Shown piece after piece: positions 1 through 47,494 of a DNA stretch of 47,494 bases. The notes below the pieces were generated by a model that searched no databases, had not been told where the DNA came from, and worked only from the letters and a program-made list of their open reading frames with translations. The stretch's first letter is position 1; every line of letters begins with the position of its first letter. The stretch is taken from positions 1 to 47,494 of the forward strand of contig NZ_JAMXOT010000033.1 in the NCBI RefSeq assembly GCF_024220515.1, given 5' to 3'. A program made the position numbers and the translations under genes. This stretch comes from Oscillatoria sp. HE19RPO. Its GTDB lineage: Bacteria; Cyanobacteriota; Cyanobacteriia; Cyanobacteriales; Laspinemataceae.

Positions 1-552
1 AGAACCGGCAGTGGCCTTTTCTTTCACCTCTTCCGGCAGCAATTCCGACGTCATGGCAGTCCATTCGTCCGAGAGTTGGCGCACTTCCCTGCGGGTGATG
101 CGATCGCCATCTCGGGCCGCTTGGGTGACCATCTGCTGCACCTCCGGGGCAGATTTAGCCGTTTCCACAAACGCCCGTTTGCTAAATTTATTAATGGTAT
201 CCGGGTCCAAATCCCCCTGACTTAAGAGGGTATCGGCACTGTTGGCCAGTTCAATCAGGGAGTATGCCTGACTTTTGCTGATTTCCCGGTCTTTGAGCCA
301 GTTGAGGAAGCCCCTGCCGCGTCCTTCCCCGCCAATTTTCTCGCGATCGCGCACCGCACTCAGGATCCGTCCACGCCAAATATCCGTTTGCAGGTCAAAA
401 TGGTCGCAAACTTTCCAGGCATTATCCACCTGATGCTCAAAATCAGGCTCGGAAATGTCCTCATCTTCCGGGTCCGGAAGGTTAAAATTCAAGTCCGTGA
501 TGTTTTCTAAAACCGCAGCAAGTTCTTCCGGGGATTGGGGTCGTTCAGCCAT
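1..552 (-). CDS. Conserved hypothetical protein, N-terminal 184 residues (gene runs off the window)
   Basis: The frame is open from an ATG at 552 to the window edge with no stop, so the C-terminus lies outside. I do not recognise the family. The visible part is acidic at the N-terminus (a run of Asp/Glu around residues 25-35) and then mostly predicted helix, with a Gly/Arg-rich stretch (GGEGRGRGFLNWLKDREISK) near residues 73-92 and a basic segment DGDRITRREVRQLSDEW near 145-161 that could be a DNA- or RNA-binding helix pair. There is no signal peptide or membrane segment. No good Shine-Dalgarno precedes the ATG. It is followed upstream by a repeat array rather than a partner gene, so context says little about function. 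It is not clearly co-transcribed with chlD, since about 400 bp of repeats lie between. Confidence 0.6.
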   Translation of the reverse strand, partial: MAERPQSPEELAAVLENITDLNFNLPDPEDEDISEPDFEHQVDNAWKVCDHFDLQTDIWRGRILSAVRDREKIGGEGRGRGFLNWLKDREISKSQAYSLIELANSADTLLSQGDLDPDTINKFSKRAFVETAKSAPEVQQMVTQAARDGDRITRREVRQLSDEWTAMTSELLPEEVKEKATAGS

Positions 553-690
553 TGACAGCAGCAATTTTGTTGGGCGACAGCCGACTTATTATGGCATGAG
601 TTGGGTCTAGTCCATGCATTGTTTTGCCCGCAGAGACTCCGGGTCCCAGGGGCGATCTCTATCCTCTCTACCTGATTGACTCCCCGTGAT

Positions 691-922
691 GTAGGGGTTT
701 GGTCTCCAAACCCTCCCCTCCGTATCAAGAGGATTTGGGAACCAAACCCCTACATCATCAAGAGGGTTTGGGAACCAAACCCCTACATCATCAAGAGGAT
801 TTGGGAACCAAACCCCTACATCATCAAGAGGATTTGGGGACCAAACCCCTACATCATCAAGAGGGTTTGGGGACCAAACCCCTACATCCTCCAGCGGGTT
901 TGGGAACCAAACCCCTACATCA
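691..922. repeat. 33-bp tandem hairpin repeat, about six units plus a diverged leading half
   Basis: Six near-identical 33-bp units start at 727, 760, 793, 826, 859 and 892. Each contains the inverted repeat GGTTTGG-gaa-CCAAACC and the tail CCCCTACATCATCAAGAGG. An inverted, partly diverged copy of the same hairpin sits at 691-715. Units differ mainly by single A/G changes. The array lies just downstream of the chlD stop codon (956). The 33-bp period keeps a frame open as an 11-residue repeat, but nothing suggests it is translated. It may act as a string of 3'-end stem-loops for chlD; that is inference. It fills most of the gene-free stretch 553-955. Confidence 0.9.
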
Positions 923-955
923 GGGGGGCGATCGACTTACTCCTGTACTCCGGTT

Positions 956-3013
956 TTAGCGCGATTTCATTTCGGCTAATGCACCTCTAGCCATATCGGC
1001 GATCGCCCGGTCTGTGGCCTTGGGTAAACTATAATATCGACCCCCTGCCGCTTTGGCCAACTCTTTGGCAAACCCAGTAGAAACAAACTTATTCTCTGTA
1101 TCAATCATCAACAACTGCATTCCCACGCCGCGAATTTTTCCGGCAATTTCCAGTAATTCTCCCTTAATATCCGGTTTCTCACCTTCGATCTGGGGTTCAC
1201 CCAAGGACCGAGATAAGGGAACATTCCCCCGTCCATCGGTAATGGCGACGATCGCCACCTGACCGATATCTCCCGATTGTTGAGCATTTAATCCCACCCG
1301 CACTGCGGTGGTTAACCCATGTGCTAAGGGCGAACCCCCGCCACAGGGCAACCGTTCCAACCGTCTGCGGGCGGAAGTAATCGATCGCGTCGGGGGTAAC
1401 AAGACATCCGCCTGTTCTCCCCGGAACGGAATCAAAGCAATTTGGTCGCGGTTTTGATAGGCTTCGGTCAACAGTTGTAAGACCGCACCTTTAGCCGATT
1501 GCATCCGATTGAGTGCCATCGAACCCGAGGCATCCACCACAAAAATTACCAAAGCACCAGCTTTTCTCGCCAAGCGCTTCGATCGCAAATCCCCTTGTTC
1601 TACAATCACCTTCCGGTCCGGTTGCCGTTCCCGACGGGCTTTTTGATAGGGGGCAGCAGCGCGTAACGTCGCATCCACCGCCACCCGTTGCACTTTCCCC
1701 TTGGGTAACATCGGCTTAATATACCGTCCGCGATCGTCGGAAAAAATAATTGTGCGACTGCCGGTCTTGCCTTGCCGCTTCGCCATTTGTGCGAAATACA
1801 GCACACTCGGGTCCATGATCACCCCTTCGGGGTCGAACAAAAACTCCTCGGGAATACTTTGTTCCTGTTCCGGTTGTTCCGGTTGTTCCTCTTCTTCCTG
1901 TTCTTCCGGTTCTTCCTCCTCCGGTTCCTCTTGTTGCTGATCCGAGTTGTCTTGCGGCGGTGGCGGTGGCGGTGGCGGTGGCGGTTGTTCCTCCTCTGGT
2001 GGCGTTTGGACAATCGTGCAACGGGGAACGATCGCCAATTCCACCGCCCGACGCAGGTCCTCGGCATTGACTGCGGTGCGACCATCCAGGGCCGCCGATG
2101 CCTTGGCAACGCGCAGGGCAAATAATTCGGCGCGATGACCCTGAACGCCCCCTCGGAGGGCTTCATTGACGAGATAGGCGATTTGGTCCGATTGAATTTC
2201 GACATCTTTTAACCATTCTCGGGCGAGGAGAATTTGGGTTTTGAGGTTGTCGATGTCTTCGGTGTATTGGTGTAAGAATGCTTGGGGAGAGGCGGAGTAA
2301 GATAAGGCTTGTTCCACCGCTTCCACGCGCTGATCGAGGCCGAGGACCCCATCGGCGGAGAGGGTAATGGCAATGCGATCGAGCAGATGTTCGCGCAGGG
2401 ACCCTTCCTCGGGGTTATAGGTGGCGATAAATAGGGGTTTGCAGGGATGTTGGAAGCTAATCCCTTCCCGTTCGATTTGGTTGCGTCCATCGGTGAGGAC
2501 GCTTAACAGCAGGTTAGCAATTTGGTCATCGAGGAGGTTGATTTCATCGATATAGAGTACCCCCCGATGCGCTTGGGCGAGTAAACCCGGTTGAAATACG
2601 GTGTCCCCTTGCTTGACCGACTGTTCCACATCCACGGACCCTAAAAGACGGTCTTCCGTGACCCCGAGGGGGATTTGGACAAAGGGGGCGGGAATAATTT
2701 GGGTGGGAACCTCATCCGGGGTCGTGCCGTTGCTACCTTGGGTCGGATAAGTGTCTCGGGTGAGGTCGTCCCATTCATCGGGATTGCTGGGATTGCAGTT
2801 GGCGAGGGAGTCTTTGACGACTTCAATCGGGGGTAACAGGGCGTGAATGGCACGCGCCATCACGGATTTGGCGGTTCCCCGACGACCGGCGATCGCCAGT
2901 CCTCCCAATCCGGGGTCTACTGCGGTTAACAGTAGGGCGAGTTTAATCGCCTCCTGACCAACAACTGCTGTCAGAGGAAATGCTGTGAGGGTAGAGGTGC
3001 TGGGCGCGGGCAT
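956..3013 (-). CDS. chlD: Magnesium chelatase subunit D (ChlD)
   Basis: This is the AAA+/VWA subunit of Mg-chelatase, which with ChlI and ChlH inserts Mg2+ into protoporphyrin IX at the first committed step of chlorophyll synthesis. The 685-residue length is normal. An AAA+ module fills about residues 10-340, with a Walker A-like GRRGTAKS at 43-50 and a Walker B-like [10 protein letters not shown] at 151-160. A Pro run and a long Glu/Gln/Pro-rich linker follow (about 345-405), which separates ChlD from ChlI. The C-terminal integrin-I (VWA) domain carries the MIDAS motif VVDASGSM near 490 and TDGRGN further on. No clear Shine-Dalgarno precedes the ATG at 3013. It diverges from the permease at 3191, so 3014-3190 holds both promoters. 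Identification is firm. Confidence 0.96.
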
Positions 3014-3190
3014 GGTTTGAATAATTGCTAGTCCAATGGTTCAGAATATCAAAAAAGCGGGCGGGTCCGGGGATTTTTTACCGGGTAGGGGCAAGAGACT
3101 GCCCTAAAATCGCGGCCCCTCTCCCCAATTTGCCGAGGTCATGGGCTATATTCCTAAAGGAAAGTTTATTATCGCGCGCGAGCAACACCT

Positions 3191-4291
3191 GTGAAATTTG
3201 GTCAATGGCTGGGGTTTGTTGCCATTCTGATTTCCCTTTATATTCTGTGGGAAATTCGGCAATTGTTGTTACTGTTATTTGTTGCGGTTGTTTTTGCTAC
3301 TGCTTTAAATAGTATTGCCAAGCAGTTCCAGAAGCGATTACGTCTCAACCGCACGGTTGCTATTTTCATCACTCTGAGTTTGACGGTTTTGTTCAATGTG
3401 CTGTTTATTTGGCTGGTGGTTCCTCAGTTTCTGGAACAATCCCAACGGATGATTGAGTTATTACCGCAAGTGTTTCTAGCGTTGCGGGTTTGGCTGCGAT
3501 CGCTGGAGACTCAGTTGCCCCTGTGGTTACCTCAACCGCCGAGTCTGGCTGAGTTGATTGTGCAGTTGCAGCCGTTGGTTTTGCGATCGGTCACGAATTT
3601 TTTCGATTTCTTCTCCAATTCTTTTAGAATTGCCCTGCAATTTTTATTTGTGATTGTGCTCACTTTAATGCTGTTAGCCAATCCCTTGGAATATCGGCAG
3701 GCATTTGTCCGGCTATTTCCTTCTTTTTATCGCCGTCGGGCCAATGAAATTTTAGATGAATGTGAAATTGGTTTGGGGAACTGGTTGGCCGGAATTACGA
3801 TTAATTGTATTTTTATCGGGAGTTTAAGTGGACTCGGCCTCTGGATCTTAAAAGTGGACCTGGTTTTAGTTCATGCGTTAATGGCAGGGCTTTTTAATTT
3901 TATTCCCAATATTGGCCCAACCATGAGCGCGGTCTTTCCCTTGATGATTGCGTTATTAGATGCCCCGTGGAAAGCCTTGGCAGTGTTGATTTGGTATATC
4001 ATTATTCAACAAATTGAAAGTTATTGGCTCACCCCTACGGTGATGGCCAAACAAGTGTCTTTGTTACCAGCGGTGACCTTGGTCGCGCAAATTTTCTTTG
4101 CCAGTATTTTTGGGGTGTTGGGATTATTGTTAGCTCTCCCGTTGACGGTGGTTGCTCAAATTTGGATTCAAGAGTTATATTTTAAGGATATTATGGATAA
4201 ATGGAAAAATAGACCCTCTAAATATGAATTGGAGGGGGGCGATCGCTACTCTCCTATCCCGACAGCGCCACCGTTACAGGCGGAGGATTGA
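3191..4291 (+). CDS. AI-2E family (PerM/UPF0118) membrane permease
   Basis: A 366-residue integral membrane protein of the AI-2E/PerM superfamily. Family members range from AI-2 exporters to Na+/H+ antiporters and many have no known substrate, so the transported molecule is unknown here. The family pattern is visible: two N-terminal hydrophobic segments (about 1-75), a more polar central region with a long amphipathic part (about 90-150), then a block of hydrophobic segments (about 150-330) including the conserved GLFNFIPNIGP motif around residues 236-246 and a late VLGLLLALPL. A short charged C-terminal tail follows. The start is a GTG at 3191 with no obvious ribosome site; no better in-frame ATG lies upstream. 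It converges with the antiporter at 4399. Confidence 0.85.
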   Translation: MKFGQWLGFVAILISLYILWEIRQLLLLLFVAVVFATALNSIAKQFQKRLRLNRTVAIFITLSLTVLFNVLFIWLVVPQFLEQSQRMIELLPQVFLALRVWLRSLETQLPLWLPQPPSLAELIVQLQPLVLRSVTNFFDFFSNSFRIALQFLFVIVLTLMLLANPLEYRQAFVRLFPSFYRRRANEILDECEIGLGNWLAGITINCIFIGSLSGLGLWILKVDLVLVHALMAGLFNFIPNIGPTMSAVFPLMIALLDAPWKALAVLIWYIIIQQIESYWLTPTVMAKQVSLLPAVTLVAQIFFASIFGVLGLLLALPLTVVAQIWIQELYFKDIMDKWKNRPSKYELEGGDRYSPIPTAPPLQAED

Positions 4292-4321
4292 GCCGATCGC
4301 CGGTTGATTCCATCCACCCAA

Positions 4322-4345
4322 ATGGGTTCTTAATTCAGAACCCAT
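4322..4345. terminator. Convergent-gene hairpin, possible bidirectional terminator
   Basis: ATGGGTTCT-taattc-AGAACCCAT forms a perfect 9-bp stem with a 6-nt loop between the convergent permease and antiporter genes. No clear T-tract follows on either strand, so intrinsic termination is only inferred from position. Confidence 0.45.
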
Positions 4346-4398
4346 CACCAATCTCGAAGATGCGGATTAATAGAGGGTGAAGGGAATCAAAATTAGGG

Positions 4399-6474
4399 TT
4401 AACTTCGGGGCGGAAAATGCGCCACAAGGGTTGCCACATCAGGATGTGCTCGCACGATGGCTTCCGGTTCTACTAATCTGCCGGATAAGCCAAAGGCTTG
4501 ATGTTGATGAGAAGCGGAGGTTAAAACTAACAAATCATCGGTTTTGAGCATTCTTGATACTTTTCTAACAAAGTTTCCCCGCAGGCGTTGAACGGGAGTT
4601 GTTTCATTCAATCCAAAGGCTTCGAGGTCAAATTCTATGTCTTTAGAACTTCCAGTGACAATTAATAATAACTGTAAGTTAGCCTTGAGTTCAGTGGCGA
4701 TGGTGTTGGCAATTTCTAGGGTTTGTTTAAATTCCCCAGAGGTAGTTTCGGCGAGGGTGGCGGCGACAAAAATTCGGGCGGTATTCTCGATAGGTTGGGG
4801 AAATCGGGTAATCAGAACTGGGACTGGCGATCGGCGCACAATCCGATCGATCACGTTGCCAAAGAAATTTTCCCGATAGGTAGAGAATCCTTTCCACCCA
4901 CAGATAATTAAGGTGGCATTGCGTTCCGAGGCACTGCGAACGATCCCACCGGCGATCGCCGCATCAATTCGACCAATGGGTTCTACGGCTACCGTTGCCG
5001 CATGAGCAATGGTTTCTGCTGCTGCTAATAACTGGGTTTGTTGAATTCTTTGTTCCGGGGAAATCCGGCCATTTTTATCCGAAAGAACGTGCAAAGGAAG
5101 CAATGTACCCTTGGAGTTTTTGGCCAACAAAATCGCCAAATTTAACAGATTATCTTCGGTACTGGGGTTGGCAACGGGAACTAAAACGCGATCGGTCAAC
5201 CCTTGAGTTTCACTGGTTGTCGTTTTCTCCTCGGGTTTTACCCCTTTTCCCCATTTGGCAGTAATCCAGGGAGAAGCAATACAACTGACGAGAATCATTG
5301 CAATAATGCCATTCACGGTGACTTCATCCACCAGTTCTATCTCATAAGCAACGGTAACCGCTGCTAGGGTAGAAGCGGCTTGAGCAACGGACAAACCAAA
5401 TACGACCATTGTACTGGGAAAGGTCCAGCCAAATAGCTTCCCTGAACCCCAGGCGGCTAGATATTTAGCAATAAATTCAGCAGCAATCATGACCCCGGCG
5501 ACTACGAGCGATCGGGGTTCACTAATCAGAATCATCGGGTCAATTAACATCCCCACAGACAGCAGAAAGAAGGGGACAAAGAGCGTATTTCCAATAAACT
5601 GAATCCGATTCATTAACGGACTCAAAGCGGGAATCAGTTGAGTAATCGCCACTCCCGCTAAAAATGCTCCAATAATGGCCTCAATTTCAATCAGTTGAGC
5701 CACATAAGAAACCACCAGCAAGGTAGCCACCACAAAGGTAAATTCTGCTCCCTCATCATGACCAAATTTTCTGAAAAACCATCGCCCGAGTTTGGGAACT
5801 CCCCACAAGGTAGCGAGAGTATAAATTGCCAAGGCTGGAATGAGAAACAGCCAAAAGTCTAGGGTTAATTCACCTCCGTATGCTTTAACCACAACGGCTA
5901 ATACTAACAATGCCAGAACATTCGTGATTAAGGTTCCGCCCAATGTGGCCGTTACTGCTTGCGCTCGCATGATTCCCAAGCGGGTCAAAACGGGCAATGC
6001 CAGCAGGGTATGAGAGGCAAAACAAGAAGCAACAAGAATTGAGGCTAACCAGCTATATCCTAGCAACAACATCGCCCCAGTTCCTAATATCATCGGAATG
6101 GCAAAGGTAGATAGACCAAAGACAATGGCTTTATCCGCATTGAGTTTGAGGTCATCTAAACTGGTTTCTAACCCCGCCATAAACATTAAAAATAATAATC
6201 CAACTGTGCCTAAGAGCACAATCGTTTCATCCCGGGCTAAGAGTCCCAAACCGTAGGGTCCGATGACAACTCCAGCTAGAATTAGACCCACAATTCCCGG
6301 CAGTTTTAATCGCTCAAACACCAAAGGCGCGACGAGCATCATTGCCATGATAATCAAAAAAATGGCAACGGGGTCTTTAATGGGGCCGCTTAAAACTTGA
6401 GCCAAGGGAGTTTCTATCAACAGTCTGGTGATTTCTCCCCCATTCGTTTCAATGAACGGCCAAAGGTTTGCCAT
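4399..6474 (-). CDS. CPA2-family cation:proton antiporter with C-terminal universal-stress-protein domains
   Basis: A 691-residue fusion of a membrane antiporter and a cytosolic stress-protein module. Residues about 35-420 contain a dozen or so hydrophobic segments in the Na+(K+)/H+ exchanger arrangement, including PGIVGLILAGVVIGPYGLG near 59-77, FLMFMAGLETSLDDLK near 96-111 and IEAIIGAFLAGVAI near 263-276, all hallmarks of CPA2 (NapA/KefB-like) exchangers. From about 430 the protein is soluble and looks like two tandem USP domains: the first has RVLVPVANPS at its start and an ATLIICGWKG strand, the second starts near RIFVAATL. This architecture is common in cyanobacteria and is usually tied to ion or pH homeostasis; the exact ion is unknown. 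The ATG at 6474 is the natural start. Confidence 0.88.
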   Translation of the reverse strand: MANLWPFIETNGGEITRLLIETPLAQVLSGPIKDPVAIFLIIMAMMLVAPLVFERLKLPGIVGLILAGVVIGPYGLGLLARDETIVLLGTVGLLFLMFMAGLETSLDDLKLNADKAIVFGLSTFAIPMILGTGAMLLLGYSWLASILVASCFASHTLLALPVLTRLGIMRAQAVTATLGGTLITNVLALLVLAVVVKAYGGELTLDFWLFLIPALAIYTLATLWGVPKLGRWFFRKFGHDEGAEFTFVVATLLVVSYVAQLIEIEAIIGAFLAGVAITQLIPALSPLMNRIQFIGNTLFVPFFLLSVGMLIDPMILISEPRSLVVAGVMIAAEFIAKYLAAWGSGKLFGWTFPSTMVVFGLSVAQAASTLAAVTVAYEIELVDEVTVNGIIAMILVSCIASPWITAKWGKGVKPEEKTTTSETQGLTDRVLVPVANPSTEDNLLNLAILLAKNSKGTLLPLHVLSDKNGRISPEQRIQQTQLLAAAETIAHAATVAVEPIGRIDAAIAGGIVRSASERNATLIICGWKGFSTYRENFFGNVIDRIVRRSPVPVLITRFPQPIENTARIFVAATLAETTSGEFKQTLEIANTIATELKANLQLLLIVTGSSKDIEFDLEAFGLNETTPVQRLRGNFVRKVSRMLKTDDLLVLTSASHQHQAFGLSGRLVEPEAIVRAHPDVATLVAHFPPRS

Positions 6475-7167
6475 AAACGAACTCCTGGTAATTGTATTGG
6501 AAGAAGTAATTTTTGGTAATTCAGTTTATAACATACTTTTCAAAATTTTGCACTCTTATAAACCTGCCAAAATATGTGATTTCAAACCAGTCAAATATTT
6601 CTCAGGAGAGATTAACCCTGATTTTTGAGGGACAACTGACCCAAATTTACAAGACCTGATTTTTAGAAGTTAACAAATACAAGATATGCTTTTTATTTAT
6701 AGAATTAAAATCAGCCCATTAACTCTCCCTAGAGGAATATTTATCAGGCTTAATTTGGCAACGTCCTGGTTAATAGATTAGGAAAGGCACTCGAAGTCAA
6801 ACGAATCGAATCAATCTGATGACAATTTGTTTTTAAATGATGATGATGCTACCCGGATCAGCCGGAAAGGGGGGAATTTTGGCTGGGGTCGCCCAGAACC
6901 GAGGCGATCGCCCCTGACTTCATCCCGGATTGAGTACAGCACCCCGGGCTGAAATTCCCAACTGAGACGGAATTCGGTTGTTAAAGGTCTATAAAAACCC
7001 GCACACTCAAGGGTGGGGCTACACAGACAAAGCCTGCCTACGCAGGCTGAAGAGTAAAATAGGTCTTTCACAACCGGATTTGGTATGAGACGAGCGATCG
7101 CCCCGAACTCGGAGCAGCTTTGTTAAACTGAAACCTAGGCTGTACAAAGGGATGACTGAGTAGCAAC
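6475..7167. other. Long intergenic region between divergent genes, containing a palindromic repeat element
   Basis: About 690 bp separate the antiporter from the Nif3-like gene. The first 300 bp are AT-rich and must hold the antiporter promoter; I see no convincing sigma-70 pair by eye. From about 6840 there is HIP1-rich sequence and then a palindromic repeat (6965-7090, listed separately). I see no coding frame with good support; the 86-codon minus-strand frame over 6811-7071 runs through the repeat. Confidence 0.5.
6965..7090. repeat. MITE-like palindromic repeat, family A, copy 1
   Basis: The element ends in CAACCGGATTTGGTAT (7071-7086). An imperfect inverted copy, AATTCGGTTGTTAAAGGTC, sits at 6971-6989 and pairs with GTCTTTCACAACCGG near the right end. 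Inside lie a hairpin with the core GCCTGCCTACGCAGGC and the phrase GGGGCTACACAGACAAAGCC. The same internal phrase and the same ends recur near 21.7-22.3 kb, 25.7-26.1 kb and 29.8 kb, so this is one dispersed family. No coding capacity; mobilised in trans if at all. Confidence 0.75.
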
Positions 7168-7971
7168 ATGAAGATTTCCGAACTCATTCAATGGTTTGAA
7201 GGCTGGGCAAACCCAGCATGGCAAGAAAAATGGGATAATTGTGGTTGGCAAATCGAACCGGGAATCTTAACCCAACCGGCGCGGGTGTTAGTCTGTTTAA
7301 CCCCCACCTTAGCCGTCATGGAAGAAGCCATCGCCCTCCAACAAACCGATGAACCCGTTAATTTAATCTTTGCTCACCATCCCCTGATTTTTGGAGGAGT
7401 CAATTCCCTCTGTAGCGGTGAAGCAATTGGTGAGATGGCAAAACTTGCCTTTACCCATCGCATCGGCATTTACAGCGCTCACACCAATTTTGACCAAGTG
7501 AATCATGGCACGGCTGATGTCTTAGCGCAGCTCTTAAAACTTAAACAAGTCAAGGCGGTTGTCCCTACCCAACCGGGACTCGGTTATGGAAGAATCGGAC
7601 AACTAGAACCGGCACTTCCCCTCCGGGATTTGTTAACCCTAATTCAAGCAAAATTGCAGCCGCCCGAACTGATTGTTTCTCCGGCTGACCCCGAGAAACG
7701 CATCCGCAGGGTAGCGGTTTTAGGTGGTTCTGGAGCAAGTTATATCGATGCCGTGGTTCAAGCGGGTGCTGAGGCTTATCTCACCTCAGATTGCAAATTT
7801 CATCAATTCCAGGAAGCGCGCGATCGCGGCTTAGTTTTGATTGACGCGGGTCATTATGCCACGGAACGCCCCGCCTGCGATCGGCTGGTGGAAAAATTAA
7901 GTAAAGCGGGAGCAGACTGGGTAAAATTGAGTACCCAAGATGAAGATTTCCGGCAGTTTGTTCGCAGATAA
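7168..7971 (+). CDS. Nif3-like dinuclear metal centre protein (YbgI/NGG1p-interacting family)
   Basis: The 267-residue protein matches the NIF3/YbgI family, which forms toroidal hexamers with a two-metal site per subunit and is often annotated, without proof, as GTP cyclohydrolase I type 2. Family landmarks are visible: NCGWQIEPG in the N-terminal region (about 24-32), the metal-ligand segment FAHHPLIFGG (about 68-77), YSAHTNFDQVNHG (about 97-109) and the C-terminal ligand pair in DAGHYATE (about 228-235). Length is normal and the catalytic ligands look intact. The ATG at 7168 gives the family-typical N-terminus (KISELIQWFE). Physiological substrate unknown. It stands alone; the next gene is convergent. 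Confidence 0.9.
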   Translation: MKISELIQWFEGWANPAWQEKWDNCGWQIEPGILTQPARVLVCLTPTLAVMEEAIALQQTDEPVNLIFAHHPLIFGGVNSLCSGEAIGEMAKLAFTHRIGIYSAHTNFDQVNHGTADVLAQLLKLKQVKAVVPTQPGLGYGRIGQLEPALPLRDLLTLIQAKLQPPELIVSPADPEKRIRRVAVLGGSGASYIDAVVQAGAEAYLTSDCKFHQFQEARDRGLVLIDAGHYATERPACDRLVEKLSKAGADWVKLSTQDEDFRQFVRR

Positions 7972-8031
7972 AGCCAGCACAACTTCCCGACTGAGTAGAA
8001 GAATTTCCTAGAGAAATTAAGTCGATAAGGC

Positions 8032-8065
8032 GAAAACCGACTTTTATCAATCGGATTTGGAATCA
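8032..8065. repeat. Family A repeat terminus overlapping the 3' end of the lipoate-ligase homologue
   Basis: GAAAACCGACTTTTATCAAT followed by CGGATTTGGAATCA resembles the outer end of the family A repeat at 22052-22083 read in reverse. It covers the stop codon (8047-8049) of the minus-strand gene, so the last few residues (SDSKSD) are written by repeat sequence. Confidence 0.6.
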
Positions 8066-8862
8066 GAACCTTCCTTTGAATCTTTCCCACACTCCAGATC
8101 TGGGTTAGCGAAGCGGTTGATTTCCTCCCATTCACCCTCAGAAAGAGGTTGAGGAATCAACTGCACCCCGAAACAACGGGAAGCAGACTCCACCAAAGAG
8201 GCGATCGCCCGTTCCCCGAGCACCTCCAACGGCAAAGATAGCACCGGCAACCCCGGCACCCGTCCTTCCGTTCCAAACACCTCAGAAAACAACTCCGGCG
8301 ACGGGTTTAACTGCATCGAACCCTGCTGCAAAACCGCCCCATTCCGTCGGAGTTGAGCACTGCCAATAAACTTTTCCCCCGACGGCAACACCAAATCCGC
8401 ACCCGTTGCCGTCGCGAAACAATTCGCCGTCTGCCGGTATCCCCGTCTAGCCTGACCATACCGCAACTCCACCCCCAAACTGCACCAACCCGCGATTAAA
8501 AACTCACAAATCGCCTCATATCCAGGCATCGGAGAGCGTTTCGCCCCTGTTCCCTCCCCGGCATCCGGATCCGACATCACCACCATATAAGTCAAATCCC
8601 CTTGATGCAGCACCGCGCGACCCCCAGTCGGACGCCGTACCAACTCAATCGGCATTCCCTGCCACGTTAAATTCTCCCACCGTTGGGGCCAGCGCCGTTG
8701 ATGGTAACCCAGAGAAATTGCCACCGGGTCCCAGGTATAAAATCGCAACACCGGGGAATGATTCCCTGAGACATACTGTTCTAGTAACCATAAATCGATG
8801 GTCATCTGCATGGAACCGTTCACCTGAATCGGTGGAATCAATCGCCAAAGGGGACTGTGCAT
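8047..8862 (-). CDS. Lipoate-protein ligase / octanoyltransferase family protein (LplA/LipM-like)
   Basis: About 271 residues of the BPL/LplA/LipB catalytic family, which attaches lipoate or octanoate to lysines of carrier proteins such as GcvH or dehydrogenase E2 subunits. Motifs visible: RRPTGGRAVLHQGDLTYMVV (substrate-binding strand-loop), TANCFATATGADLVLPSGEK, and KFIGSAQLRRNGAVLQQGSM carrying the conserved lysine and GSAQ.R signature. The frame extends upstream to a start at 8967, but the added residues are partly encoded by a repeat terminus (8887-8920), so I prefer the ATG at 8862 (HSPLWRLIPP), where family similarity begins. The stop codon also falls in a repeat terminus. Which acyl donor it uses cannot be told from sequence. 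Confidence 0.82.
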   Translation of the reverse strand: MHSPLWRLIPPIQVNGSMQMTIDLWLLEQYVSGNHSPVLRFYTWDPVAISLGYHQRRWPQRWENLTWQGMPIELVRRPTGGRAVLHQGDLTYMVVMSDPDAGEGTGAKRSPMPGYEAICEFLIAGWCSLGVELRYGQARRGYRQTANCFATATGADLVLPSGEKFIGSAQLRRNGAVLQQGSMQLNPSPELFSEVFGTEGRVPGLPVLSLPLEVLGERAIASLVESASRCFGVQLIPQPLSEGEWEEINRFANPDLECGKDSKEGSDSKSD

Positions 8863-8886
8863 CAGTAACGAGTGAAGGGTGCTAGA

Positions 8887-8920
8887 GAAAACGGACTTTT
8901 TACAATCGAATTGGGTATTA
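8887..8920. repeat. Family A repeat terminus upstream of the lipoate-ligase homologue
   Basis: GAAAACGGACTTTTTACAAT followed by CGAATTGGGTATTA is a second copy, in the same orientation, of the terminus at 8032-8065. The two bracket the ligase gene about 855 bp apart. It lies in the frame extension upstream of the preferred start and argues against using the 8967 start. Confidence 0.6.
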
Positions 8921-9036
8921 CCTCCCTTTAACCCACTCATTCGGTGGTTGAACAGGGGAAGGAACATTTGCTAAACTAAATTAAACAAAGAGCCAAGATT
9001 ATCCTATCCTATAAGGATGGCGGAGGAACTGAACCC

Positions 9037-9261
9037 ATGAATTTAGAACAGGCCGTTTTAGAAAAGTTGCGGACATTAACCCCCGACAAGCAGCAAGAAG
9101 TCCTAGATTTTGCGGAGTTTCTTAATCAAAAGAACCCACATAAACGACCGTTAAAGAGCGTCAAAGGATTGTGTGCTGATTTAAAAGTTGATATTACGGA
9201 AGAAGACATTGCCCAAGCCCGGAAAGAGATGTGGGGTAATTTTCCCCGGGAGATTATTTAA
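9037..9261 (+). CDS. DUF2281-type antitoxin
   Basis: A 74-residue protein of the DUF2281 family, which is routinely found upstream of PIN toxins. It begins with an amphipathic helical region (LEQAVLEKLRTLTPDKQQEV) and the EVLDFAEFL segment typical of the family, followed by a basic linker and the C-terminal ITEEDIAQARKEMWGNFPRE tail that usually wraps the toxin. Its TAA stop overlaps the toxin ATG (TAATG at 9258-9263 region), implying translational coupling. A purine-rich GGAGGAACTG lies just before the start. Function as an antitoxin is inferred from family and gene arrangement. Confidence 0.85.
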   Translation: MNLEQAVLEKLRTLTPDKQQEVLDFAEFLNQKNPHKRPLKSVKGLCADLKVDITEEDIAQARKEMWGNFPREII

Positions 9262-9665
9262 TGCCATCTGTCGTAGCAGATACGCATACCATAATTTGGT
9301 ATGTTTTTGACCTCCCCAGACTTTCTCCCTCGGCATTAAATGCTTTAGAACAAGCAGCGACTGAGGGAGATATCATCTATTTTTCTGCTATTTCTATTGT
9401 AGAAATTTCTTATTTGATTGAACGAGGGCGTTTAGTAAATGAGGTGCTGACCCGAGTTTTAAATGCAGCGGATAATCCGAATATGGGCATTTTATTAGCA
9501 CCCTTGGATCGGAATATTGCCGCAACTGTTCGACAAATTGACAGGGCAACTGTGCCAGATATGCCAGACCGGATTATTGCGGCGACTGCTTTATCTTTAA
9601 ATCTTCCCTTAGTCACCCGTGACCGGAAAATTCAGGCATTAACGACGATTCAGACGATTTGGTAA
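9261..9665 (+). CDS. PIN-domain toxin (VapC-like ribonuclease)
   Basis: A 134-residue PIN-domain protein, the expected ribonuclease partner of the overlapping antitoxin. The acidic metal-binding residues of the PIN active site are present: Asp in VVADTHTIIWY (residue 7), Glu in ISIVEISYLIE (about 48), Asp in MPDRIIAATALSL (about 107) and Asp in VTRDRKI (near 125). Length is family-typical, so the toxin looks intact. VapC-type enzymes cleave tRNAs or rRNA; the target here is unknown. Translation is coupled to the antitoxin by a one-base overlap. The pair is followed directly by direct-repeat DNA (9675-9836). Confidence 0.88.
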   Translation: MPSVVADTHTIIWYVFDLPRLSPSALNALEQAATEGDIIYFSAISIVEISYLIERGRLVNEVLTRVLNAADNPNMGILLAPLDRNIAATVRQIDRATVPDMPDRIIAATALSLNLPLVTRDRKIQALTTIQTIW

Positions 9666-9674
9666 TTCATACAA

Positions 9675-9836
9675 TCGAGGGTCATTAGTCCTTGGTCATT
9701 TGTCATTTGTCATTTGGATTGTTGAATACCAAGGACTATCGAGGGTCATTAGTCCTTGGTCATTTGTCATTTGTCATTTGGATTGTTGAATACCAAGGAC
9801 TAAGGACTAAGGACCAAGGACAAATGACAAATGACC
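9675..9836. repeat. 64-bp direct duplication plus heptamer STRR and its inverted copy
   Basis: A 64-bp block is present twice in tandem (9675-9738 and 9739-9802). Each copy contains CATTTGTCATTTGTCATTT (a run of the CATTTGT heptamer) and ends with ACCAAGGACTA. Immediately after, AGGACCAAGGACAAATGAC (from about 9809) is the inverted complement of the start, so the whole can fold into a long hairpin between the convergent PIN and YbjN genes. The ACAAATG heptamer is the same one tandemly repeated at 35434-35475. Confidence 0.85.
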
Positions 9837-9852
9837 CTATGTCCTGCTTCAC

Positions 9853-10329
9853 CTATTGTCCGTACTCCGCCAGCAGTTTTTCATCATTTTCATCCGCGAT
9901 CGCCGCTACGATGGTGACGCATCGCGAAATTTCGCTGGGATTGAGGTCCATGACGGTGCGGCTACTGAGGACCGTCACTCGGTCGTCCACAATGCCAAAG
10001 TGGGCTTCATAAGTGCTCAGCCAGTTCATTTCCAATAACTTCCGCATTAACTCCGGTTCGTTCTTGGCGGGGAGTTGGAGGACGAAGGACCAAACGGTTA
10101 AAGTATCCTCATCACTGGTTCCTGACAGTTGCACGAACACTTCAACACTGCCGTATTTGAATTTCCAAAGATGACCCGATTCGTTGAGCGCAAACATCAC
10201 CTTTTGGTCCTGAGCCAAACTGCCAATGACGGTTTCAAGTTCCTCTACGAGGTTAGTCTCTGAAGGCTCCTCTAATAACTCTTCCGTAGAAGGGGTGGGA
10301 GTGCATTGGGTTTCTAAGTCGGTTGTCAT
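9853..10329 (-). CDS. YbjN-domain protein
   Basis: A 158-residue acidic soluble protein with the YbjN/type-III-chaperone-like fold pattern: an acidic N-terminal helical region (TPSTEELLEEPSETNLVEEL), then alternating strands such as MFALNESGHLWKFKYGSVEV and LTVWSFVLQLPAKNEPELM, and a final helix after LNPSEISRCVTIVAAIADEN. The domain is usually a protein-protein interaction module; role unknown. The frame extends 49 codons further upstream, but MTTDLETQ at 10329 has AGGA placed seven to ten bases before it and removes an unlikely Arg-rich extension. YbjN assignment is by motif recognition and length, moderately sure. Confidence 0.7.
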   Translation of the reverse strand: MTTDLETQCTPTPSTEELLEEPSETNLVEELETVIGSLAQDQKVMFALNESGHLWKFKYGSVEVFVQLSGTSDEDTLTVWSFVLQLPAKNEPELMRKLLEMNWLSTYEAHFGIVDDRVTVLSSRTVMDLNPSEISRCVTIVAAIADENDEKLLAEYGQ

Positions 10330-10594
10330 TATCAGGTTCCTACTGGTGCATCGTTGGGTTTTTCTTAGACCTTGTATAGCGTATCCATGCCGTTTCTGTC
10401 TACTCTCCAAGGACTGATAGATTGCGGTGGCATTGATCATTCGAGTGCGAGCAGTTGAGTCGCTTACCCTTGACAATAGAAGCGTTCAAAACGCTGTCGT
10501 CTCTATTTTTAAGGCTTAAATAGGGTTTCGGCTGATTGGATAGGGCCGATCGCCTCCGCCACAGCAGGCGATCGCCTCTTTCAAGTCGCCCGAC

Positions 10595-11662
10595 CTATTC
10601 ACTCAAGTGAGGCTTACGGGCGGTCCAATATTTACTCATGAAATGGGTTTCAATTTCAACATCCTTGAACCCGGCTGTTTCTAATCGCTCGACTAAATCA
10701 TCCTGAATATAATGCCGGTAGTAGGGTTCATGAAACATCTGAGGAAAGTTTTCCATAACCTCTTTCAATTCAGGAGAATCACTCACTTGAATCGAATCAC
10801 AAAGGGTTAAACTTCCCCCGGGTTGCAGAACCCGGAAACATTCATTAATCACCGTTTGTCGAGCGTTCGCTGGAAGTTCATGGAATAGAAAAACGCTAGT
10901 TACGGCATGAAAATAATTATCCCGATAGGGCAACTCCTCTGCATTTGCCTGAGAGAGTTGGGGTAATTCCCCCGGAATTTGAGAGAGAATTTGATTCGCT
11001 TTTCGCAAGTAAGCCGGGGATAAATCAATCCCAAAAAGTGCAGCTTTCGGGAGCATTCCTCGGAGGAATTTTAGGGTGCGTCCGGTGCCACAGGCCACAT
11101 CTAAAATGCGGAGTTGATTTTGAGGAATGGCAGGCCAAGTATTGAGAGAGCGCTTTACGGGGGCTAAAATTCTTCGCCGCATGGCATCGGCAGACCCATT
11201 AAATAACAATTCTACCTGTAAATCATATAAGTTTGCCGAATTTTCACTTAAGTAACCATCGGTTTGGTGATGGAAGTTTTGCAGATAGTAGGCCGGATAG
11301 CTGCTGGTATCGATGTCCGAGGGAAATTCCTGATTCTTGTTTTGTTGCGATCGCATCCAGACTGTCGGCATATCTAAACAGAGCAACGGATACTGCCGCA
11401 AAAAGTCTTCCCAGGGATGATCGAACAGCAGATCCGTCGGATAAATCCCCTGTTCTGCATCATTCCAGTCGGTTTCAATCAGGCGATCGAGTCGTTCCCG
11501 AATCAGCATTAACAGCTTGGGGGAGATGGGATTCGTCTTAGATTCGCGCGGGGGTGCAAAGGTTTTGAGTAACTGAGTGCTGATGGATTTATGAGCCAGA
11601 CTAAAATAGGTTTTGCTGTTTTGAACCGTTTGATAGGCTACTTTAGTGAGATAGTCGGTCAT
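10595..11662 (-). CDS. Class I SAM-dependent methyltransferase
   Basis: A 355-residue protein whose C-terminal half is a Rossmann-like methyltransferase: motif I ILDVACGTGRTLKFL (about residues 185-199), the acidic ribose-binding residue in ALFGIDLSPAYL (about 210-221), NAEELPYRDNYF as post-II, and VLQPGGSLTLCDSIQV as motif III. The N-terminal ~170 residues are not part of the fold and contain Trp/Tyr-rich segments (DHPWEDFLRQYPLLCLDMPT); this long extension is seen in a cyanobacterial subfamily of unknown substrate. The methyl acceptor cannot be predicted. A HIP1-containing inverted repeat (10547-10574) lies just past the stop and no T-tract follows it. Confidence 0.8.
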   Translation of the reverse strand: MTDYLTKVAYQTVQNSKTYFSLAHKSISTQLLKTFAPPRESKTNPISPKLLMLIRERLDRLIETDWNDAEQGIYPTDLLFDHPWEDFLRQYPLLCLDMPTVWMRSQQNKNQEFPSDIDTSSYPAYYLQNFHHQTDGYLSENSANLYDLQVELLFNGSADAMRRRILAPVKRSLNTWPAIPQNQLRILDVACGTGRTLKFLRGMLPKAALFGIDLSPAYLRKANQILSQIPGELPQLSQANAEELPYRDNYFHAVTSVFLFHELPANARQTVINECFRVLQPGGSLTLCDSIQVSDSPELKEVMENFPQMFHEPYYRHYIQDDLVERLETAGFKDVEIETHFMSKYWTARKPHLSE

Positions 11663-11751
11663 GGTAGGGGTGAATCAATGCGATCGATGATGTTTTAATA
11701 TAAATAATTGTAACGAAACCTCAGTCAACCCGCTTTGTTCACTGGTGTCAC

Positions 11752-11783
11752 CAAAAAGGGCCACCCTAACCGGGTGGCCCTTG
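11752..11783 (-). terminator. Rho-independent terminator of glnA
   Basis: Read on the minus strand, AAGGGCCACCC-ggtta-GGGTGGCCCTT is a perfect 11-bp GC-rich stem with a 5-nt loop followed by TTTTT-GG, 36 bases after the glnA stop codon. A convincing intrinsic terminator. Confidence 0.9.
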
Positions 11784-11819
11784 TCTAATTAATTCGCCAA
11801 GGGTATGTAACCCAAGGGA

Positions 11820-13241
11820 TTAACAATCGTAGTAGAGTGCAAACTCGTATGGGTGAGGACGCAAACGCATCGGGTTCACTTCATTGTCAAGTTTGTACTC
11901 AATCCAGTTGGTGATGAAATCTTCCGTAAACACACCGCCAGCCGTCAGGAACTCATGATCCGCTTCCAGGGCCTTGAGTGCATCCAACAGAGAGCCAGGA
12001 GTAGAGGGGACCTTAGCCAACTCTTCCGGGCTCAAGTCATAGATATCCACATCCAAAGGATCACCGGGATCAATTTGATTCTTAATCCCATCAATACCAG
12101 CGCAGAGCATCGCCGCAAACGCCAAGTAAGGGTTACAGGTGGCATCAGGACAACGGAACTCCATGCGTTTCGCCTTTGGATTCGGTCCAGAAAGGGGAAT
12201 CCGGATCGAGGCAGAACGGTTACCTTGGGAATAAGCCAAGTTCACCGGGGCTTCAAAACCAGGAACCAACCGCTTGTAAGAGTTGGTGGTGGGGTTAGTA
12301 ATCGCTAACAAAGCCGGAGCGTGCTTGAGCAAACCGCCAATATAATACAGTGCAGATTTGCTCAAATTCGCATACTCATTTCCAGCGAAGGTGGGTTGAC
12401 CATTTTGCCAGATCGACTGGTGGGTGTGCATCCCCGAGCCATTATCGTTAAATAAAGGCTTCGGCATAAATGTCACCGTCTTGCCATATTTCTTAGCAAC
12501 GTTTTTGATGACATACTTGTAAGTCATCAAATAGTCCGCCGCTTGCACCAAGGGAGCAAAGCGAATCCCCAGTTCATTTTGTCCGCCGGTGGCGACTTCA
12601 TGGTGATGCTTTTCAATGGGAACACCGCAATCCGCCATTGTCAGCAGCATTTCGGTCCGCATATCTTGGAGGGTATCCGTTGGCGCAACGGGGAAATACC
12701 CTTCCTTGTAACGGGGTTTATAACCGAGGTTCCCACCCGCTTCTTGCTTACCAGAGTTCCAGCGTCCTTCCACGGAATCAACGTAGTAATAGCCGGTGTT
12801 TTCAGTTTGATCGAAGCGGACATCATCAAACACAAAGAATTCAGCTTCAGGGCCGACGAAAGCCATATCGCCCAACCCGGTGGCAATCAGATAGTCCAAG
12901 GATTTTTGAGCGATGGTGCGGGGGTCGCGGCTGTACCATTCGCCGGTGCGGGGTTCCTTGATGCTGCAAATCATGCTGAGAGTTTTCTCGGACATGAAGG
13001 GGTCGATCCAAGCCGTTGTGGGGTCGGGGACCATTGACATATCCGATTCATTGATGGCTTTCCAACCCCGGATGCTGGAACCATCGAAGGCGACGCCTTC
13101 ATCGAAGGCACTTTCGTCAATCAAGTCGCGATAGAACGAGCAGTGCTGCCAGATTCCTGGCGTATCGATGAACTTGAGATCGATGATCTTGATGTCTTGC
13201 TCGCGGATATAATTTAAAACTTCTTGTGGAGTCTGGAACAT
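11820..13241 (-). CDS. glnA: Glutamine synthetase type I (GlnA)
   Basis: The 473-residue GSI enzyme condenses ammonium with glutamate using ATP and is the entry point of nitrogen into the GS-GOGAT cycle. Signature stretches are intact: FDGSSIRGW (about 52-60), the metal-ligand [12 protein letters not shown], the catalytic [24 protein letters not shown] and the C-terminal [14 protein letters not shown] tyrosine in IYDLSPEE (about residue 401) occupies the adenylylation position of enterobacterial GS, but cyanobacterial GS is normally controlled by small inactivating factors instead. AGAGGAGATATTA precedes the ATG, a good ribosome site. Transcription should start near 13625 from an NtcA-dependent promoter, leaving a long leader; an intrinsic terminator follows. 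Confidence 0.98.
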
Positions 13242-13625
13242 TAATATCTCCTCTGTTCTGGGTTAGGGTCAATCGACGTCAGGGAACGAGCGTGCCGACA
13301 AGGGGCAGGATGTCAAAGCGGTTTGGGTACGAACCTAGATCTAGCCGGATCTCTTTCCGGGTCAGGTTTAGTGGGAAGAGAGGCATTCGGGGTGCGCCCG
13401 CGAACTTCGAGGATTCAGATCTATCGGTCTATTTTCGATGGCAAAGTCGGTGCCGATCGCCAGGAACAATGCAGGGTCAATACATTGCAAAATTCCCCTC
13501 TGTCGCTTGAGTTGATAGCGCATCTGCTCCCTTATGGCGTTGGCGATCGCGGATTAGCAAGGTGCAGATCCGCCGGTGTGCAGCACCATCGCTCGTCAGG
13601 CTCCAAGATTCAGTTGCGTTATCTC
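13242..13625 (-). promoter_or_regulatory. Long (~380 nt) 5' leader of glnA
   Basis: The distance between the predicted NtcA-dependent start (about 13625) and the glnA ATG (13241) is about 380 nt. I looked for the conserved core of the glutamine (glnA-type) riboswitch and did not find it. The leader contains several short dyads and HIP1 sites but no credible upstream ORF on the minus strand. A second, constitutive promoter closer to the gene is possible and would shorten it. Confidence 0.4.
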
Positions 13626-13631
13626 TGAATC

Positions 13632-13673
13632 ATCCTAGGGATTGACTTAGGGATTTTTTGTATCAATTGATAC
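13632..13673 (-). promoter_or_regulatory. NtcA-activated glnA promoter
   Basis: GTATCAATTGATAC at 13660-13673 fits the NtcA consensus GTA-N8-TAC and is a full palindrome. On the minus strand exactly 22 nt downstream comes TAGGAT (13632-13637), matching the TAN3T -10 box. This is the canonical class II NtcA promoter layout, with the box replacing the -35. It predicts induction of glnA under nitrogen limitation through 2-oxoglutarate/PipX-NtcA. Confidence 0.9.
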
Positions 13674-13820
13674 AAAAATCTGTTTCCTGAGTATTCTGGA
13701 CAACTCTGGTTGGATTTAAGCACAATTCTGAGTGACGACGAATAGAGAAAATATTAAGGATTTAAGGGGGAGGATGGGGAGGGTGGGAGAGATGGGGTAG
13801 ATGGGGTAGATGGGGTAGAT

Positions 13821-13989
13821 GTTTGTAGTAACGACTTCAGTCGTTGCTTTCGTGTCATGGCGGATGCCATGACACGCACACTGAGCGCCTTAAGCACCTG
13901 TTTAGGCACTGGAGCGATCGCCTCCAAAGGGGCGCGTTACTTGGCATCCGCCAAGTAACGCGGTAACGACTGAAGTCGTTACTACAAAC
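13821..13989. mobile_element. 169-bp MITE-like element, family B, with 25-bp perfect terminal inverted repeats
   Basis: Bases 13821-13845 and 13965-13989 are perfect 25-bp inverted repeats (core GTAGTAACGACTTCAGTCG). Inside are two further palindromes: GTGTCATGG-cggat-CCATGACAC-like at about 13851-13875 and GCGTTACTTGG-catccg-CCAAGTAACGC at about 13934-13961. There is no ORF. Flanks are themselves purine-rich (GGGGTAGAT repeats, 13790-13820) on the left and the complementary CCCCCATCTCC repeats on the right (13998-14045), which enlarges the palindrome. Copies or half-copies of the same terminus occur at 35336-35396 and 47358-47494. Confidence 0.88.
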
Positions 13990-14045
13990 ATTGGACCCAT
14001 CTCCCCCATCTCCCCCATCCTCCCCATCTCCCCCATCCTCCCCAC

Positions 14046-14313
14046 CCCGATCGCCTTTCTATCGAGTGTACGCTCGATAGTCTGTTCCTGGGTATCGCTT
14101 TGTAGTAGACTACAAACGTTCGAGCATCTGACGTCCGAGGGGAAGCAAAGGCCAATTTGCCTCCATCCCTCCTAAGTATTCTTGCTCATTAAAGGAGTCA
14201 AAATACTCAAGGGCGATCGGTCCTGTTGTTGCCCGAATCTGGATAACGCACAACACTCTCATTGACACAAGAGTGGTAAACCATCTGTTGACACTGTTAG
14301 GAGAAGAAATTTA
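14046..14313 (+). promoter_or_regulatory. apcF upstream region with two dyads
   Basis: CTATCGAG-tgtacg-CTCGATAG (14059-14080) and TTTGTAGT-ag-ACTACAAA (14099-14116) are perfect dyads in the 270 bp before apcF and could be operator or leader hairpins. I cannot assign a -10/-35 pair. AGGAGAAGAA is a strong ribosome site before the ATG at 14314. Confidence 0.4.
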
Positions 14314-14823
14314 ATGCGCGACGCAATCACAAGCCTGATAAAAAACTATGACGTCACAGGTCGCTATCTCGATCGCGACGCCATTGATAACCTGAAGTCC
14401 TATTTTCAAACCGGGACTGTCCGGGTACAAGCGGCTGGAATTATTAATGCCAATGCAGCCGAACTGGTGAAACTAGCCGGGATCCGTTTATTTGCCGATT
14501 TACCTGAGTTAATTCGTCCCGGTGGAAATGCCTATACGACCCGTCGCTATGCGGCCTGCCTGCGGGATATGGACTATTATCTGCGGTATGCCAGCTATGC
14601 CTTAGTTGCAGGAAATACCGACGTTCTCGATGAACGAGTTCTGCAAGGATTGCGGGAAACTTACAATTCTTTAGGCGTTCCCATTGGACCGACCGTAGTT
14701 GGGATTCAAATCCTCAAAGAAATGGTCAGAGAAAAGGTCACCGAAGCAGGGATTCAACCCGGTGATTGGTTAGATCAACCCTTTGATCATATTAGTCGCG
14801 AGTTAAGCGAACGCGACATTTAG
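14314..14823 (+). CDS. apcF: Allophycocyanin beta-18-type subunit (ApcF)
   Basis: A 169-residue phycobiliprotein of the allophycocyanin beta class, the minor core subunit of the phycobilisome that replaces ApcB next to the core-membrane linker. The start MRDAITSLIKNYDVTGRYLD, the GGNAYTTRRYAACLRDMDYY segment with the phycocyanobilin-binding Cys (about residue 82) and the preceding modified-Asn position (GGNAY, about 72), and the YNSLGVPIGPTVVGIQ stretch are all typical. It differs from the standard ApcB in its C-terminal tail (PGDWLDQPFDHISRELSERD), which is longer and more acidic, as in ApcF. It is monocistronic: a terminator follows directly. Distinguishing ApcF from ApcB rests on sequence recollection. 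Confidence 0.9.
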   Translation: MRDAITSLIKNYDVTGRYLDRDAIDNLKSYFQTGTVRVQAAGIINANAAELVKLAGIRLFADLPELIRPGGNAYTTRRYAACLRDMDYYLRYASYALVAGNTDVLDERVLQGLRETYNSLGVPIGPTVVGIQILKEMVREKVTEAGIQPGDWLDQPFDHISRELSERDI

Positions 14824-14858
14824 TCGTCAGACTTTAAAACCGAATTTTGAATCTCGGG

Positions 14859-14888
14859 AAGTCCGCATTGGCGGACTTTATATTTTTT
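14859..14888 (+). terminator. Rho-independent terminator of apcF
   Basis: AAGTCCGC-attg-GCGGACTT (14859-14878) followed by TATATTTTTT, 36 bases past the apcF stop. A second hairpin, TTCCCTGATTA with TAATCAGGGAA (14922-14958), follows and may back it up. Confidence 0.88.
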
Positions 14889-15099
14889 GGGGGTGAGGGG
14901 TCTTAATCAATCCTTTAATTTTTCCCTGATTAGCTTAATAAAAAGGTTAATCAGGGAAATCCCCAATCCGGGTTAGTAACCTGATAGCTGAATTTTATAT
15001 CCTCACACTGCTATAGAGATAAGAAATGGAGCATTTCTACATCTTCTTTTTATTTGAGGTTATCTCCACCGGATTTTGGATGACTCGCTATCCCTTTTT

Positions 15100-15297
15100 T
15101 TAAAAAGCAGCCAGGTCGCCCCAGACATGACAACCCTGAAGTAGGTTTTTAATCCGCGATCGCTCTAAAAATTGACTGGCGATCGCTTCTACCTTGCCAT
15201 TGGGATAAACAATATAAATGCTATCTCCACTCAGAACCGCTAATGGATTTTCTGAGGGGTTGAAGGAATCACGGTCGGTCGCTTGTAAGAAGGCCAT
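15100..15297 (-). CDS. Small hypothetical protein, 65 residues
   Basis: A short protein (AVLSGDSIYIVYPNGKVEAI in the middle, ending CHVWGDLAAF). It looks like a single small beta-rich domain with no signal or membrane segment. The IYIVYPNGKVEAIASQFL phrase is protein-like rather than a random frame, and the coding density fits the flanking spacing, so I consider it probably real. No Shine-Dalgarno of note precedes the ATG. Function unknown; no partner gene. Confidence 0.5.
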   Translation of the reverse strand: MAFLQATDRDSFNPSENPLAVLSGDSIYIVYPNGKVEAIASQFLERSRIKNLLQGCHVWGDLAAF

Positions 15298-15656
15298 ACC
15301 TGAATTTGCCTAGAACGTCAATATTGGTTCTGAAATTGTTGCCTATATCAATCATCAAGCCATTTCTATATTTGCTAAGTGATCCTACTTAGTCCATGAG
15401 GCGATCGCAAACATCTACAAAGGCGATCGCGATCGTTTCTAAAATGGACTGTATGTGATATAGACGTAAAAAGTTCCCTGATTCCTGAACTTAAAGAGGA
15501 TTCCCCCAGTCCTGAAAATGCCACACCCTTTTCAGAGTATGACCTTCTGGTATAAGGCCCAGATGTCCAGGATGATTTTAAAAACGGATTTTGTGATGTT
15601 ATCAAAGCTTTAAAGGGATTTTCAGTCTATTTCAGTCTATAGATAGATTTAAACCC
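15298..15656. other. Gene-free stretch
   Basis: About 360 bp with several HIP1 octamers around 15400-15440. A 76-codon minus-strand frame (15375-15605) has no ribosome site and an Arg/Ser-rich composition that looks non-coding. I see no repeat family or terminator here. Confidence 0.4.
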
Positions 15657-16160
15657 TTAATAAGTCTGATGGTCCCCCAGTACACTCCAGGGCGTGAGAG
15701 TTTCCACTTGCGCCACCTGGGTTTCAGGCAGAGTTTGAACGACGACTAAGGGAATGAGTCCACAGAGAAAAGAACTCAAGACAACCAGGGAAACGGTTAG
15801 GAATCGATTCGGGCGATCGCCTGAAATCTCATTCCAAGGGCGTTGATTTCCTGAATGTTCTCCGGTGAAATTGCATTCATTTAGTAATAATTCCAGAGAC
15901 GGATGCTCGGTAGAACCTGGGATTTCTCTTGGTAAAACAGAGACTGTGACTTCAGTTTTCGAGATCGCTACCGCTGCGAGTTCTTTTAATTGTTGCAAGG
16001 CATCAAAAATTTCGCGATCGCTATAAGGATGATCCCGATATTCTGCTGTCCAGGCTTTAAAATCTTGCAAATCCACCTTAACAGGTGATTCCCCGCTTCC
16101 TCTGCGCTGAATCCAGCCATACAACAAATTGGCGCAGGGATTGAGTTTTGCTTCTAACAT
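15657..16160 (-). CDS. Hypothetical protein with one C-terminal membrane segment
   Basis: A 167-residue protein of unknown family. Residues 1-75 resemble a helical, winged-helix-like region (PCANLLYGWIQRRGSG, then DREIFDALQQLKELAAVAIS). A polar linker follows, then a single hydrophobic segment at about 120-142 (FLTVSLVVLSSFLCGLIPLV) and a short tail ending HQTY. The topology suggests a tail-anchored protein with a cytosolic nucleic-acid- or protein-binding N-domain. That is inference from hydrophobicity and helix pattern only. It is isolated between gene-free stretches. Confidence 0.6.
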   Translation of the reverse strand: MLEAKLNPCANLLYGWIQRRGSGESPVKVDLQDFKAWTAEYRDHPYSDREIFDALQQLKELAAVAISKTEVTVSVLPREIPGSTEHPSLELLLNECNFTGEHSGNQRPWNEISGDRPNRFLTVSLVVLSSFLCGLIPLVVVQTLPETQVAQVETLTPWSVLGDHQTY

Positions 16161-16571
16161 GAGTGCCTCTCCACTGTAACTTCAACTGCGGATCCAAGCT
16201 AATTCCTCGTCTTAATCAAACTCCCTCACTCTATTCAATCGCATCTCGTCTCTCCAGACTCCAGGGATCAAGAGGGGGATGAAGAACATGGGTCATTTTT
16301 CTTGGATTTCTCTTTAATGGTAACATTGGTTACAGTTCCGTCCATAATTCTGTGCGTAAGTTTTCGTAAAAAAATATGAAGCATTCAGCTTTGAGTGCTT
16401 CTGGAGAGGTTCTGCACAACGAGGACCCTCCCAGGTCCCTCTTGGTCAATGAAAAGTTTGGGAAGGATGTAAAAGCTTCAATGGTCATCAATTCTTGACA
16501 ATTCAAAATTATTAATGATTCATGACGGATAAAAATTTATCCCGCTTGATCCAGTGCCTGAAACCTGGTTC
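16161..16571. other. Gene-free stretch upstream of the hypothetical gene and left of a transposon remnant
   Basis: About 410 bp. The right part is AT-rich (16300-16520) and includes the imperfect hairpin AAGCATTCA-gct-TTGAGTGCTT near 16380-16402. No supported gene. It ends where the inverted terminus of the transposase remnant begins. Confidence 0.4.
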
Positions 16572-16958
16572 ACTGACAAAAGAATCAGAGGAGAAGGCTG
16601 AAGAATTTGCTAGACATCTCCTCCTAACTGAGATCGGTCTGTGTCCTTTCTCGCCTCTGCTTTGTTCTGGCTTTGGCTATTTATGTCCCGGCTCAGGGTC
16701 TTGATGTTGTCCATTCTGGCCAGCTTCGATGGGTTGACCCTCATTGGTTTCGGGGGAATAGCTATTTTCGTCTGGGTCTTGAGTGGGTTCGCTGTGTTCT
16801 TGCCCAAGGTTTGCGCTTCCTTCGACCCGTTGTTTTTACTTCTAATTCTGACCCTGACCCGGCTATGGCTTCTCGCTCTGAGTATGGGCTTCGCTCTCAA
16901 TGGCTTGAGTTTCCAGGTCGGCTCTTTTTCTTACTCCCCTGAGTGATCTTTTGTCAGT
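16572..16958 (+). mobile_element. Internally deleted insertion-sequence remnant, copy 1 (C-terminal transposase fragment)
   Basis: ACTGACAAAAGA at 16572-16583 and its exact complement TCTTTTGTCAGT at 16947-16958 mark terminal inverted repeats 387 bp apart. Inside, an open stretch from about 16634 to 16944 reads IYVPAQGLDVVHSGQLRWVD, then HWFRGNSYFRLGLEWVR and SNSDPDPAMASRSEYGLRSQ, which looks like the C-terminal end of an IS4-like transposase. A single extra T relative to copy 2 (GAGTTTCC versus GAGTTCC) shifts its last residues. There is no intact start and most of the catalytic domain is missing. Transposase assignment is by recognition of the phrase, not by search. Confidence 0.55.
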
Positions 16959-16971
16959 CAATCAGGGCATT

Positions 16972-18567
16972 TCATCTCAAACCCAATGGGTTGCATATCT
17001 TCAAATTGAATAGGCAAAAGCGAGGATCGATTGGATTACCATCAACACTGAAATTGACCATATCTGTCAGATTCGGCAACTGGGCTATATCTTTAATTTC
17101 ATTGTTACTAAGGTGAAGGTGTTTCAACTGTGTCAAACTGGCTAAAGGGGCTACGTCTTTTATTTCATTGTCACCAAGCTGAAGAAATGTCAACTGTGTC
17201 AGATTGGCTAACGGGGCTACGTCTTTAATTTGATTTTGATAAAGGTCAAGAATTGTCAACTCGGTCAAACTGCCTAAAGGGGCTACGTCTTTTATTTCAT
17301 TGTCACTAAGCTGAAGAGATGTCAACTCGGTCAAACTGGCTAAAGGGGCTACGTCTTTTATTTCATTGTTACTAAGCTGAAGGCTTTTCAACTGTGTCAA
17401 ACTGGCTAAAGGGGCTACGTCTTTTATTTCATTGTAACGGAGGTCAAGGTCTTCTGTCAGATTGGTCAAACTGGCTAAAGGGGCTACGTCTTTTATTTCA
17501 TTGTCACTAAGGTTAAGAACTGTCAACTGTGTCAGATTGGCTAACGGGGCTATGTCTTTAATTTGATTTTGATAAAGCTCAAGAGATGTCAGATTGGTTA
17601 GACTTGATAACGGTGCTAAATTGACAATTTTATTGTTACCAATGCGAAGCTCCATCACCTTAGTGAGACCTTTTAAAGGGGCTAAATCTTCAATTTCATT
17701 ACTACTGAGATAAAGCCGTGTTAGCTTGGTCATACTTACTAACGAAGCCACGTCTTTAATTTGATTACCATCAAGCCAAAGCGATTTCAAATTAGTCAGC
17801 TTCGCTAACGGGGCTACGTCTTCAATTTGATTGCCACTAAGATGAAGCTGTGTCAGTTTGGTCAGACTAGCGAAGGATGCCACCTCTCCAATTTTATTTT
17901 TATCGAGCCAAAGCACTTCCAAGTTAGTCAAATTCGTTAATGGCGCTACGTCTTCAATTTGATTGTCACCGATAGCAAGGAATTTCAGATTAGTCAAATT
18001 GGCTAACGGGCCTATGTCTTTAATTTTGCCATCTAGGCGATATCCGTTATCGAGGTCAAGGTGTGTCAGATTGGTCAAACTAGCTAATGGAGCTAGGTCT
18101 TTAATTTTCTTATTATCACTAAGGTCAAGCCATTCCAAGTTAGTCAGACCCGCTAACGGGGTTATATCTTCAATTTGATTATTATTCAGGTCAAGCCCTT
18201 TCAAGTTAGTCAGACCCGCTAACGGGGCGATATCTTCAATTTCATTGATATATAGGTTAAGGACTTCCAAGTTGGTCAGACCCGCTAACGGGGCGATGTC
18301 TTTAATTTCATCACCTAAGATACTGAGTTCTGTCAGTTTGCTGAGGCTCTCTTGAGCCCGATCGCACTCTTGAGTTTCCGCTTCCTTTAATAGCACTTCC
18401 ACCGTATGCTTTGCATCGGGACTCAAGCTCTCTTGGTTTTGACACCACTCAATAAAAGTTTCAAAGGTTGGAAAAGTTTTTGACTGATCTGGTTGAGGTA
18501 AGTCACTTTTGCCACAAGCTGTTGTAATCAGAAGCGACAGCAAGCCAAAGGTAAGTAGTTTCTTCAT
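16972..18567 (-). CDS. Leucine-rich-repeat lipoprotein (internalin-like)
   Basis: A 531-residue protein with a lipoprotein-type signal peptide: MKKLLTFGLLSLLITTACGK puts the lipidated Cys at residue 18 (the -3 Thr is slightly unusual). After a helical cap (about 30-75) come about 20 leucine-rich repeats of 22 residues of the SDS22/internalin type, consensus LTxLxxLxLxxNxIKDVAPLAS. Two repeats are longer (23 and 27 residues). A capping segment with two Cys follows (FCLFNLKICNP). It should be a surface- or periplasm-facing binding protein of unknown ligand. The DNA repeats at 66 bp are very similar in the second half, pointing to recent unit duplication. It sits 13 bp downstream of the truncated hydrolase gene and between two transposase remnants. 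Confidence 0.88.
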   Translation of the reverse strand: MKKLLTFGLLSLLITTACGKSDLPQPDQSKTFPTFETFIEWCQNQESLSPDAKHTVEVLLKEAETQECDRAQESLSKLTELSILGDEIKDIAPLAGLTNLEVLNLYINEIEDIAPLAGLTNLKGLDLNNNQIEDITPLAGLTNLEWLDLSDNKKIKDLAPLASLTNLTHLDLDNGYRLDGKIKDIGPLANLTNLKFLAIGDNQIEDVAPLTNLTNLEVLWLDKNKIGEVASFASLTKLTQLHLSGNQIEDVAPLAKLTNLKSLWLDGNQIKDVASLVSMTKLTRLYLSSNEIEDLAPLKGLTKVMELRIGNNKIVNLAPLSSLTNLTSLELYQNQIKDIAPLANLTQLTVLNLSDNEIKDVAPLASLTNLTEDLDLRYNEIKDVAPLASLTQLKSLQLSNNEIKDVAPLASLTELTSLQLSDNEIKDVAPLGSLTELTILDLYQNQIKDVAPLANLTQLTFLQLGDNEIKDVAPLASLTQLKHLHLSNNEIKDIAQLPNLTDMVNFSVDGNPIDPRFCLFNLKICNPLGLR

Positions 18568-18580
18568 GTTTCTGTTATTT

Positions 18581-19006
18581 TCACCTCGGTAATTTGAGAA
18601 GTTTGCGAATTAAACCAATGGTTAATCCAGGTAGTTCTAACTGTGTGGTTAAGCCGACATCTTCAATCTGTTGAAAAATCCGAACGGCAGTGGGGTTGAT
18701 GTTAGCCAACCGCTGACCAATTTCAGGATTGGTAAATTGAGATTGCCGACCCCAGATAATGGCGGTGGGGACGGTGAGTTGGTTCATGTACAGAAATAGA
18801 TCGAAGCAGAGATCGCCTCGGACCAAGGAAAAGGCTGCATATTCGCTATTGGGTTGTTTGGCAGATTCTAGGTAGGCTTCAACGATTTCCTCATCTATGC
18901 GGTTGAGTTGGGCAAATTGGCGAATTTCTAAGAAGTGACGAATTCCCGACGGGTTGGTGATGGCGACATTATAGAAGAAGCGATCGAGTATTGGGTTTTT
19001 CACCAC
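18581..19006 (-). pseudogene. C-terminal half of an alpha/beta hydrolase, N-terminus lost
   Basis: The 141 codons from a GTG at 19006 encode the cap and last third of an alpha/beta-fold hydrolase: a helical cap region (RHFLEIRQFAQLNRIDEEIV), the VPTAIIWGRQSQFTNPEIG strand-turn that normally follows the cap, and a degraded catalytic-His region (IEDVGLTTQLELPGLTIGLI). The nucleophile elbow (GxSxG) and the oxyanion strand that belong to the first ~150 residues are absent. Upstream the frame continues with unrelated residues to a stop at 19079-19081, and a transposase remnant begins about 80 bp beyond. So it is most likely the residue of a larger gene cut by the insertion event. It may still be transcribed into the LRR gene 13 bp downstream. 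Confidence 0.65.
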
Positions 19007-19159
19007 TTGGACAAAAAAAATGAATTCCCAAGTGTTCGTAATTGTCAGTTTAATAGTAGCAGATTCTGGATCGAGCCGTCAGATCTCAATGGTTGTTGGT
19101 TATTCGGTTCAAACAACTAATAACCAATAACTAATGTAAATTTAAATAAATTTTTCCGT

Positions 19160-19378
19160 GGTTTCGGGGGAATAGCTATTTTCGTCTGGGTCTTGAGTGG
19201 GTTCGCTCTGCTCTTGCTCAAGGTTTGCGCTTCATTCGACAAGTTGTTTTTACTTCTAATTCTGACCCTGACCCGGCTATGGCTTCTCGCTCTGAGCATC
19301 GGCTTCGCTCTCAATGGCTTGAGTTCCAGGTCTACTCTTTTTCTTACTCCCCTGAGTAATCTTGTGTCAGTCAATCAG
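19160..19378 (+). mobile_element. Insertion-sequence remnant, copy 2 (direct repeat of copy 1)
   Basis: This 219-bp stretch matches 16746-16965 closely and in the same orientation, including the transposase C-terminal reading FRGNSYFRLGLEWVRSALAQ and SNSDPDPAMASRSEHRLRSQ, ending FSYSPE-stop, and the terminal GTCAGTCAATCAG. Here the frame is intact to a TAA near 19358, whereas copy 1 is shifted near its end. The left end is missing, truncated just after AATTTTTCCGT. The two copies bracket a 2.2-kb segment with the LRR gene and hydrolase remnant. Confidence 0.55.
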
Positions 19379-19381
19379 CGT

Positions 19382-19598
19382 TAGGGCTTTAGAATGAACC
19401 CTGTCAAGGTGTACTTGTAGGGGCGCTGAGGGCGATCGCCTCTACAAAGGGCGCTTCCCGAAGCGCCCCTACATTCCATCCCTCTTTTTCGTCATGAACT
19501 TGACAATTTGGACTGGCGAAAAACGAATCGCCCCTACAGGAAACAACGATTTTTCATAGATTCAATTTACCACCTTGACAGGGCTAGGGCTTTAGAAT
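19382..19598. mobile_element. 189-bp palindromic element bounded by 14-bp direct repeats
   Basis: TAGGGCTTTAGAAT is present at 19382-19395 and again at 19585-19598. Between them, the element has inverted ends CCCTGTCAAGGTG (19399-19411) and CACCTTGACAGGG (19571-19583) and an internal GTAGGGGCG... hairpin with HIP1. No ORF. The arrangement looks like a non-autonomous element with its target duplication; 14 bp would be long for one. Confidence 0.7.
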
Positions 19599-19725
19599 CG
19601 ATGTCCGCAAACATCCTATAGACGAAATGATGACAGCCGGGAAGACTCAATTCCTGACTGTCCGACCCTACCAAGGGCAGCAAGGCACCTGTTAGACTGG
19701 AACGGTAAAAAAATTGGTACTCAGT

Positions 19726-20568
19726 ATGGTGAAGTCTACAGTTGCGCTTCTAGTCACGATGTTAGGCACTGTAGTGATGGGATTGCCTGCGATCGCCCAA
19801 CCCGAACTAGAGTTCAACTCCCAAACCCCCTCCTTCGAGGATAGTCTTTCCCTGGGCAATATTCGCGTTCAAGTGAATTATGAAGCCAGTGAAACTCTGT
19901 TTGAAAGTGATGTTAATTACATTCTGTATTATCAAGACCAAGCCCAACTTCAAGAGCAACGCTCAGAATTCATGCTCGGTAAAATCTGGCTCCAGGATTT
20001 AACGGGTGATGACAATGCCGAGGTAATTGTTGAAACCTACAGCGGTGGTGCTCACTGCTGTACCAGCCACGAAGTCTACACATGGACAGGGGAAGAGTTT
20101 GAAGAAATCGACTTCGGCTATAGGGATGGAAATGGCGGCGAGTTTCAAGATTTGGATAACGATGAAGTCTTTGAATACTTAACTTTTGACGGGGCATTTT
20201 TATATGCCTTTAGTTCCTACGCAGGCTCATTTCCTCCCTCTCAAATCCTCCGCATTGGTAATAATGGCTTGGAGGATGTCACCCGTGAATATCCTGAGCG
20301 ATTGCGGGGTACGGCATGGCAAATGTATCAAAGCATTCAAAGCCGAGACTATGAATTGAATGGAATTTTAGCCGGTTATGTTGCTCAAAAAATGCTTTTA
20401 GGGGAATTTGAGGAAGGCTGGGAATTCATGTTAGCCCGCTACGATCGCACCTCAGATCAGGGTCTCGATATCCGTAACAGCAAAGGCGAAGTGATCGGTC
20501 AATATCCCGATTTTCCCACCGCATTACGGGCCTTTTTAACAGAGAACGGGTATTTTTTATCCCCGTAG
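19726..20568 (+). CDS. Secreted hypothetical protein with Asp-rich (VCBS/EF-hand-like) motifs
   Basis: A 280-residue exported protein. The first 25 residues are a Sec signal peptide (KSTVALLVTMLGTVVMGLPA) with likely cleavage after AIA before QPELEF. The mature part has two Asp-rich loops, DLTGDDNAEVIVETYSGGAH (about 94-113) and FQDLDNDEVFEYLTFD (about 142-157), which resemble FG-GAP/VCBS calcium-loop blades, and an adjacent Cys pair (HCCTSHEVYTW). The C-terminal half (LRGTAWQMYQSIQSRDYELN onwards) is helical. I recognise it only as a cyanobacterial secreted family of unknown role. The frame opens at a TTG four codons upstream; ATG at 19726 gives the cleaner signal peptide. Confidence 0.75.
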   Translation: MVKSTVALLVTMLGTVVMGLPAIAQPELEFNSQTPSFEDSLSLGNIRVQVNYEASETLFESDVNYILYYQDQAQLQEQRSEFMLGKIWLQDLTGDDNAEVIVETYSGGAHCCTSHEVYTWTGEEFEEIDFGYRDGNGGEFQDLDNDEVFEYLTFDGAFLYAFSSYAGSFPPSQILRIGNNGLEDVTREYPERLRGTAWQMYQSIQSRDYELNGILAGYVAQKMLLGEFEEGWEFMLARYDRTSDQGLDIRNSKGEVIGQYPDFPTALRAFLTENGYFLSP

Positions 20569-20849
20569 ACATAACGCCAGCAGGGGGTTAGTCCTCCAGG
20601 AGGTTATGACTGAGACCAATATGAATCAGAGGGTTCGGGCTGATTGACTCACAAAAGAAAGAGTAAAGATGAAGAATTTAAACTGCTTTATCTCATCTTT
20701 AAAAAGAGGGAAGCTTGAGCAATTTATGAAGCATTCAAGGTTGACGGGGTTGGCCGGATCCTCGCCATTGTTCCCCAGCGATCGCCTAAATTCTCGCCCA
20801 AAAAACGGTAAAATCAAGTATTCCAAATCCCTCTGCACCCTGAAATCCC

Positions 20850-21674
20850 GTGGCTAAACAACGACTCGACACCCTGTTAGTAGAAAAAAACCTCTGTTCC
20901 TCCAGGCAGCAGGCACAGCGGTTCATTCGGGCTGGGGAAGTCAGGGTGAATGGGCAACTCCTGGATAAACCAGGGACCGAAGTCGATATCAATGCCGAAC
21001 TTCATATCAAAGAGCGATCGCGCTTTGTCTCCCGAGGCGGCGAAAAACTAGCCAAAGCCTTGGAAACCTTTCCCATTCCCGTGAGCAGTCGCCTCTGTCT
21101 CGATGGTGGCATTTCCACTGGAGGCTTTACCGACTGCTTGCTGCAAGCTGGGGCTAAACTCGTCTATGGCATTGATGTCGGCTATGGACAAGTGGATTGG
21201 GGACTGCGTAACGACCCCCGGGTAATTTTGCGCGAACGCACTAATTTGCGGTATTTGACCCAGGCGGATTTGTATGAGTCTGAAGAGAATCTGCCGGATT
21301 TGGGGGTGGTGGATGTCTCGTTTATTTCCCTGACCAAGATATTACCGGCCTTATGGGAATTGCTGGTGTCTCCCCGAGAATTAGTCTTGTTGGTCAAACC
21401 TCAGTTTGAAGTGGGCCGATCGCGGGTGGGGAAAAAAGGCGTCGTCCGGGATCCAGCAGACCATACCGATGCAATTTTCCAAGTTTTGCAAGCGGCACTA
21501 GAACTGGGTTGGGGTTATGGGGGGTTAACTTGGTCTCCCATCAGTGGTCCAGCGGGAAATATTGAGTATTTATTGTGGTTAAAGATGGCAAGCGAGACCC
21601 CCGCACCGGATAAAGCGGCGATCGGCCAGATGGCAAAACAGGCGCAACAAATCTCCAAAAAACCCGCAGGCTGA
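20850..21674 (+). CDS. tlyA: TlyA-family rRNA 2'-O-methyltransferase
   Basis: A 274-residue protein with an N-terminal S4 RNA-binding domain (RLDTLLVEKNLCSSRQQAQR, residues 4-23, to about 60) and an FtsJ/RrmJ-like methyltransferase domain. The SAM-binding loop is LCLDGGISTGGFTDCLLQAG near 84-103, followed by the GIDVGYGQ acidic strand, DVSFISLTKILP and the catalytic lysine in LLVKPQFEVGR. TlyA methylates 2'-O of rRNA cytidines in other bacteria and was once called a hemolysin. The start is GTG at 20850. The last residues (KKPAG) and the stop are written by a dispersed repeat, and the terminal 70 bp of the gene is copied twice more downstream, so the C-terminus has been remodelled. Confidence 0.92.
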   Translation: MAKQRLDTLLVEKNLCSSRQQAQRFIRAGEVRVNGQLLDKPGTEVDINAELHIKERSRFVSRGGEKLAKALETFPIPVSSRLCLDGGISTGGFTDCLLQAGAKLVYGIDVGYGQVDWGLRNDPRVILRERTNLRYLTQADLYESEENLPDLGVVDVSFISLTKILPALWELLVSPRELVLLVKPQFEVGRSRVGKKGVVRDPADHTDAIFQVLQAALELGWGYGGLTWSPISGPAGNIEYLLWLKMASETPAPDKAAIGQMAKQAQQISKKPAG

Positions 21675-21953
21675 AGCCTGGGGCTATACGGACGAAGCCC
21701 GCCTGCGCGGGCTGAACCCCTACACCGGATAAAGCAGCGATCGCCCTGATGGCAAAACAGGCGCAACAAATCTCCAAAAAACCCGCAGGCTGAAGCCCGG
21801 AGGCTACACGGACGAAGCCCGCCTGCGCGGGCTGAACCCCTGCACCGGATAAAGCAGCGATCGCCCAGATGGCAAAACAGGCGCAACAAATCTCCAAAAA
21901 ACCCGCAGGCTGAAGCCTGGGGCTATACGGACGAAGCCCGCCTGCGCGGGCTG
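21603..21953 (+). repeat. Tandem triplication of the tlyA 3' end plus a family A repeat core (unit ~120 bp)
   Basis: Three units begin at about 21603, 21722 and 21842 (period 119 then 120 bp). Each contains the tlyA C-terminal codons (from CACCGGATAAAGC through CAAATCTCCAAAAAACCCGC) and then the repeat core with hairpins CAGGCTGAAGCCTG and AGCCCGCCTGCGCGGGCT. Only the first unit belongs to the intact gene. Differences are few (GCGGCGATCGG versus GCAGCGATCGC), so the duplication is recent. Confidence 0.92.
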
Positions 21954-22051
21954 AAGAGAAAAATAAAAACTTGTTTAGGTGCGATCGCATCACATTTGGA
22001 TGATTTATTTGTTGGAATACTCTACGCTGTTGCTGTACAGGCGATCGCCCC

Positions 22052-22280
22052 TGATACCAAATCCGGTTGTCAAAAGTCGGTTTTCTCTTCAGCCCGCGCA
22101 GGCGGGCTTTGTCCTGTGAGCCTCCAGGCTTCAGCCTGCGGGTTTTTATTTCAGCCCGCGCACGCAGGCGGGCTTCGTCCGTATAGCCCCTTGACGCTGC
22201 GGGTTTTTATTTTACTCTTCAGCCCGCGCAGGCGGGCTTCGTCCTGTGAGCCTCCAGGCTTCAGCCTGCGGGTTTTTATT
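22052..22280 (-). repeat. Family A repeat: terminus plus three inverted-orientation core copies
   Basis: The terminus TGATACCAAATCCGGTTGTC sits at 22052-22071, followed by AAAAGTCGGTTTTC. Three core copies in the opposite orientation to those after tlyA lie at 22090-22150, 22152-22212 and 22220-22280; each ends in GCGGGTTTTTATT, i.e. a stem followed by a T-rich tract. The last base abuts the coaT stop codon (22281-22283). In plus orientation these would work as terminators for tlyA read-through. Confidence 0.85.
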
Positions 22281-24215
22281 TCACGCCCTCAGCATCCGCA
22301 AACCGTTGAGGGTGACCAGCAAAGTCGAACCTTCGTGACCCAGCACCCCAGCAGGTAGAGTGAGTTCCCCCAGGAAATTGGCCACCATCAGCAGACTAAT
22401 AGAAACCAGAGCCAGGGTAATATTTTGCCGAATGATTTGCTGGGAGCGTTGACCGATGACAATGGCCTGCTCTAGCTTTTCTAGGCGATCGGCCATCAGC
22501 ACAATGTCCGCAGTCTCCAGGGCCACGTCTGACCCGGCTGTACCCATAGCAATGCCCACCGAGGCTTGAGCCAGGGCCGGGGCATCGTTAATGCCATCCC
22601 CCACCATCGCGACGATGCCGTACTGCTGTTGCAGACGCTTGATCACCTCAACTTTATCTTCCGGCAGCAGGTCGGCATAGACCTCGGTGACACCCGTTTC
22701 AGTTGCCACAGTTTGGGCGGTGGCGCGGTTGTCGCCGGTCAACATCACCGTGGCTGCAATGCCCCGATGTCGCAGGGTTTGGAGTAACTGAGCCGACTGG
22801 GGTCGCACCTGATCGGCCACGGCCAGCAAGCCTAAAACCTGCTGCTGACGGCGCACCCAGATCACGGTTTTGCCTGCTGCCTCTAGCCGTTGACTGGCTT
22901 GCACCAGGGTCGGGTCTATGGGGGTAGCTAGGTCCGTGGAGATATAGGCCAGCTTGCCCACCTGCATCGGTAGCCCATCCAGTTCACCGCTAATGCCTCT
23001 GCCGATGCTGGCTTGGACTGCTGCGGCTGGGTGTAGTGGAATCTGGCCCTGGTGGGCGGCAGAGACCACGGCCTGGGCGATGGGGTGTTCGGAGTAGGTT
23101 TCTAGGGAGGCGGCGATTTGCAGCAGTTGTTCTGGGGTGATGCCGGGGGCGGGAATTTGGTCGCTGACATTCAACAGGCCGGTGGTGAGGGTTCCGGTTT
23201 TGTCAAAGGCGATCGCCTTGACCTGGCCAATGGTTTCTAGCAGGGCACCATCTTTGAAGAGAATCCCCTGTCTCGCCCCCCGGGCAATCCCCGACAGCAG
23301 GGCGGGCATAATCGACGCCATCAGGGCACAGGGGGAGGCGACCACCAAAAACACTAACGCCCGGTAGATGGTGATGTCCCAAGCCCAGCCCAGGATCAGG
23401 GGCGGCAGGGTAGCCAGCAGGACCCCGGCCCCAACAATCACCCGAGCGTAGCCCCGCTCAAACCGCTCTAAAAATTGTTGGGAGGGGGGTTGACTGGTTT
23501 TGGCTTGCTCCACTAGCTGAATCACGCGCTGAATCAGACTGCTTTCTGGGGGTTTATGCAAATCGACCAGCAGCACACCGCTACCGTTGATGGTGCCCGC
23601 AAACACTTCATCGCCCCTGGTTTTTTCCACCGGAATCGATTCCCCGGTGATGGGGGCTTGGTTGACGGTGCTATCGCCTTGCGCTACTAAGCCATCGGTG
23701 GGGATGAGGTCGCCCGGTTTGATTAAGATGCGATCGCCCACCCGCAAATCCGCCGTAGCCACCTGCTTTTCCTGCCCCTGCACCAACACCCGGGCAGTAT
23801 CCGGCGTTAACTGCATCAGGCTGCGAATATTGCGCTCAGTGCGATGCATAGCGATGTCTTCCAATGCACCGCTGAGAGCAAAAATCAAAATCAGCACTGC
23901 CCCATCCACCAGCAAGTGGTAATCCTGCTGCCACAGCCCCAAAGCCGCCGCCCCTAGGGCCGCCACAATCATCAGCAAATCTACATCCAGTTCGCGCTCT
24001 TGCCACAGAGTGGTCAAGCCCTCCCGAGCACTGCTATACCCACCAATCACGTAGGCAGCAAACAGCACCCAGACTCCAAACCCCAGCCAATGCATCTGGA
24101 GCGCCAGCCAGCCCAACAGCGTTAAGCCAGCGCAGAATCCGGCGGCGATCGCCTCTGGGTAGGTCTGCACCCAAGCGGGCAGCCTTTTTTGCAAGGGGAG
24201 GGGAATGTAAACCAT
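22281..24215 (-). CDS. coaT: Cobalt-efflux P1B-4-type ATPase (CoaT)
   Basis: A 644-residue metal-exporting P-type ATPase at the cytoplasmic membrane. The metal-site motif is SPC (VVASPCALMASIMPALL), not CPC, and the last membrane helix has HEGSTLLVTLNGLRML; both are marks of the P1B-4 (Co2+-type) group. There is no N-terminal heavy-metal-associated domain. The phosphorylation site AFDKTGTLTTG, the ITGESIPVEK actuator loop, the SEHPIAQAV nucleotide-domain motif and the MVGDGINDAPAL hinge are intact. It diverges from coaR, whose product is its expected activator, and has a MerR-type promoter with a 20-bp spacer. By eye the gene is GC-richer than its neighbours, consistent with acquisition. The stop abuts a repeat. 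Confidence 0.92.
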   Translation of the reverse strand: MVYIPLPLQKRLPAWVQTYPEAIAAGFCAGLTLLGWLALQMHWLGFGVWVLFAAYVIGGYSSAREGLTTLWQERELDVDLLMIVAALGAAALGLWQQDYHLLVDGAVLILIFALSGALEDIAMHRTERNIRSLMQLTPDTARVLVQGQEKQVATADLRVGDRILIKPGDLIPTDGLVAQGDSTVNQAPITGESIPVEKTRGDEVFAGTINGSGVLLVDLHKPPESSLIQRVIQLVEQAKTSQPPSQQFLERFERGYARVIVGAGVLLATLPPLILGWAWDITIYRALVFLVVASPCALMASIMPALLSGIARGARQGILFKDGALLETIGQVKAIAFDKTGTLTTGLLNVSDQIPAPGITPEQLLQIAASLETYSEHPIAQAVVSAAHQGQIPLHPAAAVQASIGRGISGELDGLPMQVGKLAYISTDLATPIDPTLVQASQRLEAAGKTVIWVRRQQQVLGLLAVADQVRPQSAQLLQTLRHRGIAATVMLTGDNRATAQTVATETGVTEVYADLLPEDKVEVIKRLQQQYGIVAMVGDGINDAPALAQASVGIAMGTAGSDVALETADIVLMADRLEKLEQAIVIGQRSQQIIRQNITLALVSISLLMVANFLGELTLPAGVLGHEGSTLLVTLNGLRMLRA

Positions 24216-24244
24216 GAGACAGAGCTTTGAGGAAGAACTCTTTT

Positions 24245-24276
24245 AGGGTAAACCTTGACATTAATGGCAATGTCAA
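24245..24276 (-). promoter_or_regulatory. MerR-type coaT promoter/operator
   Basis: On the minus strand TTGACA (24271-24276) and TACCCT (24245-24250) are separated by exactly 20 bp, TTGCCATTAATGTCAAGGTT, the over-long spacing that MerR-family activators correct. The dyad CTTGACATT...AATGTCAAG lies across the -35 and spacer. This is the expected CoaR binding site. Confidence 0.85.
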
Positions 24277-24333
24277 GCTCAAGCGCAAATGTTTTAGCTA
24301 TTCTAGGACCTACCCATAGTTTTGAGCACCCAT

Positions 24334-24375
24334 CCTAAATGTAGAGGCGATTCGCGAATCGCCTCTACATTTAGG
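24334..24375. repeat. 42-bp perfect palindrome (family C core)
   Basis: Bases 24334-24375 are a perfect 21+21 palindrome with the centre GGCGATTCGCGAATCGCC and no loop. To its right GTAAGTCCTGT (24395-24405) matches the right end of the element at 39573-39702, so this is another copy of that family inserted in the coaT-coaR intergenic region. Confidence 0.88.
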
Positions 24376-24451
24376 GTTCAATTTGAAAGATTGCGTAAGT
24401 CCTGTATGGGTTTGCGGTAATGGCGAAAAACAGCAACCCTTGACCTTGAAC

Positions 24452-24490
24452 ATTGACATTGATGTTAAACATTGATGTTAATGTCAAGGT
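24452..24490 (+). promoter_or_regulatory. Second TTGACATT dyad upstream of coaR
   Basis: ATTGACATTGATG begins near 24452 and AATGTCAAGG ends near 24489, with the direct repeat CATTGATGTTAA twice in between. It repeats the half-site found at the coaT promoter, so CoaR probably binds here too and controls its own gene. I could not place a -10 with confidence. Confidence 0.55.
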
Positions 24491-24511
24491 AATAACGACA
24501 ATACTGCCCTC

Positions 24512-25654
24512 ATGCCCCCCCAGTTATCTCCTCAACTTGCTCCTAAGCTCACCATCAAAGCCCTGACCCAAGCTGTGGGCCAGGGGGTGACCCCCCGGAT
24601 GGTGCGGCACTATCACCAAATTGGTCTACTGCCCCAGCCAGCGCGGTCTGAGGGCAACTATCGGCTCTATAGCCAGACCGATGTGCAGCGATTACAGCGA
24701 ATTGTGGCCCTGAAGCAGCAGGGGTTTCAGTTGGCCCACATCCAGCAAATGCTGGTTAAATCGTCCGAGGCTCCCCAGGTGGAGCCGTTGGTGGAGCAGT
24801 TGCAGCAGCAGTATCAGAGGGTGTTGCAGCAGTTGGTGCGATTGCGGCAGACGGCTACGGCCCTAGAGGGGCTGCTGGGTCGCGATCGGTCTTGCCAAAT
24901 GATGCAGGCGGAGGCCCTAGCCCAGTTGCGATTGCTGGATGTAGAAACCCAGAGCGCTCAAACCCTGGCGGCGGATTTGTGGGAACACTTAGATGGGGCG
25001 GTGGCTGACCATCCTGAAGACTTTCAGGCGGCGCTGCAACGGCTGCTGCCCGATCTGTCCCAACGACCTGAAATTGAGGTGGATATTCTGTCTCAGATGA
25101 TTTTGGCCTGTGGCGATGTGGGGCTATCGGCTTTTGTGCGTTTTAGCCCGGATGCGATTAAGGCGGCGCGGCAGGCGTTAACCCAGGGCTGCACGGTAGT
25201 GGCCGATGTCCCGGCGGTGATGGCGAGTTTTGATCAGGCGCGTTTGGCTCATTTGGGCTGTACCTGGCAAGCTCTAATCGACGACGGGCACATCGACAGT
25301 GCTGCTGATGCAGAGCAACAGTTTTGGCATGATGCCAGGGGGCGGGGGCAGTTGGCCTCTCTGGTGGAGGGCAATATTTGGGTGGTGGGCTATGCCCCCT
25401 CGGTGTTGATAGCGCTTTGTGATGCGATCGCCACCCAGCAGCTACGCCCCGCCCTGGTGATTGGGTTACCGATTGGCTTTAGCCATGCCCCAGCGGCAAA
25501 GCGGCGGCTGATGCAGTTGGCGGTACCTTACATTACGACAGAATGTGCCCTGGGTGGGGGCTTACTGGCAGCGGTAGCCCTCAACCAGTTGGCGGCTTCG
25601 CTGATTGAAAAGCCTGATTGCCACTGCTATTTGGGTAATGGTGAACCGGGTTGA
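24512..25654 (+). CDS. coaR: CoaR-type cobalt-sensing MerR activator with precorrin-isomerase-like domain
   Basis: A 380-residue fusion: an N-terminal MerR winged helix-turn-helix (GVTPRMVRHYHQIGLLPQPA at 26-45, GNYRLYSQTDVQRLQRI next), a long Gln-rich coiled coil (about 85-120), and a C-terminal precorrin-8X methylmutase (CobH/CbiC)-like domain (FVRFSPDAIKAARQALTQGC, ADVPAVMASF, GFSHAPAAKR). The tail carries DCHCYLG, the Cys-His-Cys motif that cobalt sensing needs in Synechocystis CoaR. The sensor is thought to integrate Co2+ and corrin intermediates and to activate coaT, here divergently placed with a matching operator. Composition is GC-rich like coaT. Identification rests on domain order plus context and is strong. 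Confidence 0.93.
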   Translation: MPPQLSPQLAPKLTIKALTQAVGQGVTPRMVRHYHQIGLLPQPARSEGNYRLYSQTDVQRLQRIVALKQQGFQLAHIQQMLVKSSEAPQVEPLVEQLQQQYQRVLQQLVRLRQTATALEGLLGRDRSCQMMQAEALAQLRLLDVETQSAQTLAADLWEHLDGAVADHPEDFQAALQRLLPDLSQRPEIEVDILSQMILACGDVGLSAFVRFSPDAIKAARQALTQGCTVVADVPAVMASFDQARLAHLGCTWQALIDDGHIDSAADAEQQFWHDARGRGQLASLVEGNIWVVGYAPSVLIALCDAIATQQLRPALVIGLPIGFSHAPAAKRRLMQLAVPYITTECALGGGLLAAVALNQLAASLIEKPDCHCYLGNGEPG

Positions 25655-25665
25655 CAGTTAAATGT

Positions 25666-25790
25666 AAAACCCCCGCAGGCTAAAGCCTGGGGCTACACGG
25701 ACGAAGCCCGCCTGCGCGGGCTAGGAATAATGTACCCCCACAGGCTGAAGCCTGGGGCTACACGGACGAAGCCCGCCTGCGCGGGCTAAT
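25666..25790 (+). repeat. Two family A repeat cores after coaR
   Basis: Two nearly identical copies (about 25666-25724 and 25733-25790) with AGCCCGCCTGCGCGGGCT hairpins begin 11 bp past the coaR stop. A fragment of family A terminus, GAAAACCGACTTTTAG, follows at 25794-25809. Confidence 0.88.
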
Positions 25791-25860
25791 TCAGAAAACC
25801 GACTTTTAGGGGATTGCAAAATATAAATCCTCCAAACGTTGAACTGAAAGGAAGGTATGT

Positions 25861-25939
25861 GTAGGGGCGCAAGCATTGCGCCCCTGGGGCGCAAGCATTG
25901 CGCCCCTACATTGACGGGACTACTCCGTTGATCCGTCAA
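25861..25939. repeat. Duplicated GGGGCGCAA/TTGCGCCCC palindrome and adjoining hairpin
   Basis: GGGGCGCAAGCATTGCGCCCC occurs twice in tandem within 25861-25909, flanked by GTA and TAC so that the whole is also palindromic. Next to it ATTGACGG and CCGTCAAT (25909-25939) form another stem. No ORF. Confidence 0.8.
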
Positions 25940-25973
25940 TACGAACGTTTTGGAGATTTTATTTTTTAGAGTT

Positions 25974-26119
25974 CCTTTAGCAACTGGATTGGGTCTCATA
26001 CCCAATCCAGTTGCTAAAGGTCGGTTTTCTGGATTAGCCCGCGCAGGCGGGCTTCGTCCGTATAGCCCCAGGCTTCAGCCTGCGGGTTTTAACAGACCTT
26101 TACCAACCGGATTTGGTAT
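25974..26119. mobile_element. Family A element with both termini, abutting a second inverted terminus
   Basis: The clearest complete family A copy: left terminus ATACCCAATCCAGTTGCT (from 25998), core AGCCCGCGCAGGCGGGCTTC with the GCGGGTTTT tail, and right terminus ACCAACCGGATTTGGTAT ending at 26119; total 122 bp. A 21-bp perfect inverted copy of the left terminus lies immediately to its left (25974-25994, 5-nt gap), which suggests two elements inserted end to end. The right end stops two bases before the stop codon of the next minus-strand gene. Confidence 0.82.
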
Positions 26120-26121
26120 CA

Positions 26122-26832
26122 TCACCGGGATGGGTGAAAGATCTGACGACTTTCTGCATCGCCAACCCAGCGCCAGTGCCAGGGTTCATAGTTGATGGTG
26201 GGATGATTTTGAGGGAAAGAGAGTTCAAAACCGAAGTTGGCGGCGTTTGCGGTTAACCAGTGAAAAGCGGGGGTATTTTCAAAGCTGACGCGCAAGTCAT
26301 GGGTGGGTGCAGATGCATCTCCAATATCGATCGCATAGCCGGTATGATGTTCGCTGTGACCGGGGGGTGCGGCATAACGGGCGCGTTGTTGTAGGGTTTG
26401 ACCCCGTTGGTCGGCGATCGCATAAAAAACGTAAGATTGAGCCTCGCGACTGCGAAATCCTGACAAGGGAACCAACTGGACGCCATCGGCAGCGGCGGCG
26501 TTTACCATTGCTTGAAATTGGACTGCTGCACCTTGACGCAATTTTTCCCCATTTCCCACGGCAACTAAATCTCCATCTGGGGCTTCGGCGTAGGCTAAAT
26601 GACCATACAGGGTTGAACTGGGACTGTTAGTCGGCAAAGGAATGTAGCGACTGGAATCGGGTAGAGGTGGCAAGGGGGGTGGCGTTAAATCCAGCAGGGA
26701 TTTCCACGATTCCTCAAGGGTGAGTGCTGGGGGAATCGCCGGGGGTGGAGTCAGGGCGCGGATTGGGCTAGGGTGAGTGAGTAGGAAGGCGATCGCGCCC
26801 AAGGGAATCAGGGCAAGCAAATGGGAAATCAT
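26122..26832 (-). CDS. M15-family D-alanyl-D-alanine carboxypeptidase (VanY/DdcY-like)
   Basis: A 236-residue exported zinc peptidase that trims peptidoglycan stem peptides. An N-terminal hydrophobic segment (LLALIPLGAIAFLLTHPS) acts as signal or anchor, followed by a Pro-rich spacer (about 30-60). The catalytic domain has the family motifs SGFRSREAQ, the zinc-binding SEHHTGYAIDIGD (His and Asp ligands) and INYEPWHWRWVG with the catalytic Glu/third His region. Length is normal and no key residue is missing. The stop codon lies two bases from the terminus of a family A repeat. It stands alone. Confidence 0.9.
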   Translation of the reverse strand: MISHLLALIPLGAIAFLLTHPSPIRALTPPPAIPPALTLEESWKSLLDLTPPPLPPLPDSSRYIPLPTNSPSSTLYGHLAYAEAPDGDLVAVGNGEKLRQGAAVQFQAMVNAAAADGVQLVPLSGFRSREAQSYVFYAIADQRGQTLQQRARYAAPPGHSEHHTGYAIDIGDASAPTHDLRVSFENTPAFHWLTANAANFGFELSFPQNHPTINYEPWHWRWVGDAESRQIFHPSR

Positions 26833-27193
26833 TCATTTTCAGGGCAAATCATCCGATAGTTTCAGAATATCTGGACTTCCCCTGCCCCGACATCGCCCCC
26901 CTGACAGAAATTCCCCGGGGATCAGGTGAAGAAAATTACCCCTCGGGGATCGATCCCCGGAAAGAGCGCTCTCTTGTCAACTGCATCCGGGGATTTCGCG
27001 ATCCAGCGTTTGCGAAGTGTTCCCACGAATAGAGCTGCTCAAAGTATTAAACTCCTCGGAGTGCCTGTTCATTCTGATATAGCATGAGTTTAGATACCCT
27101 GGCTGCGCCAAAGATTTGCAAGCCCCAAGCTTGATGGTATTCTGGCGAGTTGAGGTCACCTTAATATTAATATTGAAATCATAAGGTACGAGC
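26833..27193. other. Intergenic region between divergent M15 peptidase and gatA
   Basis: About 360 bp. It contains CGGGGATCGATCCCCG (a 16-bp palindrome near 26944-26959) with related CCCCGGGGATC and CCGGGGATTTCG phrases around it, i.e. a GGGGATC-rich cluster. The right half is AT-rich and presumably carries the gatA promoter; AAGG precedes the start at a usable distance. No gene. Confidence 0.5.
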
Positions 27194-28651
27194 ATGGCAT
27201 CCATCCGCGAGTTACACAAACAACTAATCCGAAAAGAACGCTCGGCGGTAGAAATTACCAAAGAAGCCCTAGAGCGGATTGATTCGTTAGAACCCAAACT
27301 ACATAGCTTCTTACTCGTGACACCCGATCGCGCTTTGGAACAAGCGAAACGGGTGGATGCCAAAATCGCTGCCGGTGAAGAAATCGGTATGCTCGCAGGC
27401 ATTCCTATCGCGATTAAAGACAATATGTGCACTGAGGGAGTCCGCACCACTTGCGGGTCCCGAATGCTGGAAAACTATGTGCCGCCCTACGAATCAACCG
27501 TGACTGAGCGCTTAATTGAGGCGGGCGCGGTGATCTTGGGTAAAACCAATATGGACGAGTTTGCGATGGGGAGTTCCACGGAAAACTCCGCATTTCAGCT
27601 CACCTCGAACCCTTGGGACCTTGACCGGGTTCCCGGTGGGTCTTCCGGAGGGTCTGCGGCAGCGGTTTCCTCGGGAGAATGCATTGTGGCCCTCGGTTCG
27701 GATACCGGGGGTTCGATTCGGCAACCGGCTTCGTTTTGCGGCGTAGTTGGGATGAAACCCACCTACGGATTAGTCTCCCGGTATGGGTTAGTCGCCTATG
27801 CCTCTTCCCTGGACCAAATTGGACCCTTTGGACGCACGGTAGAAGATGCGGCAATTTTGCTCAAGCATATTGCAGGCTATGATCCCAAGGATTCAACGAG
27901 CCTGAATGTGACGATCCCCGACTATATGAAATTCGTGAAACCCAATTTAAAGCCGAAGGGTCAGCGACGCATCGGGATCATCAAAGAAACCTTTGGGGAC
28001 GGGTTAGATGCGGGGGTGGAAAGAGCGGTTACCAAGGCGATCGAGGTGTTGCAAGAGTTAGGGGCGGAGATTCAGGTGGTATCCTGTCCTCGGTTCCGCT
28101 ATGGGTTGCCGACTTATTACATCATTGCCCCTTCGGAAGCTTCGGCGAACCTGGCCCGTTACGATGGGGTGAAATATGGGTTCCGCGCCGAGGATAGTGA
28201 AAGCTTGATTGAGATGTATGGCAAGACGCGGGCCCAGGGATTTGGGGCGGAGGTGAAGCGCCGGATTGCGATCGGGACTTATACACTATCGGCTGGGTAT
28301 TATGATGCTTATTATCTGAAGGCGCAAAAAGTTCGGACTCTGATTAAGGAAGATTTTGAACGAGCGTTCGCCCAGGTGGATATTTTAGTCTGTCCCACGG
28401 CTCCTTCTACGGCATTTAAGGCGGGGGAAAAGACTGCTGACCCCTTGAGTATGTATTTGTCGGATTTGATGACAATTCCGGTCAATTTAGGGGGGTTACC
28501 GGCTTTGAGTATTCCCTGTGGTTTTGATGAGCAAGGATTGCCGATTGGAATGCAAATGATTGCGAATGTGTTGCGGGAAGATTTACTGTTTGAAGTGGCC
28601 TATGCTTATGAACAGGCGACGGATTGGCATAACCGCAAACCTCAAATTTAG
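27194..28651 (+). CDS. gatA: Asp-tRNA(Asn)/Glu-tRNA(Gln) amidotransferase subunit A (GatA)
   Basis: The 485-residue amidase subunit of GatCAB, which releases ammonia from glutamine and sends it to the misacylated tRNA held by GatB. The amidase-signature catalytic residues are in place: Lys75 in [11 protein letters not shown], cis-Ser150 in the [14 protein letters not shown] glycine-rich loop and the nucleophile Ser174 in [12 protein letters not shown]. The start [10 protein letters not shown] is family-typical. gatB and gatC are not adjacent, as is usual in cyanobacteria where the subunits are scattered. Identification is firm. Confidence 0.97.
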
Positions 28652-28734
28652 AAAAGGGATGCCGGGATTGTCCAGGAAACCTGTGATGATCCTCTTGTTC
28701 ATCTCAAATCAAATCTCTAAACATTGCAATTGGC

Positions 28735-29652
28735 ATGAGTGGAATGGGACTGCCGACTTCTGTAAAAGGACCTTTTTTGATTGCAGGGATTTTGGCGATC
28801 GCCTACTTTGGGGCTTGTTTGTTTCTTTATTTCCGGCAAAATCGGTTTATCTTTTTTCCTGCACCTGTGATAGAAACAACTCCGGCTGAACTCGAACTCA
28901 AGTATGAAGAAGTTTGGATTCCCGTGAGTCAGAAAAGTGGCAAGGTAGAACGGATTCATGGATGGTGGATTCCGTCAGAAACCTCAAGCGATCGCGTCCT
29001 GTTGTATCTACATGGAAATGGGGTGAATATTGGGGCCAATGTCAATCATGCCGCCCGGTTTCATCAGTTAGGGTTCTCCGTGTTGTTAATTGATTACCGG
29101 GGGTATGGACTCTCGGAGGGGTCATTTCCCACGGAGAATACCGTATTTGTAGATGCACAAACCTCTTGGAACTATTTAGTGCAGGACCGGGGGATAGCGC
29201 CAGAACAGATTTTCTTGTATGGACATTCTCTCGGAGGAGCAATTGCTGTTGACTTGGCGATTCGTCAACCCAATGCCGCTGGGGTAATTGTCCAAAGTTC
29301 CTTTACCACCATGCGAGAAATGGTGGATTATCGCTTCCATTTTTGGATGTTTCCCATTGATTTATTGTTGACCCATCGCTTTGATTCTCGGGCTAAAATC
29401 AGTCAATTACAGATTCCGGTTTTGTTCATTCATGGGACGGCTGATCCAGAAATTCCCAGCAAAATGAGCGAACAGCTTTATCAAGTTGCACCGCAACCGA
29501 AACGCCTCTTTTTAGTGCCGGATGCCGGACATAATAATGTGGCATCGATTGCCGGTGAAGCCTATTTTCAAGTGGTGAGGGACTTGATCGCCGTTGCTGA
29601 AGGGGAAGGCATTGCCAACATTTCCCGGGATGAAATCCAATCTTTGCGATAA
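28735..29652 (+). CDS. Membrane-anchored alpha/beta hydrolase (ABHD13/Bem46-like)
   Basis: A 305-residue hydrolase with one N-terminal membrane segment (about 13-33, FLIAGILAIAYFGACLFLYF) and a soluble alpha/beta fold. Motifs: LLYLHGNGVNIGAN (oxyanion strand HGNG), DYRGYGLSEG, the nucleophile elbow LYGHSLGGAIA, the acid in HGTADPEIP and the histidine in DAGHNN. The HGNG plus RGYG.S pattern fits the Bem46/ABHD13 group of serine hydrolases whose substrates are unknown. A second ATG three codons in is an equally possible start. It follows gatA by 83 bp on the same strand with no terminator seen, so co-transcription is possible. Confidence 0.85.
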   Translation: MSGMGLPTSVKGPFLIAGILAIAYFGACLFLYFRQNRFIFFPAPVIETTPAELELKYEEVWIPVSQKSGKVERIHGWWIPSETSSDRVLLYLHGNGVNIGANVNHAARFHQLGFSVLLIDYRGYGLSEGSFPTENTVFVDAQTSWNYLVQDRGIAPEQIFLYGHSLGGAIAVDLAIRQPNAAGVIVQSSFTTMREMVDYRFHFWMFPIDLLLTHRFDSRAKISQLQIPVLFIHGTADPEIPSKMSEQLYQVAPQPKRLFLVPDAGHNNVASIAGEAYFQVVRDLIAVAEGEGIANISRDEIQSLR

Positions 29653-29755
29653 CGGGTTTTAATCCTTCTCGGACAGGTTAAAGGGTGCAGCTATATGAAT
29701 TAAGCCCGCTGGTGTGGGTTCCCTTTAAAATCAGGGGTTGACCATCCGATTGAGT

Positions 29756-29874
29756 TTGATTCTAAATCATACAGTCTATAAAAACCCACACCCTTAAGGG
29801 TGGGGCTACACGAACAAAGCCCGCCTGCGCGGGCTAAAAGCGAAAACAGACGGTTTACAACCGGATTGGGTATC
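29756..29874. repeat. Family A repeat, diverged copy upstream of dnaE
   Basis: The copy ends in TACAACCGGATTGGGTATC (about 29856-29874) and contains AGCCCGCCTGCGCGGGCT and the GGGTGGGGCTACACGAAC phrase shared with the copy at 6965-7090. Its left end is degraded (CATACAGTCTATAAAAACCC). It occupies the middle of the 328-bp gap between the hydrolase and dnaE; the rest, 29880-29980, is AT-rich and probably the dnaE promoter. Confidence 0.75.
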
Positions 29875-29980
29875 ACTCGAAAAAGCGTTAAAATAAGACT
29901 AACTGTGGGATAAATTCCCAAGTTTTGGAATATCAATACTCTATTCATTTCATCATCAAACTGCAATTAAACGGAGCGTT

Positions 29981-32900
29981 ATGTCATTTGTTGGTTTACA
30001 TATTCACACCGATTACAGTCTGCTTGATGGGGCCAGTCAGATTCCGAAACTGATTGACAAGGCGATCGAGTTGGGAATGCCGGCGATCGCCCTCACGGAT
30101 CATGGCGTCATGTACGGGGCGATCGAACTGATTAAAGCCTGCCGAGGAAAGGGAATTAAACCGATTATCGGCAATGAAATGTATGTGATTAATGAACCCT
30201 TAGACACCACAGCCCGTTGCCGTCGCTATCATCAAGTGGTGTTAGCTAAAAACACCAAAGGCTATAAAAATTTAGTTAAATTAACCACTATTTCCAGTTT
30301 AGAAGGAATTCACGGCAAAGGCATTTTTGCCCGTCCTTGTATTAACAAAGAACTGTTAGAACAATATCATGAAGATTTGATTGTCACCAGTGCTTGTTTA
30401 GGAGGAGAAATTCCGCAAGCGATTCTGCAAAACAAACTAGATGTCGCCCGGAAAGTGGCGAAATGGTATAAAAAACTCTTTGGGGATGATTATTATTTAG
30501 AACTCCAGGATCATGGGTCTCAGGAAGACCGGATTGTGAATGTGGAATTGGTGAAAATTGCCCGAGAACTTAATATTAAACTGATTGCCACCAATGATTC
30601 CCATTTTATCTCTTGTTATGACGTAGAAGCTCATGATGCGCTGTTATGCATTCAAACCGGCAAGCTGATTACCGAAGATAAGCGACTGCGCTATAGCGGG
30701 ACGGAGTATATGAAATCCGCCGAAGAGATGGCGTTGTTATTTAGAGATCACTTGTCTGATGAGGTGATTCAAGAGGCGATCGCCAATACCCTGGAAGTTG
30801 CCAGCAAAATCGAACCCTACCACATTCTTGGCGAACCTCGAATTCCCGATTTCCAATGTCCTCCCGGTGAAACTCCCAACACCTATGTGGAATGGATTGC
30901 CAAAGAAGGACTGAAGGAACGCTTTAAGGTTAAAAGCTACGAAGAAATCCCCCAAGTCTATCGGGACCGACTGGTTTATGAAGTGAAAATGCTGCAACAA
31001 ATGGGGTTTGCGGCGTACTTTTTAGTCGTTTGGGATTATATCAAATATGCACGCGATCGCGGCATTCCTGTCGGTCCGGGACGGGGGTCTGCCGCCGGGT
31101 CTCTCGTTGCCTATGCCATGCAAATTACCAATATTGACCCGGTACATCATGGGCTTTTATTTGAGCGCTTCTTGAACCCAGAACGGAAGTCCATGCCTGA
31201 TATTGACACGGATTTCTGCATCTCTCGCCGGGATGAAGTCATTCAATATGTGACTGAAAAATACGGCAAAGAACGGGTTGCCCAAATTATCACCTTTAAC
31301 CGCATGACCTCCAAAGCGGTGTTAAAAGATGTCGCCCGGGTGTTAGGAGTTCCCTACAAAAAATCCGATGAAATGGCGAAATTAATTCCCGTGGCGCGGG
31401 GAAAACCGGAAAAATTAGCAGTGATGATTTCTGATAAATCCCCCGCACCAGAATTTCGAGAAGCCTATGTTAAAAACGAAGAAATTCCCCGAGATGATGG
31501 GACTGTGGTCGAATTCCGCCAATGGTTGGATATGGCAATTAGAATTGAAGGAACGAACAAAAGTTCTGGAGTTCATGCTGCCGGAGTCGTGATTTCTGCT
31601 GACCGCTTAGATGAAATTGTTCCTTTACAAAAGAATAACGATGGCGCAACCATTACCCAATATCCGATGGAGGATTTAGAATCTCTAGGGTTATTAAAAA
31701 TGGACTTTTTGGGGTTGAAGAATTTAACCATGATTCAGAAAACCCTAGACTATATCAAGGAAACCAAACATCTCAACTTTGACCCTTATCAGTTTCCTGC
31801 TGAAGAACGCAGAGCACAGGAAGTCCGAGGCAGAGGCACTAAAAAATTCCCCGAGGATATTGATAAAACTTACAAGATTTTAGCCAAGGGAGACTTGGAA
31901 GGGGTCTTTCAATTAGAATCCTCGGGGATGAAACAAATTGTGCAAGAATTGAAGCCTTCCAGTTTGGAAGATATTTCTTCAATTTTGGCTTTGTATCGTC
32001 CGGGTCCGTTGGATGCGGGACTGATTCCCAAATTTATCGATCGCAAACATGGACGGGAAGCGATTCAATATGAACATCCCATGTTAGAAACTATTCTGAA
32101 TGAAACCTACGGGATTTTGTGTTTACCGCAAGGGACACAGATTAACAAACCGGATGGGTCTACGGTGGCGATCGAAAACATTCAACCCGGAGACTGGGTA
32201 CTGACTTCAAATGGTCATCAAGTTTGGAAAGCTAAGGTTGCCAAACAATGGCGCAGTGGGTCCAAAGAAATTCTCAAAATTACCCTCTCTAGCGGGACGG
32301 TGATTTATACCAGTAAATCCCATCGATTCTTAACTCCAGAAGGAGACAAGGAAGCGTGGAAGTTGAAATCTGGACCCGGAGGCTTGAAAAATGCTCATAT
32401 TTATAGTTCAGTTCTCTATGAAAAGTGGCCGATTTCTAACAATTCCAAACAGCTTAATCCCAATGAAGCCTATCTGTTAGGATTATTCATTGGCGATGGC
32501 AATCTGGTGTCATCTACCCCGAATATTGCTTGTTCCACAGAAGAAACCGCCGAGTATGTGGCAAATCTAATCGGGTCAACCTGGGGAGGTGAACCGAAAT
32601 ATTATTTCCATACGCGATGCTGGTACGCTTACTCGAAATTCAAGACCCAACCGAAACCGACTCCGTTAACCCAATTTATGGATGGGTTGTATGGTGGACG
32701 GAGTTGGAAGGTGAAATCGCAACAGAAACATTTACCGGCAGATGTGTTGGATTATTGCGAAGGCGCTCGCCTCGATTTGTTACGCGGTTTATGGGATAGC
32801 GATGGCTGCTATCATCCCACCTTATTATATTTCCGCAGTTCCTCTCCCCAGTTATTGCAACAAGTGGGGTTATTGTTAGGCAGCCTAAAAATCTCTTATG

Positions 32901-35344
32901 CGGTGTTGGACAATTACGTTTATGTCCTCGATCGCACTCGGTTTAAATCCCGGTTAGGCAAATCTCAACTTCCGGCAAAACTGGATGAAGGGATTGTTGA
33001 TAATTATTTAGCAGTTGCTGCCAATCGGTTTAGCGAATTGCTCAACGAGGCGATCGCCACTACCGATTCCAAAACCAGGCAGGCGATTAACACAGCCCTC
33101 CAAAATGCCCCACTGTTTAAACCCAAAGCATCCCAATACAAACAAAAATTAGACCGCTGGGACGAATTTTACCACCATCTTTACGCAGAAACCTATCTGC
33201 AAGATGCCCGATATGTGTATGTTATGGCAGTAGAAGAGGCAGGCGTCGCCGAATGTTTTGACATTCAAATGGAAGACCAATCCTCACCCTATTTTCTAGC
33301 CGAGGGCGTGGTTACTCATAATTGCTATCAAGAGCAAATCATGAAAGTCGCCCAGGATTTAGGGGGATATTCCTTGGGTCAAGCGGATTTATTACGCCGC
33401 GCAATGGGTAAAAAGAAACCCGAAGAAATGAATAAACATCGGGAACTTTTTCTGGATGGCGCAACAAAAAATGGAGTCTCCAAATCCATTGCAGAAAATT
33501 TGTTTAACCAGATGCTTTTGTTCGCGGAGTATTGCTTAAGCTACGATACGGAGATATTGACCGTAGAATATGGCCCAATGGCGATCGGGCAAATCGTCGA
33601 AAAGCAAATCCCCTGTACCGTTTATACGGTCGATGGTGAGGGCTATATGTACCGCCAAACCATCGCCCAATGGCATCATCGGGGTCAGCAAGAGGTGTTT
33701 GAATATGCCTTGGCAGATGGTCGAGTGGTTCGGGCTACCAAAGACCATAAATTCATGGTAAAAGCCGGTCAGATGTTGGCGATTGACGAGATATTTGAAC
33801 AGGGTTTACAACTGATAGGAGTCTCAGAAAAACTGGTCTCCCGTCAATTGTTGGGAATTCAAGACGTTTATGATATTGGCGTTGAACGGGACCACAATTT
33901 TATTCTCGCCAATGGGTTGGTGGCGTCAAACTGCTTTAACAAATCCCATTCCACTGCCTACGGTTATGTAACCTATCAAACGGCTTATTTGAAGGCGAAT
34001 TATCCCGTCGAATATATGGCGGCTTTGCTGACTTCAAATAGTGGTGACCAGGATAAAGTTCAGAAATATATCGCTAACTGTCAAGAGTTAAATATCACTG
34101 TCCAAGGACCGGATATTAATCGGTCGGGGGTGGATTTTACTCCGGTGGATGCCAATGCGGAAAAGGGAACGATTTTGTTTGGATTGTCGGCGGTGAAAAA
34201 TATTGGCGACAATGCGATTCACGCTATTTTGACCGAACGAGAGGCGAATGGTCCGTTTCACTCTTTGGCGGATTTGTGCGATCGCATTAATCTCCATACG
34301 GTCAACAGTCGCGCCTTAGAAGCGTTGATTAAATGTGGGGCGTTGGATGGTCTCAATCCTAACCGCAAACAGGCCATTGAATATATGCCTCTGGCAATTA
34401 AATGGGCGCAGGACCGGGCCAAGGAACAAGAAACCGGCCAGCTTAATTTATTTGACCAGTTAGCGGTGATGACCGAAACTTCTACTTTTGAATCCGCCCC
34501 GGTTCCCCCGAATATTGCAGATTTTCCGGTGGAGGAAAAGCTGCAATTTGAGAAAGAATTGCTGGGATTTTATGTATCTGAACATCCCTTAAAAAATGCG
34601 GGCAGAATTGCCGAACACTTGGGGATTGAGGTGGTGAGTCTGGGGAAACTGGATGAACAGAAATCCCGGACCAAAATCAGTGTACTGGTGGTGTTGACGG
34701 AAGTTAAACAGATTCTCACGAAAAAAGATGAACGCCGCATGGCTTTTCTGCAAATGGAAGATATTGAAGGGAAGGCAGAAGCGGTGGTGTTTCCGGATAC
34801 TTATGAACAAATCCACGAGTTGCTGATTCCGGATACGCCGATTTTGATTGATGGGAAAGTCGATCGCCGGGACGATCGCACTCAGTTGATTGTGGAAGAA
34901 GCCAAAGTTTTGAAATTGGATGAGTTAACCCCACTCCGGGAAGCGGTTGTACCGACGAGGATCGCGGAGATGATTTTGCTAGAACTGACGACCGATCTCA
35001 TCCATACACCGGCAATGCTCGATCACCTGAAAGTGATTCTGCAAGAACATTCCGCAGACAAAACCAAGGCAACGGTCCCGGCAGTTGCCATCATTGTCAA
35101 AGCGGGCGATCGCCATCGCGCTGCTGCAATTTGTGGACCCAATTTCTGGGTCCAGGATTGTCATAATGTGGTCACCGCCCTCAATGCTGCTGGATTCCCA
35201 GCGGTGGTGTATTCTCTCCCTCCTGGGAATGGGATGGGGAATTTACCCCCATTTTCTGACCCGCTTCCGTTCCAGCAGCTTACGGTTGCCTATCTCAACT
35301 CGATTCGGTCCATTTTGCAGGAATTGGATGAGGATAACGACTGA
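29981..35344 (+). CDS. dnaE: DNA polymerase III alpha subunit (DnaE), single uninterrupted gene with two inteins
   Basis: One 1787-codon frame encoding the replicative polymerase. The PHP domain opens the protein ([20 protein letters not shown] from residue 7). The polymerase carboxylates are Asp407 and Asp409 in PDIDTDF and Asp575 in [10 protein letters not shown]. Intein 1 occupies residues 714-1114 and intein 2 residues 1185-1317; splicing both out leaves 1253 residues with junctions YGIL-CYQEQIM and FAEY-CFNKSHS. The fingers, the C-terminal OB fold ([20 protein letters not shown]) and the end region follow. In most cyanobacteria the gene is split in two loci at the second junction, so a single intact gene with an unsplit intein there is unusual. 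GGAG precedes the ATG. The stop codon lies in a family B repeat terminus. Confidence 0.96.
32120..33322 (+). other. Intein 1 of DnaE: 401-residue intein with LAGLIDADG homing endonuclease
   Basis: Starts at Cys714 (block [21 protein letters not shown], then PGDWVLT) and ends at His-Asn1114 before Cys+1. Block B is visible as [18 protein letters not shown] with the TxxH pattern. The insert carries the two LAGLIDADG-type motifs [12 protein letters not shown] and [12 protein letters not shown], each ending in the expected Asp-Gly, so the endonuclease may be active. Blocks F/G are [19 protein letters not shown] then VVTHN. It interrupts the conserved YGIL-YQEQ motif of the polymerase. Confidence 0.93.
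33533..33931 (+). other. Intein 2 of DnaE: continuous 133-residue mini-intein at the split-DnaE site
   Basis: Starts at Cys1185 with [20 protein letters not shown] and ends [23 protein letters not shown] before Cys+1 (CFN). The first ~100 residues match the N-half of the split cyanobacterial DnaE intein (including [20 protein letters not shown]) and the last ~36 match its C-half. Where the split occurs elsewhere, this protein runs on through [20 protein letters not shown] with no stop, no new start Met and about five residues fewer than the two halves combined. No endonuclease domain. It should splice in cis. Confidence 0.95.
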
Positions 35345-35396
35345 AGTCGTTACTACGAACTAAGAGGGGATAACGACTGAAGTCGTTACTACGAAC
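35336..35396. repeat. Two family B terminus copies overlapping the dnaE stop
   Basis: AACGACTGAAGTCGTTACTA (then CGAAC) occurs at 35336-35360 and again at 35372-35396. It matches the right terminus of the element at 13965-13989 except for one base. The dnaE stop TGA (35342-35344) is within the first copy. Confidence 0.88.
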
Positions 35397-35433
35397 AGGC
35401 GGGTTTCTACCCCATCCCCCCCATGAACCTAGG

Positions 35434-35475
35434 ACAAATGACAAATGACAAATGACAAATGACAAATGACAAATG
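35434..35475. repeat. Heptamer STRR, six copies of ACAAATG
   Basis: Six exact ACAAATG units in tandem, a short tandemly repeated repetitive sequence of the type known in filamentous cyanobacteria. The same heptamer appears around 9690-9835. Confidence 0.93.
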
Positions 35476-35482
35476 ACCCCCA

Positions 35483-37375
35483 TCACGGTGCCTGCCACAA
35501 CTTCACCGTCTCATCTCCTGCGGCAGTGGCGAGGGTTTTGCTATCGGGACTGAAGGTGACGGCAAAGACGCGATCGCTGTGGTCGGTCAGGGTACAAAGG
35601 GGCTTGCGTTTGCGGATATCCCAGAGGATGACGGTTTGATCCCGGCTGCCACTGGCGACTAATTTGCCATCGGGACTAAAGGCGATCGCATTGATCCGTT
35701 CGGAATGTCCCGGTAAGCGGGTGATTTGTTCACCTCGACCCACATCCCAAAGGACCAGAGACCCGTCAAAATTGCCGCTGACGATGGTTTGGCCATCAGG
35801 ACTGAATGCAACCGCATTGACCAGGCCAGAATCGCCGTAGAGAGTAAAAAAGTGCTTGCCGGTGTGGACATTCCACAGCATCAGGGTGGTGTCGCGACTG
35901 CCGGAGGCGAGGGTAATGCCATCGGGACTAAAGGCGAGGGAATAGACCCAACTTGAGTGGCCCCTGAGCTTGCGGATGGCTTTGCCGGTGTAGGGATTCC
36001 ATAAAATCATTTTGCGGTCCCAACTGCCAGAGGCCAACATAGTCCCATCGGGACTGAAGGCGAGAGCATCTACTAATTCAGAATGGCCGGAAAACCATCC
36101 CCCAAGGTTCCGAATTTTTTCTCCGGTTTCGGCGTTCCAGAGAATGATGCTTTTATCCCGACTGCTACTGGCAAACAGGGGAGATACGGGACTAAAGGCG
36201 ACGGAGAGGACTAAATCGGAATGACCCTCTAGGGTGCGGAGGCGATCGCCGGTGATGGGATTCCAGAGAATTACCGATTGATCTGCGCTACCACTGGCTA
36301 AGGTATTGCCATCGGGACTAAAGGAGATCGCCCAGACCCAACCTTGATGACCTTTGAGGGTCCGCAGGCATCTCCAGGCATGGGGATCTGCCTGGGGTGG
36401 GGTTGCCGGTGGAGGGACGCTGGGGACGGTTGGCGGTAAACTTTCCTCTTCTAAGCTATTCAAAAAAGTAGGTCGCAGGGAATGCAAGTCTTCCAGAATC
36501 TCCGTTACAGACTGATAGCGTTCATTCACGCGGTCTTGCAAGAGTTTTTCTAGAATTTGGGCTAAACCGTCACTGACATCGGACCCAATTTTCCAGAGTC
36601 GTTCTCTCCAGATCCATCTTCCCTCCAGGGGGTCGTACAAATCATCCACCCACTCTCCCGTTAACAGTTGAATGCAGGTGACCCCGAGACTGTAGAGATC
36701 GCTGGCGGGATAGGCGAGTCCCCCCCGGATCTGCTCAGGGGGTGCATATCCTTCGGTCCCAATGGTGCTCCCGGTTCGGGCGAGTCCCAGACTGGCTAAA
36801 TGTTTAGAAATGCCGAGATTGGTGAGGACTAATTGTCTGTTATGGCGGCGACGAATATTATCGGGTTTGATATCTCGGTGAATAATATTGCGATCGTGGA
36901 TGGTTTTGAACACGGGTAATAGGTGATCGAGCAGTTCCCAGATTTGGGGTTCTCGGAACGCCCCATGTTGTTCCATCTCTTCGAGCAAACTTTGGCCGTC
37001 GATAAACTCGATCGCCATGTACAGGCGTTTGTCTTGCTCAAAATAATCTAGCAACTTGGCAATCTGCTGATGATCTCCCATTGCCTGCCGACGTTGAGCA
37101 TCGTGACGAAAGACTTCAATCGCCTTTTCCAGGGTACTACTGTGGACGGAGGCTTCTAAGCCATTTTCGACCGGCAGCAGTTGCTTGATAATGCAGTACC
37201 TGTCCTGGTTTTGTTGATCCACCGCCAAAAAAGTTCGTTCCATACCCCCTTCTCCTAGCAGTTGGATGGTCCGGTAGCGCTCTTTGAGCAGCAAATGCGA
37301 TCCACAACTTAGACAAGTCTGGATATTCGGTGGGTTTTGGGGATTTTGGCAAGCGGGATTCACGCAATAAGTCAT
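35483..37375 (-). CDS. SpkB-like zinc-ribbon Hanks-type kinase with seven WD40 repeats; probable pseudokinase
   Basis: A 630-residue protein, fourth in transcription order of a kinase array. The N-terminal zinc ribbon has Cys pairs in YCVNPACQNP and CLSCGS. The kinase domain (about 35-300) has LLGEGGMERTFLAVD (Gly loop), Lys in CIIKQLLP, and HRDIKPDN, but the DFG motif reads NLG (LVLTNLGISKHL, bases 36812-36820), removing the Mg2+-binding aspartate. APE is APPEQ. A Pro-rich linker then leads to seven WD40 blades, each with a GH and a WN/WD end, e.g. HQGWVWAISFSPDGNTLASG. The propeller should bind partner proteins. The frame starts four codons earlier, but relatives begin M(S/T)YC, so I use 37375. 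Loss of catalysis is inferred. Confidence 0.9.
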   Translation of the reverse strand: MTYCVNPACQNPQNPPNIQTCLSCGSHLLLKERYRTIQLLGEGGMERTFLAVDQQNQDRYCIIKQLLPVENGLEASVHSSTLEKAIEVFRHDAQRRQAMGDHQQIAKLLDYFEQDKRLYMAIEFIDGQSLLEEMEQHGAFREPQIWELLDHLLPVFKTIHDRNIIHRDIKPDNIRRRHNRQLVLTNLGISKHLASLGLARTGSTIGTEGYAPPEQIRGGLAYPASDLYSLGVTCIQLLTGEWVDDLYDPLEGRWIWRERLWKIGSDVSDGLAQILEKLLQDRVNERYQSVTEILEDLHSLRPTFLNSLEEESLPPTVPSVPPPATPPQADPHAWRCLRTLKGHQGWVWAISFSPDGNTLASGSADQSVILWNPITGDRLRTLEGHSDLVLSVAFSPVSPLFASSSRDKSIILWNAETGEKIRNLGGWFSGHSELVDALAFSPDGTMLASGSWDRKMILWNPYTGKAIRKLRGHSSWVYSLAFSPDGITLASGSRDTTLMLWNVHTGKHFFTLYGDSGLVNAVAFSPDGQTIVSGNFDGSLVLWDVGRGEQITRLPGHSERINAIAFSPDGKLVASGSRDQTVILWDIRKRKPLCTLTDHSDRVFAVTFSPDSKTLATAAGDETVKLWQAP

Positions 37376-37558
37376 ACCAGAAAACACTCAAAAGTGGTTA
37401 TATAATAGTCAGTCTTTACCAAAATTTTGGTCTTGGCACGTTTACCGAATGGGTCCATCGGTGCTGATTTTCAAGAACTATTTGGTATTACAGACTACCA
37501 ATATTCGGGAATTAATCAGCTTTTTCTGGTTCACACTCGTTTTGTTGATGGCCTAATT

Positions 37559-39439
37559 TTATGTTTTATTTTCAGTTGACAAGACAGCTTGCCAAATTTT
37601 GATTGTATTATCCCAACTGCTACTCACTAATTTGTTGCCTTCTGGACTAAAGGCAACGGAGGTAATAGGTCCAGAATGCCATTTTAAGGTACAGAGTTCT
37701 TGTCCGGTTCTCAAATGGAACAATCTAATTAGCCGATCGCGACTGCCACAGGCGATAATTTCTCCATCGGGACTCACGGCGACGGCTTGGACCCAATCTT
37801 TCACGGTTTGCAAGCTGTAGGTCTCGGTGTGGGTCTCTAAATCCCACAGTTTCACGGTTTTGTCTTCACTGCCACTAACTAACTGTTGACTGTTGGGGGT
37901 AAAGGCAACGGCCCTGACTGAGGCCAAATGTCCCTGGAGGGTGGTTTGCTCTAAGCCACTGCTCAAGTCCCATAATTTGATGGTATGGTCATCGTATCCA
38001 CCCCCACTGGCTAAGGTTTTCCCATCCGGGGCGATCGCCACCGATTCCACATACCCCGTATGTCCAGTCAGGGTCCCCACGGCCATCCCCGTTGTCAGGT
38101 CCCACAGTTTCACGGTCCCGTCAAAACAACCTGCCGCTAGTATTCCCCCATCGGGACCGATCGCAATCGACAACGGATAGGCATTTAATCCATCCCAGGT
38201 CTGCAATAAGTTCCCACTGCCCAAATCCCACAGCTTGAGGGTGTTATCCAAGCTGCCACTGACCAGAATTTGGCCGTCGGGACTAATCGCCAGACAACTC
38301 ACCCATCCGGTATGAGCGGTTAAAGTCCCGATCGCATTCCCGGTGGCCAAATGCCAGACCTTAATGGTTTTATCATAACTACAACTGGCTAAGGTTTCTC
38401 CATCGGGGCTAATCGCCACGGCGATCGCATAGTTCTGATGACCTGTCAAGGTATGAACACATTTCCAGGTGGTCGGAATTGAGGGGTTAATCGTCGGGGT
38501 TGCTTTGGGGGATGTTGGGGATTTGGACATAAATCCTTGGGGAATCGACCAATAGAGGTCTGCCAGCGCCCCTCGGGCACTTTCGTAGCGATCGTTTACC
38601 CACTCCTGCACCATCTTATCAATCACTTTTTCTAAGCGGCGATCAATCGTTATCCCTTTTTTGATTAATTCTTCTCGCCACAACCAGCGGCCCTTCATCG
38701 GGTCGTACAATTCATCGGGGTTGGTATCAGTCATCAAATGAATACAAGTCACCCCCAAACTGTACAAATCACTGGCCGGATACGCTTTCCCTCCCCGCAG
38801 TTGTTCAATGGGTGCATAGCCTTCGGTCCCGATTTTGGTTCCCGTTTTCACTAAAACGTTATTACTGAGTTGTTTCGCTACACCAAAATCAATTAAAACA
38901 TATTTTCCATCGGATTTTTGTCTTAAAATATTTTCCGGTTTAATATCTCGATGCACCACATTTCTATCATGGATATACTGCAAAACCGGCAATAAATCTA
39001 ATAATAAATTCTTGATTTTTTCGCTAGAAAATGGCCCATTTTCATCCAACTCCTGTAACAAGGTTTTGCCATCGATAAACTGTTGCACTAAATAGAGACG
39101 TCCGTCAATGGCAAAATCCGCAAATAAGGTAGGAATCTGGGGATGATCTCCCAGTTGTAACAGTCGTTGAGCTTCCTGGGCGAACATTTTAGTCGCCGTT
39201 TCCAATAGTTCTGAATTTTGCTGCACTTGGGGTAAGGGCAAAAATTGTTTAATCACACAGGTGGCATTTAAGCGATCGGCATCTTCCGCGATGAAGGTGC
39301 GCCCAAATCCCCCTTCCCCCAACAGGGAAAGTGCTCGATAGCGATCGTTCAGTTGTAACTCGGTGCCACAACTTTGACAAAACTTGATACCGGCTGGATT
39401 CTCGGGATTTTGACAGTAGGGATTGAGACAATAGCTCAT
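37559..39439 (-). CDS. SpkB-like zinc-ribbon Hanks-type kinase with seven WD40 repeats
   Basis: A 626-residue paralogue with the same layout: zinc ribbon (SYCLNPYCQNPENPAG, CQSCGT), Ser/Thr kinase (LLGEGGFGRTFIAED, Lys in CVIKQFLP, HRDIKPEN, DFG in VLIDFGVAKQL, APIEQL) and a seven-bladed WD40 propeller from about residue 325 (HQNYAIAVAISPDGETLASC first, SGPITSVAFSPEGNKLVSSS last). All catalytic residues are present, so it should be active. Blades 3 and 6 are the most diverged, and one blade has an inserted GGYDDH. The start MSYC is family-typical. It is separated from the next gene upstream by 436 bp that contain a repeat element, so it may have its own promoter. Confidence 0.92.
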   Translation of the reverse strand: MSYCLNPYCQNPENPAGIKFCQSCGTELQLNDRYRALSLLGEGGFGRTFIAEDADRLNATCVIKQFLPLPQVQQNSELLETATKMFAQEAQRLLQLGDHPQIPTLFADFAIDGRLYLVQQFIDGKTLLQELDENGPFSSEKIKNLLLDLLPVLQYIHDRNVVHRDIKPENILRQKSDGKYVLIDFGVAKQLSNNVLVKTGTKIGTEGYAPIEQLRGGKAYPASDLYSLGVTCIHLMTDTNPDELYDPMKGRWLWREELIKKGITIDRRLEKVIDKMVQEWVNDRYESARGALADLYWSIPQGFMSKSPTSPKATPTINPSIPTTWKCVHTLTGHQNYAIAVAISPDGETLASCSYDKTIKVWHLATGNAIGTLTAHTGWVSCLAISPDGQILVSGSLDNTLKLWDLGSGNLLQTWDGLNAYPLSIAIGPDGGILAAGCFDGTVKLWDLTTGMAVGTLTGHTGYVESVAIAPDGKTLASGGGYDDHTIKLWDLSSGLEQTTLQGHLASVRAVAFTPNSQQLVSGSEDKTVKLWDLETHTETYSLQTVKDWVQAVAVSPDGEIIACGSRDRLIRLFHLRTGQELCTLKWHSGPITSVAFSPEGNKLVSSSWDNTIKIWQAVLSTENKT

Positions 39440-39572
39440 GCCATTTTTCAGGTAAAACAGTTCAGGATACGGGCAATTCTTCTAATTTTATATTTTAATC
39501 CCAATTTACCTAAATTACCCGCTTTCTGATAAAATCAAGAGAGTGACTGACGGAGGTATTCTCTGATTCATT

Positions 39573-39702
39573 TAACAGGACTTGAGCAATTTAACAAATT
39601 AAACGCTAAATGTGTAGAGGCGATTCGCGAATTGCCTCTACACATTTAGGTGGGATTTAGTTGGGATGAATTCTCAAATAAAAATCGGCGTAAGTCCTGT
39701 TA
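39573..39702. mobile_element. 130-bp MITE-like element, family C
   Basis: Ends TAACAGGACTT (39573-39583) and AAGTCCTGTTA (39692-39702) are perfect inverted repeats. The core is a near-palindrome, GTGTAGAGGCGATTCGCGAA then TTGCCTCTACAC, related to the 42-bp palindrome at 24334-24375. No ORF. The flanks to 39440 and 39875 are AT-rich with no gene. Confidence 0.85.
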
Positions 39703-39875
39703 CAGCAGTTTATATTACCAGAAATGGGTGATAATTTAAACCGCTTAAATTAGGTTTTTATAAAAGAAAATCAAGGAAAATTTTAACAGTCAACAAATAT
39801 AGGCTGTGGATTTTTCTTATGAAATAAATTGATTTTTATGGGAAATAAATCTCTATTTTGCTAGGTTTTGAGTGA

Positions 39876-41024
39876 TTAAGGCTCACCTCCAAATTCAGAG
39901 CGTAAGGCTTCTAATTCAGCGGCGATCGGGTCAAATCCAGCGGGTTTATTGGGGGGAGTTGGGTTCGGTTTGGGTGGGGGAGAGGCGGGGGGTGAAGCAT
40001 TACCCGGTTGTCCTTGACTAAAATGAGTTTTAATCGCTTCTAAATCCACGGAAATCGGGTCAAATTTTCCCGGTTGAAACCGGGTGGAGGGAGGCGTTTG
40101 GGCGGCAGCAGGGGGTTTGGGGGGAGGGGAGGGGAGTGAATTGGGTTGCAACCCCTGTAAAACCTCTGTCGCTGATTGATAGCGATCGCGCACCAATTCT
40201 TGCAGCAGTTTATCTAAAATTTTTGCTAAAATGGGAGAGATACTTTTCCCTTGCTTTGCCAGTTGTTCTTTCCACACCCAGCGGGCATTCATTCCATCAT
40301 ATAAATCATCGGGCATTTTGGCCGTTAATAACTGAATACAAGTCACGCCCAAACTATATAAATCACTGGCAGGATAAGCTTGACCCCCGCGAATTTGTTC
40401 GATGGGTGCATATCCGTGAGTCCCGGCGCGAGTTCCTCGTTGAGCCAGGGCAGTCCCCGTCCCTTCTTTCGCCACACCAAAATCGACTAAAACGAGCTTA
40501 TTATCCTTGCGCCGCCGTAAAATATTATCCGGTTTGATATCTCGATGAATTACATGATTGTCATGAATAAATTGCAGAATTGGCAATAAATCCAGTAACA
40601 GGGATTGAATTTGATTTTCGCTGAATGCTCCTTGGTGTTTGAGTTCGTCTAAAAGGTCCGGGCCGTCAATTAATTCCTGGACTAAATACCAGCGTTTGTC
40701 CTGTTCAAAATAACCATAAAGGGAGGGAATTTGAGGATGTTCCCCCAGATGAAGCAGTTGCACCGCTTCCCGTTGAAACAGTTCTGTCGCTTTTGCTAAG
40801 GCAGCAGTCCCTTGAATTTGGGGAAAAAACTGTTTAATCACACAGGGTGCATTGAGGCGGTCTTCATCAACGGCGAAAAAGGTGCGACCCATCCCCCCTT
40901 GACCCAGGGGTTGGACTGCGCGATAGCGATCGCGCAACAGTAATTTAGCCCCACAGGTTAGACAAAATTTGGTAGCGGGGGGATTGGAGGGATTAGGGCA
41001 GTTTGAATTGAGACAATAGGTCAT
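39876..41024 (-). CDS. SpkB-like zinc-ribbon Hanks-type kinase with proline-rich tail, no WD40 domain
   Basis: A 382-residue paralogue. Zinc ribbon (TYCLNSNCPNPSNPPA, CLTCGA), active-looking kinase domain (PLGQGGMGRTFFAVD, Lys in CVIKQFFP, HRDIKPDN, VDFGVAKEG, APIEQI) to about residue 300. Where the paralogues carry WD40 blades this one has about 80 residues of Pro-rich linker with two copies of a short motif, FDPISVDLEAIKTHF and FDPIAAELEALRSEF, the second at the very C-terminus. The motif looks like an amphipathic helix and may be a docking peptide. The open frame runs 41 codons further upstream into Arg-rich sequence; MTYC at 41024 matches the paralogues and is preferred. Confidence 0.9.
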   Translation of the reverse strand: MTYCLNSNCPNPSNPPATKFCLTCGAKLLLRDRYRAVQPLGQGGMGRTFFAVDEDRLNAPCVIKQFFPQIQGTAALAKATELFQREAVQLLHLGEHPQIPSLYGYFEQDKRWYLVQELIDGPDLLDELKHQGAFSENQIQSLLLDLLPILQFIHDNHVIHRDIKPDNILRRRKDNKLVLVDFGVAKEGTGTALAQRGTRAGTHGYAPIEQIRGGQAYPASDLYSLGVTCIQLLTAKMPDDLYDGMNARWVWKEQLAKQGKSISPILAKILDKLLQELVRDRYQSATEVLQGLQPNSLPSPPPKPPAAAQTPPSTRFQPGKFDPISVDLEAIKTHFSQGQPGNASPPASPPPKPNPTPPNKPAGFDPIAAELEALRSEFGGEP

Positions 41025-41128
41025 AATTTTACCGAACTTGACAGCATGGGTATCGGTCCTCGGTGATGAGTGGCGATCGCACCGAAACAAGTCAACCGCA
41101 GTCCAAACTCGGCTGATCCGCCTGGTTT

Positions 41129-43120
41129 TTAGGACAAGACTTGCCAAATTTTAATCGTTTCGTCCCAACTGCCACTAATCACCAGTTTACCATCTGGCGC
41201 AAAAATCACCGCATTCACCGCGCCGGTATGTCCATTGAGGGTGGTGACATGATGAGTGGAAACCTGGCCTTTTTCCTGGCGAATTTGCCAGAGATTTAAG
41301 GTTTGGTCGGTACTGCCACTGACGATATGTTTGCCATCGGGAGAAAAGGCCACAGAATTTACCATATCCCGATGGCCGGATAGGGTGGCGATCAGCTTTC
41401 CGGTGGCAAAATTCCAGAGTTTCAGGGTTTTATCTTTACTGCCACTGACCAAAAGTGTGCCATCGGGACTGATTGCCAAACAGTTCACCGATTGGAGATG
41501 TCCCAAAAGGGTATAAAGAACTTTATGGGTTTTTAAATCCCAAATTTGGATGGCGTTATCCAGACCCCCACTGGCTAATTGTTGACCCTTGGGTGCGATC
41601 GCAATGGCTTTAATCATTCCCGAACGACCGGCCAAAGTACACAAAGGTGAGGCAGAAACGTTTCCTTTCGGTCCCGTTCCCATCTGCCAAAGTCGCACGG
41701 TTCTATCTTCAGAACCGGAGGCTAAAATAGTACCCGTGGCGTTAAAAGCTAGGGAATTTACATCCCGTAAATGTTCGGTGAGGGTGGCAATTTCTCGCCC
41801 GGTATTTAGATGCCAAAGCTTGATGGTATCATCATCGCTGCAACTGGCAAGAAGATTGCCATCGGGGGAGATTGCCAGTCCATTAATGGATTTGGTATGA
41901 CCGGAGAACCCGCGAAGAGTTTCCCCGGTAAAAAAGTTCCAAATCAAGATGCGATCGTCGAGACTGCCACTGGCGAGAATATGACTGTTGGGGTCGATCG
42001 CCAAACAAGTGACCCAAGAGGTATGGCCGGTGAGGGTCCGCACACACCGAGGCCCACTGGAGGTGGAGGTGCGATGACTAATGGGGGGTTTCGAGAAAAC
42101 CGCCACCGGACTCACCCGATCCCCAGGGGGAAGTAAATTCTGGGTTGAGGGGGGTTTCATGAACGGGGGAGTTTGAATCCGAGTGGCGGCGTTACGGAGT
42201 TCCTGGCGATCGCCCGGGGGTAACAAAGCGGCCAAATCGGTCAAGACTTCCTGGGCGGATTGATAGCGATCGCTCAAGTTATCTTTAATCATTTTATCCA
42301 GGATATCCGCGAGGCGCGGGGCGATCGTCCGACCTCGATGCACCAAATACTCCCGCCAAATACATCCCTTAATCGGGTCAAAGAGTCCATCGGGTTTTGC
42401 ACCCGTCAGCAGGTGAATACAAGTCACCCCTAATCCATACAAATCACTGGCGGGATACGCTTTCCCACTGCGAAGCTGTTCGATCGGTGCATAACAGGTG
42501 GTCCCAACTTTGGTCCCAGTTTTAGCCGCAGAAGCGTCCGTCAGTTGTTTGGCCACCCCAAAATCAATCAAAATCAGTTGACCATCGCGTTTGCGTCGCA
42601 ACAGATTCCCCGGGGTAATATCTCGGTGAATCACATTTTTGGAGTGGACAAATTGGAGAACCTGCAAGACTCCAGCGAGGAGTTCGCAAATTTTCCTATC
42701 CCGAAATGGACCCCCTTCTTTGAGTTCATGCCAGACGGTTTTGCCGTCAATATACTCTTGCACCAAATACAGGCGTTTGTCCTGTTCAAAAGAGGCCAAC
42801 AGGGTGGGAATTTGGGGATGTTCTCCCAGTTCGTAAAGTCGGACTGCTTCTTGGTTAAACAGGGCGACGGCCTTCTCGAACAATCCTTGTCTGGATTCAC
42901 CGCTGCCTTGTAGGGTAGGCAGCAGTTGTTTAATGGCACAGGGGGTATTGAGGCGGTCTTCATCGATCGCAAAAAAGGTTCTGCCAAATCCCCCTCGGGC
43001 GATCGGTTTGATCGCTCGATAGCGGTCTTTAAGCAGTAACTTTGATCCGCAACTTTGACAAATTGAAGTCTTCGGCAGATTTTTGGGATTTTGACACCGG
43101 GGATTTAAGCAGTAGCTCAT
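41129..43120 (-). CDS. SpkB-like zinc-ribbon Hanks-type kinase with seven WD40 repeats, atypical catalytic loop
   Basis: A 663-residue protein, first in the array. Zinc ribbon (SYCLNPRCQNPKNLPK, CQSCGS), kinase domain with PIARGGFGRTFFAID, Lys in CAIKQLLP and IDFGVAKQL. The catalytic loop reads HRDITPGNLL instead of HRDIKPxN: the conserved Lys that contacts the gamma-phosphate is Thr (bases about 42606-42629), which may lower or alter activity. A long Pro/Thr-rich linker (about 300-365) precedes seven WD40 blades (HTSWVTCLAIDPNSHILASG to HTGAVNAVIFAPDGKLVISG). About 100 bp separate its stop from the next kinase, so the two may be co-transcribed. Confidence 0.9.
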   Translation of the reverse strand: MSYCLNPRCQNPKNLPKTSICQSCGSKLLLKDRYRAIKPIARGGFGRTFFAIDEDRLNTPCAIKQLLPTLQGSGESRQGLFEKAVALFNQEAVRLYELGEHPQIPTLLASFEQDKRLYLVQEYIDGKTVWHELKEGGPFRDRKICELLAGVLQVLQFVHSKNVIHRDITPGNLLRRKRDGQLILIDFGVAKQLTDASAAKTGTKVGTTCYAPIEQLRSGKAYPASDLYGLGVTCIHLLTGAKPDGLFDPIKGCIWREYLVHRGRTIAPRLADILDKMIKDNLSDRYQSAQEVLTDLAALLPPGDRQELRNAATRIQTPPFMKPPSTQNLLPPGDRVSPVAVFSKPPISHRTSTSSGPRCVRTLTGHTSWVTCLAIDPNSHILASGSLDDRILIWNFFTGETLRGFSGHTKSINGLAISPDGNLLASCSDDDTIKLWHLNTGREIATLTEHLRDVNSLAFNATGTILASGSEDRTVRLWQMGTGPKGNVSASPLCTLAGRSGMIKAIAIAPKGQQLASGGLDNAIQIWDLKTHKVLYTLLGHLQSVNCLAISPDGTLLVSGSKDKTLKLWNFATGKLIATLSGHRDMVNSVAFSPDGKHIVSGSTDQTLNLWQIRQEKGQVSTHHVTTLNGHTGAVNAVIFAPDGKLVISGSWDETIKIWQVLS

Positions 43121-43605
43121 ATAGGGGCAGGCGATGAACCGATCTAGTTTTATTTTGCCTTGTCAGCGTCCAAGTATTTCGACCATCTTGAACAAAACCC
43201 CTCTGCCTCGGTGGTCATTTGATCTTTTGTGCCGCGATCGCCCGGAGTTTTGTGGTCCTCCCCTCAGTCCCCTACCCGCCAACCTGTAGAGGCTTTGTTG
43301 GGGTAAACCCCCCTCGGGATCACCCAATTTTTAGCCCAAATTTTACACTTCTTGAATATTTATTAATTTTTATGGATTAACCGCCTAAGTCCCAATTGTT
43401 GTCTGCTATTATGGGTTTGGAATGCAGTCTTGATTTTTGATTAAAGGCTTGCACTCTTTTCCGGCCAAGATTCTCCTTCTCCCCATCCGCTTTCCCCAGT
43501 CCGAGGACTCGGTTTCCCTTCAGAGTGTCCTAGGTCAATGCTGACTTATTTCTCCGAAAAGAATTGGGGCATTAGGACTCAATAACCCTCCCCTAAACTT
43601 TTAGA
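43121..43605. other. Gene-free stretch between response regulator and kinase array
   Basis: 485 bp on the far side of the response-regulator stop. It must hold the promoter of the kinase array. Bases 43320-43450 are AT-rich, a plausible promoter zone. No Shine-Dalgarno precedes the kinase ATG. I find no ORF, terminator or member of the repeat families here. Confidence 0.4.
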
Positions 43606-44013
43606 TTAATCAGCGACTTCTGACGGATGATTACTATTAATAAAATTTCCTACGACTTGACGCAGTTGGGCTGCATCAAAGGGCTTCGTTAAATATTCCG
43701 TTGCTCCGGCTAACCGACCTTGGACCTTATCAAACAGACCATCGCGAGCGGTTAGCATGACAATGGGCAGTTCTTGAAATTGCGGAATATTCCTCACGGT
43801 GCGACAAAGCTCTAAGCCATCGATTCCGGGCATAGAAACATCAAGTAACAAAATTGAAACCTGCTCGTGATAAATCATCGACAAAGCATCCACGGCATTA
43901 TCTGCCACTAGCACACGATAATCCTGAGCCAATGCTCGCTTGACTAAATCTTGCATGACCACACTATCATCGACGGCTAGAATGGTAGCTACCGGACTAT
44001 TATTTTCAGACAT
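43606..44013 (-). CDS. Single-domain response regulator (CheY/PilG-like receiver)
   Basis: A 135-residue stand-alone receiver domain. The acidic pocket is in ILAVDDSVVMQDLV (about 12-25), the phospho-acceptor Asp in SILLLDVSMPGIDGLEL (about 54-70), the conserved Thr in IVMLTARDG and the Lys in EYLTKPFDAAQLR. There is no output domain, so it works through a partner, as CheY- or PatA-type proteins do. GGAGAGAAAA lies before the ATG. It is upstream of the four-kinase array on the same strand, 485 bp away; a functional link is possible but unproven. No histidine kinase lies in the window. Confidence 0.9.
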   Translation of the reverse strand: MSENNSPVATILAVDDSVVMQDLVKRALAQDYRVLVADNAVDALSMIYHEQVSILLLDVSMPGIDGLELCRTVRNIPQFQELPIVMLTARDGLFDKVQGRLAGATEYLTKPFDAAQLRQVVGNFINSNHPSEVAD

Positions 44014-44634
44014 TTTTTCTCTCCAGTCCTTAAAAACACTTCAGATGGACAGGTTAGAATCGCAACAGCTTGACCGGCTTTTCAGCCAAATCTTTGTTGA
44101 CTCAATCGGACGATACTCTATCCCCTGAGCGATGGGTATATCTCTATTTAAACTTTACCCTATTTGTCCCCTGAAATAACGGATAGGGTCCAGAAACAAA
44201 ATTCGGGGTTTTGGTGGATGATGCTCCAGTGGTTTTACCTAGATTAAACGCCGAAAATAACCGCCCTTGGCCCGAGCAGGCGATCGCTCTCTACTCCAGC
44301 AATCAAACCCCGATGTTTTCCGGTTAGCTTGAGCATTCTTAAAGCTTTGATAAAGTTTGCTCATTGGCTCAAGTTGACCCCTGGATTAATCGCCGTGCTT
44401 TCATTCTTAACCGAGGACGGACTCAGCTTTTTGACCCGTTTGTAAGTCAAATTGACTCGCGGATGTCAGCATTGGGGTTGATATCACCTGTTCAATCTCT
44501 CAGGAGGGCTGTTCCGGAATTTTCAGCCTTTAAACTCTACAGCAATTGTAGGGTGGGCATTGCCCACCTGACTGGAGAAGAACTTACGGTGGGCCTTGCC
44601 CACCCTACTCCTCCTCCCCGGATAATGCCAACCG
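44014..44634. other. Gene-free stretch upstream of the response regulator
   Basis: 620 bp. It contains the response-regulator promoter and, at 44548-44608, an inverted-repeat pair. A 95-codon plus-strand frame (44364-44651) starts with TTG and runs through the palindromes; I do not regard it as a gene. Confidence 0.4.
44548..44608. repeat. GTAGGGTGGGCA inverted repeat
   Basis: Arms GTAGGGTGGGCATTGCCCAC (44548-44567) and GTGGGCCTTGCCCACCCTAC (44589-44608) pair around a 20-nt loop, and each arm is itself a palindrome. It lies just past the stop of the minus-strand lipoprotein gene. Confidence 0.85.
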
Positions 44635-45492
44635 TTAACTCCCGAGATTAGCGGTTTCCGGTTGGGGTTTTTTGACCTTTGGGGGTTTGCGCTGACCCAT
44701 TCCCAAGGCGGGTAACAGTTTGTCTTTCAAAAAGATACTGACCGTCACCAATAATGTAATGATTAATGCCCCAATTCCAATCGGACTCGGGACCCAGAAT
44801 CGGGTCTCCAGATGATTTAGTTGTCCCGGTTGCAAGGTCCAAACCAGTTGCCGTCCATTGTTGCGAATCTCTGGCATTAGTCCATCGTCTGAGGCGAGGG
44901 CTGTTGCGCCCCAGGGCGTATTTAAGGTAAATTCCAGATCTAACAGCACCCCCGGACTGACAATCACGGTGCCATTGGAGGAAATTACTCCGAGCGATCG
45001 CAAATCTAACTCATAATTTAGGTGATTATAAATCGCCAGTAAAAAGTTCCGTTGTCTGACTGCCATCTGAGAAGAAATATCCGGAATTTGCGCCTCGGGG
45101 GAATTCGCTAATTCCCTTTGACTTTCATCAGCGGGATTAAAAAATTGGTTGAACTTGTCTACTAATTCCGCCCCATTATTAAACGGAATTTTCACCGTAA
45201 TTTCTCGGTCAGAACTGCGCTTAACCTGCCCGTGCAATTGGCGAGTGCGCCGTTCAATACTCTCTAACCAGGCTTGCGCGGTAGAACTGCTAAAGGCTTT
45301 CAGCCGTTCTCCCAGTTGGATATGTTGGACAATTTCTCCGTGAGTTTGACTCTCAAAGTTAATCCCCACATCATATTCCACACAGCCGGTGAGCAACATC
45401 GGGACCAGTAACAGGACAATCCAGACTGGCGATCGCCTCATACTCCCCCAAATCCACTCCCGGACCATCCTCCCAAAAAGTGCTAAATTCAC
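44635..45492 (-). CDS. DUF3153-type cyanobacterial lipoprotein
   Basis: A 285-residue lipoprotein found across cyanobacteria, function unknown. The signal sequence SPVWIVLLLVPMLLTGCVEY puts the lipidated Cys at residue 37. The mature part has the family start CVEYDVGINFESQTHGEIVQ, a beta-rich region with HIQLGERLKAFS, and a second hydrophobic segment near the C-terminus (about 236-256, IGIGALIITLLVTVSIFL) followed by a basic Lys/Pro tail, so it is anchored at both ends with the middle outside. GTG at 45492 has GGAGGGAG in front; the ATG at 45441 would give a shorter, more usual signal peptide. The next gene upstream on this strand is the TldE-like gene, 54 bp away. Confidence 0.82.
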   Translation of the reverse strand: MNLALFGRMVREWIWGSMRRSPVWIVLLLVPMLLTGCVEYDVGINFESQTHGEIVQHIQLGERLKAFSSSTAQAWLESIERRTRQLHGQVKRSSDREITVKIPFNNGAELVDKFNQFFNPADESQRELANSPEAQIPDISSQMAVRQRNFLLAIYNHLNYELDLRSLGVISSNGTVIVSPGVLLDLEFTLNTPWGATALASDDGLMPEIRNNGRQLVWTLQPGQLNHLETRFWVPSPIGIGALIITLLVTVSIFLKDKLLPALGMGQRKPPKVKKPQPETANLGS

Positions 45493-45546
45493 AAACTTAT
45501 CTCCCTCCGGTCAATTGATTAACTCATTTTTTACAAAACCAGAAAT

Positions 45547-46959
45547 TTAACCTTGTCTGGCAGAAACTCCCAGTTTCCCAAACAGCATACTCGGCAATAA
45601 TGCACCGCCGCCTACCCAGTCCCGTTCCTGACTAAAATCTACTAAATGGTCAAAGGCTTCAAAAATACTCCCGGCAACCATTGTATTTTTTACTCGCCCA
45701 ACAATCTCGCCATTTTCGATTTTATACCCTAAATCTAAGTTAATCGAAAATTCCCCCGCCAGTTGATTCGATTGACCAGCACCGAGCACTTGCTCAACAA
45801 TCAATCCTTCTTTCACGCCAGCAATTAAATCAGCAATGGAGGTATTCCCGGGATTCACGCAGAGATTGACCAAATCGGGTCCCGGGCGCGACAATCCACC
45901 GCGAAACCCGTTCCCGGTGGATTGTAAACCAGCACGGGCGGCCCAGCGTCGGTCCCAGTAAAACCCGTTCACTACGCCGTTTTCAATCAGGGTATTGGGA
46001 CTGGTGGGGGTGCCTTCATCGTCAAATTCACAAGCGGAGGGGCCGAGAGTGGGGTCTTCAAACAGGGTCAGACGTTCATCGAATACTTTTTCGCCGACTT
46101 TATCCATGAGGGGGGATGCCTTTTGCACCACCGCTTGACCGGATAAGATGGTATCGAAGAGACTGCCTAGGGTACTCGCTGCCGCTCTCGGGGTAAAGAA
46201 GACGGGGAAGGAACCACTGGTGATGGTGGCGGGACGTTCGGCGAGTTGGTATTTTCTGAGGATGTCTTTGAGGAGGCGATCGAAGTCCGGCAGGCGATCG
46301 CGGGCGACATCATAGCTATAAACTTGCAGGAAATCTTCCCCTTTGACCAAGTTACCACTCAGACTGGAACTCATAATCTGGCTCGATCGCGTGGCATACA
46401 AGTCTTGACTGGTCATAATTTTGACCGTCCCACTGCGAACATGAAAGCTGACATCTACCAGAATATCGGGGTTGTAACCGTGAACTTGCTCAATTTGATT
46501 TCGACCGACTTCCAGCAATTCCTGGGTGGTTGGGGGTTGAAATTCTGAAGTTGGGGAGGACAGATGCAGGTTACTGGCAAACTCAAATTCGGCACTGTCC
46601 CCAATTTTCGAGGTTTGGACGGCAGCATCGACTAAATCATCCAGGCGGGTGAGGTCCGTGGAACTGGCAAAGCCAATTTTACCCTTGGAAATCACCCGCA
46701 GGGCGACCCCTTGCAGGGCTTTGGTTTGCAGGGATTTCAGGCGGTTGTTTTCAAATTCAATCGGGGTATCTTGACTGGAGACATAGTAAACCTCGGCAGA
46801 GTCTACCCGAGATTTTGCCAAGTCGAGAATTTTCTCTAGAGTCGAATCACTCACAATTTCTGTCGCTGTTACTGGTTTTCTTCTCGATCTTAGGTCGGAT
46901 CGGGCTGCGATCGCTACCCGTCTGGATCGGAATCTGCGAATAACATCGGTGATGAGCAA
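45547..46959 (-). CDS. TldE/PmbA-like metalloprotease-family protein
   Basis: Up to 470 residues of the TldD/PmbA (U62) family. It lacks the HExxxH zinc motif of TldD, so it is the TldE/PmbA-type partner; the pair matures peptide antibiotics and degrades CcdA in enterobacteria, but a cyanobacterial substrate is not known. Family phrases are present: DTPIEFENNRLKSLQTKALQ, GVALRVISKGKIGFASSTDL, STGNGFRGG and NTMVAGSIFEAFDHL. The frame opens at TTG (46959) with an Arg-rich N-terminus; a GTG at 46854 (SDSTLEKILDLAKS) would give 435 residues, closer to the family, and is my slightly preferred alternative. It is followed by the DUF3153 gene on the same strand. Confidence 0.87.
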   Translation of the reverse strand: MLITDVIRRFRSRRVAIAARSDLRSRRKPVTATEIVSDSTLEKILDLAKSRVDSAEVYYVSSQDTPIEFENNRLKSLQTKALQGVALRVISKGKIGFASSTDLTRLDDLVDAAVQTSKIGDSAEFEFASNLHLSSPTSEFQPPTTQELLEVGRNQIEQVHGYNPDILVDVSFHVRSGTVKIMTSQDLYATRSSQIMSSSLSGNLVKGEDFLQVYSYDVARDRLPDFDRLLKDILRKYQLAERPATITSGSFPVFFTPRAAASTLGSLFDTILSGQAVVQKASPLMDKVGEKVFDERLTLFEDPTLGPSACEFDDEGTPTSPNTLIENGVVNGFYWDRRWAARAGLQSTGNGFRGGLSRPGPDLVNLCVNPGNTSIADLIAGVKEGLIVEQVLGAGQSNQLAGEFSINLDLGYKIENGEIVGRVKNTMVAGSIFEAFDHLVDFSQERDWVGGGALLPSMLFGKLGVSARQG

Positions 46960-46993
46960 TAATACCAGGGTTTTTTTTGAAAATTCCAGGAAT

Positions 46994-47182
46994 TTACTCG
47001 GGTTTGGGCGGTTTGCTGGGACTGCGACGGGATTTTTCCTGCTGTTTCTGTCGTTTGAGGCGCTGAATCTCCCCGAGTACCTGTTGCCACTGTGCGTTTA
47101 ATTCCTTGGAGGCATCATCGCTGTGAAAATCCAAATAGGTGACCGTTTTGCGAATTAAATACTCAAATTCTGGCAAGTTCAT
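46994..47182 (-). CDS. Small basic hypothetical protein, 62 residues
   Basis: The N-terminal half forms an ordered helical unit (NLPEFEYLIRKTVTYLDFHS), then a helix with Trp (NAQWQQVLGEIQRLKRQKQQ) and a Lys/Arg/Pro tail. The helical content and the coding-like composition suggest a real small protein. It lies 34 bp upstream of the TldE-like start on the same strand, so the two may be co-transcribed. Function unknown. Confidence 0.55.
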   Translation of the reverse strand: MNLPEFEYLIRKTVTYLDFHSDDASKELNAQWQQVLGEIQRLKRQKQQEKSRRSPSKPPKPE

Positions 47183-47280
47183 AAGTGCTATCTTTGTACA
47201 GTGCAGGTTTTGTGAGAATCGGAAAGCATTAGGTATATCCGCAGTTTAAAATGAATTGGACCCGTTCACATACATCAATG

Positions 47281-47323
47281 GGAGCATCTTGTAACCGATG
47301 CTCAGTCGGTCACAATATGCTCC
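47281..47323. repeat. 43-bp imperfect palindrome
   Basis: GGAGCAT at 47281-47287 and ATGCTCC at 47317-47323 pair; inside them TGT-a-ACCGA and TCGGT-c-ACA pair around the loop TGCTCAG. It could be a small structured RNA or an operator upstream of the minus-strand small gene. Confidence 0.55.
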
Positions 47324-47357
47324 TCTTGCACAATTCTCTTGTCAAATTGCTACCTAA

Positions 47358-47494
47358 GTTTGTAGTAACGACTTCAGTCGTTTCCGGCTTCATTAAGCCT
47401 GGGGAAATAACGACTAAAGTCGTTACCACGAACCCGGAACCCTCTTAAGTTTGTAGTAACGACTTCAGTCGTTTCCGGCTTCATTAAGCCTGGG
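47358..47494. mobile_element. Family B short element and the start of a second copy at the window edge
   Basis: Copy 1 is 76 bp (47358-47433): GTAGTAACGACTTCAGTCG at the left, AACGACTAAAGTCGTTACCA at the right, with TTCCGGCTTCATTAAGCC in between. Copy 2 starts at 47449 with identical left end and middle and runs off the window. Both are preceded by TAA, suggesting tandem insertion. Confidence 0.85.

What the first reader, a model, noticed from the sequence alone, without database searches (positions are those of the whole stretch)
33533..33931. Unsplit version of the cyanobacterial DnaE split intein, in one intact dnaE gene
Seen: a continuous 133-residue intein at FAEY/CFN, beginning [14 protein letters not shown] and ending [13 protein letters not shown]...ASN, with no stop, no internal start and a junction a few residues shorter than the two known halves combined. 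Established: in most studied cyanobacteria dnaE is broken into two distant genes at this exact residue, and the halves are joined by trans-splicing of a split intein of this family. Inference: this is either the ancestral unsplit state or a re-fusion. Either way it is a natural cis-splicing homologue of the trans-splicing DnaE inteins and could show how the split arose. An assembly artefact is unlikely, because split halves normally lie far apart in the genome and no IntC start Met remains.
Basis: partly seen in the sequence, partly recalled or inferred. Interest (0 to 1): 0.93.

Follow-up and report, generated by a model that had tools for sequence, protein, structure and literature searches.

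The report
Re-joined relative of split DnaE intein
In this cyanobacterium the replicative DNA polymerase gene, which many cyanobacteria carry in two pieces whose proteins are glued together by a split intein, is one intact gene with the intein in one piece; close relatives carry the same gene broken in two around a DNA-cutting enzyme gene, a series that bears on how the break arises and can heal.

Summary
Confirmed: window 33533-33931 encodes a contiguous 133-aa DnaE mini-intein at FAEY/CFN, inside one open dnaE ORF (29981-35344) that also carries a 401-aa LAGLIDADG intein. No second dnaE was found in the genome; two congeners carry the same unsplit form, so an assembly artefact is unlikely. 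I favour re-fusion, moderately: unsplit copies occur in three lineages (6 genomes), each beside split forms of its own genus. One unsplit clade is rejected on DNA but not on protein (p=0.20), and the root is not known. One lineage (Microcoleus) has a linker resembling the leader of a neighbouring split dnaE-C; the Laspinema linker is uninformative. The larger find: in 13 relatives the two halves lie side by side around an intact free-standing LAGLIDADG endonuclease gene (252-266 aa; dN/dS 0.12-0.19 where measurable), and three genomes with distant halves keep the 3' relic of that gene directly upstream of dnaE-C. This is a 'fractured gene' layout (recalled term) around the textbook split intein. 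The papers most likely to describe it (Caspi 2003, Dassa 2009) are not held, so priority is unsure. Splicing and cleavage are inferred, not shown.

The parts
29981..35344 (+). dnaE, one ORF of 1787 aa (DNA polymerase III alpha with two inteins)
32120..33322 (+). first intein, 401 aa, with in-frame LAGLIDADG domain, between YGIL and CYQEQ
   Evidence: PF14890, PF14528; bounds corrected
33533..33931 (+). unsplit DnaE mini-intein, 133 aa, at FAEY/CFN
33533..33814 (+). part equivalent to IntN of split DnaE inteins (residues 1-94)
33815..33829 (+). five-residue linker where split relatives have stop codon, endonuclease gene and new start codon
33830..33931 (+). part equivalent to IntC of split DnaE inteins (residues 100-133), without start Met
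33932..35344 (+). C-terminal extein of DnaE, beginning with the +1 Cys

Best explanation
The feature is a natural cis-splicing DnaE mini-intein, homologous to the split DnaE inteins and at the same site. It most likely arose by re-fusion: an ancestor had dnaE-N::IntN, a free-standing LAGLIDADG endonuclease gene and IntC::dnaE-C side by side; an in-frame deletion of the endonuclease gene, the IntN stop and the IntC start joined the halves into one ORF. The precursor splices itself in one chain (Cys1, block B T69/H72, Asn133 and +1 Cys are in place), as does the first intein, giving a DnaE of 1253 residues. Shown: the open unsplit ORF, its homology, the absence of the endonuclease gene from this genome, the split+endonuclease arrangement in two congeners and the empty site in two others. 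Inferred: splicing, and the direction of change.
For: Open single dnaE in three congeners. Split relatives in the same genus, G003 and G005, have IntN, an endonuclease ORF in its own frame (266 and 254 aa) and IntC on one strand within about 1.2 kb. The window genome has no match to that endonuclease. Unsplit forms sit in three places of the intein tree, each beside split forms of the same genus; one unsplit clade rejected on DNA with 26 rows (lnL 118 worse) and 67 rows (107.8 worse, p 1e-4). Irreversible splitting would need at least 9-11 independent splits at the same place, re-fusion alone 3-4. In G414 (Microcoleus sp. CSU_2_2) the in-frame linker resembles the dnaE-C leader of the adjacent-split genome G413 (score 26, p 0.001 against shuffled linkers; G424 score 23, p 0.0055), with the old start codon position now ACG. 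Fold of the model closest to Npu DnaE 4kl5. Intein under purifying selection, dN/dS 0.10-0.21.
Against: One unsplit clade is not rejected on the intein protein (p 0.203; lnL 16.7 worse). The tree root is not known. In the extein tree of one genus (g39) the unsplit rows G170 and G437 are paraphyletic with split forms nested inside them, which read alone would suggest unsplit to split there, or horizontal movement. The g39 linker equals the IntN tail joined to codon 2 of IntC, which fits either direction. The Laspinema linker resembles no split leader or tail (16 comparisons, lowest p 0.114). 4 of 6 split leaders tested gave no significant match to the G414 linker, and these are 12 tests. A homing cassette that carries the split state sideways would weaken the parsimony count. 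Model confidence is low (mean pLDDT 63).
Confidence: 0.68

Rival explanations
1. Ancestral unsplit state: Laspinema and the other two lineages kept a contiguous intein, and splitting happened repeatedly when a free-standing endonuclease gene (or a cassette carrying it) entered the intein.
For: In g39 split forms are nested among unsplit ones in the extein tree. Relatives of the endonuclease are free-standing phage endonucleases (156 phage records, all under 60% identity; best rows 25-33%), which could insert with their own start and stop. One unsplit clade is not rejected on protein.
Against: Needs at least 9-11 separate splits at the same place on the trees used; DNA trees reject one unsplit clade; the G414 linker resembles an intergenic leader.
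Confidence: 0.25
2. Assembly or binning artefact: two split genes joined by error.
For: The genome is a draft of 511 contigs.
Against: Same unsplit ORF in two congeners at 93% and 89% protein identity; in-frame, no stop; no separate dnaE-N or dnaE-C.
Confidence: 0.02
3. Horizontal replacement: the unsplit allele came into this strain by recombination of the dnaE region from another Laspinema, so its presence says little about events in this lineage.
For: Intein tree and extein tree disagree inside the genus: G000 extein groups with split G005 (0.99), its intein with unsplit G004 and G008 (0.99).
Against: No raised identity in the exteins next to this intein (93-95% to all congeners). This rival concerns spread and does not exclude an earlier re-fusion.
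Confidence: 0.25

Closest known systems
Naturally split cyanobacterial DnaE inteins (Npu, Ssp and others)
   Same: Same insertion site, same sequence family, same catalytic residues; penultimate Ser instead of His, which PMC5874633 (passages) describes for DnaE inteins.
   Different: Here one ORF in one gene; five-residue linker in place of IntN tail, stop, start; no trans-splicing needed.
Fused Npu DnaE intein studied in structures 2keq, 4kl5, 4kl6
   Same: One-chain DnaE intein of nearly the same length, best structural and sequence match.
   Different: Those chains were joined in the laboratory (recalled); this one is natural.
Fractured genes: split inteins with an intervening endonuclease gene (Dassa et al. 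2009, recalled; not held)
   Same: In 13 relatives IntN gene, free-standing endonuclease gene and IntC gene lie in a row.
   Different: Here LAGLIDADG family, in chromosomal cyanobacterial dnaE, with relics in dispersed genes; the published cases had another endonuclease family and other genes (recalled). The window itself has no such gene.
Full-length LAGLIDADG inteins
   Same: The first intein in this gene is one.
   Different: The endonuclease of the second site is a separate ORF with its own frame, start and stop in the relatives.

Membership tests
DnaE intein family of cyanobacteria (site FAEY/CFN) | Same insertion site in dnaE | tested here: met
DnaE intein family of cyanobacteria (site FAEY/CFN) | Sequence homology over IntN and IntC | tested here: met
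DnaE intein family of cyanobacteria (site FAEY/CFN) | Splicing residues: Cys1, T69 and H72 of block B, Asn133, +1 Cys | tested here: met
   (columns invariant in five unsplit rows); the roles are recalled
DnaE intein family of cyanobacteria (site FAEY/CFN) | Protein splicing activity | not testable with these tools
   needs expression or proteomics
Split intein | Two separate genes, each with one intein half | tested here: not met
   one open ORF, no second dnaE gene found
Fractured gene with intervening endonuclease (relatives) | Endonuclease gene between the two split halves | tested here: met
   in relatives only, 13 of 67 genomes with an open endonuclease ORF of 252-266 aa, 2 more with it interrupted; the 67 were chosen rich in neighbours
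Fractured gene with intervening endonuclease (relatives) | Endonuclease gene in the window genome | tested here: not met
   no match in G000
LAGLIDADG homing endonuclease (relatives) | Family domain and two motifs with catalytic Asp | tested here: met
   PF14528 E 1.2e-10 and 3.8e-11; motif Asp invariant in 13 rows; 2dch E 1.4e-5
LAGLIDADG homing endonuclease (relatives) | Cleaves the intein-free dnaE site | not testable with these tools
   needs an in vitro cleavage assay

The most novel reading that the evidence does not exclude
The textbook split DnaE intein is, in part of the cyanobacteria, still a mobile cassette: a free-standing LAGLIDADG endonuclease gene of phage type sits in the intein, breaks dnaE into two genes and drives homing into intact alleles. 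Loss of the enzyme gene then leads either to dispersal of the two halves, the classical state, or to re-joining into one gene. Splitting of dnaE would thus be reversible and would have been healed at least three times.
Probability: 0.45. Interest if true: 0.92.

Novelty: new variant of a known kind. Interest (0 to 1): 0.8.

Why it matters
How split inteins arise, and whether a split essential gene can be healed, is usually discussed from end states only. One genus here holds intein-free dnaE, split dnaE with an intervening endonuclease gene, and unsplit dnaE; wider relatives add decayed and dispersed stages with recognisable relics. That makes the order of events testable. The unsplit inteins are also natural cis-splicing counterparts of the DnaE inteins used in protein engineering, and the endonuclease could be tested as the agent that broke dnaE.

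Tried and rejected
Artefact: rejected because two congeners agree. Second dnaE gene: searched, not found. Single origin of the unsplit state: rejected on DNA, not on protein. Linker remnants in Laspinema: a Shine-Dalgarno-like AGGAG in the linker looked suggestive by eye but did not survive the shuffle test; dropped. The g39 linker was first read as a remnant; it fits both directions and is not counted as evidence. Relics of the endonuclease next to older distant dnaE-C genes: none found; after the three g39 genomes the best upstream score was 3.2 bits of 152 regions (many regions are overlapping copies of one place; 90 listed; the region for L195 was cut wrongly by the script), so no evidence either way. 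The test has limited power: G430 and G443 show a short 3' relic by eye but scored 2.0. G024 and G228 also have neighbouring halves, but the gap holds other ORFs without the endonuclease motifs. G424, G430 and G443 looked unsplit in the search table (one long frame) but hold stop codons, so they are not counted as unsplit. The endonuclease model had mean pLDDT 53 and was not searched. Viral relatives of the endonuclease (best 29% identity) were fetched and not studied further. Literature: ten searches listed no paper on an unsplit DnaE intein at this site or an endonuclease gene between dnaE halves; I saw listings, and passages of PMC9403480, PMC10643990, PMC3403396, PMC3229294, PMC12702839, PMC5874633, PMC6390638 and PMC7765530. 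Caspi 2003 and Dassa 2009 were not held and are recalled.

Full report
Observation. dnaE is a single ORF at 29981-35344, 1787 aa. Bases 33533-33931 encode 133 residues without a stop, from Cys after FAEY to Asn before CFN. Residues 1-98 and 100-133 match the two NCBIfam models that correspond to split dnaE-N and dnaE-C (that correspondence is my reading). The closest solved chains are one-chain Npu DnaE inteins, and a low-confidence model (mean pLDDT 63) finds the same fold first, 4kl5. A first intein of 401 aa with a LAGLIDADG domain lies upstream. The whole genome holds one dnaE and no copy of the endonuclease described below.

Who else has it. In the family of the window, 14 genomes were searched. 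Of the eight in the same genus, three carry the unsplit form (window, G004, G008), two carry split halves 0.8 kb apart (G003, G005), two have an uninterrupted site (G002, G007) and in one, 87% complete, no dnaE was found (G006). Contig lengths identify G008 as Laspinema palackyanum D2a, G003 as L. olomoucense D3b and G005 as Phormidium pseudopriestleyi FRX01; the genus of the window is inferred from these. In 386 genomes drawn from the phylum, 103 have an IntN-type match by my count of the listed rows, and 2 are unsplit and open, the window and G170. In 61 genomes of a second family, 32 have an IntN-type match among listed rows, and 3 are unsplit and open: G170, G437 and G414. In all, six genomes: 133 aa in three Laspinema, 137 aa in two of genus g39, 145 aa in Microcoleus sp. 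CSU_2_2 (G414). One more was seen twice under its public name (L025 = G008, L026 = G414).

What lies between split halves. In G003, G005 and many relatives the halves are on one strand about 0.8 kb apart, and the gap encodes a free-standing LAGLIDADG protein in its own frame. Example L033 (Lyngbya sp. CCAP 1446/10): dnaE-N stop at 5812, endonuclease 5814-6593, its end overlapping the start of IntC. Of 67 genomes that I compared (6 unsplit, 15 labelled split with this gene, 15 neighbouring without an intact one, 31 labelled distant; chosen rich in neighbours) 13 have an open endonuclease ORF of 252-266 aa and 2 have it interrupted, G423 and G432. G400, labelled distant, is probably a neighbour cut by contig ends, since its dnaE-N is followed by the start of the endonuclease (99.9 bits). 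Six of ten pairs of endonuclease genes gave a measurable dN/dS, 0.115-0.194; the other four were saturated. In the phylum sample 6 of 386 genomes matched the endonuclease: four between neighbouring dnaE halves, one relic (G267) and one weak match (G120, 27%, with stops). Relatives among phages are free-standing endonucleases at low identity (156 records, all below 60%).

Relics. I scored 300 bases upstream of dnaE-C, leaving out the ribosome site and start, against the C-terminal part of the endonuclease. Three genomes whose halves lie far apart, G435, G267 and G441, scored 30.8, 29.7 and 26.6 bits; the best of 15,200 shuffles was 11.1. Their dnaE-C gene therefore moved together with the end of the endonuclease gene. 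In G441 a piece resembling the endonuclease start lies just before it (by eye). Downstream of dnaE-N, G430 and G443 scored 33.2 and 30.3, Limnofasciculus 11.2, the best of 17,300 shuffles 11.3. Other distant dnaE-C genes showed nothing (3.2 bits at most), so an endonuclease ancestor of all split DnaE inteins is not shown.

Direction of change. Unsplit rows fall in three places of the protein tree (3 changes) and need 4 changes on DNA. Holding them together costs 118 log units with 26 DNA rows and 107.8 with 67 (p 1e-4), but only 16.7 on protein, which is not significant (p 0.20). If splitting could never be undone, at least 9-11 splits would be needed under the best root; with re-fusion alone 3-4. 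The roots are unknown and the shared split point makes many separate splits unlikely, unless the split state travels with a homing cassette. In genus g39 the extein tree puts split G438, G267 and G435 inside unsplit G170 and G437, which is against a simple vertical re-fusion there. The G414 linker matches the dnaE-C leader of G413 (p 0.001) and G424 (p 0.0055) but not four other leaders. The g39 linker is the IntN tail joined to codon 2 of IntC, which has no direction. The Laspinema linker is uninformative (lowest p 0.114). I therefore hold re-fusion at about two in three.

Spread. Inside Laspinema the intein and extein trees disagree, and identity beside this intein is not raised, so I see no fresh homing tract at this site.

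What is inferred. Splicing, cleavage of the empty site, and the order of events are inferences. Literature: ten searches listed no report of this arrangement, but the two most relevant papers were not held, so I call it a new variant of a known kind, with priority open.

Noticed in passing
window 32000-32119, beside the first intein: The 120 bases upstream of the first intein are 97.5-99.2% identical among the five congeners that carry it and 82-84% to the two that do not, while the intein itself is 94-95% identical and the downstream flank shows no such step. It looks like an old co-conversion tract.
   Followed up: partly
L154 (G024) and L155 (G228), between Nend and Cst: Split dnaE halves also lie about 0.85 kb apart here, but the gap holds unrelated ORFs of 224 and 226 aa.
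   Followed up: partly
L032 5783-9123 (Microcoleus vaginatus HSN003): The endonuclease gene between the dnaE halves is broken by about 2.5 kb of inserted sequence with long ORFs that look like transposases by eye.
   Followed up: no
L054 (record titled Chloroflexaceae bacterium SM1_2_4): A dnaE-N with the cyanobacterial split intein in a metagenome bin named Chloroflexaceae; possibly a binning error.
   Followed up: no
L182 and L183 (G431, G434), between the dnaE halves: Neighbouring halves with gaps of about 1.3-1.6 kb and no endonuclease found, in a genus where G432 keeps most of it.
   Followed up: no
window 35483-39439, minus strand: Two neighbouring ORFs that look like serine/threonine kinases with WD40 repeats, downstream of dnaE (by eye).
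   Followed up: no
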